From Eubacteriales bacterium (GTDB taxonomy: Bacteria > Bacillota > Clostridia > Lachnospirales > Lachnospiraceae): a DNA stretch of 34,123 bases. Below the pieces are notes generated by a model, which saw only the letters and a program-made list of their open reading frames with translations, had not been told where the DNA came from and ran no database searches. Location: the NCBI GenBank assembly GCA_030531385.1, contig JAUNNP010000017.1, forward strand, positions 1 to 34,123, in the 5' to 3' direction. Below, in pieces: positions 1 to 34,123 of the stretch. How positions within the stretch are numbered: position 1 is the first letter of the stretch; every line of letters starts with the position of its first letter. The position numbers and the translations under genes are program-made.

Positions 1-185
1 ACTTCATAATAATACGGAGCATAATTATACGTGATATTCAGACTTGCATCCGTGGATAGGGCCGGTGTGAATTCATCTGTTTCCGGATGGTAATCAGCCC
101 TATATGTTCCACCATACATCAAATGACCGGGAACCCGCGCCACTTCATTTGTGACAGGATCCCTCAAATACAGATCATAGCTCAT
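1..185 (-). CDS. Hypothetical protein, N-terminal part (cut by window edge)
   Basis: An open frame starts at the ATG at 185-183 and runs off the left edge without a stop. The start is preceded by a strong GGAGGGG ribosome binding site at 194-200. The visible 61 residues begin MSYDLYLRDPVTNEVARVPG and are rich in Tyr and Asn near the edge. I do not recognise a named domain. Similar small proteins occur, from memory, as hypothetical proteins of Clostridia. It diverges from the XRE regulator at 295 and shares its operator region, so the two are probably co-regulated. Its function is unknown. Confidence 0.7.
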   Translation of the reverse strand, partial: MSYDLYLRDPVTNEVARVPGHLMYGGTYRADYHPETDEFTPALSTDASLNITYNYAPYYYE

Positions 186-208
186 GATTAATTCCCCTCC
201 TTATTTGT

Positions 209-264
209 ATTCCTTTGGTATATTTTATAATATTCCATTGGTATTTTCAATATACCTCTGGTAT
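209..264. promoter_or_regulatory. Array of three 13-bp near-palindromic operators
   Basis: Three copies of ATWCC-N3-GGTAT lie at 209-221 (ATTCCTTTGGTAT), 232-244 (ATTCCATTGGTAT) and 252-264 (ATACCTCTGGTAT). The third is a perfect inverted repeat around a 3-base centre and the other two have one mismatch. Their pitch is 23 and 20 bases, about two helical turns. They fill the gap between the divergent gene at 185 and the XRE regulator at 295, so autoregulation by that repressor is the natural inference. Confidence 0.75.
222..250 (-). promoter_or_regulatory. Predicted sigma-A promoter for the gene at 1-185
   Basis: On the minus strand, TTGAAA (250-245) is followed after a 17-base spacer by TAAAAT (227-222). 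The second operator (232-244) lies inside the spacer, so a bound repressor would block polymerase. Confidence 0.5.
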
Positions 265-267
265 ACT
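238..267 (+). promoter_or_regulatory. Predicted sigma-A promoter for the XRE regulator
   Basis: TTGGTA (238-243) and TATACT (262-267) are separated by 18 bases. The third operator (252-264) overlaps the spacer and the start of the -10 element. The promoter overlaps the opposing one at 222-250, so a single repressor could control both directions. Confidence 0.5.
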
Positions 268-294
268 ATTTAAAACGTTGGAGGTAAATATCGA

Positions 295-717
295 ATGTAC
301 GAATCTATTTTTGATACAACTAGGCTCTCTGAATGCAGAAAACATCTTGGACTGACCAAACAGCAAGCCGCCGCTAAGCTTGGCATGGCACAGCCGACAT
401 ATTTGCGCTATGAAAACGGCGACAGAATGCCCTCGGAGCATGTAATCAGAACTATTGCGGAGGGTTTTGATACATCCGTGGAATATCTCACCGGAAAATC
501 CGATGATCCATTACCTAATTATTACGTAATAAAAAAAGAAACAGATGAAGACCTGTTTCTTTTCATTGAAAAATGTAAATCTGACAGCGCATTTATGGGC
601 AGAATGCTTGCCTATGCCGAAAAAATAAGCAACTCCAAATGCGTTCGCCCATCGGTTTGTCTCCAAACTCAAATAAGAAAAAGTACAGAGTTGGAAGTGA
701 AATCAGAAGTACAGTAG
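295..717 (+). CDS. XRE-family helix-turn-helix regulator with chimeric C-terminus
   Basis: The 140-residue product has an XRE/Cro-CI helix-turn-helix domain at about residues 8-66, with the typical TKQQAAAKLG recognition region, a tyrosine- and asparagine-containing turn, and the AEGFDTSVEYLTG end of the domain. A GGAGGT ribosome binding site (280-285) precedes the ATG. It probably binds the three operators just upstream and represses itself and the divergent gene. The helical C-terminal segment appears natural to about residue 113. The last 27 codons (634-714) read the antisense strand of the broken ktrB gene, with no sign of a regulator domain. The gene therefore ends at a recombination joint. 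The HTH domain itself is intact and may still bind DNA. Confidence 0.85.
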   Translation: MYESIFDTTRLSECRKHLGLTKQQAAAKLGMAQPTYLRYENGDRMPSEHVIRTIAEGFDTSVEYLTGKSDDPLPNYYVIKKETDEDLFLFIEKCKSDSAFMGRMLAYAEKISNSKCVRPSVCLQTQIRKSTELEVKSEVQ

Positions 718-1423
718 TTATCAGGATAACCTTGCTTTGCATCCTGTATTTTCGAACATGGTGCTTATTTACCTTAATGTCATCCCACGTCATGAATCCA
801 ATACCGCCGATTATGATTAACGACATGATTACAAAATTGATGACCGGATTATCCACAAAATATGTAAGAGAGGAATACGGTGTTTTTGTGCCCATCAAAT
901 CAAATCCGGCATTACAAAATGCGGAAATGGAGTGGAATACGGCATACCATATTCCTTTCAGCACACCGAACTCCTTACAGAATGTCGGGGCCATGATGAC
1001 AGCACCAAGAAGTTCAAAGATAATCGTCATCTTAATGATAAATCCGGTTAGTCGGACGATCCCGCCCACTTTATGGGCAGATATAGCTTCCTGCATTGTG
1101 CTGCGCTGTTTCAGACTGATTTGCTTTCCAGAGAAGGATGAAATGGCAATAGCAACGGTGACAACACCCATACCGCCAATTTGAATCAACGCAATAATTA
1201 CTGCCTGCCCGAATGTGCTCCAATAGGTTGCCGTATCCTGTACTACCAGTCCGGTAACACAGACAGCGGATGTTGCGGTAAACAAAGCATCTGAAAACAA
1301 AGCACCATGCCCATCCCGAGTAGAAAAAGGAAGCGTCAGGAGAATGCTACCAAACAAAATAGCACCGGCAAACCCGAGAATAATAATTTGTGATGAAGAT
1401 AATCGTTTTTTTATCGTAATCAT
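593..1423 (-). pseudogene. ktrB: Truncated TrkH/KtrB-type potassium channel subunit
   Basis: This is the N-terminal part of the membrane subunit of a Ktr/Trk potassium uptake system. It has multiple hydrophobic segments and the first two pore loops (SAVCVTGLV near residue 58 and SISAFCNAGF near residue 172). Family members are about 440-450 residues with four pore loops. This copy keeps roughly 265 genuine residues and loses the second half. After GERIWSCLF the frame reads a dozen unrelated residues derived from the antisense of the XRE gene, then stops. The start is the ATG at 1423, six bases after GGAGGG. An ATG at 1429 abuts the ribosome binding site and is unlikely. No KtrA partner is present, so it is very probably non-functional. 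Confidence 0.85.
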
Positions 1424-1528
1424 GCCCATCCCTCCATTGGGAGTATTCTGTATTTATTATCGCACTTCATCCATGAAATGGGTATTAGCGTATAAAAACT
1501 GGCATTAAATTTGTATTAAGACGAAAGA

Positions 1529-1567
1529 AAGCCGCCTGCACAAGCACAGTGCTTGTACAGGCGGCTT
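1529..1567 (-). terminator. Rho-independent terminator after DUF6061 gene
   Basis: A near-perfect long hairpin has AAGCCGCCTG on one side, CAGGCGGCTT on the other, and an inner ACAAGCAC/GTGCTTGT stem. On the minus strand it is followed by a CTTTCTTT tract. It lies 12 bases past the DUF6061 stop codon and separates that operon from ktrB. Confidence 0.85.
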
Positions 1568-1579
1568 AACCACTCTCTA

Positions 1580-1825
1580 TTAATCAAGAGATTTATATTC
1601 AGTTACTGTTTTCAAATATATTGCCGGATCGCCGTTCAGTATCAGATCAGCATATGCTATCGGGTCATTGTAGATCAGATAATCCAGTTCCGACCTCTGA
1701 TACATATTATCGGCAACTTCATTCTCCACAGCGATAGTATCAATCGCAATCATGCTGCCATCGGTGAATTTCAGTTCAACACAGGCAGTATCCATGTTAA
1801 ACTCACAAGAAATCAAATGCTTCAT
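1580..1825 (-). CDS. DUF6061-family small protein
   Basis: An 81-residue acidic protein beginning MKHLISCEFNMDTACVELKF. From memory it matches the small DUF6061 family of Clostridia, which is often found beside mobile-element genes. Its function is not known. An AAGGAGG ribosome binding site six bases before the ATG lies in the 11-base gap after rlmD, so it is co-transcribed and probably coupled with rlmD. A strong terminator follows. It belongs to the segment I interpret as mobile-element remains. There is no membrane segment or signal peptide. Confidence 0.75.
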   Translation of the reverse strand: MKHLISCEFNMDTACVELKFTDGSMIAIDTIAVENEVADNMYQRSELDYLIYNDPIAYADLILNGDPAIYLKTVTEYKSLD

Positions 1826-1836
1826 ATCCGCCCTCC

Positions 1837-3507
1837 TTAAATCATGCCGAAATGCTTCAATGCCTCCTTGATTGCTTTTTCTTTATCCGGTGGGCATTGC
1901 GGCTGTTTTGCGTCCTCAGACTTCGGCTTATTGTAGTTTTCACGCTCAATAATGCCGCATTTCTGCTTCACCTGTGCGATATACAGGCTGCTGACCTTCA
2001 ATCCGGTATGCTCCAGCACATAATCCTTGATCTCTTGATAGGTAGCTTTCTTCTCCGCATCGGTCAAGTCCAACTCGTCCATATCCAGCTCAACTTCGAT
2101 ATGCTGCGTCGATTTTAGTTTGGACAATAAACATACCGTCTCAACGTGCACCGTCTGCGGGAACATATCCACAGGTCTGACTGTTTCTATCCGGTAGCCC
2201 TCACTGCAAAGATACTTTAAATCTCTTGCAAGTGTTGCCGGGTCACAGGATACATACACTATCCTTTTGGGGGCAATGCTGACCATGGTTTTAAGACAGT
2301 TTTCATCGCAGCCCTTTCTAGGCGGATCAACGACTATGACATCGATTTTCTCTCCGGTTTTCCGGTACTCCTTTGAGTACCACTCAGGCAGAACTTCCTC
2401 CGCTTTTCCAACAAAAAATTCAGCATTATCAATGCTGTTTAATTCAGCATTCTCCCTTGCATTGTCTATCGCCTCCGGTATGATTTCCACACCGTAGACT
2501 TTTTTTGCATGTCTTGCAAGAAATAGCGAGATCGTACCGACTCCGCAGTACAGATCCCAGACACGTTCGTTTCCGGTTAGTCCCGCAAATTCAAGTGCGG
2601 TACCGTAAAGCTTTTCCATCTGCTCGGAATTTACCTGGAAAAAAGAAAGTGGGGATATGCGGAAACGGACCTGCGATCCGTCTCTGTCGTGTATAAGGTC
2701 CTCAATATAGCCGGGGCCATAGACATTGATGATCCGGGTTCCCATTATTACATTTGTGCGTTCGCGGTTTACCGATAAAGTAAATGACTTGAGCGACGGA
2801 AGCATTTCCCTAAGCCTGCCGCATAGCACATCAGCATTTTTCAGCTTTCCGGCATTAATAACAATACATACCATGAGTTCACCGGTATGCAGCCCTTTTC
2901 GTATAAGGACATGGCGTACTACACCCGAGCCCGTATTTTCATTATAAGGCTCAATATCATTATCCCCCATGAACTTAATGATGGTACTAAGTACGATCCT
3001 ATTCTCTTCAAAGCCAAGAAGACAATCCTCACATGCAATAATGCTATGTGTTCTGCCGGCATAAAAGCCTGCTATTATACGGCCCTCTTTATTACGCCCG
3101 ATAGGATAAACAGCTTTGTTCCTATACCTGAAGGGCTGTTGCATTCCGATGATTGGCTCAAAAAAGGCTCCGGCATCTGTGAAGCCACCGATACGCTTTA
3201 AATCATTTAAGACCTTGCTTTCTTTGAATTTAAGCTGGGAATCATACTCCAGCTGCTGAAGCTGACAGCCTCCGCAGCTTCTGGCAAGCGGACATGCAGG
3301 CGTGGTTCTGGATGCCGACGGCTCAATGACCTTCACCAGTCTGGCAAAGCCATAATTCTTTTTTACCTTGGTCGCTGCAGCCAGAATATGGTCGCCGATA
3401 ACCGCATCCTTGACAAACCAGGTAAAACCGTCTGTCTTTCCGATGCCGGCGCCCTCATCGCTCAGATCTGTTATATAAATTTCAAATTGATCATTTTTGT
3501 TAATCAT
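1837..3507 (-). CDS. rlmD: 23S rRNA (uracil-C5)-methyltransferase RlmD/RumA with extra C-terminal tail
   Basis: SAM-dependent enzyme making 5-methyluridine in 23S rRNA. Residues 1-60 form a TRAM RNA-binding domain. Cysteines 72, 78, 81 and one of 159/162 form the 4Fe-4S site (SCGGCQLQQLEY). The SAM motif is DLYCGVGTISLF near 318. The catalytic nucleophile is C421 in YVSCDPATLARDL, and the base is E456 in HVETV. The family normally ends at about residue 462. This protein continues for 90 residues (DNA 1837-2115) with a highly charged, probably helical tail containing LYIAQVKQKCGII and ending in HFGMI. I recall the same tail on other Lachnospiraceae RlmD proteins. The TrmA-family gene at 6420 ends without it. 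A histidine kinase gene lies 35 bases upstream in the same direction. Confidence 0.92.
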   Translation of the reverse strand: MINKNDQFEIYITDLSDEGAGIGKTDGFTWFVKDAVIGDHILAAATKVKKNYGFARLVKVIEPSASRTTPACPLARSCGGCQLQQLEYDSQLKFKESKVLNDLKRIGGFTDAGAFFEPIIGMQQPFRYRNKAVYPIGRNKEGRIIAGFYAGRTHSIIACEDCLLGFEENRIVLSTIIKFMGDNDIEPYNENTGSGVVRHVLIRKGLHTGELMVCIVINAGKLKNADVLCGRLREMLPSLKSFTLSVNRERTNVIMGTRIINVYGPGYIEDLIHDRDGSQVRFRISPLSFFQVNSEQMEKLYGTALEFAGLTGNERVWDLYCGVGTISLFLARHAKKVYGVEIIPEAIDNARENAELNSIDNAEFFVGKAEEVLPEWYSKEYRKTGEKIDVIVVDPPRKGCDENCLKTMVSIAPKRIVYVSCDPATLARDLKYLCSEGYRIETVRPVDMFPQTVHVETVCLLSKLKSTQHIEVELDMDELDLTDAEKKATYQEIKDYVLEHTGLKVSSLYIAQVKQKCGIIERENYNKPKSEDAKQPQCPPDKEKAIKEALKHFGMI

Positions 3508-3542
3508 AAGATTTCCCGATCATTATGTACTTCCGGCATTAC

Positions 3543-4943
3543 TCAGTCTGCGCTTACCGGAAGCGAAAAAGTAAATTCTGTACCAACGCCCTCTGTCGAA
3601 ACCACATCAATGGTTTCGTTATGCGCTTGGACTATCTCTCTGACTATGCTTAGACCAAGACCGGTTCCGGTCTTATCTCTTCCCCTGGAGCTGTCTGATT
3701 TATAAAATCTGTCCCATATTTTTTTAATGGAGTCCTTGGGAATGCCTATGCCGTTATCCTTTACCGATATAAATATCTTCTTGCCCTTCTGCCGTGTAGA
3801 TATGTATATTGCGGAGCTCTTATTTGAAAATTTTATAGCATTGTCTACAAGATTATACATTACCTGCTGGATCTTCTGATAATCCGCATAAACCATTTCT
3901 TCTTCACGTTCGAAAGTGAGTTCAAAATTGATGTCTTTTAACCTGCACGCGTTTTCATTTGAATTGCAAATATTTCGTATGACCCTGTTGATATCAAAGT
4001 CTGTGCAGTTCAGAGTGGTTTTTCTGTCCATGGAGTTAAGCGTGAGCATGCCTTCTGTAAGCTTACTGAGCCGCTCTGTCTCAGATATTATTCTTTTTAT
4101 ATAATCCGGACTTTTTTCCTGCGGAATGGTCCCATCGAGAATGGCCTCCAGATAACCCTTGATCGATGTAAGCGGTGATCTGAAATCATGAGATACATTT
4201 GCGATGAAATCTCTCTGATATTTTTCCGAGTTCGAAAGATCATCGGCCATCATTTCCAGTGTTCTCGCCAGCGTTCCAACTTCATCATTCGTGAAATGCT
4301 GACCTATTTTATAATTGAGGTTGCCCGAAGCGTATTCCGTCGCCGCTGTAGTTATCCTTCGCATAGGAAGGTATACATAATATGTGAATACGAGCAGTAT
4401 GATCAGCGATAAAACAAAAATTATGGAAGCACTGATATAAATTATATTTAAAATCTGGTTTTTAGATGACATGACCTCTGAGACGGGGTAATGCATAATA
4501 AGATATCCAATTGGTGAATAGTTATGATTTATGGATACTTCTACCGACAGGGTATCTGTGCTGAACATATTATGGTAAAAACCGGTCAGATAGTTATCGG
4601 GGCCTGAAGCCGGATCAAAGCCGGGAATCGTTTCTTTCGTGAACTGATCAGAGGAATCAAGAATGATCCGACCCTCTGAATTTGTCAGCCATATTGTAGC
4701 ATCAAAAAAGTTGGCAACCATGCGCATATCCCCTGATACGGAGGCATTGATATCGCCCTTATAATAGCTGTTTTCCTCGAAGCTCTGAGACATATATATA
4801 GCCTCATCATAAAGTGCTGAGGCTTTCTGTCTTACCAGATAATTGTAGGTCATCTTGTCGGCAAACAATGCTATGGCAAGGAAGCTGACCAGGCCGAATA
4901 AAACATAGCCCAATATGAATCTTGAATATATGGATCTGAACAT
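3543..4943 (-). CDS. Sensor histidine kinase (orphan, two transmembrane segments)
   Basis: A 466-residue membrane kinase. Transmembrane helix 1 is at about 9-29, an extracellular sensor region at 30-164, helix 2 at about 165-191, and a HAMP linker at 192-243. The HisKA box is ANVSHDFRSPLTSIKG with phospho-accepting H252. The catalytic domain shows the N box (MYNLVDNAIKFSN), G1 (VKDNGIGIP) and G2 (GTGLGLSIV). All signature residues are present, so it should be active. No response regulator is encoded in the window, so its partner must lie elsewhere. It is transcribed toward rlmD and diverges from the PDZ protein at 5034 across 90 bases. No Shine-Dalgarno sequence precedes the ATG. Confidence 0.93.
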   Translation of the reverse strand: MFRSIYSRFILGYVLFGLVSFLAIALFADKMTYNYLVRQKASALYDEAIYMSQSFEENSYYKGDINASVSGDMRMVANFFDATIWLTNSEGRIILDSSDQFTKETIPGFDPASGPDNYLTGFYHNMFSTDTLSVEVSINHNYSPIGYLIMHYPVSEVMSSKNQILNIIYISASIIFVLSLIILLVFTYYVYLPMRRITTAATEYASGNLNYKIGQHFTNDEVGTLARTLEMMADDLSNSEKYQRDFIANVSHDFRSPLTSIKGYLEAILDGTIPQEKSPDYIKRIISETERLSKLTEGMLTLNSMDRKTTLNCTDFDINRVIRNICNSNENACRLKDINFELTFEREEEMVYADYQKIQQVMYNLVDNAIKFSNKSSAIYISTRQKGKKIFISVKDNGIGIPKDSIKKIWDRFYKSDSSRGRDKTGTGLGLSIVREIVQAHNETIDVVSTEGVGTEFTFSLPVSAD

Positions 4944-5033
4944 AAAATGATGTAAATAAAAAAGTCGTGTGTTATAATATCTCTACTGTTTTAACGCCGT
5001 TAATTATACTATATCTGAAATTTAAAAACCACA
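4944..5033. promoter_or_regulatory. Divergent promoter region between kinase and pseudo-HtrA genes
   Basis: This AT-rich 90-base gap holds -10-like hexamers on both strands: TATAAT at 4973-4978 and TATACT at 5005-5010 on the plus strand, and TATAAT at 5008-5003 and TATAAC at 4976-4971 on the minus strand. I found no convincing -35 element at the right distance for any of them. Neither flanking ATG has a purine-rich ribosome binding site. Confidence 0.4.
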
Positions 5034-6368
5034 ATGGAAGATAACAATAAGAAAAAGCTGATAAATGAGAAGATCACCGGTCGAAAGATGACGCCTGGCA
5101 GGGTTGGTAAAATAATGCTTGTTGCAGGTGTCTGCGGAGTTGTTTTCGGTGTGACTGCGGCCTTAGCATTTAACGCAGTGTCAATTAATACCGAACGCAG
5201 AGCTGCTGCTTCGGAAACCACAGCAGCCAATGTTGAAACAATGATGCCGGAAACTACCAGTGCCGGCAACGAAAAAACCGGCGAGGACTATTTGCAGGAA
5301 AGCACTGCTTTTGTTGACGCTGCGGAGACAATTTCTGATGATAACGAACAGCAAACGTCTGTATCAGAGTCCGAAACCATAGATCCTGAGGAAGAAAGAA
5401 AGGAATTTAGTGATTCAGTACTCTCGGTATTAAAGGATTCGGTTAAGCTGGCTGATCCCTATCTTGTTGCTGTAGTGGCTACTTCACAGACATCAACGTG
5501 GTTTGACAATGAAGCCGAAGACTCTGAATCTTATTCCGGAGTCATTCTGAGTATAGATGAACATGAGATCCTGATACTCACATGCATAACAGATACGGAA
5601 GGCAGAAGCTTTAAGGTACGGTTTAAAAACGGCAATGTTTCAGATGCTTACATAAAAAATATTTCTGTCAATGACGGACTTGCGATAATTGCCGTATCCA
5701 GCACCGATGGAATCAGTGAGGAAACCCTGGATTCTGTCACGCCTGTAGAATATTGCAATACTGAGGAACTCAGCAACGGGGACAGCATTATTGCTATAGG
5801 CGCGCCGCTTGGAGCCATTGGATCAACGGCATTTGGGTATATAGGCTATATCAGATCAGACGAACCCGGAATCGATTGTGAACAGCAGGTCATCTATTCA
5901 GAGATCAAAACCAACAGCAGTAAGGGAACATTTATCATCGACCATAATGGAAAGCTTATCGGCATTGTTTCCGGCAAAGCTTCAGAGAGCGGAATCAACG
6001 CAGGAGTTTCCAGAATAATAAGTATTGCCGCTTTCGACTCGACCATAAAAAGCCTTATTGATGGAAATAAAATGGCTTATATGGGCATTATGGGAATAGA
6101 TGTAAATTTTGATATGCGGTACAACAACATCCCGGAAGGCGTTTATGTTGAAGAAGTCATCCAGGGAAGTCCTGCATATGCAGCCGGCATTCGCCGCGGA
6201 GATATAATCGTGAACCTAAATAACAGGGATGTTTCGGATATGGCTTCTTTTATGCATATCATGAAATCTGTTCATCCGGAGGACGAGGCTGCAGTCAAGG
6301 TAATGCGCGGTTCTGTCGGAGATGAATATAATTCCCTGGAATACTTGATAACCTTCGGTGAAAGATAA
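5034..6368 (+). CDS. Catalytically dead HtrA/DegP-like protein with PDZ domain
   Basis: A 444-residue membrane-anchored protein. Residues 1-25 are cytoplasmic and basic, a transmembrane helix lies at about 26-46, an acidic low-complexity linker at 50-125, a trypsin-like fold at about 135-335, and a PDZ domain at about 345-440 (YVEEVIQGSPAYAAGIRRGD). The fold landmarks of S1C proteases are visible (IIAIGAPLG, GKLIGIVSG). However, the His position reads ILTCIT instead of TNxHV, the Asp position reads DGLAII instead of DLAVL, and the GNSGG serine motif reads NSSKGT. All three catalytic residues are therefore missing. It probably binds peptides or proteins outside the membrane without cutting them. 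It diverges from the histidine kinase and precedes a methyltransferase gene. Confidence 0.85.
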   Translation: MEDNNKKKLINEKITGRKMTPGRVGKIMLVAGVCGVVFGVTAALAFNAVSINTERRAAASETTAANVETMMPETTSAGNEKTGEDYLQESTAFVDAAETISDDNEQQTSVSESETIDPEEERKEFSDSVLSVLKDSVKLADPYLVAVVATSQTSTWFDNEAEDSESYSGVILSIDEHEILILTCITDTEGRSFKVRFKNGNVSDAYIKNISVNDGLAIIAVSSTDGISEETLDSVTPVEYCNTEELSNGDSIIAIGAPLGAIGSTAFGYIGYIRSDEPGIDCEQQVIYSEIKTNSSKGTFIIDHNGKLIGIVSGKASESGINAGVSRIISIAAFDSTIKSLIDGNKMAYMGIMGIDVNFDMRYNNIPEGVYVEEVIQGSPAYAAGIRRGDIIVNLNNRDVSDMASFMHIMKSVHPEDEAAVKVMRGSVGDEYNSLEYLITFGER

Positions 6369-6419
6369 GCTTTTAAATACCCGTCGGATGATGTAATTTT
6401 GATTTGAAGAGATCGTACA

Positions 6420-7622
6420 ATGTCAGAGGAAAACGGACATAAAACCATAAATGGCAAAGCTGAAAAATGCCCATACAGCAAAGCCTGCGGAGGCTGTGAC
6501 CTGCAGGGAAGCAGATATAAGCGTCAGCTCAGTAAAAAGCAAAAGCTGCTTAATGAATTGCTTGGTGAATTCGGTGAGGTCCGGCCTGTTATCGGTATGT
6601 CTGATCCTTTACATTACAGGAATAAAGTGCACCATGCCTTTAAGCGTGACCGAAGCGGGAATGTGCTTTCCGGCCCCTATGAAAAAGGGTCTCATTGGGT
6701 CATAAATGTAGATGACTGTATGATAGAGGACGAAGCCTGTCAGTGCATCATTCATACCATACGAAGACTCACCAAAAGCTGCCGCATAAAGATCTACAAT
6801 GAAGATACCGATGAGGGAATACTGCGGCATGTGCTTATTCGCCGCGGTTTCTCAACAGGCGAGATAATGGTCGTCCTTGTTTCGGGAAGCAGGAAAGTGC
6901 CGGATCTCAAGCGCTTTATCAGTCAATTGGTGATGATCCATCCCGAAATAACAACTGTACTTCTCAATATAAATCACGGGAAAAGCAGCATGATACTTGG
7001 ACCTGACCGCGAAAAGCTATTATATGGGCCGGGCTATATCAAGGACATATTATGCGGCAAGACCTTCAGGATATCAGCCAAGTCTTTTTATCAGGTGAAC
7101 CCTGTCCAGACGGCAGTATTGTACAGCACTGCCATAAGCTTTGCCGGACTTACCGGAATTGAAACTGTATTCGATGCCTACTGCGGAATCGGAACGATCG
7201 GCATCTGCGCTTCAGATCATGCGGGAAATGTCATTGGCGTTGAGCTTAACCCCGACGCTGTACGTGACGCAAATATTAACGCAGAGGAGAATGGCATAAA
7301 GAATATCAAATTCTACAACGATGATGCCGGAAGATTTATGCGCCGGATGGCAAAAGAAGGACAGACAGCCGACGTTGTATTTATGGATCCTCCGAGATCC
7401 GGAAGCACGAAAGAATTTATGTCAGCTGTTATAGACATGGCTCCATCAAGGGTGGTTTATGTATCCTGCGATCCGGAGACTCTGGCCAGAGACTTAAAGT
7501 ACTTTACCGCGCATTCGTATAGGGTGAAAAAGATACAGCCTGTTGACATGTTTCCGTTTACCAGGCATGTAGAGGTGGCCGTCCAACTTCTGCGAACAAA
7601 TGATGCTGCATTTGTAAAATAA
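6420..7622 (+). CDS. TrmA/RlmD-family RNA m5U methyltransferase, TRAM-less paralogue
   Basis: A 400-residue class I methyltransferase that should make 5-methyluridine in RNA. Cysteines C17, C23, C26 (CPYSKACGGCDLQG) and C100 form the 4Fe-4S site. The SAM-binding motif is DAYCGIGTIGI near 252, the catalytic nucleophile is C350 in YVSCDPETLARDL, and the base is E384 in RHVEV. It lacks the N-terminal TRAM domain of the rlmD product at 1837-3507 and ends 16 residues after HVE, the usual family ending. The target nucleotide (U747, U1939 or another) cannot be told from sequence. It follows the pseudo-HtrA gene by 51 bases and is probably in the same transcript. Confidence 0.88.
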   Translation: MSEENGHKTINGKAEKCPYSKACGGCDLQGSRYKRQLSKKQKLLNELLGEFGEVRPVIGMSDPLHYRNKVHHAFKRDRSGNVLSGPYEKGSHWVINVDDCMIEDEACQCIIHTIRRLTKSCRIKIYNEDTDEGILRHVLIRRGFSTGEIMVVLVSGSRKVPDLKRFISQLVMIHPEITTVLLNINHGKSSMILGPDREKLLYGPGYIKDILCGKTFRISAKSFYQVNPVQTAVLYSTAISFAGLTGIETVFDAYCGIGTIGICASDHAGNVIGVELNPDAVRDANINAEENGIKNIKFYNDDAGRFMRRMAKEGQTADVVFMDPPRSGSTKEFMSAVIDMAPSRVVYVSCDPETLARDLKYFTAHSYRVKKIQPVDMFPFTRHVEVAVQLLRTNDAAFVK

Positions 7623-7658
7623 AGATATCTCAACTTGTTTAATAAATGGAAAGGAATA

Positions 7659-8339
7659 ATGAATAATATGGTTAGACAGATTATTCATATTGACGAAGAG
7701 AAGTGCAACGGCTGCGGAATTTGTGCCAAGGCCTGTCACGAGAGTGCAATCGCCATAATCGACGGAAAAGCAAAGCTCATCCGCGATGATTATTGTGACG
7801 GTATGGGAGACTGCCTTCCGGGGTGTCCTACCGGTGCTATTACCTTTGAAAACCGTGAAGCTCCCCAATATGACCGCGAAGCTGTTGAAGCAAATATGAA
7901 GAGGAAACGTGAGATAAACCGCAGAACTCAGGAGTCTGTTGAAGAGACAGGCAGCAATGCAGCAGTACCGGCTTCGCAGCTTACAAACTGGCCGGTTCAG
8001 ATCAAATTAGCTCCGATTCAGGCTCCATATTTTCAGGGTGCAAAACTTCTGATCGCGGCCGACTGTACTGCATATGCTTATGCAAATTTCCATAAGGACT
8101 TTATCAGGGGCAAGGTCACTCTTATCGGATGTCCAAAGCTTGACGCCATTGACTACAGTGAGAAGCTTACAGAGATTATAAAAAGCAATGATATAACAAG
8201 CGTAACGATAGTAAGAATGGAGGTTCCATGCTGCGGCGGGTTGGCTATGGCAGCTCAGAAAGCTCTTCAGAACAGCGGCAAGCTTATTCCATGGCAGATA
8301 GTTACCATATCGATAGACGGGCAGATTCTAGATCGCTGA
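7659..8339 (+). CDS. 4Fe-4S dicluster ferredoxin-like protein with cysteine-rich C-terminal domain
   Basis: A protein of about 226 residues. The N-terminal ferredoxin domain has CNGCGICAKAC (C16, C19, C22, C26) and CDGMGDCLPGCPTG (C46, C52, C56), typical of 4Fe-4S electron carriers. A charged linker (70-105) leads to a second domain with four more cysteines in DCTAYA, GCPKLD and a CCGG pair (C191-C192), which could bind another metal or cluster. From memory, this architecture is common and uncharacterised in anaerobic Clostridia. The start is uncertain: ATG at 7659 (TGGAAAGGA just upstream) or ATG at 7668, giving MVRQIIHID. An upstream in-frame TTG at 7635 lacks a site. The gene lies 36 bases after the methyltransferase. 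Confidence 0.85.
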   Translation: MNNMVRQIIHIDEEKCNGCGICAKACHESAIAIIDGKAKLIRDDYCDGMGDCLPGCPTGAITFENREAPQYDREAVEANMKRKREINRRTQESVEETGSNAAVPASQLTNWPVQIKLAPIQAPYFQGAKLLIAADCTAYAYANFHKDFIRGKVTLIGCPKLDAIDYSEKLTEIIKSNDITSVTIVRMEVPCCGGLAMAAQKALQNSGKLIPWQIVTISIDGQILDR

Positions 8340-8375
8340 TAAGAAAGCTTCGGATAAAAGAAAAGGAGGCACGGG

Positions 8376-9779
8376 ATGCTTCGAATCGACGAATATGATC
8401 ATGAACAGGACAACCTGAGGGAACTGCTGCACGATGAGCGGGTCTTTCATAAGGCGCTAGCCGGTGTGCTGCGAGGGGAGAGCAGGTTCCACGTTAAGAA
8501 CAGAGGGGGAGAGGACTACGACCTTGTCTATACCACCAACAATGATGTGGTTCCGAAATCGCCGATGACAATGGGACGACTCATCATTCCTCCGTTCCTT
8601 ACATACGATGAAAACGATGATTCCCGCATCTATATGCATGCATTTGACGACTTTGAGGAGATCTTTTTTGAGGAAGCGAATGAGTACACGATCGTTCTCG
8701 CAAAGCTGATCCTGCGGAAGACAGGCCTGACGGTCTGGTTTAAAGACGAGCGGGTTCTGTGGTTCATCGAGCCGGAGAATCGTCTGAAGATCGTATCTGA
8801 ATTTCCGGAGAAAAAGGAGACGTCTTACCTTTGCCCTGCGGACTTTACCAGCGGATATATGCGCGGGAGGAGGGATCTGGACAGTGCAGAATTTCTCTTC
8901 ACGAACGTCTTCGTGCTTCAGTATCTGACCGACCTTCCGCTGAAGGACATCAAATACGCGGAGGCCTCTGTGACGCAGATTTCCGGAGTGGGCGGGATTC
9001 TTGCGCACTATACGATGATGAATAACGCATTCCGTTCTCTCGGATTCAAGACGTATCTGAAGCCGGACAGCACCAGGTTCGGCGATGATATGCTGCAAAA
9101 ATACTTCCGGATTGAGATGATTCCGGAGGATGCAGATGAGACGAATACCATTTATGTGGTCAACCATTCAGTGGTCGCGCCGACCACTCTGATGCTCCGT
9201 CATCCGGCGGATTTTGATACGAGCGTTCTGAACCCGGATTTCCTCACGGAGATGGAGGAGTACAAGGACGCAGTGTTCAGAGGCGGGAAGATGCTCGGCA
9301 TTCTGATTCGCGGGACCGACTACATCTCGACAGGGCAGCAGGGCACCAGACAGCATGCGACGGTCGATGATATGCTGCCTCTCATCCGTGAATGGATGGA
9401 AAGAGACGGGTACGACGGAATCTTCCTCGCTACGGAGGATCAGGATATCCTTGACCGGATGAAGGCGGAATTCGGCGGCAGGATCCGGGCCATCGCACAG
9501 GAACGCCACTCCGCGCGCGACTTCAAGGAGGGGCAGACGATCGCCGAAAGAGAAAAGGAAGAGAGCAGCGGTGAAGAGTACCGCGCGAAGCTCGAGGATA
9601 CGACGGTGAACTATTTCTACGCGCTCTATCTGCTCTCGGAGTGTGAGAGCTTCATGGTCTCCGGCCAGTGCAACGGTTGGGATATCGTGCTTGCATTCAA
9701 CCACGGGAAGTTCCACAAGACATGCAAATTCCGTGTGGGCGTATCGGATCAGCCGCTGGTGACTGAGAGGGAAGAGTGA
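8376..9779 (+). CDS. Glycosyltransferase-like protein (fucosyltransferase / GT-B type), GC-rich
   Basis: A 467-residue soluble protein with no signal or membrane segment. The C-terminal half carries GILIRGTDY (308-316), IFLATEDQDIL (349-359) and SECESFMVSGQCNGWDIVLA (421-440). These resemble the donor-binding region of the fucosyltransferase superfamily (GT23, NodZ and O-FucT related), where an R-G/R-T-D motif contacts GDP-sugar. The N-terminal half is not recognised. Transfer of a sugar to a cell-surface glycan is plausible but inferred. An AAAGGAGG site precedes the ATG. Base composition differs from its neighbours: bases 9181-9240 hold 33 G/C of 60, against 19 of 60 at 8161-8220. This suggests transfer together with the convergent acyltransferase gene. 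Confidence 0.7.
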   Translation: MLRIDEYDHEQDNLRELLHDERVFHKALAGVLRGESRFHVKNRGGEDYDLVYTTNNDVVPKSPMTMGRLIIPPFLTYDENDDSRIYMHAFDDFEEIFFEEANEYTIVLAKLILRKTGLTVWFKDERVLWFIEPENRLKIVSEFPEKKETSYLCPADFTSGYMRGRRDLDSAEFLFTNVFVLQYLTDLPLKDIKYAEASVTQISGVGGILAHYTMMNNAFRSLGFKTYLKPDSTRFGDDMLQKYFRIEMIPEDADETNTIYVVNHSVVAPTTLMLRHPADFDTSVLNPDFLTEMEEYKDAVFRGGKMLGILIRGTDYISTGQQGTRQHATVDDMLPLIREWMERDGYDGIFLATEDQDILDRMKAEFGGRIRAIAQERHSARDFKEGQTIAEREKEESSGEEYRAKLEDTTVNYFYALYLLSECESFMVSGQCNGWDIVLAFNHGKFHKTCKFRVGVSDQPLVTEREE

Positions 9780-9787
9780 GCAGATCA

Positions 9788-9857
9788 ATCGAGTAGGAGG
9801 CGGCATTAGTTGCCGTCCTCTCACACCACCGTGCGTACCGTTCGGTACACGGCGGTG
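9788..9857 (-). mobile_element. Group II intron 3' remnant (domains V and VI)
   Basis: Read on the minus strand, 9857-9824 folds as a 34-base domain V: CACCGCCGTG pairs with CACGGTGGTG (with a G-U wobble), a 2-base CG bulge lies on the 3' side, and a TACC/GGTA upper stem closes a GAAC loop. The catalytic triad position reads CGC. After one base, 9822-9791 forms domain VI: GAGAGGACGGCA, an ACTAA loop, then TGCCGCCTCCTACTC with a bulged branch-point A at 9794. The expected 3' end GAT is at 9790-9788. Length, bulge and branch site all fit known bacterial group II introns. No reverse transcriptase or domains I-IV are visible, so this is a fragment. Confidence 0.8.
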
Positions 9858-11140
9858 TACTCTGCGATCACCTGTTTCAATGCCTCCACATAGCAGGGAT
9901 TCTCAAAGTTCTGATAGATGCTGAGGAATATCCGCCCCCCGCTCTCAAGCAGATACATCATAAAGGGCATGCCGCCGTTTGCAGCCATGCTGATCTTCTC
10001 AACGCAGCCGGAGGCTGCTTCCGGCACCACCTCGCCAAGGCCGCTGATGAAGATGGTCGTGTCCAGCGTGGACATGAGGTCTGCTCCTCTGTTTGCCCCG
10101 GTCTCCTTCGGCTCACCCTTTGCCAAATTGCGCCGGAAATAGTTGGTCGCAAAGGCCATGGCATCATAGGTGAGCTGCTTCTTCCGGCTCTCGCTCATTT
10201 TCCGGAGCTCCGCCTTTGCAGTCTCGCCGAACCCGTCCTTCAGGACACCGGGATCCACCGAAAACGCCGCCTGCGGCATGCTCGCGTTCTGGAAGGTGTT
10301 CGGCACATTCAGAATCTGCCTCGTGTTGACCGGCATGCGGAGCGTAATCGGCTTCTGATTGTCCGGATGCACCCGACGGATCGCTTCCGTCATGAACAGG
10401 TAGAACAAGATGGTCGTGGAGCACCCCCACTCCCTGCACAGCTTTTTGACCGAGGCTCTGTCCGCGGCGAGAGAATACCCGAACTCTCTTTTTCTCCCCA
10501 GCACAACAGACTCTAGAATGTTCACCATGAAGAATTTCCGGAGCCCCGCCTCCGGGAGCCGGAAGAAAGATCCCTGCACGGGATTCTCAAAGACATATTC
10601 CGCGCTCACGGGCAGCTTCTCACGCATAAGATCCGCTGCGTAGTCCTCGGCATCCTTCCCCTCATACAGACTTTCGTGAGCTCCGCAGTAGCTTCGGAAC
10701 AACGCATCCGCAAACCACTTAATCCCCTGTCCGTCCGTGAGTGCGTGGGACACTCCGATGACCAGCTTCCTGCCCTCAAAGAGCACATGCGTCAGGTGAT
10801 GCCCGTCCGCCTCGCAGTCGTAGGTCTGCGGCTCCTCCTTCAAAGGAATCGCCCGCAGCGGCCGCTCATTGGGGGCGAAATACAGCCCGTCCTCCCGTTT
10901 CTCCATGGAATAGCCCATGTACGGACAAACCTGCAGCGCCGCCTCTATTGCCGCGTTCAGGCGCTCTTCGTCTGCCGGCTCCGTCAGCATGAACTCAAAC
11001 CGCAGATTCATCTTCGGATCGATCCGCGCCTTCTCGCCGCCGCCCAGCATGCCTCCGTACACTGTCTTTGTCCCGAATACGGAACTTCCTCCGCTGCTCA
11101 TTTCTGCCCGCTCCTTCCTGTGGCGATTTTTACCGGACAT
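9821..11140 (-). CDS. Condensation-domain-like acyltransferase (HxxxDG), GC-rich
   Basis: A protein of about 439 residues with the acyltransferase signature GVSHALTDGQGIKWFADAL, an HxxxDG motif as in NRPS condensation domains, alcohol acetyltransferases and PapA-type enzymes. The His should be the catalytic base. The acyl donor and acceptor are unknown. An extended -10 promoter lies at 11194-11186. ATG 11140 has a GGGGGA site and ATG 11101 has a stronger AGGAAGGAG site, so either may be the start. A TTG at 11197 overlaps the promoter and is rejected. The last 11 codons and the TGA are read from the group II intron domain V, so the native C-terminus may have been replaced. It is GC-rich (35 of 60 at 10861-10920) like the convergent glycosyltransferase, unlike its flanks. 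Confidence 0.75.
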   Translation of the reverse strand: MSGKNRHRKERAEMSSGGSSVFGTKTVYGGMLGGGEKARIDPKMNLRFEFMLTEPADEERLNAAIEAALQVCPYMGYSMEKREDGLYFAPNERPLRAIPLKEEPQTYDCEADGHHLTHVLFEGRKLVIGVSHALTDGQGIKWFADALFRSYCGAHESLYEGKDAEDYAADLMREKLPVSAEYVFENPVQGSFFRLPEAGLRKFFMVNILESVVLGRKREFGYSLAADRASVKKLCREWGCSTTILFYLFMTEAIRRVHPDNQKPITLRMPVNTRQILNVPNTFQNASMPQAAFSVDPGVLKDGFGETAKAELRKMSESRKKQLTYDAMAFATNYFRRNLAKGEPKETGANRGADLMSTLDTTIFISGLGEVVPEAASGCVEKISMAANGGMPFMMYLLESGGRIFLSIYQNFENPCYVEALKQVIAEYTAVYRTVRTVV

Positions 11141-11185
11141 CTTTTTCCCCCATATAATAACTGCCGGGGTCTCATTCTCTCTAAC

Positions 11186-11194
11186 AGTATACCA
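11186..11194 (-). promoter_or_regulatory. Extended -10 promoter for the acyltransferase gene
   Basis: The minus strand reads TGGTATACT, an extended -10 element, without a recognisable -35. Transcription would start near 11179, about 40 bases before the ATG at 11140, which excludes the upstream TTG start at 11197. Confidence 0.45.
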
Positions 11195-11358
11195 CAATAG
11201 TGCCTCAATATCGCATCACGTATTATACACGGTTACTGTTCCGAGTTCCCGAGGACAATTCATAACTCGCTCCTAATGAAAATAAATAAAATCCTCTGTA
11301 AAATGCTTACAAATTCTGTTAAACTGTAAGACAGATATTTTCTGACTTTGGAGTTTAT

Positions 11359-11835
11359 ATGAATAAGCTGACTTTATCCGCTGTTGTACAAAATTCAAAT
11401 ACCGCCCTCGACTTTATTCATGACGAACTGGAGCAATATAAGTGTTCGCCAAGGACTCTTTATATGCTGGATCTTGCCATTGAAGAATTATTTGTAAATA
11501 TTGCTAATTACGGTTATCCTGACGGTAATATCGGCAGCGTGACGATCACTTCGGAAATCCGGAAAACAGCCTCTCTTCTGCCTGAATTTATTAATGCCTC
11601 AGGGACTCCGGAAGCTGCCGATCCTGAAGATAGTTATACTATCCGTATACAGTTTATTGATGATGCCATTCCGTATAATCCGCTTGCTCATGAAGATCCT
11701 GATATTTCCCTATCTGCAGAAGAACGTAATATAGGCGGTCTTGGCATTTTTCTCGTAAAAAAATATATGGACAAGGTAGAATACAAGTACCTGGACAATC
11801 GCAATGTCTTCACCATATATAAGATCATAAAATAA
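11359..11835 (+). CDS. RsbW-like anti-sigma-factor-type ATP-binding protein
   Basis: A 158-residue GHKL ATPase fold of the RsbW/SpoIIAB type. The N box is EELFVNIANYGYP (42-54), the G1 motif is FIDDAIPYNPLA (99-110) and the G2 motif is GGLGIFLVKKYMDKVEY (126-142). A charged loop at about 68-92 is longer than in classical RsbW. Such proteins bind ATP and either sequester a sigma factor or phosphorylate a STAS-domain antagonist. Neither a sigma factor nor a STAS protein is encoded nearby, so its partner is unknown. A TTTGGAG site precedes the ATG. A strong shared terminator follows. Confidence 0.88.
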   Translation: MNKLTLSAVVQNSNTALDFIHDELEQYKCSPRTLYMLDLAIEELFVNIANYGYPDGNIGSVTITSEIRKTASLLPEFINASGTPEAADPEDSYTIRIQFIDDAIPYNPLAHEDPDISLSAEERNIGGLGIFLVKKYMDKVEYKYLDNRNVFTIYKIIK

Positions 11836-11865
11836 GAACAGCAGCCACACACGGCTGCTGTTCTT
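11834..11865. terminator. Bidirectional terminator between RsbW-like and DUF5711 genes
   Basis: A perfect 13-bp stem, AAGAACAGCAGCC paired with GGCTGCTGTTCTT, encloses a 6-base ACACAC loop. An ATTATTAG tract follows on the plus strand and TTATTTTA on the minus strand. It ends both the RsbW-like gene and the long V-ATPase operon. Confidence 0.9.
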
Positions 11866-11869
11866 ATTA

Positions 11870-13147
11870 TTAGTATCTGATTCTATATAGAAGATTCCCC
11901 GTTAAGGCGAAAAGCTCATTATCACTTCCTCCGCCTACGATCTTAGTGATCTCACCCTCTGTAAATTCAAAATTGGCCCTTAATACTCCGTTTTTACCGT
12001 AGACATGGATCTCATTTCCACTCCTTAAAACAACAGAGTTTCCGGTCACACACATTTCACTGTATTTATAATCAATATCAATACTTGCCTTTAATTCTCC
12101 CTTACAATTATAGATAAGAAGCTTTGGCGATGCTTCACTGCTTTCTGCAGAAAGTGCAACTGCAACCATCTCCTCAGAGTATCCTATAGTCTCTATCTTT
12201 TCGTCAAATCGTTCATTGGCTATAAGCTCCGGAGAATTCAATACTTCCGTAGAAAAGAATGCCACTCCACCATCATAAAACGCCTGGCTGTATTCATTTG
12301 TGGAGAAGTTGACTCTTCCGGCCAGGAATCCGGCAAACTCGTCCTTAAAGCCTCCGACTATTCTTCTTGCATCTTCATTTTGACCTATGGCACCAAAATT
12401 TCTAAAGACTATGTTGTTATTTATCTGTCCATTTTCTATGCTTACATACGATGTAAGAAGTTCGGTCCCATCAGGTGAAACAGCAATATCAAATGGATAC
12501 CCGTCACCAATGACAACAGATTTTACCGATAAGTCGATTGCAGTTCCATCCGACTTGAATGCTGCAATGTATTCAGCTGCACTGTCATTTAAAACGCCAT
12601 ATACCACACCATTATCTGATATCTTCAAAATTGAGATCGGGAATATAGTTTCACTGCTTCCTGTCATGGAAGTGCTGTCAAAAATAAACAGGTCAGTTCC
12701 GCCCTGATCTCCAATAACAGCATATTTACTGCTAACTTCGATGATCGGTGAATTCAGCTGGTAGCTTCTTTCCCAGACGACATTGCCCTTTTTATCTATA
12801 TATTCAGCTCCATCCTTTGTATATTTTATAATGCCTCCGGCAAAAGCCTTATATCCCTTAAAGGTTTCCACTGTCTGTGTTCCATCATCGCTGTTTCTTT
12901 CCCATTGTACACTGTATTCTGTGCTTAAACGCCTGTTTGTGACCCAGTATATTCCAAATGCTATTCCCGCGATACAGAAAAGAACCACAATTATAAACAC
13001 TATTGGGGAAAGACGAAAATCGTCTTTCCCCGAATCAGTGTTTGATATAACATTTTCTCTGAGTCTTTGTTTATTTGCTTCGCGACTCTCTTTGAGATAA
13101 GCCAAATCAATTATCCTCTGCTGCGCCTTCTTCAATCTGAACGGCAT
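11870..13147 (-). CDS. DUF5711-family membrane-anchored beta-propeller-like protein
   Basis: A 425-residue protein with a basic cytoplasmic N-terminus, one transmembrane helix at about 48-69 (SPIVFIIVVLFCIAGIAFGI), then about 350 extracellular residues of short repeated beta-strand blocks with motifs such as KKGNVVWERSY and NGVLRANFEF. These suggest a PQQ/WD-like propeller. I recognise it as DUF5711, a Lachnospiraceae family of unknown function. The ATG at 13147 lies inside the end of the V-ATPase subunit D gene, overlapping it by 41 bases in another frame. A TTG at 13105 with AGAGGA seven bases upstream is an alternative start that removes the overlap. Either way it is the last gene of the ATPase operon, and a link to the pump is inferred only from position. 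Confidence 0.8.
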   Translation of the reverse strand: MPFRLKKAQQRIIDLAYLKESREANKQRLRENVISNTDSGKDDFRLSPIVFIIVVLFCIAGIAFGIYWVTNRRLSTEYSVQWERNSDDGTQTVETFKGYKAFAGGIIKYTKDGAEYIDKKGNVVWERSYQLNSPIIEVSSKYAVIGDQGGTDLFIFDSTSMTGSSETIFPISILKISDNGVVYGVLNDSAAEYIAAFKSDGTAIDLSVKSVVIGDGYPFDIAVSPDGTELLTSYVSIENGQINNNIVFRNFGAIGQNEDARRIVGGFKDEFAGFLAGRVNFSTNEYSQAFYDGGVAFFSTEVLNSPELIANERFDEKIETIGYSEEMVAVALSAESSEASPKLLIYNCKGELKASIDIDYKYSEMCVTGNSVVLRSGNEIHVYGKNGVLRANFEFTEGEITKIVGGGSDNELFALTGNLLYRIRY

Positions 13148-13820
13148 ATACGCCTACGCCATTCTCCTTCTCATCATAACCATGAGCTTCCTCGAGCATC
13201 ATATCCTTAACCTTCATAAGACGGATCTGTGAGCTTCTTTCATTTTCATCAAGTTTCATCTTAATAGATTTGATATTTGCCTCGGTTTCAGGGATCATGA
13301 CATGTTCAAGAGCGTTAACACGTCTTCTTGTCTTTTCGATCTCCGCTGCCATAAGCTGGCATGATTTCTCACATTCAGCCAATCTTAACATATCAGGCAG
13401 CAGATCCGCAATACTCTTTACAGCATCGTCAAGATCTGATGAAGTAAACGCAAAACCATATGAATAAATATCATTTGAATCTGCAGTTCGTGTCTTATAT
13501 GTAAATTCCGGTATCTCTACTGACATTACATTTTTTGTACTTGCCTCAAGATATACCTCCTGCTTTGGAGACATAAGAGCAACATTAAGAGCCTCGCTGC
13601 TCATGCCGGCTCTTGCAAGAACAAAGTTACTGTTGCAGGCTCTGATACCATTTTCGACTTTCTCACGAAGCTCCTTATTTTCTCTGACCAGAATAAGAAA
13701 CTGCCTCATAAGCTCATCTCGCTTATCCTTAAGCATCTTATGCCCGCGGCGCGCTGTTTTAAGCTTATTCTTCTGCTTTGTTAATTCCATTCTGGTTGGA
13801 TTAACTTGTGATTTTGCCAT
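13107..13820 (-). CDS. ntpD: V-type ATP synthase subunit D
   Basis: A 237-residue central-stalk rotor subunit. It begins with the conserved MAKSQVNPTRMELTKQKN and continues as a long alpha-helical coiled coil (KLKTARRGHKMLKDKRDELM). A second helix near residues 150-200 forms the antiparallel partner. In the complex it rotates inside the A3B3 hexamer and couples it to the membrane c-ring. The gene follows subunit B by 18 bases, and its 3' end overlaps the DUF5711 gene. Length is within the family range of about 200-240 residues. Confidence 0.95.
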   Translation of the reverse strand: MAKSQVNPTRMELTKQKNKLKTARRGHKMLKDKRDELMRQFLILVRENKELREKVENGIRACNSNFVLARAGMSSEALNVALMSPKQEVYLEASTKNVMSVEIPEFTYKTRTADSNDIYSYGFAFTSSDLDDAVKSIADLLPDMLRLAECEKSCQLMAAEIEKTRRRVNALEHVMIPETEANIKSIKMKLDENERSSQIRLMKVKDMMLEEAHGYDEKENGVGVYAVQIEEGAAEDN

Positions 13821-13838
13821 CTTTTATGACCCTCTCTG

Positions 13839-15221
13839 TCAAGCCTCTTCGTATGGCTTGTAATACTTCTCGATCATGTCGTCCTTGATACGCTTAAGCT
13901 CTGACTTTGGAAGGATACCAAGCAGCTTCCATCCAAGATCAAGTGTTTCCTCGATGTCTCTGTCTGTATTATATCCCTGAGATACATACTGACGCTCGAA
14001 TTCATCAGAGAATTTAGCATAAAGCTTGTCCATGTCAGAAAGAGCTGCCTCACCAAGAATAACCATAAGCTCCTTAGCGTCCTTACCTCTTGAATAAGCT
14101 GCAAAGAGCTGGTTCATGGTACTTGCATGGTCAGCACGTGTTTTTCCTTCGCCGACACCCTTATCCTTAAGTCGTGAAAGTGACGGAAGAACATCTATAG
14201 GCGGCTGAATGCCTCTTCTGTAAAGATCACGTCCAAGCATGATCTGACCCTCTGTGATATATCCTGTAAGGTCAGGAATAGGATGGGTCTTATCATCCTC
14301 AGGCATGGTAAGGATAGGTATCATAGTGATAGAACCCTTACGGCCAAGCTGACGTCCTGCTCTCTCATAAAGTCCTGCAAGGTCTGTGTACATATATCCC
14401 GGATATCCGCGACGTCCCGGAACTTCCTTACGGGCTGCTGAGATCTCACGAAGAGAATCCGCATAGTTTGTGATATCTGTAAGGATAACAAGAACATGCA
14501 TATCCTTTTCGAAAGCAAGATACTCAGCTGCAGTAAGTGCCATACGTGGTGTTGATATACGCTCTACAGCCGGATCGTTTGCAAGGTTAAGGAACATTAC
14601 TGCTCTGTCAATAGCACCTGTCTCCCTGAAAGAGTTCATGAAGAAGCTTGCTTCCTCAAATGTGATACCCATGGCAGCGAATACAACGGCGAACTGCTCA
14701 TCTGTACCTCTAACCTTAGCCTGCCTTGCTATCTGAGCAGCAAGATTTGCATGCGGAAGACCTGAGCATGAGAAGATAGGAAGCTTCTGTCCTCTAACAA
14801 GAGTATTAAGTCCGTCAATTGCAGATACGCCTGTCTGAATGAACTCAGAAGGATAAGCACGGGCTGCCGGGTTAATAGGAAGACCGTTGATATCCATTCT
14901 TGCATCAGGGATAATTTCAGGGCCATCATCTATAGCTCTGCCCATTCCATCGAACATACGTCCAAGCATATCCTCGGATACGCCGAGTGTAAGGCTCTTT
15001 CCAAAAAATCTTACCTTCGAAGACTCAAGGTTGATTCCGGTCGATGCTTCAAAAAGCTGTACCAGAGCATTGCCTTCATCTATCTCGAGGACCTTGCAGC
15101 GACGCTTTGTACCGTCAGCAAGCTCGATCTCGCCAAGCTCATCATATTTAACATTCTCAACGCCCTTAACGAGCATCAGAGGTCCTGTTACCTCCTGTAT
15201 AGTTCTATACTCCTTAGGCAT
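13839..15221 (-). CDS. ntpB: V-type ATP synthase subunit B
   Basis: A 460-residue non-catalytic nucleotide-site subunit of the A3B3 head, with the regular family length. Visible landmarks are [18 protein letters not shown], which replaces the P-loop, [19 protein letters not shown], and [14 protein letters not shown]. It has no GKT Walker A motif, as expected for B. The ATG at 15221 directly abuts the TAA of subunit A. Its AGGAGG ribosome binding site lies within the last codons of that gene, so the two are translationally coupled. Confidence 0.97.
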
Positions 15222-16994
15222 TTAGAAGGCCTCCTTTCTTGCAACAGCATCTGCACACTCACTCTTAAGAGTCTCGATTATCTTTGCATACTCTGCATCG
15301 ATCTCAGCCTCAGGAGTGTACTTGAAACGTCCGATAGCCTCACGACAAGGAATAGAAATAAGATCATTTACCTTTGCACCGTCTGCAAGAGCCTTGCCTG
15401 CCGCATCATAATAATCAAGGATAAGCTGCATCATGGTGTGCTGCTTCTTTGGTGAGGTATAGGTATCTACATCATCGAAAGCATTCTGATGGAGGTAGTC
15501 CTCACGGATAGAACGTGCTGCCTCAAGCTTCAGACGATCGGGAGCAGAAAGCGCATCCATACCAACGAGGTTAACGATCTCCTCAAGCTCTGACTCATCC
15601 TGAAGAAGTCCCATCATTCTGCCGCGAAGTACCGACCAGTCGTCAGCAACCTTGCTGTTGAAATACGGCTCAACTGAATCCATATAAAGGCTGTATGAAG
15701 TAAGCCAGTTGATAGCAGGGAAATGTCTCTTATATGCAAGTCCGGCATCAAGTGACCAGAATACCTTTACGATACGAAGCGTAGCCTGGGTAACAGGCTC
15801 TGAAATATCTCCGCCTGCAGGTGATACGGCACCGATAACAGAAAGAGCGCCCTCTCGGCCTTCGCTTCCAAGAGCGATAACACGGCCTGCTCTCTCGTAG
15901 AACTCAGCAAGACGTGATCCGAGGTATGCAGGATAACCTTCCTCACCCGGCATTTCCTCAAGACGTCCTGACATCTCTCGAAGAGCCTCTGCCCATCTTG
16001 ATGTGGAATCTGCCATCAGTGCTACTGAATATCCCATATCACGGAAATACTCAGCAATTGTTATACCTGTATAAATGGATGCCTCTCGTGCGGCAACAGG
16101 CATATCTGATGTATTGGCAATAAGAACGGTTCTCTGCATAAGTGACTTTCCCGTGCGCGGATCCTTCAGCTCAGGGAACTCGTTAAGAACGTCGGTCATC
16201 TCATTTCCACGCTCGCCGCAGCCGATATAAACAACGATCTCTGCATCAGCCCACTTTGCAAGCTGGTGCTGTACAACTGTCTTTCCTGAACCGAATGGTC
16301 CCGGTACAGCTGCAACGCCGCCCTTGGCAATTGGGAAAAGTGTATCGATAACACGCTGTCCCGATATAAGCGGCATATCCGGGCTCAGCTTGGTCTTATA
16401 TGGTCTTCCCGTACGAACAGGCCACTTCTGCATAAGCTGTACCTTAACATCACCATTTGCAGTTTCAACTGTCGCGATGTCATCAGTAACAGTATAGTCG
16501 CCCTCGGTGATCTCCTTGATGACGCCATCGGCTCCCTTTGGAACCATGATCTTGTGAAGAACTACCTCTGTCTCCTGAACTGTACCGATCACATCACCAT
16601 AAACGACCTGATCTCCGGCCTTCGCTGTTGGAACGAAATGCCACTTCTTATCTCTGTCAAGAGATGGTACTGAAACACCTCTCTGAAGAAGATTGGAACC
16701 TGTAGCTTCCTTTATCTTCTCAAGAGGTCTCTGGATACCATCATAAATACTGCTTATGATTCCCGGGCCGAGTTCAACGGACATTGGGATTCCTGTTGAT
16801 TCAACAGGCTCACCGGGTCCAAGTCCTGAGGTCTCCTCATATACCTGGATAGATGCTTCATCACCGTGAATCTCAATGATCTCGCCCGTAAGGTTTTTAT
16901 CTGATACGCGGCAAACGTCACGAATGCTCGCATCACGCATACCCTTTGCAATAACCAGAGGTCCGGCTACTTTTTTAATAACACCTTTACTCAT
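15222..16994 (-). CDS. ntpA: V-type ATP synthase catalytic subunit A
   Basis: A 590-residue catalytic subunit that binds and hydrolyses ATP. The P-loop GPFGSGKT is at 232-239, followed by the GCGERGNEM segment (259-267) carrying the catalytic Glu. The 'non-homologous' insertion of A subunits occupies about residues 110-190. Further landmarks are [20 protein letters not shown] and [20 protein letters not shown]. All expected active-site elements are intact. The gene lies between subunits F and B in the operon, and its stop codon touches the start of B. Confidence 0.98.
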
Positions 16995-17020
16995 GTTTAT
17001 ACTTACCTTTCAATAGTAAA

Positions 17021-17341
17021 CTAGTCGTTTCCGAAAATGATATCTGAACCTACTGCGCGCTCCACAGACTGCTTAACTGCCTTAATTCCCTTTCCGGTAT
17101 TGCCGAAAACCCCGGGGATCTGAATTATTGCAGGAAGTTCTCTTTCGGAGTAATAATTAATTTCTCTTTCAAGTCTGTCCGCAAGCTCCTCTGTAATGTA
17201 AATTACAGCGTAATTTCCATCTACGAGTGTCTTCAGCTTTTCAGCTGCTTCTGCAGTATCAGTAATTGGAAAAGGCTCAAGCCCAACTGCCGCGAAACCG
17301 TATATGCTGTCACGGTCGCCCATAACTGCTATCTTATACAT
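17021..17341 (-). CDS. ntpG: V-type ATP synthase subunit F
   Basis: A 106-residue rotor-stalk subunit (called NtpG in Enterococcus hirae). It has the family start MYKIAVMGDRDSIYGFAAVG and the IIQIPGVFGNTGKG region near the end. The ATG at 17341 overlaps the stop codon of subunit C by 8 bases, and the conserved MYKIAV start supports it. A GTG at 17350 would add only three residues. It binds subunit D at the base of the central stalk. Confidence 0.93.
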   Translation of the reverse strand: MYKIAVMGDRDSIYGFAAVGLEPFPITDTAEAAEKLKTLVDGNYAVIYITEELADRLEREINYYSERELPAIIQIPGVFGNTGKGIKAVKQSVERAVGSDIIFGND

Positions 17342-18314
17342 AAGTATCACGCATCCTTTCCCTTATCTTCGAATCAGGGAAGCCGTTCTGCTTTCCTGAA
17401 AGAATGATCCTTACTGATTTGATCTCATTTTCCCTGGCTATAATATATGCCGCTATAGGACCCGGTCCAAATGCCTCGTAATGCATAGACTGCATCCTGT
17501 CTGTAATAAGATTGTCACACCAGCGTTCAAATGCTGCCGGAGACTTTTTAAGCTCCTGTACCGCCCCCGCAAAATCTGTACTTGCAAGGAAGGCTCCTGC
17601 TGCATCTATACCGCTGATCGTTGCTGTAATAAGTCCTTCCGTGGACATTATTCCGCTGTCTGCTATCGCCATAGTCATGAAGTCCCTGTCTTTTCTTGTT
17701 ATACAGGACCTTATTGCTATATTGATATCAGCTGCCGCAACCTTTAATTCAGCATATTCAGCTATAAAGCTGTCGCCGCTTTCGGCTCCGGCATTTCTGA
17801 TGGCATCCAGACAAGCCTTGTCAACCATGATATCACACAGCTGACCGTCACCCGTTCTTAAGAAGATCTCATGTGCCTTCTCAGCAATTTCAGACATGTA
17901 TACCGGAAGGTTCTTATAGTTTCTTGACTTTACCGCATCCCTGATCATCTCTGCAGGAACTGTGCCGTTCTCAGCGTAAATGCCCGGATAATCGTAGGTC
18001 ATTACTGACTCCTTCAGCGCAGCCTTCAGATTGTTGAAGTCATTCTGCAGTCTGAAAACATTGAAAACATTGATATCCGGTACGATTTCATCTACGTATT
18101 CCCAAAGCTTTTTTGTTTCCTTACTGCATATCTCATCAAGGTCATCTGATTCGTCGCTGCCCCAGCCCCTGTCCTTAAGTAACTTAACAGCATCCTCTGT
18201 GCTTCTGGCAGAGATAAGCTGCTCAAGGGCTGCAGAATCAAGAAGCTTTAATTCAGCATGTCTTAAACGCGCAACAGCATATGCATAGCTTTTATCTACA
18301 TATGTATTTGTCAT
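17334..18314 (-). CDS. ntpC: V-type ATP synthase subunit C
   Basis: A 326-residue, mostly alpha-helical subunit of the AC39/d type that forms the funnel joining the central stalk to the membrane c-ring. It starts TNTYVDKSYAYAVARLRHAE and has the typical helix-rich body with FRLQNDFNNLKAALK near residues 106-120. Its length is normal for the family (about 325-350). The start is 15 bases after subunit E and the end overlaps subunit F. Confidence 0.94.
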   Translation of the reverse strand: MTNTYVDKSYAYAVARLRHAELKLLDSAALEQLISARSTEDAVKLLKDRGWGSDESDDLDEICSKETKKLWEYVDEIVPDINVFNVFRLQNDFNNLKAALKESVMTYDYPGIYAENGTVPAEMIRDAVKSRNYKNLPVYMSEIAEKAHEIFLRTGDGQLCDIMVDKACLDAIRNAGAESGDSFIAEYAELKVAAADINIAIRSCITRKDRDFMTMAIADSGIMSTEGLITATISGIDAAGAFLASTDFAGAVQELKKSPAAFERWCDNLITDRMQSMHYEAFGPGPIAAYIIARENEIKSVRIILSGKQNGFPDSKIRERMRDTYV

Positions 18315-18329
18315 TATGACCTCCTGCTG

Positions 18330-18923
18330 CTACGCAAATAAAATAGTTTTGATCTTATCCAGCAGATCATCGATATTCTGATCTAAAAGTGCATCAAATG
18401 TGCAGTTTTCTTCCACTCCGCCGTAGTCAAGTATGAAGCCATTCTTAATATTGGCTGCTTCCTTTGAAACAGTAAGCTCAGATCCGGCTGCCTTGGCTGC
18501 TTCAGTAAGCTTTGCAATAACTGCATCCGAAAATCTGCCAAGGTCCTTCTCGCCTAACTTAAGCACTGCATTCTGCTTTGGAGCATGCTTTTTAAAGAGC
18601 TTTACAAAGAAATCCGTATATTCGTCATCTGAAAGTGATGCAAGCTTTTGTCTTGCAAGATCTATTGTCTCATTCAATACTTCCTGCTTGCCTGAAAGAA
18701 GGATCTGCTTTGATTTAAGCTCTGCCGAAGCCTTGCATCTGTCTGCTATATTCGATGCCTGAGACTCGGCCTTCTTCTCTATTCTCTCGCATTCTTCTCT
18801 TGTTTTCTTTTCGTTGTCTGCCTTAATGGTCTCAGCCTTCTGCTTAGCTTCACCAAGCATTGCTCCGACCTTATCTGCAGATTCCTTGGATATGCGATCG
18901 ACTATTTTTTCAAGTCCGCTCAT
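18330..18923 (-). CDS. ntpE: V-type ATP synthase subunit E
   Basis: A 197-residue peripheral-stalk subunit. The N-terminal 110 residues form a Lys/Glu/Ala-rich coiled coil (ESADKVGAMLGEAKQKAETI), and the C-terminal globular part (about 115-197) binds the A3B3 head. With the small G/H subunit at 21500 it makes the stator stalk. The gene lies 47 bases after subunit K and 15 before subunit C. The identification rests on architecture, a recognisable GGVEENCTFDALL C-terminal strand and operon position. Confidence 0.92.
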   Translation of the reverse strand: MSGLEKIVDRISKESADKVGAMLGEAKQKAETIKADNEKKTREECERIEKKAESQASNIADRCKASAELKSKQILLSGKQEVLNETIDLARQKLASLSDDEYTDFFVKLFKKHAPKQNAVLKLGEKDLGRFSDAVIAKLTEAAKAAGSELTVSKEAANIKNGFILDYGGVEENCTFDALLDQNIDDLLDKIKTILFA

Positions 18924-18970
18924 TTATATATCCTTTCTGTTTTTCAAATTCAGTTAAGTCCGTTCCGCAA

Positions 18971-21465
<2,495 letters not shown>

Positions 21466-21499
21466 GCTTTCCCTCCTTTCCTTTATTTTAATATTAAAT

Positions 21500-21808
21500 T
21501 TACAACAATGAATCGATCACAGCCTTAACTGCTTCCGGCTGTTTTGCTGCAGCTGCAGCCTTGAGTGCTTCCTTTGCTTCCGCAGCCTTGCCTTCAGCCT
21601 CGCTGATGACCTTCTCGGCTGCCGCCTCTGCGTCAGACACCTTAGAAGAGGCAGCGTCACGTGCCTTTTTTATCTCTGACTCGTAATAAGTTTTAGCTGC
21701 ATCTCTGGCATCATTTATAAGCTTGTCCGCTTCAGCCTTAGCATTGCTGATACCTTCTGCCGCCGCAGTCTCAGCTTTTTTGATTTCTTCTATGATTTCT
21801 TTAGCCAA
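21500..21808 (-). CDS. ntpF: V-type ATP synthase G/H peripheral-stalk subunit
   Basis: A 102-residue protein, almost entirely an alanine, lysine and glutamate-rich coiled coil (AEADKLINDARDAAKTYY), as in the archaeal and bacterial subunit H/G that pairs with subunit E. It is the first gene of the operon, in the position of Enterococcus ntpF. The start codon is TTG, fixed by an AGGAGG site at 21822-21817 eight bases upstream. No in-frame ATG exists near it. The rare start codon may keep its level below that of the other subunits. Confidence 0.85.
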   Translation of the reverse strand: MAKEIIEEIKKAETAAAEGISNAKAEADKLINDARDAAKTYYESEIKKARDAASSKVSDAEAAAEKVISEAEGKAAEAKEALKAAAAAKQPEAVKAVIDSLL

Positions 21809-21971
21809 GTCAACATCCTCCTGTTAAAAAATTTCGATATTGTCTAATTTTAACATTTCCTTGATTATAATTCCACAAAAACAATTGTCTTTGAAATGTT
21901 TTTTTGTGATTTTTCTATAATTTCCAAAAATACATACCTTTATATAAAAAAAATATGAATTTTACGTGAAA
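21809..21971 (-). promoter_or_regulatory. AT-rich upstream region of the V-ATPase operon
   Basis: This very AT-rich leader should hold the operon promoter. A consensus-like TATAAT lies on the minus strand at 21869-21864, but I found no good -35 element 16-18 bases before it, so the exact promoter is uncertain. Several A and T runs of 7-8 bases occur at 21899-21960. Confidence 0.35.
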
Positions 21972-22007
21972 ATGCCCCCACCGCCAAACATCCGGCAGTG
22001 AGGGCAT
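21972..22007 (-). terminator. Terminator after gltX
   Basis: A 14-bp stem with two mismatches (ATGCCCTCACTGCC with GGCGGTGGGGGCAT on the minus strand) and an 8-base loop, followed by TTTT. It begins 36 bases after the gltX stop codon and insulates the V-ATPase operon from gltX. Confidence 0.8.
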
Positions 22008-22043
22008 CAATATATCATTGTGACCGTACACTAATATTGATTT

Positions 22044-23531
22044 TTATGCTTCAAGCTTTAAGATTCCCGCTTTTATCCTCTTTAAGGTCTCCTCTTTTCC
22101 GAGAATGTCACATATCTCTACTACTCCGCCGGGAGTCACAATTCTTCCCGAAGCGGCGATACGTACAGGCCACATCACGGTAGCATTCTTGCACTCCATC
22201 TTTGCAGCCATGTCGGTAAATGCTGTCTTGATCGACTCTTCATCCCAGGAAGCAAGTCCTTCCAGGACCGGAAGCATTGCCTTAAGGACATTAAGAGAAA
22301 TCTCAGGATCAGTCTTTGACTTCTTATTTGTATAGCACTCAGTGCCGTACTCAGGAAGATCATCAAAGAAATCCAGCTTTTCAGGGATATCCGTAAGCTT
22401 TTCGCAGCGGTTCTGCAGCAGTGCCGCGATCTTTGATACAGAAAGAGCCTCATTCTTAACAGCCTGTCTGATATATGGCCGAGCAGCTGCGGCAAACTGC
22501 TCCGGGCTCATATTTCTTATATACTGTGCATTAAAATACTTAAGCTTTTCAATATCGAAGATAGCCGGAGACTTTGAAATTCCCGCAATATCAAAGACCT
22601 CAGCGAGTTCTGAAAGTGTAAAGAACTCTCTTTCGGCGATCTCGCCTCTCGGAGACCATCCAAGAAGTGCCACATAATTAAGTATAGCTTCAGTAAGATA
22701 GCCGTCAGCTCTTAAGTCCTCATATGACGGATCACCGTGTCTCTTGGACATCTTGTGCTGCGCATCACGCATTACAGGTGAGCAGTGGACATATTCCGGT
22801 ATCTCCCACCCAAATCCCTCGTAAAGAAGGTTATACTTAGGAGCCGAAGCAAGATATTCGCTTCCTCTTACAACATGAGTGATACCCATGAGGTGGTCAT
22901 CCACAACATTCGCAAAATTATATGTAGGAAGCCCATCCCTCTTTAAAAGGACCTGATCATCAAGCGAATCATTTGGAACGGTTATGTCACCGAATGAGGC
23001 ATCATGGAAAGTAGTGCTTCCCTCTTTAGGCACCTTCTGCCTGATAACATAGCTCTCTGTCTCAGCACGTTTAAGCGCCTCAGCAGGGTCGAGTGAACGG
23101 CATGGATCATCCTCTCTGTCAAATTCACCGCTGTCCTCCTCAGATACCGCCTTATCACAGAAGCAATAATATGCATGGCCTCTTTCTGCCAGCATCCTGG
23201 CATATTTTTTATACATGCCGCGGCGCTCAGTCTGAATGTATGGTCCTACAGGTCCTCCCACATCCGGTCCCTCGTCATGCCTGAGACCGCACTCCTCGAG
23301 TGTATGATAGATGATTTCCTCTGCGCCCTCTACCTGTCTGCTCTGGTCTGTATCCTCTATTCTGAGAATGAAAACGCCGTCAGCCTCGTGCTTTGCAATA
23401 AGGTATGTATAAAGCGCAGTTCTTAAATTGCCGACATGCATGTATCCCGTTGGTGACGGTGCAAATCTTGTTCTTATCTGTCCATGAGGAATATGACTTT
23501 CCATTTCCTCAAAAAATTTATCATCTGTCAT
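22044..23531 (-). CDS. gltX: Glutamyl-tRNA synthetase
   Basis: A 495-residue class I aminoacyl-tRNA synthetase that charges tRNA-Glu. The HIGH-type motif is APSPTGYMHVGNLRTALYTY (about 24-43, HVGN). The second signature is HKMSKRHGD (KMSKR at 260-264), and RIEDTDQSR carries glutamate-binding residues. The C-terminal anticodon-binding domain is complete and length is normal. The start has a GGAGGATC site. The split chromate-transporter genes lie 61 bases upstream on the same strand, and a terminator follows. Confidence 0.97.
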   Translation of the reverse strand: MTDDKFFEEMESHIPHGQIRTRFAPSPTGYMHVGNLRTALYTYLIAKHEADGVFILRIEDTDQSRQVEGAEEIIYHTLEECGLRHDEGPDVGGPVGPYIQTERRGMYKKYARMLAERGHAYYCFCDKAVSEEDSGEFDREDDPCRSLDPAEALKRAETESYVIRQKVPKEGSTTFHDASFGDITVPNDSLDDQVLLKRDGLPTYNFANVVDDHLMGITHVVRGSEYLASAPKYNLLYEGFGWEIPEYVHCSPVMRDAQHKMSKRHGDPSYEDLRADGYLTEAILNYVALLGWSPRGEIAEREFFTLSELAEVFDIAGISKSPAIFDIEKLKYFNAQYIRNMSPEQFAAAARPYIRQAVKNEALSVSKIAALLQNRCEKLTDIPEKLDFFDDLPEYGTECYTNKKSKTDPEISLNVLKAMLPVLEGLASWDEESIKTAFTDMAAKMECKNATVMWPVRIAASGRIVTPGGVVEICDILGKEETLKRIKAGILKLEA

Positions 23532-23592
23532 GCTGATCCTCCAAAATCAACTAAATTAATTTAAAGTCATAAATAAAGGAGCATATTCCATA

Positions 23593-24153
23593 TCAGAAAC
23601 GGAATACTATTCCAATTATAGCTGCAAATAAGAGCCAGAAAGCAGGATGAAACTTTGAAAGCTTCTTTACCTGGAGAAGTGCAAGCACTATTGCACAAAG
23701 GATAATAGTCTTGATAAACGGTGTATACGTACCGGCCTCCTCAGCAAACAGAGAAACCCTGCAGACTCCAAGCACGCTTACTGTTATTATTGCGGCTACA
23801 GCAGGACGAATTCCGGCAAATGCTCCCTTTACATACTTATTCTCATTAAAGTTATCAAGAAACTTCGCGATAAGGCAAATAATGATAAGACTCGGGACAA
23901 CAAGTCCGGCTGTTGATACTACTCCGCCAAAGAGCCCCAGGGTCTTAAAACCGGCATAAGTTGACATATTAAGTCCAAGCGGTCCCGGCGTAGACTCACT
24001 GACAGCGATCATATTGGTAAGGTCCGTCATGGTATACCAGTCATATCTGTTTGTAAGTTCCATTAGATAAGGAAGTGTAGCCGGACCTCCGCCTACGGCA
24101 AACAGACCTATTTTGAAAAATTCCCAGAATAAAAGAAGTGCCTGCGTGATCAT
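23593..24153 (-). CDS. Chromate transporter family protein, second half (CHR)
   Basis: A 186-residue membrane protein of the short-chain CHR family. It has the FAVGGGPATLPYL glycine-rich motif near residue 20, the STPGPLGLNMSTYAGF motif, and about five to six hydrophobic helices. Short CHR proteins work as pairs, each equal to half of a long ChrA. The ATG overlaps the stop codon of the upstream CHR gene by four bases (ATGA), so the two are made together. The substrate need not be chromate in an anaerobe without selection for it. Confidence 0.9.
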   Translation of the reverse strand: MITQALLLFWEFFKIGLFAVGGGPATLPYLMELTNRYDWYTMTDLTNMIAVSESTPGPLGLNMSTYAGFKTLGLFGGVVSTAGLVVPSLIIICLIAKFLDNFNENKYVKGAFAGIRPAVAAIITVSVLGVCRVSLFAEEAGTYTPFIKTIILCAIVLALLQVKKLSKFHPAFWLLFAAIIGIVFRF

Positions 24154-24743
24154 TTGCGCTCACCTCCTTCATTGGTTTCAGAAACGCTGCCCTTATCTTT
24201 CTTTACAGCCTTTGCCTCAGCAAGCTTAACATTTACAAAGATACCTATAACTGCAGCGCATATAACGATCACAACTGTCGGAAGTCCCGAAAAGAAGGCA
24301 GCCAGAAATGCAAGCACAGCAATAAATATAGAAAATTTATCTTTAATTGTTTTCTTTGAAAGTGTATAAGCTGTATTAAGCATAAGAGCACAAACAACAG
24401 CGCGGACACCCATGATCGCGTGCTGCACCCATACATTATCTATGATTGCCTGAAGGCAGAGCGCCGCAAGTGTTATGATAACAAGCGACGGAGTCACCAT
24501 GCCGAGAGTTGACACGATTCCTCCCAGTATTCCCTTTTTCTTATATCCGACATAAGTCGCCGTATTTATCGCAATAATTCCCGGAGTACACTGCCCGATA
24601 GCATAGATATCTATCATTTCCTCCTCTTCAAGCCAGTGATACTTCTGAACGATCTCATACTTAAGCATGGGAAGCTGCGCAAGACCGCCTCCGAAGGTAA
24701 GTCCTCCTACACGAAAAAATGCCCAAAAAAGCTGCCAGTACAT
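24150..24743 (-). CDS. Chromate transporter family protein, first half (CHR)
   Basis: A 197-residue partner of the CHR protein encoded just downstream. It shows LTFGGGLAQLPMLKYE near residue 15, the CTPGIIAINTATYVGY motif and about five to six transmembrane helices, then a short charged, cytoplasmic C-terminal tail (about 170-197). Together the pair resembles the two homologous halves of ChrA, an anion (chromate/sulfate) transporter. A good sigma-A promoter lies about 50-80 bases upstream. Confidence 0.9.
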   Translation of the reverse strand: MYWQLFWAFFRVGGLTFGGGLAQLPMLKYEIVQKYHWLEEEEMIDIYAIGQCTPGIIAINTATYVGYKKKGILGGIVSTLGMVTPSLVIITLAALCLQAIIDNVWVQHAIMGVRAVVCALMLNTAYTLSKKTIKDKFSIFIAVLAFLAAFFSGLPTVVIVICAAVIGIFVNVKLAEAKAVKKDKGSVSETNEGGERK

Positions 24744-24794
24744 TTATTCAATTCCTTTCAAAGCTTATTTCATTCTACAATAAAATACCATATC

Positions 24795-24823
24795 GTTATA
24801 ATGTATTTATACAAAAATTGCAA
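24795..24823 (-). promoter_or_regulatory. Predicted sigma-A promoter of the CHR gene pair
   Basis: On the minus strand TTGCAA (24823-24818), a 17-base spacer and TATAAC (24800-24795) form a good promoter. The transcript would start near 24788, about 45 bases before the ATG. Confidence 0.6.
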
Positions 24824-24844
24824 CAAAAGCAAGTCTAAAATCGA

Positions 24845-24885
24845 AGCAGAGGCTGCCCGGTCTTATGACCGATGCAGCCTCTGCT
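24845..24885 (-). terminator. Terminator after the cell-wall-binding protein gene
   Basis: A 12-bp stem, AGCAGAGGCTGC with GCAGCCTCTGCT, plus an inner CGGTC/GACCG stem. On the minus strand the hairpin is followed by TTCGATTTTAG. It stands 25 bases after the stop codon at 24911. Confidence 0.85.
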
Positions 24886-24910
24886 GTCTTATTTAAAATT
24901 TATGATAGGC

Positions 24911-26134
24911 TTATCCTATAAGTGCTCCGCTTGAAGCAAAGTTATAATTTCTTCCGCCGATATTTACAGTTCCGGTCACCATGGAGCCCATAGGTCCTCC
25001 GGCATTTGGATTAAGATAATATCTTGCTCCGCTATAATCTACCCAGCCTGTCTTCATGCATCCGAAGGTTCCGTCATGTGCCGGATTAAGATAATACCAG
25101 AGACCGCCATCCTGGACCCAGCCCGTCTTCATAAGACCTGTCTGATCGCAGAAGTACCAGTTGCTTCCATCAAAGAGCCAGCCTGTTACCTTTACGCCAT
25201 TGCTGTAATAGTACCAGGTGTCACCTGAACCGGACCATCCAAATACGTTTACGTTGCTGCCTGAATATGTTGTTCCTGCATAGGTGGTGCCTGTAGCTGA
25301 GGAAGAAGCTGTTCCTGTTGATGAGCCTGTCTTAAGGTCATCCCAGCTCGTATATGTGGTGAAATATTCCTCTGTATCGATCCTGCTTAAGCCACCGTCA
25401 ATATATACCCACTCACTTGGTGCTGCATTTGCATTTGAACCGAGGCTCGCGGCTGCCCTTATGGCAATACCCCTTATATAGCAGGAATGCTTTGATGTGC
25501 TTGAACCTGTATACTGCTTATTATATGTTGAAACACTGATGGTAGAGCCTGTGGTGGTTCCGGACTTTGACCTGCTTTCACCGTCCTGATCGACATAGCT
25601 TATAACATACTCGATTTTTGATGCTCCATTTTTGTCAATGGTAAGTGTTGTCTCTCTGCCTGCTGTCTCAGTATTGGATTTGCTGCCCTTTATGCTGTCA
25701 AACGCTGTAACATAGCTTGGTGCCGCTACCTGAAAATACGGATACGCCTTGAATTTTACAGTAAGGATAGTGTTGTCACTACTGCTTGTCGTCTTCTTTG
25801 TAAGCTCTGTGATTCCGGAACCCGAAACGTTTATTGAACCTGCGTCCGGAAAATAATAATTTCTTTTTGCCGTAAGAGTAAGCGTATAAGAAAGCGCTGT
25901 CTTGCCGGTAGCCGAGCTTATATCGCTGGTACAGCTGATATCTCCCACTTCATATATAGCCGAATCAGCTACCTCTATCAGAGGCTCATTATAGCCTGAC
26001 TTTATAGCTGCATCATCTTCAATAGTATAATTGAAGTTTACAGAAGTAATAGCGGTTGCGGCAAAGGATGCAGTTGAAAGCATTGCTGACATCATCGCTG
26101 TTGCCCCTAAAAGTTTTAATGCTCTGTTGATCAT
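24911..26134 (-). CDS. Secreted cell-wall/choline-binding repeat protein
   Basis: A 407-residue exported protein. A signal peptide occupies about residues 1-25 (cleavage likely after STASFA). The region 26-275 is Ser/Thr-rich and beta-strand-like with no domain I recognise. The C-terminus (about 295-407) holds five degenerate repeats of about 20 residues with the WYYYSNGVKVTGW / WYFCDQTGLMKTGW pattern of cell-wall-binding (choline-binding type) repeats, giving non-covalent attachment to wall polymers. No catalytic domain is visible, so a structural or adhesive role is likely. A good promoter lies about 70 bases upstream and a strong terminator follows, so it is transcribed alone. Confidence 0.87.
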   Translation of the reverse strand: MINRALKLLGATAMMSAMLSTASFAATAITSVNFNYTIEDDAAIKSGYNEPLIEVADSAIYEVGDISCTSDISSATGKTALSYTLTLTAKRNYYFPDAGSINVSGSGITELTKKTTSSSDNTILTVKFKAYPYFQVAAPSYVTAFDSIKGSKSNTETAGRETTLTIDKNGASKIEYVISYVDQDGESRSKSGTTTGSTISVSTYNKQYTGSSTSKHSCYIRGIAIRAAASLGSNANAAPSEWVYIDGGLSRIDTEEYFTTYTSWDDLKTGSSTGTASSSATGTTYAGTTYSGSNVNVFGWSGSGDTWYYYSNGVKVTGWLFDGSNWYFCDQTGLMKTGWVQDGGLWYYLNPAHDGTFGCMKTGWVDYSGARYYLNPNAGGPMGSMVTGTVNIGGRNYNFASSGALIG

Positions 26135-26209
26135 TTCTTTTTTCCTTTCATACGGTAAATATATCGTATTCTCAAAGCCTGTTGATTTCCTGTGTCTTAC
26201 TATGCCTTG

Positions 26210-26238
26210 ATTTTACGGAAAAAAAATATGAATATCAA
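26210..26238 (-). promoter_or_regulatory. Predicted sigma-A promoter of the cell-wall-binding protein gene
   Basis: The minus strand shows TTGATA (26238-26233), a 17-base T-rich spacer and TAAAAT (26215-26210). The leader would be about 70 bases long. Confidence 0.6.
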
Positions 26239-26295
26239 TAAAGAAGTATGGTCGGTTACCTTACGATAAGTTTCGGCAAATAAAAAAAATATTAA

Positions 26296-27237
26296 TCACT
26301 TGGACATAAATTGGACACAATTTTCGGAGGTCAGGAATTCCTCTATCTGCTTCTCCGATTTTATAACTGAAGCACCGCCTGTCCCTGTAACGCTGACTGC
26401 GGCACATGCAGAAGCATAGAATGCTGACTCCTGCAAATTCTTTCCTTTTACCAGACTATGCATAAATCCCGCTGCAAATGTATCTCCCGCGCCGATCCCA
26501 TCGACCACCTTTACCTTAAAAGCAGGTATATAAAATGCTGTTTCTTTTTCAGGCGAAACATAGCATCCCTTGTCAGAGAGCTTTATGATCACATTCTTTA
26601 CCCCATACGAATGAAATACCTCTGCGGCCCTTTCAGGCTCTGAATATCCGGTATAATGCTCAGCTTCCGTTTCATTAGGCGTAATATAATCCAGGATCCC
26701 AAGCACATCCGCATACTCAGAAAGCTTCGGATCGTTTCCCTTTGGGAGCTTTGTATCCGCAAGCAGCATTGCTCCCATGCTCTTTGCCGCAGAGGCAAAA
26801 TCAAAGCAGACTCCGGGGTCAAGAAACGGGGGTCTGAACAGACTGGCCATGGTAACAAAGTCTATCCGCTCACCTTCAACTGCCCCGGGGAGCGCGGGAA
26901 TATAACCCTTAAGCTCATGAACCCTTGACACTCTGCTTTTTCTGTTTCCGGTACTGTCTACATCAAGCAGCGATACCGGAGTCCTTCCGCTGTAATTTTG
27001 GTTAAGTACTGTGATTCCGGAATTTTGAGCTTCATTTTGCAGTATCATACCGGCATGATCACTTCCGATCGCTGAAGAAAGATACACTCTTTCTCCAAGC
27101 GCAGCAAGCACCGATGCCTCGTTAAATGCCTCTCCTCCGGGATTAAGCGAAATATTTTCAGCCACATCCCCGGCTTCACCGCCTGAAATAATACAATCTA
27201 TAAGAGCCTGTCCCGCGCAAACTATCATAATTTTCAT
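26296..27237 (-). CDS. PfkB-family carbohydrate kinase
   Basis: A 313-residue ribokinase-like sugar kinase. The N-terminal substrate region has NPGGEAFNEASVLAALG (about 32-48). The C-terminal signature DGIGAGDTFAAGFMHSL (about 246-262) carries the anion hole and the catalytic base D252. Fructokinase-like activity is the likeliest, but the sugar cannot be fixed from sequence. No transporter or sugar gene is adjacent. The ATG at 27237 has no clear ribosome binding site, and an ATG three codons later is possible. Confidence 0.9.
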   Translation of the reverse strand: MKIMIVCAGQALIDCIISGGEAGDVAENISLNPGGEAFNEASVLAALGERVYLSSAIGSDHAGMILQNEAQNSGITVLNQNYSGRTPVSLLDVDSTGNRKSRVSRVHELKGYIPALPGAVEGERIDFVTMASLFRPPFLDPGVCFDFASAAKSMGAMLLADTKLPKGNDPKLSEYADVLGILDYITPNETEAEHYTGYSEPERAAEVFHSYGVKNVIIKLSDKGCYVSPEKETAFYIPAFKVKVVDGIGAGDTFAAGFMHSLVKGKNLQESAFYASACAAVSVTGTGGASVIKSEKQIEEFLTSENCVQFMSK

Positions 27238-27461
27238 TCGTTCCGGACTTGTTTGAGGCCCGGACCTCCCCTCTCTGACAATTCTACTGAGAGTATAACA
27301 TTTCCATAAGGAATTTTCGCTTTAAATCTGATACAATGACATTTGAAAACCGGCAGACGTAAGCATTTCACGTAAACAAAGACCAAAACACTTTGCAGGC
27401 GGCTCCGGGAAAGAAGAACTGCTGCGGCCGCTTATACCGCTGCCACGAAAGGAAAGAAAAA

Positions 27462-27896
27462 ATGAAAGCTGTAGTAACAAGAGTTTCAGAAGCGTCGGTA
27501 ACTATAGACGGAAAAGTTAAGGGAAAAATAGGAAAAGGATATCTGGTCCTGCTCGGAGTTGGTCCCGAGGATACCGAGGCAGAAGCTGTAAAGCTGGCAA
27601 ATAAGGTATGCACACTCCGCGTTTTTGAAGACGAAAATGGAAAAATGAATCTGGATCTTGCAGCTGTGGGCGGTGAACTCCTTATCATTTCACAGTTCAC
27701 GCTTTATGCTGACTTAAGCAGCAGGCGCCCCGGATTTTCACATGCGGCAAAGCCGGATATCGCTGTCCCGCTCTACGAAAAGTTCAAGAGCGAGTGTGCT
27801 GCCAAGGGCTATCATGTGGAATGCGGAGAGTTTGGCGCAGATATGAAGGTCGCATCGGTAAATGACGGCCCCGTAACGCTGCTCTATGATATCTGA
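27462..27896 (+). CDS. dtd: D-aminoacyl-tRNA deacylase
   Basis: A 144-residue enzyme that removes D-amino acids wrongly attached to tRNA. It begins MKAVVTRVSEASVTIDGKV, a family-typical start, and contains the active-site SQFTLYAD segment and the GADMKVASVNDGPVTLL C-terminal region. The ATG at 27462 follows AAAGGAAAG. An in-frame upstream extension from 27393 has no family similarity and is rejected. It converges with the hemolysin III gene with only four bases between stop codons and no terminator hairpin. It diverges from the sugar kinase over a 224-base gap with a weak TACAAT -10 element. Confidence 0.95.
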   Translation: MKAVVTRVSEASVTIDGKVKGKIGKGYLVLLGVGPEDTEAEAVKLANKVCTLRVFEDENGKMNLDLAAVGGELLIISQFTLYADLSSRRPGFSHAAKPDIAVPLYEKFKSECAAKGYHVECGEFGADMKVASVNDGPVTLLYDI

Positions 27897-27900
27897 TCCG

Positions 27901-28650
27901 TCACAATATCATCGATATACTGATAAACTGAAACACCGATCCAAGCAGGACCCAGACATGCCATATGCAGTGCATAACACAGTTTTTCTTACCAAGGGCA
28001 TAGAACAGAATGCCGACCGTGTAGCATATTCCTCCTGCTGCCAGCCAGATAATACCTGCCATCGGGAGGCTCATGATAAGCAGCCTCATCGCAAAAACCA
28101 CCATCCATCCCATAACTACATAACAGATCTGACTGAATATTTTTACCGGTCTTGAATTCATATCTCTTAAATTAAGTCCAATGCCGACCGCCGCCAGTAT
28201 CCACTCAAAGACAAGTATAAACTTACCTATCGGATAACCCCACAGGCAGACAGCGCAGAAAGGCGTATAGCAGCCGGCTATCAGCAGGAAGATAGTTGAG
28301 TGATCGAGTACCCTGAAAAACCTCTTCATCCTTCCTGCAGGCAGTATATGATAAACCCCGCTCATTGAGTAAAGCAGGATCATGGATATCGAATACACTG
28401 TCACTGAAACGATCTTTGCCGGTGTTGGAGCCATAAATACTCTTGAAAAGGCCCATCCGCTGAAAAATACGCTGAGTACGATTCCGGCAAAATGTGAGTA
28501 TGCATTAAATCTTTCGGCATAGACAGCCGCCCCGGAATACTGCTGCCTTACCAGCTCCGGGAGCCTGATAAAATGCAGCATCGTATCCTCCTTAAGTTTT
28601 TCCAGCTTATGATAATTGCTTTCTGTATACACATCAGCGACGCTGTTCAT
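27901..28650 (-). CDS. Hemolysin III / PAQR-family membrane protein
   Basis: A 249-residue integral membrane protein with seven predicted helices. PAQR landmarks are AYSHFAGIVLSVFF, the MSGVYHILPAG motif, FRVLDHSTIFLLIAGCYTPF and the final WHVWVLLGSVFQFISI, supplying the conserved metal-binding histidines. Bacterial members have been called hemolysin III, but their biochemical role is unclear. The start at 28650 has GGAGGG five bases upstream. An in-frame ATG at 28731 falls within the -35 element of its promoter and is rejected. Confidence 0.92.
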   Translation of the reverse strand: MNSVADVYTESNYHKLEKLKEDTMLHFIRLPELVRQQYSGAAVYAERFNAYSHFAGIVLSVFFSGWAFSRVFMAPTPAKIVSVTVYSISMILLYSMSGVYHILPAGRMKRFFRVLDHSTIFLLIAGCYTPFCAVCLWGYPIGKFILVFEWILAAVGIGLNLRDMNSRPVKIFSQICYVVMGWMVVFAMRLLIMSLPMAGIIWLAAGGICYTVGILFYALGKKNCVMHCIWHVWVLLGSVFQFISISMIL

Positions 28651-28702
28651 GCTTTCCCTCCGATCATTTTTGTTTTTATGTGATCTCATATTGACTGTCC
28701 TT

Positions 28703-28731
28703 ACTCTATGGGATTTTTGTAACTCTGTCAA
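28703..28731 (-). promoter_or_regulatory. Sigma-A promoter of the hemolysin III gene
   Basis: The minus strand carries a perfect TTGACA (28731-28726), a 17-base spacer and TAGAGT (28708-28703). Transcription starts near 28696, giving a leader of about 46 bases. Confidence 0.7.
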
Positions 28732-28796
28732 GAGTTTTTTGAAAACCTTTTAGAAAGTTTTTTAATTCTATCTTCGCATCTTTGAAATCCTGTGGA

Positions 28797-28825
28797 TTGA
28801 CATGGGGAGCTTATGCAATTATACT
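28797..28825 (+). promoter_or_regulatory. Sigma-A promoter of the DUF1836 gene
   Basis: TTGACA (28797-28802), an exact 17-base spacer and TATACT (28820-28825) make the best promoter match in the window. It stands back to back with the hemolysin III promoter and fixes the DUF1836 start at 28868. Confidence 0.8.
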
Positions 28826-28867
28826 TTATATAAAATATTGATCTGCCTGAGACATTTCGGGGTATAT

Positions 28868-29470
28868 ATGAAAAAAGAAAAAAATGACGCAATTAAACAG
28901 CCGCTGATCCCTGAGGATTTCAGCCTTCCGAGGTACAGGGATATCCCTGATGTGGGTCTTCTGCTCGAACAGACAGCCCGGCTGATCAATGGCTATATGG
29001 AGCCTCTTACATCCATCAGGATCACTAATTCCATGATCAGCAATTATGTAAAACAGGGGATCATCGGCAGACCGGTAAAAAAGCTCTACTATCGTAAACA
29101 GATAGCCGAGCTGATTTTTATATCACTCTCCAAGACGGTACTTTCACTTGATGACACAAGGGTCGTACTGTCCCTTCAGAGAGCATCCTATCCTGTTGAT
29201 ACCGCCTATAATTATTTCTGCAGAGTATTTGAAGATATACTGATAAAGAGCTATCTTCCCGATATTGAATTTTCAGCAGACGGAACTGACCTGACAAAAA
29301 CACCGGAAGGCAGGAGCACGTCGGCATTTTGTGATGCAGCCAAAAAGGCAGCGTCCGGTAAAAGCCGCGATGACAAGCTGATCAGTGATGCTTATCTTGT
29401 GGAACGGCTCGCCGTTTCTATTGCAGACTGCATTCATCTGCAGCTGCTTATAGCAGAGCGCCATGCATAG
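28868..29470 (+). CDS. DUF1836-family putative DNA-binding protein
   Basis: A 200-residue protein beginning MKKEKNDAIKQPLIPEDFSL. From about residue 50, LTSIRITNSMISNYVKQGII resembles a MerR-like winged helix start, followed by RKQIAELIFISLSKTVLSLDD. This is the DUF1836 pattern of Firmicutes proteins presumed to bind DNA. Targets are unknown. The real start is the ATG at 28868, as an upstream ATG at 28802 lies in the promoter -35 element. The methyltransferase gene follows after 24 bases in the same direction. Confidence 0.85.
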   Translation: MKKEKNDAIKQPLIPEDFSLPRYRDIPDVGLLLEQTARLINGYMEPLTSIRITNSMISNYVKQGIIGRPVKKLYYRKQIAELIFISLSKTVLSLDDTRVVLSLQRASYPVDTAYNYFCRVFEDILIKSYLPDIEFSADGTDLTKTPEGRSTSAFCDAAKKAASGKSRDDKLISDAYLVERLAVSIADCIHLQLLIAERHA

Positions 29471-29494
29471 GCAGCCTGCTGAATAAGGAGGACC

Positions 29495-30085
29495 ATGGAC
29501 CGATCTACTATAGATTATTATGAGAAAAATGCCGACACATATGCAGAAAAGACAAGATATGTCTACATGCACGACACACGTTCGGCCTTTTTAAACTGCA
29601 TTGATCCTGCCGGCCGCATTGCCGATATAGGCTGCGGGGGCGGGCGCGATATGAAAATATTCGAGGAGCTCGGCTATACAGCCGATGGCATCGATGCCTC
29701 TCCGGCTATGTGCAGAGCCGCATCAGAGTATACAGGGAATGTTGTAAAATGTGTGGACATCAAGGACTGGCAGTCTCAGTATAATTACAGCGGGATATGG
29801 GCTTCAGCCTCCCTGCTGCATTTAAAGGAAGATGAATTTTTTGCATTCTTCAGACGCGTAAAAAAGGCCCTGTCCTCCGACGGAGTTATATACTTTTCAA
29901 TGAAAGCCGATATCGTGGACGGCTATGATGAGAAGGGACGCTGGTATCTTGGCTTCGATGACAAACGCCTTCGCCGCATTCTCTCAGAAAATCCGGAATA
30001 TGAGCAGGTGAAGTACTGGATCACCGGCGACAATCTAAAGCGCGGTATCGAGTGGATAAACGTAATACTGCGCAAAGTCCGCTGA
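29495..30085 (+). CDS. Class I SAM-dependent methyltransferase (small-molecule type)
   Basis: A 196-residue methyltransferase. Motif I ADIGCGGGRDMKIFEELGY (about 43-61) binds SAM, GIDASPAMCRAA is motif II, and IWASASLLHLKEDEF is motif IV. It lacks any RNA-binding domain, and the substrate is not predictable. An AAGGAGG site precedes the ATG. It is probably co-transcribed with the DUF1836 gene, and a terminator hairpin follows. Confidence 0.88.
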   Translation: MDRSTIDYYEKNADTYAEKTRYVYMHDTRSAFLNCIDPAGRIADIGCGGGRDMKIFEELGYTADGIDASPAMCRAASEYTGNVVKCVDIKDWQSQYNYSGIWASASLLHLKEDEFFAFFRRVKKALSSDGVIYFSMKADIVDGYDEKGRWYLGFDDKRLRRILSENPEYEQVKYWITGDNLKRGIEWINVILRKVR

Positions 30086-30111
30086 CCGCTTTCAGACAGT
30101 TTTAAATACAG

Positions 30112-30157
30112 CAAAGGCACCGACAGCTCACAGTTTGGTGAGTCGCCGATGCCTTTG
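30112..30157. terminator. Bidirectional terminator between methyltransferase and DUF3048 genes
   Basis: A long hairpin with an outer CAAAGGCA/TGCCTTTG stem and inner CGAC/GTCG and CTCAC/GTGAG stems. It sits between convergent genes, seven bases from the DUF3048 stop codon. The T-run is short on the plus side. Confidence 0.7.
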
Positions 30158-30164
30158 ATTGCTC

Positions 30165-31349
30165 TTACAGATGGTACTCAGCCCCATCCGCCTTAAATGA
30201 ATCCTGTCCCGTACGCGCTATAAACACCATGGTTCGTCCGGTATTGAGCATGATCTCCTCGCCGTCATCATTGTAAAACCTTGTGGTCTCATAGTCCGCG
30301 GTCTTACCCCAGGTCACATGTATCATCTTTCCTCCGGTAGCGTAATAACCCTCATGTCCTTCATCAAGCACATGCATGTAAAGGTATCCTCCGCCTCTTG
30401 AACCCGAGGTACAGCTCTCGATCAGAACATTTTTAAATGAGAGCTGAGTGCCTGTAACAGCATCACACTGAGGTTTACCGTAAATGCTGCGATAATACAG
30501 CCCGTCCTCTTCATTATAAGCAAGCTGAGTCTTAGTTATCGGATAACAGCCCGTCATATCGAAATTGACAGCGGATACAGCATCACTCCGCTCCGAAAGC
30601 TCCACAGGCTCCGACTCCCTTGCAAACCTCCAGCGCTCCGTATCATAATATTCAGTTCTGTGTTCACGATCAAATCCCGCTTTTTCTATGGCGGCATCTA
30701 TATGATTTCCATCTGTAAAGGCCTTGTGCACGTTATTGGTACCTTTAGGCACCCTGTAGAAAGCACCATAGGATGGGCCCAGTACGCCATCGACACCATT
30801 TATATTATCAACATCCTTACGCGTAAGCATCTCCTTGACGAAGACCTCAGGACCTCCGAAATGAACTATGATAGCATCCCATTCCAGTGCCTCATAAATA
30901 AAGTAATCTCGGATACTTCTCAAATTTCCGATCCTTTCCAGGTCGTGCCAGTCGGTCATGATGGCCATCTGACGGCTTATTGAGCCCTCCTCCATGATCT
31001 CGTAGAAGACCTCCGCGCGGTCAAGTCCGTACTGCGGCTGTGCTGCCTTATCCGTAGGATACATAACGGCCAGCGGCCTCTCAGCTGCGCGCTCTGCTGT
31101 TACCCATTCATTAGTGATCGGGCTCCTCACCATACCCTCAGCGGGCGGGATATCCTCTTTCACAGCTTCCGTATCAGGTTCTGTTGCTTCTTCAGTCTCT
31201 GTCTCCTCTTCAGCTTCCGTCGTTTCCTCTATGGAGAACTCCTTCGCATCAGGCGTTGGTACCTGGGGACTGCTTCCGGCACATCCATACAGACTGCCAA
31301 TGCAGACCGCTGCCGCCAGTACAAAGCTGATTTTCCGTAAATCGATCAT
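30165..31349 (-). CDS. DUF3048-domain lipoprotein (YerB-like)
   Basis: A 394-residue exported lipoprotein. It begins MIDLRKISFVLAAAVCIGSL and has a lipobox LYGC with the modified cysteine at residue 23. An acidic Glu/Thr-rich linker (about 40-70) leads to a two-part DUF3048 domain with RPLAVMYPTDKAAQPQYGL, GNLRSIRDYFI and the C-terminal TRFYNDDGEEIMLNTGRT. The family includes Bacillus YerB and has no proven activity. The start is taken at 31349, where lipoprotein signal features begin, rather than 13 codons earlier. It is transcribed alone and ended by a hairpin. Confidence 0.9.
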   Translation of the reverse strand: MIDLRKISFVLAAAVCIGSLYGCAGSSPQVPTPDAKEFSIEETTEAEEETETEEATEPDTEAVKEDIPPAEGMVRSPITNEWVTAERAAERPLAVMYPTDKAAQPQYGLDRAEVFYEIMEEGSISRQMAIMTDWHDLERIGNLRSIRDYFIYEALEWDAIIVHFGGPEVFVKEMLTRKDVDNINGVDGVLGPSYGAFYRVPKGTNNVHKAFTDGNHIDAAIEKAGFDREHRTEYYDTERWRFARESEPVELSERSDAVSAVNFDMTGCYPITKTQLAYNEEDGLYYRSIYGKPQCDAVTGTQLSFKNVLIESCTSGSRGGGYLYMHVLDEGHEGYYATGGKMIHVTWGKTADYETTRFYNDDGEEIMLNTGRTMVFIARTGQDSFKADGAEYHL

Positions 31350-31492
31350 ATATACGCCCTTCCCTGTTCCATGTCTTTGATGAAGCAAATTTATATTTTT
31401 ATCTTAACACAAGTGAATCTTCAAAACTATTAATACTCAAATTTTCCTTTAAAACTATCAATAAAAATAAAAGGCTGCAGATATCAAAGCTA

Positions 31493-31501
31493 TGCTATAA
31501 T
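31493..31501 (+). promoter_or_regulatory. Extended -10 promoter of aroD
   Basis: TGCTATAAT at 31493-31501 is a perfect extended -10 element. No good -35 is seen. Transcription would start near 31508, about 62 bases before the aroD ATG. Confidence 0.55.
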
Positions 31502-31569
31502 AGCGACATATGTCAAAGGTGTGTCAGTTGAGACGGTACATTTCGGCACACTCAGCAAAGGAGATATAC

Positions 31570-32322
31570 ATGCCTTCAGTCAATATAAAAGGAGTGCTTA
31601 TCGGAGAGGGTCTTCCCAAGATATGCGTTCCGCTCACAGACACTAACACGGAAAGCTTAAGGAAGTCGCTTTCTGAAATGAAACAGCATGAATTCGATCT
31701 GATCGAATGGCGGGCCGACAAATTCGCCGGCCTGTTTAATAAGGAAGCTCTTATTGAGGCTTCCGAGCTCATACGTTCAGAGTTCCCGGATACACCACTT
31801 ATCTTCACCATACGGACTCGACTGGATATGGATAACTTCGAGATCTCAGACCTGTACTACAAGGATATTAATTTATTTGTTTCAGACTATGGACTGGCAG
31901 ATCTTATAGATATCGAGTACAGTCACGGAGACAGCTTTTTCAGGGATATCACAAATGATATCCACAAAAACGGAGTGAAGGTCATAGCATCAAAGCATGT
32001 CGCATCCTCTACCCCCGAAGTCCCTGAAATAGTTGACCTTCTCATCAAAATGCAGGATGCCGGTGCAGATATCGTAAAGTTTGCGTCAATGCCGTGTTCT
32101 GAACGTGATGTATTGAAGCTCATCGATGCCACTCTTACAATGAAGGAAAAGCACAATGATACACCCGTGATCACGATGTCAATGGGCAGGATGGGAGTGA
32201 TAAGCCGTATCTGCGGCAGCCTTACAGGATCCGCGCTCACCTTTGGAACCATAGGTGCAGCCTCAGCGCCCGGACAGTTTTCATCCGACGAATTAAAAAG
32301 GATGCTTGAAACCATTGGATAA
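31570..32322 (+). CDS. aroD: Type I 3-dehydroquinate dehydratase
   Basis: A 250-residue enzyme that dehydrates 3-dehydroquinate to 3-dehydroshikimate in aromatic amino acid synthesis. The Schiff-base lysine is K170 (ADIVKFA) and the catalytic histidine is H143 (ASKHVAS), the same numbers as in Escherichia coli AroD. Substrate-binding residues are in LIEWRADKF and IFTIRTR. The start at 31570 is fixed by an AAGGAGATATAC leader. A 20-codon upstream extension from 31510 has no family similarity. No other shikimate genes are nearby. An rsmJ-like gene follows within 11 bases and is probably translationally coupled. Confidence 0.96.
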   Translation: MPSVNIKGVLIGEGLPKICVPLTDTNTESLRKSLSEMKQHEFDLIEWRADKFAGLFNKEALIEASELIRSEFPDTPLIFTIRTRLDMDNFEISDLYYKDINLFVSDYGLADLIDIEYSHGDSFFRDITNDIHKNGVKVIASKHVASSTPEVPEIVDLLIKMQDAGADIVKFASMPCSERDVLKLIDATLTMKEKHNDTPVITMSMGRMGVISRICGSLTGSALTFGTIGAASAPGQFSSDELKRMLETIG

Positions 32323-32333
32323 CATTGCGATAT

Positions 32334-33113
32334 ATGGACCTCGAGAATACACCGGAAAAAAAACAGATATCCATACCAAAACATGCTGCCCTCGAGGCAG
32401 AAGCTGCAGGCCTCAAACTCCTAAGTGATGATCAGGGAGTTTTTCTTACCGATGGAACCATCATGCTTCGCGGAGGTTTTTCGCATATGCTGCCACGGCT
32501 TAAGAAAAATAATCTCCTGCAGGAGCTTATCGTAAAGGCCGCCAAAATAAAGAAGGCAGATCATACCCTGCGCGTTCTTGATGCCACAGCCGGTATGGGT
32601 GAGGATTCACTGCTGCTGGCCGCTGCCGGTTTTAAAGTTGATCTCTATGAGTACAATGCTGTGATCGCGGCACTTCTTCGCGATTCACTGCGGGCTGCTG
32701 CCGATGATCCTCTGCTTTCTTTTGCTGTATCAAATATGAAGCTTATCGAGGCGGACAGCATTGCCGCTATGAAAAACATTGCAGACAAAAGCCGGACGCC
32801 GGATCCGGATGATGCGGCTATCCCGGCGGTTTCGGATGGATCGGACGGTCCGTCGGTTCCCGATATTATTCTTCTTGATCCGATGTTTCCCGAAAGAGAA
32901 AAAAGCGCACTTATCAAAAAGAAATTCCAGCTGCTTCAGCAGCTGGAACGCCCATGTGCGGATGAAAGTGAACTGCTAGAGGCCGCAATTGCGGCTCATC
33001 CGCATAAAATCATTATTAAACGCCCTCTTAAAGGTCCTTATCTCGCCGGCAAAAGGCCGGATTATTCTCTTAAAGGCAAGGCAATACGGTATGACTGCAT
33101 AGTTCTCGCCTGA
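32334..33113 (+). CDS. rsmJ: RsmJ-like 16S rRNA guanine-N2 methyltransferase
   Basis: A protein of about 259 residues resembling RsmJ (YhiQ), which methylates G1516 of 16S rRNA in Escherichia coli. Matching parts are the SAM site LDATAGMGEDSLLLAAAGF, the active-site LLDPMFPEREKSALIKKKF, and the end IIIKRPLKGPYLAGKRPDYS. An Asp/Ser/Pro-rich insert of about 22 residues (about 150-172) lies before the DPMFP motif and looks like a loose loop. The start is ATG 32334 or TTG 32325. Neither has a ribosome binding site, consistent with coupling to aroD. Confidence 0.85.
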   Translation: MDLENTPEKKQISIPKHAALEAEAAGLKLLSDDQGVFLTDGTIMLRGGFSHMLPRLKKNNLLQELIVKAAKIKKADHTLRVLDATAGMGEDSLLLAAAGFKVDLYEYNAVIAALLRDSLRAAADDPLLSFAVSNMKLIEADSIAAMKNIADKSRTPDPDDAAIPAVSDGSDGPSVPDIILLDPMFPEREKSALIKKKFQLLQQLERPCADESELLEAAIAAHPHKIIIKRPLKGPYLAGKRPDYSLKGKAIRYDCIVLA

Positions 33114-33121
33114 ACTCTTTT

Positions 33122-34000
33122 CTATTTGATGTCAGACTTTAAATAGTCCTCGTAATAACCTTTAAGATCCCTGCATTCGGAAAGCAACGGTGCCTTATCC
33201 GGAAAATCCATCGCTATCCTTCGCACGCAGCGCATGCAGAACTGATATCTTGCCTCAGGAAGCTGTTCAAGCACCTGCTTAAAGCCCCATATATGCGTAG
33301 CAACATCCTGCCCCTCAGCATCCGCAAACGGAAGCTCGAGCAAAAACCTAAGGCTCTGTCCCTTTGAGGCAGCGCACATCGGAAGGACTCTCTGCTCAGC
33401 AAAGCACATCGCAGTTACAGGATTAAGTCCGTCGACTTCAACATTCTTAAAAAATTCTATCGCCGAATCAACATAATAATCCCTGAAATCACTGTTCTTA
33501 ATGTATAAAAATGCTGTATTAGCCGCTTTGAGCGTAAAATCCCATTCTGCAGGGAAGCTATAGCCCGGCTTCAGCTTAAATATAGATTTGTCAGGATATA
33601 CATTTTCCCTGAGATCCTCAGAATGAGCCGCGGCGATATCGCTGCCTGCAATATATTTATCTACATTTTTCCATATAACAAGATCTGTATCTATCATTGC
33701 GCATGGCACCGGCATTGACTTAAGCGCATAAAGCTTTCCCGCGGCCCAAAAAAGAAAAGGATCGATATTCCCTTCAAGTTCATCAAGGGTCACATCGATC
33801 TTATTCCAGAATTTATCAATGCCGAGCATTTTAAAGTTCTCGGCGCCCAAGGTATCCGTGATCATACGGACACGGCCGTTAAACTGCTGCCATTTAAGTG
33901 CTGACAAAACCGAAGTCAGCTGCTCATAATCGGGAAAGCGGATGACTCCATTATTTCTGCCGCGATTCGGCTCTGACCAGAATGAATGAAAAGCCTCCAT
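33122..34000 (-). CDS. DUF6734-like protein (putative glycosyltransferase fold)
   Basis: A 292-residue soluble protein starting MEAFHSFWSEPNRGRNNGV. Features shared with DUF6734 and GT-A-like proteins are VRMITDTLGAENFKMLG (44-60), the DxD-like AMIDTDLVIWKN (101-112, D104 and D106) and a Glu/Gln motif FAEQRVLPM (200-208). GT-A enzymes use DxD to hold the metal and nucleotide sugar. The activity here is inferred and untested. An AAGGAGAAAAC site precedes the ATG, and the stop codon of the upstream gene is only nine bases away, so the two form an operon. It converges with rsmJ, with eight bases between stops. Confidence 0.7.
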   Translation of the reverse strand: MEAFHSFWSEPNRGRNNGVIRFPDYEQLTSVLSALKWQQFNGRVRMITDTLGAENFKMLGIDKFWNKIDVTLDELEGNIDPFLFWAAGKLYALKSMPVPCAMIDTDLVIWKNVDKYIAGSDIAAAHSEDLRENVYPDKSIFKLKPGYSFPAEWDFTLKAANTAFLYIKNSDFRDYYVDSAIEFFKNVEVDGLNPVTAMCFAEQRVLPMCAASKGQSLRFLLELPFADAEGQDVATHIWGFKQVLEQLPEARYQFCMRCVRRIAMDFPDKAPLLSECRDLKGYYEDYLKSDIK

Positions 34001-34009
34001 GTTTTCTCC

Positions 34010-34123
34010 TTAAATCAGTCTCATGCCATATCCCAGCGCACATATGCCGGGCATTACTCCCGAACCTCTATCAGCGCTCCCCGGCATACCGCTAAATGAT
34101 CCGTTGTAGGACCCGCCTGCATA
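34010..34123 (-). CDS. C-terminal end of a glycine-rich protein (cut by window edge)
   Basis: A minus-strand frame is open from the right edge to the TAA at 34012-34010 and gives 37 residues ending ICALGYGMRLI, rich in Gly, Ser and Met. No family is recognisable from this tail. Its stop codon is nine bases from the DUF6734-like start, so the two genes are probably co-transcribed. That this frame is coding is inferred from the operon spacing. Confidence 0.5.
   Translation of the reverse strand, partial: YAGGSYNGSFSGMPGSADRGSGVMPGICALGYGMRLI

Follow-up and report, generated by a model that had tools for sequence, protein, structure and literature searches.

Positions 9788-9857 on the minus strand of the window, the whole 34,123-nucleotide stretch of DNA analysed here, carry group IIC intron sequence, domains V and VI, into which the reading frame of an acyltransferase-like gene runs without a gap; the join was probably made by a deletion in an intron that likely lay behind the terminator of this gene. 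The features concerned are listed below.

9788..9857, minus strand: intron 3' end (group II domains V and VI), filed as group IIC; RF00029 match, identity of up to 94% with intact introns at their 3' ends
9824..9857, minus strand: domain V, a 34-base hairpin with the CGC triad at 9852-9854 and a two-base CG bulge at 9834-9835; sequence, fold and pairing
9788..9823, minus strand: linker and domain VI with the bulged A at 9794 and the 3' end GAT at 9788-9790; covariance match, fold and pairing
9821..11197, minus strand: acyltransferase-like ORF, 458 aa from TTG or 426 aa from the ATG at 11101 (P0001); ORF and BAHD/condensation fold match
9821..9856, minus strand: last 11 codons TAVYRTVRTVV (9824-9856) and TGA stop (9821-9823) of the acyltransferase-like gene; intron sequence
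8376..9779, plus strand: convergent neighbour gene, family unconfirmed (a glycosyltransferase in the sequence-only reading); ORF with relatives in other genomes

Identification of the intron 3' end

The sequence-only reading had proposed group II intron domains V-VI at 9788-9857 and a covariance search on the minus strand around 9700-9900 as the check. An Infernal search of 501 bases bears the proposal out: RF00029 matches 9788-9857 on the minus strand and ends at 9788, with 43.5 bits against a gathering score of 40 (E 2.4e-7), spanning model positions 1-77 of 77. A search of the whole genome, a draft of 2.48 Mb in 208 contigs that is 94% complete, led to the same site (E 2.8e-7) and gave no other match at E ≤ 10. 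The Rfam fast-filter scan over the whole window missed it.

The triad, the two-base bulge and the bulged branch-point A, the motifs of group II domains V-VI, are all present at 9852-9854, 9834-9835 and 9794 in agreement with the pairing, the bulged A being the seventh base counted from the intron 3' end. Together with the 34-base domain V and the GAT end, each of the features named beforehand could be read in its place. The strand at 9780-9870 folds with -45 kcal/mol, compared with a mean of -26.2 (sd 3.2) for its shuffles (z = -5.91), and none of 200 shuffles was as stable. In 14 aligned copies of domains V-VI (12 distinct) 99.0% of the pair cells are standard and 5 of the 24 pairs have changed on both sides, so that the element carries the pattern of a conserved RNA. 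Two distal domain VI pairs, 48-58 and 49-57 in the columns of this register, fail in a single row apiece, and the alignment shows this row to be that of the window.

Group II domains V-VI alone cannot splice. Domains I-IV and a reverse transcriptase are absent at the remnant, so it does not count as a functional intron. The search for domains I-IV suggested in advance was run by nucleotide comparison and revealed none, neither in the window (all other matches at E 0.16 or worse) nor in the whole genome (next best match at E 2.2). The description of a remnant devoid of a reverse transcriptase therefore holds, with nothing further of the intron found in window or genome. The only RVT_1 match in this genome is a 357-aa reverse transcriptase on another locus (L100, G000:C179, 4878-5951), which reaches 111.6 bits on the group II reverse transcriptase/maturase model with its cut-off of 300.

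The element had been placed between genes. The 3' ends of two convergent genes do meet here, but 9821-9857 overlaps the end of the ORF at 9821-11197, and the element is not purely intergenic.

The gene end spelled by domain V

The acyltransferase-like protein has no Pfam or NCBIfam match. It is predicted to fold (mean pLDDT 83.3) like the BAHD/condensation acyltransferases, PapA5 of M. tuberculosis being the best Foldseek match (E 1.4e-15, TM 0.58), and HALTDG at residues 119-124 of P0001 fits HxxxDG, the motif of the BAHD/condensation acyltransferase superfamily. By the modelled fold and this motif the product of the fused gene appears to belong to that superfamily.

The reading frame runs intact through the join as ...ALKQVIAEY, then TAVYRTVRTVV, then TGA; this stop codon consists of the opening three bases of the V/VI linker. 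Seven other relatives were retrieved at E ≤ 1e-10 among about 5.8 billion proteins. The closest homologues, P0002 (50% identical) and P0003 (48%), end in ...ALKQIFKEYGLLL and ...ALKAVLADNGIAVQ; they keep the last helix and terminate 4 and 5 residues past the join point with other letters, and the remaining five end 2 to 15 residues past the same point, none of them like TAVYRTVRTVV. As homologues end soon past the join point with other letters, the acyltransferase-like gene is preserved as far as its last helix (modelled at residues 403-415) and domain V supplies the rest. Confidence in the modelled tail is low (pLDDT 56 for the last block). Conservation of the segment as protein had been named in advance as the finding that would speak against an intron; with other, unrelated ends in 7/7 homologues, domain V as a conserved protein segment was rejected and the intron reading survives.

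Among 145 relatives the gene is present in its own genome only, where a second match, 23% identical, lies on contig C117, and no match to the acyltransferase was found on plasmids or viral contigs. The genome contigs searched hold 10 acyltransferase-related loci at 28-33% identity, with no group II domains at E ≤ 0.1 beside them. The join is known from one metagenome-type assembly only (P0001: 1 member, 1 contig).

Predicted present role

The only present roles predicted for the remnant are those of a coding tail, a stop codon and, where the mRNA has its 3' end, a stable hairpin. An ordinary intrinsic terminator was rejected: a consensus scan of 9400-11500 gave two sites, neither of them near 9780-9870. 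The very stable fold of domains V-VI, the lack of such a terminator and the intact frame would also suit an exaptation, in which selection maintains either the hairpin, serving as transcription end or mRNA cap, or the tail of 11 residues. We regard this as unlikely, since with one sequence only selection is not measurable, no T-tract follows the domain V-VI hairpin and the tail is the part modelled with low confidence.

Intact relatives and assignment to group IIC

RF00029 was detected at E ≤ 0.001 in 52 of the 145 relatives, and the 70-mer itself was matched at E ≤ 1e-5 in 149 of 397 genomes of the family (own included), the best other match being 94% identical. All intact copies that were built (10/10) measure 1,899-1,917 nt, start with GTGCGCC and end with GAT. 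One of the intact copies encodes a 466-aa protein which scores 409 bits on TIGR04416 (group II reverse transcriptase/maturase, cut-off 300), and in close copies the TGA stop of the intron protein directly abuts domain V. The remnant is recognisably homologous to the intact introns from the second base of domain V (9856) onwards; the 33 bases at 9824-9856 are unchanged in 12/12 close copies displayed.

A hairpin, in most cases followed by a T-rich tail, immediately precedes the full-length copies. With a threshold of -9.5 kcal/mol, which was picked after the data had been seen, the last 45 nt upstream of the intron are at least this stable in 39/40 full-length copies (median -21 kcal/mol), compared with 229/800 composition shuffles and 30/130 other 45-mers further upstream. 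The text available from PMC4424553 and PMC8919778 describes insertion after intrinsic terminators for IIC or class C introns. Since the full-length relatives sit behind hairpins, as is the published habit of IIC introns, the remnant may be filed as group IIC, by the position of its relatives behind terminator-like sequences. The window copy itself is a IIC remnant and not an intron at its target; it does not lie behind a terminator, coding sequence adjoins domain V, and the preceding 45 nt fold with -7.9 kcal/mol.

Other forms of the intron were seen alongside. One 6.9-Mb genome (G070:C1) contains 18 near-identical domain V-VI matches, and the five that were read are full-length introns. Two mini-introns, L132 (G274) and L184 (G375), keep the 5' end and the hairpin, with 88 and 178 nt, respectively, between the 5' end and domain V; such copies may be non-autonomous and depend for movement on the protein of another copy.

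Survey of full-length and shortened copies

From 133 sequences we dropped 9 without a domain V match, 46 with less than 1,900 nt upstream and 1 with an N, and the 77 classed copies comprised 40 full-length, 12 internally deleted (5' end kept) and 25 truncated ones (5' end lost). The copies were drawn from hit lists and are not a random sample, 18 of the 45 matches of one list lying in a single genome (G070), with 5 of these 18 read. Six of the 25 truncated copies were set aside, namely L037 and the divergent L247, L252, L253, L258 and L259, leaving a curated set of 19 including the window. L037 is probably full-length, because its match to the intron protein is nearly complete (residues 40-464 of 466). 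Within the curated set L125 and L128 share one junction, and among the 12 internally deleted copies L194 and L260 are doubtful.

The same measure of -9.5 kcal/mol or better over the last 45 nt, satisfied by nearly all full-length copies, holds for 10/12 internally deleted copies and for 1/25 truncated copies, this one being L037. None of the curated truncated copies (0/19) has such a hairpin, their values ranging from -0.8 to -9.4 kcal/mol; the controls for the truncated copies gave 48/380 for composition shuffles and 151/667 for other upstream 45-mers.

Breaks within 110 nt of domain V were found in 10/19 curated truncated copies. A random-deletion model does not predict such an excess, which may come from assembly bias; a uniform-break binomial gives 1.6e-8 for 10/18 near-domain-V breaks, and because assembly favours short remnants the excess is not claimed. 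Genomes of about 10 contigs or fewer contribute 3 curated truncated copies (L137, L181 and L244), of which 1 breaks within 110 nt.

A further locus, L135 (G456:C79), contains a 99-residue hisZ-like stretch that passes without a change of frame into the final codons for the protein of a truncated intron, 23 nt before domain V. It is a possible second case of a host frame running into the intron; the hisZ-like match is weak, with 25.3 bits on PF13393 (cut-off 25) and 23.2 bits on TIGR00443, far below its cut-off.

Origin of the join

The element is a group II domain V-VI unit, no further piece of the intron was found, the join is in frame and no hairpin directly precedes it. In the sequence of events that we favour, an entire intron, oriented like the acyltransferase gene, would once have followed it, in the way that intact copies follow terminator-like hairpins. 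A single deletion would then have taken the last few codons of the gene, its stop codon and terminator together with domains I-IV and the reverse transcriptase gene of the intron. Folding revealed no clear terminator within 70 nt after the stop in 7 of 10 distant relatives, so the terminator behind the gene of the window is an assumption; likewise, no allele of the locus that predates the deletion was found and the order of events is inferred.

Alternatively, the remnant may be an aborted insertion, in which reverse transcription ended once domains VI and V had been copied, and the resulting short cDNA became attached to the gene upstream. The exact 3' end (GAT) fits such an event, as do the 10/19 curated truncated copies that break near domain V, where short cDNAs would break. 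An insertion aborted at the usual target should, however, leave the adjoining hairpin, which 0/19 truncated copies have, and the own end of the acyltransferase gene is gone as well. As the truncated copies lack the hairpin, deletions that reach from inside the intron out past the hairpin are favoured, and an aborted insertion seems a rather poor candidate.

Another explanation would be an assembly artefact, in which the contig wrongly joins the acyltransferase gene to a repeated intron end. The genome is a draft of 208 contigs and intron ends often lie at contig ends, mostly accounting for the 46/133 sequences with less than 1,900 nt upstream. On the other hand, no sequence is shared across the join between gene and domain V, the assembly holds a single RF00029 copy and the high GC content continues across the join, all of which renders an artefact very improbable. 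A circularly permuted group II ribozyme, in which domains I-IV come downstream of domains V-VI, would account for the lack of domains I-IV upstream, and permuted forms exist according to the text available from PMC8637638; we consider it next to negligible, as there is no room downstream (below 9788), where the ORF matches a relative over residues 3-462 of 467, nucleotide search gave no intron 5' sequence (a divergent domain I would escape that search) and the closest relatives are canonical introns.

Comparison with known systems

Group IIC introns inserted after intrinsic terminators (PMC4424553, PMC8919778) are the closest known system, and the remnant shares with them the domain V-VI sequence, the CGC triad and the GAT 3' end; in contrast to them, the window keeps only the last 70 bases, without the hairpin, domains I-IV and the protein. 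Most bacterial group II copies are truncated or inactivated, as stated in the available part of PMC4424553. Truncated introns being common, the remnant itself is ordinary. The fragments treated in the accessible portions of PMC3522654 and PMC4496777 are likewise non-mobile leftovers of decayed copies. They differ in that they measure at least 100 bp, the minimum with which fragments were counted in Enterobacteriales (PMC3522654), or have lost the 3' end (PMC4496777), the reverse of the case of the window, where the 3' end is kept as the coding end of a gene.

In deletion-born gene fusions (PMC12803068, a preprint, as far as its accessible text goes) a deletion joins the start of a frame to other sequence and so creates a new end, as in the window, whose new end is ribozyme sequence and not the end of another gene. 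Permuted group II ribozymes (PMC8637638, accessible text) share the domains V-VI without domains I-IV upstream, but the window also lacks domains I-IV downstream, where another ORF is located. The capture of domain V as a coding tail with a stop codon is the unusual part, and it rests on one assembly; in the literature searched, which covers subscription journals hardly and other sources in part, we found no report of a bacterial gene that ends inside domain V.

Class C introns are said to affect host genes little, as they land after terminators (available text of PMC8919778). Were their decay to extend often into the gene upstream, they would reshape gene ends. A remnant of 70 bases escapes the survey rules as given in the accessible text, that is, the 100-bp minimum (PMC3522654) or the demand for a reverse transcriptase or domains I-IV within 1,300 bases (PMC8919778). 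On a wider and speculative view, IIC introns that sit after genes and collapse by deletion might recurrently provide host genes with new C-terminal tails and stops, ribozyme sequence being exapted as protein: here domain V would be translated, its hairpin capping the mRNA for a working enzyme, and a second genome would offer the hisZ-like piece that ends in the last codons of the intron protein. We offer this only as a tentative proposal that is more likely wrong than right. The locus lends itself to a clean test of a catalytic RNA hairpin in the double role of coding sequence and mRNA end.

Neighbourhood of the remnant

Eight bases separate the intron end at 9788 from the stop codon of the convergent neighbour gene (9777-9779). 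Relatives of this gene occur in 5/144 other genomes, the best with 43% identity over residues 3-462 of 467, and the label glycosyltransferase could not be confirmed, there being no Pfam or NCBIfam match.

The suggestion that the intron may mark how an island arrived finds no support: the remnant is situated where two convergent genes have their 3' ends, and since the order of the neighbourhood differs within the same genus, an empty site could not be compared. As an arrival mark the intron was accordingly rejected. At 17/20 same-genus loci around DUF5711 a histidine kinase gene adjoins, with DegP beyond it, and in the window these two genes are inverted with respect to DUF5711 and separated from it by additional genes. 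The 10/10 loci around the ferredoxin-like gene contain none of the other 11 window proteins. Two TrmA-like genes are present in the window, at 1837-3507 and 6420-7622, within the segment 1837-13147 whose order is unlike that of the genus. The GC content amounts to 0.50-0.60 at 8200-11200, which includes both convergent genes, compared with 0.38-0.48 outside; this fits a foreign origin, one that does not involve the intron.
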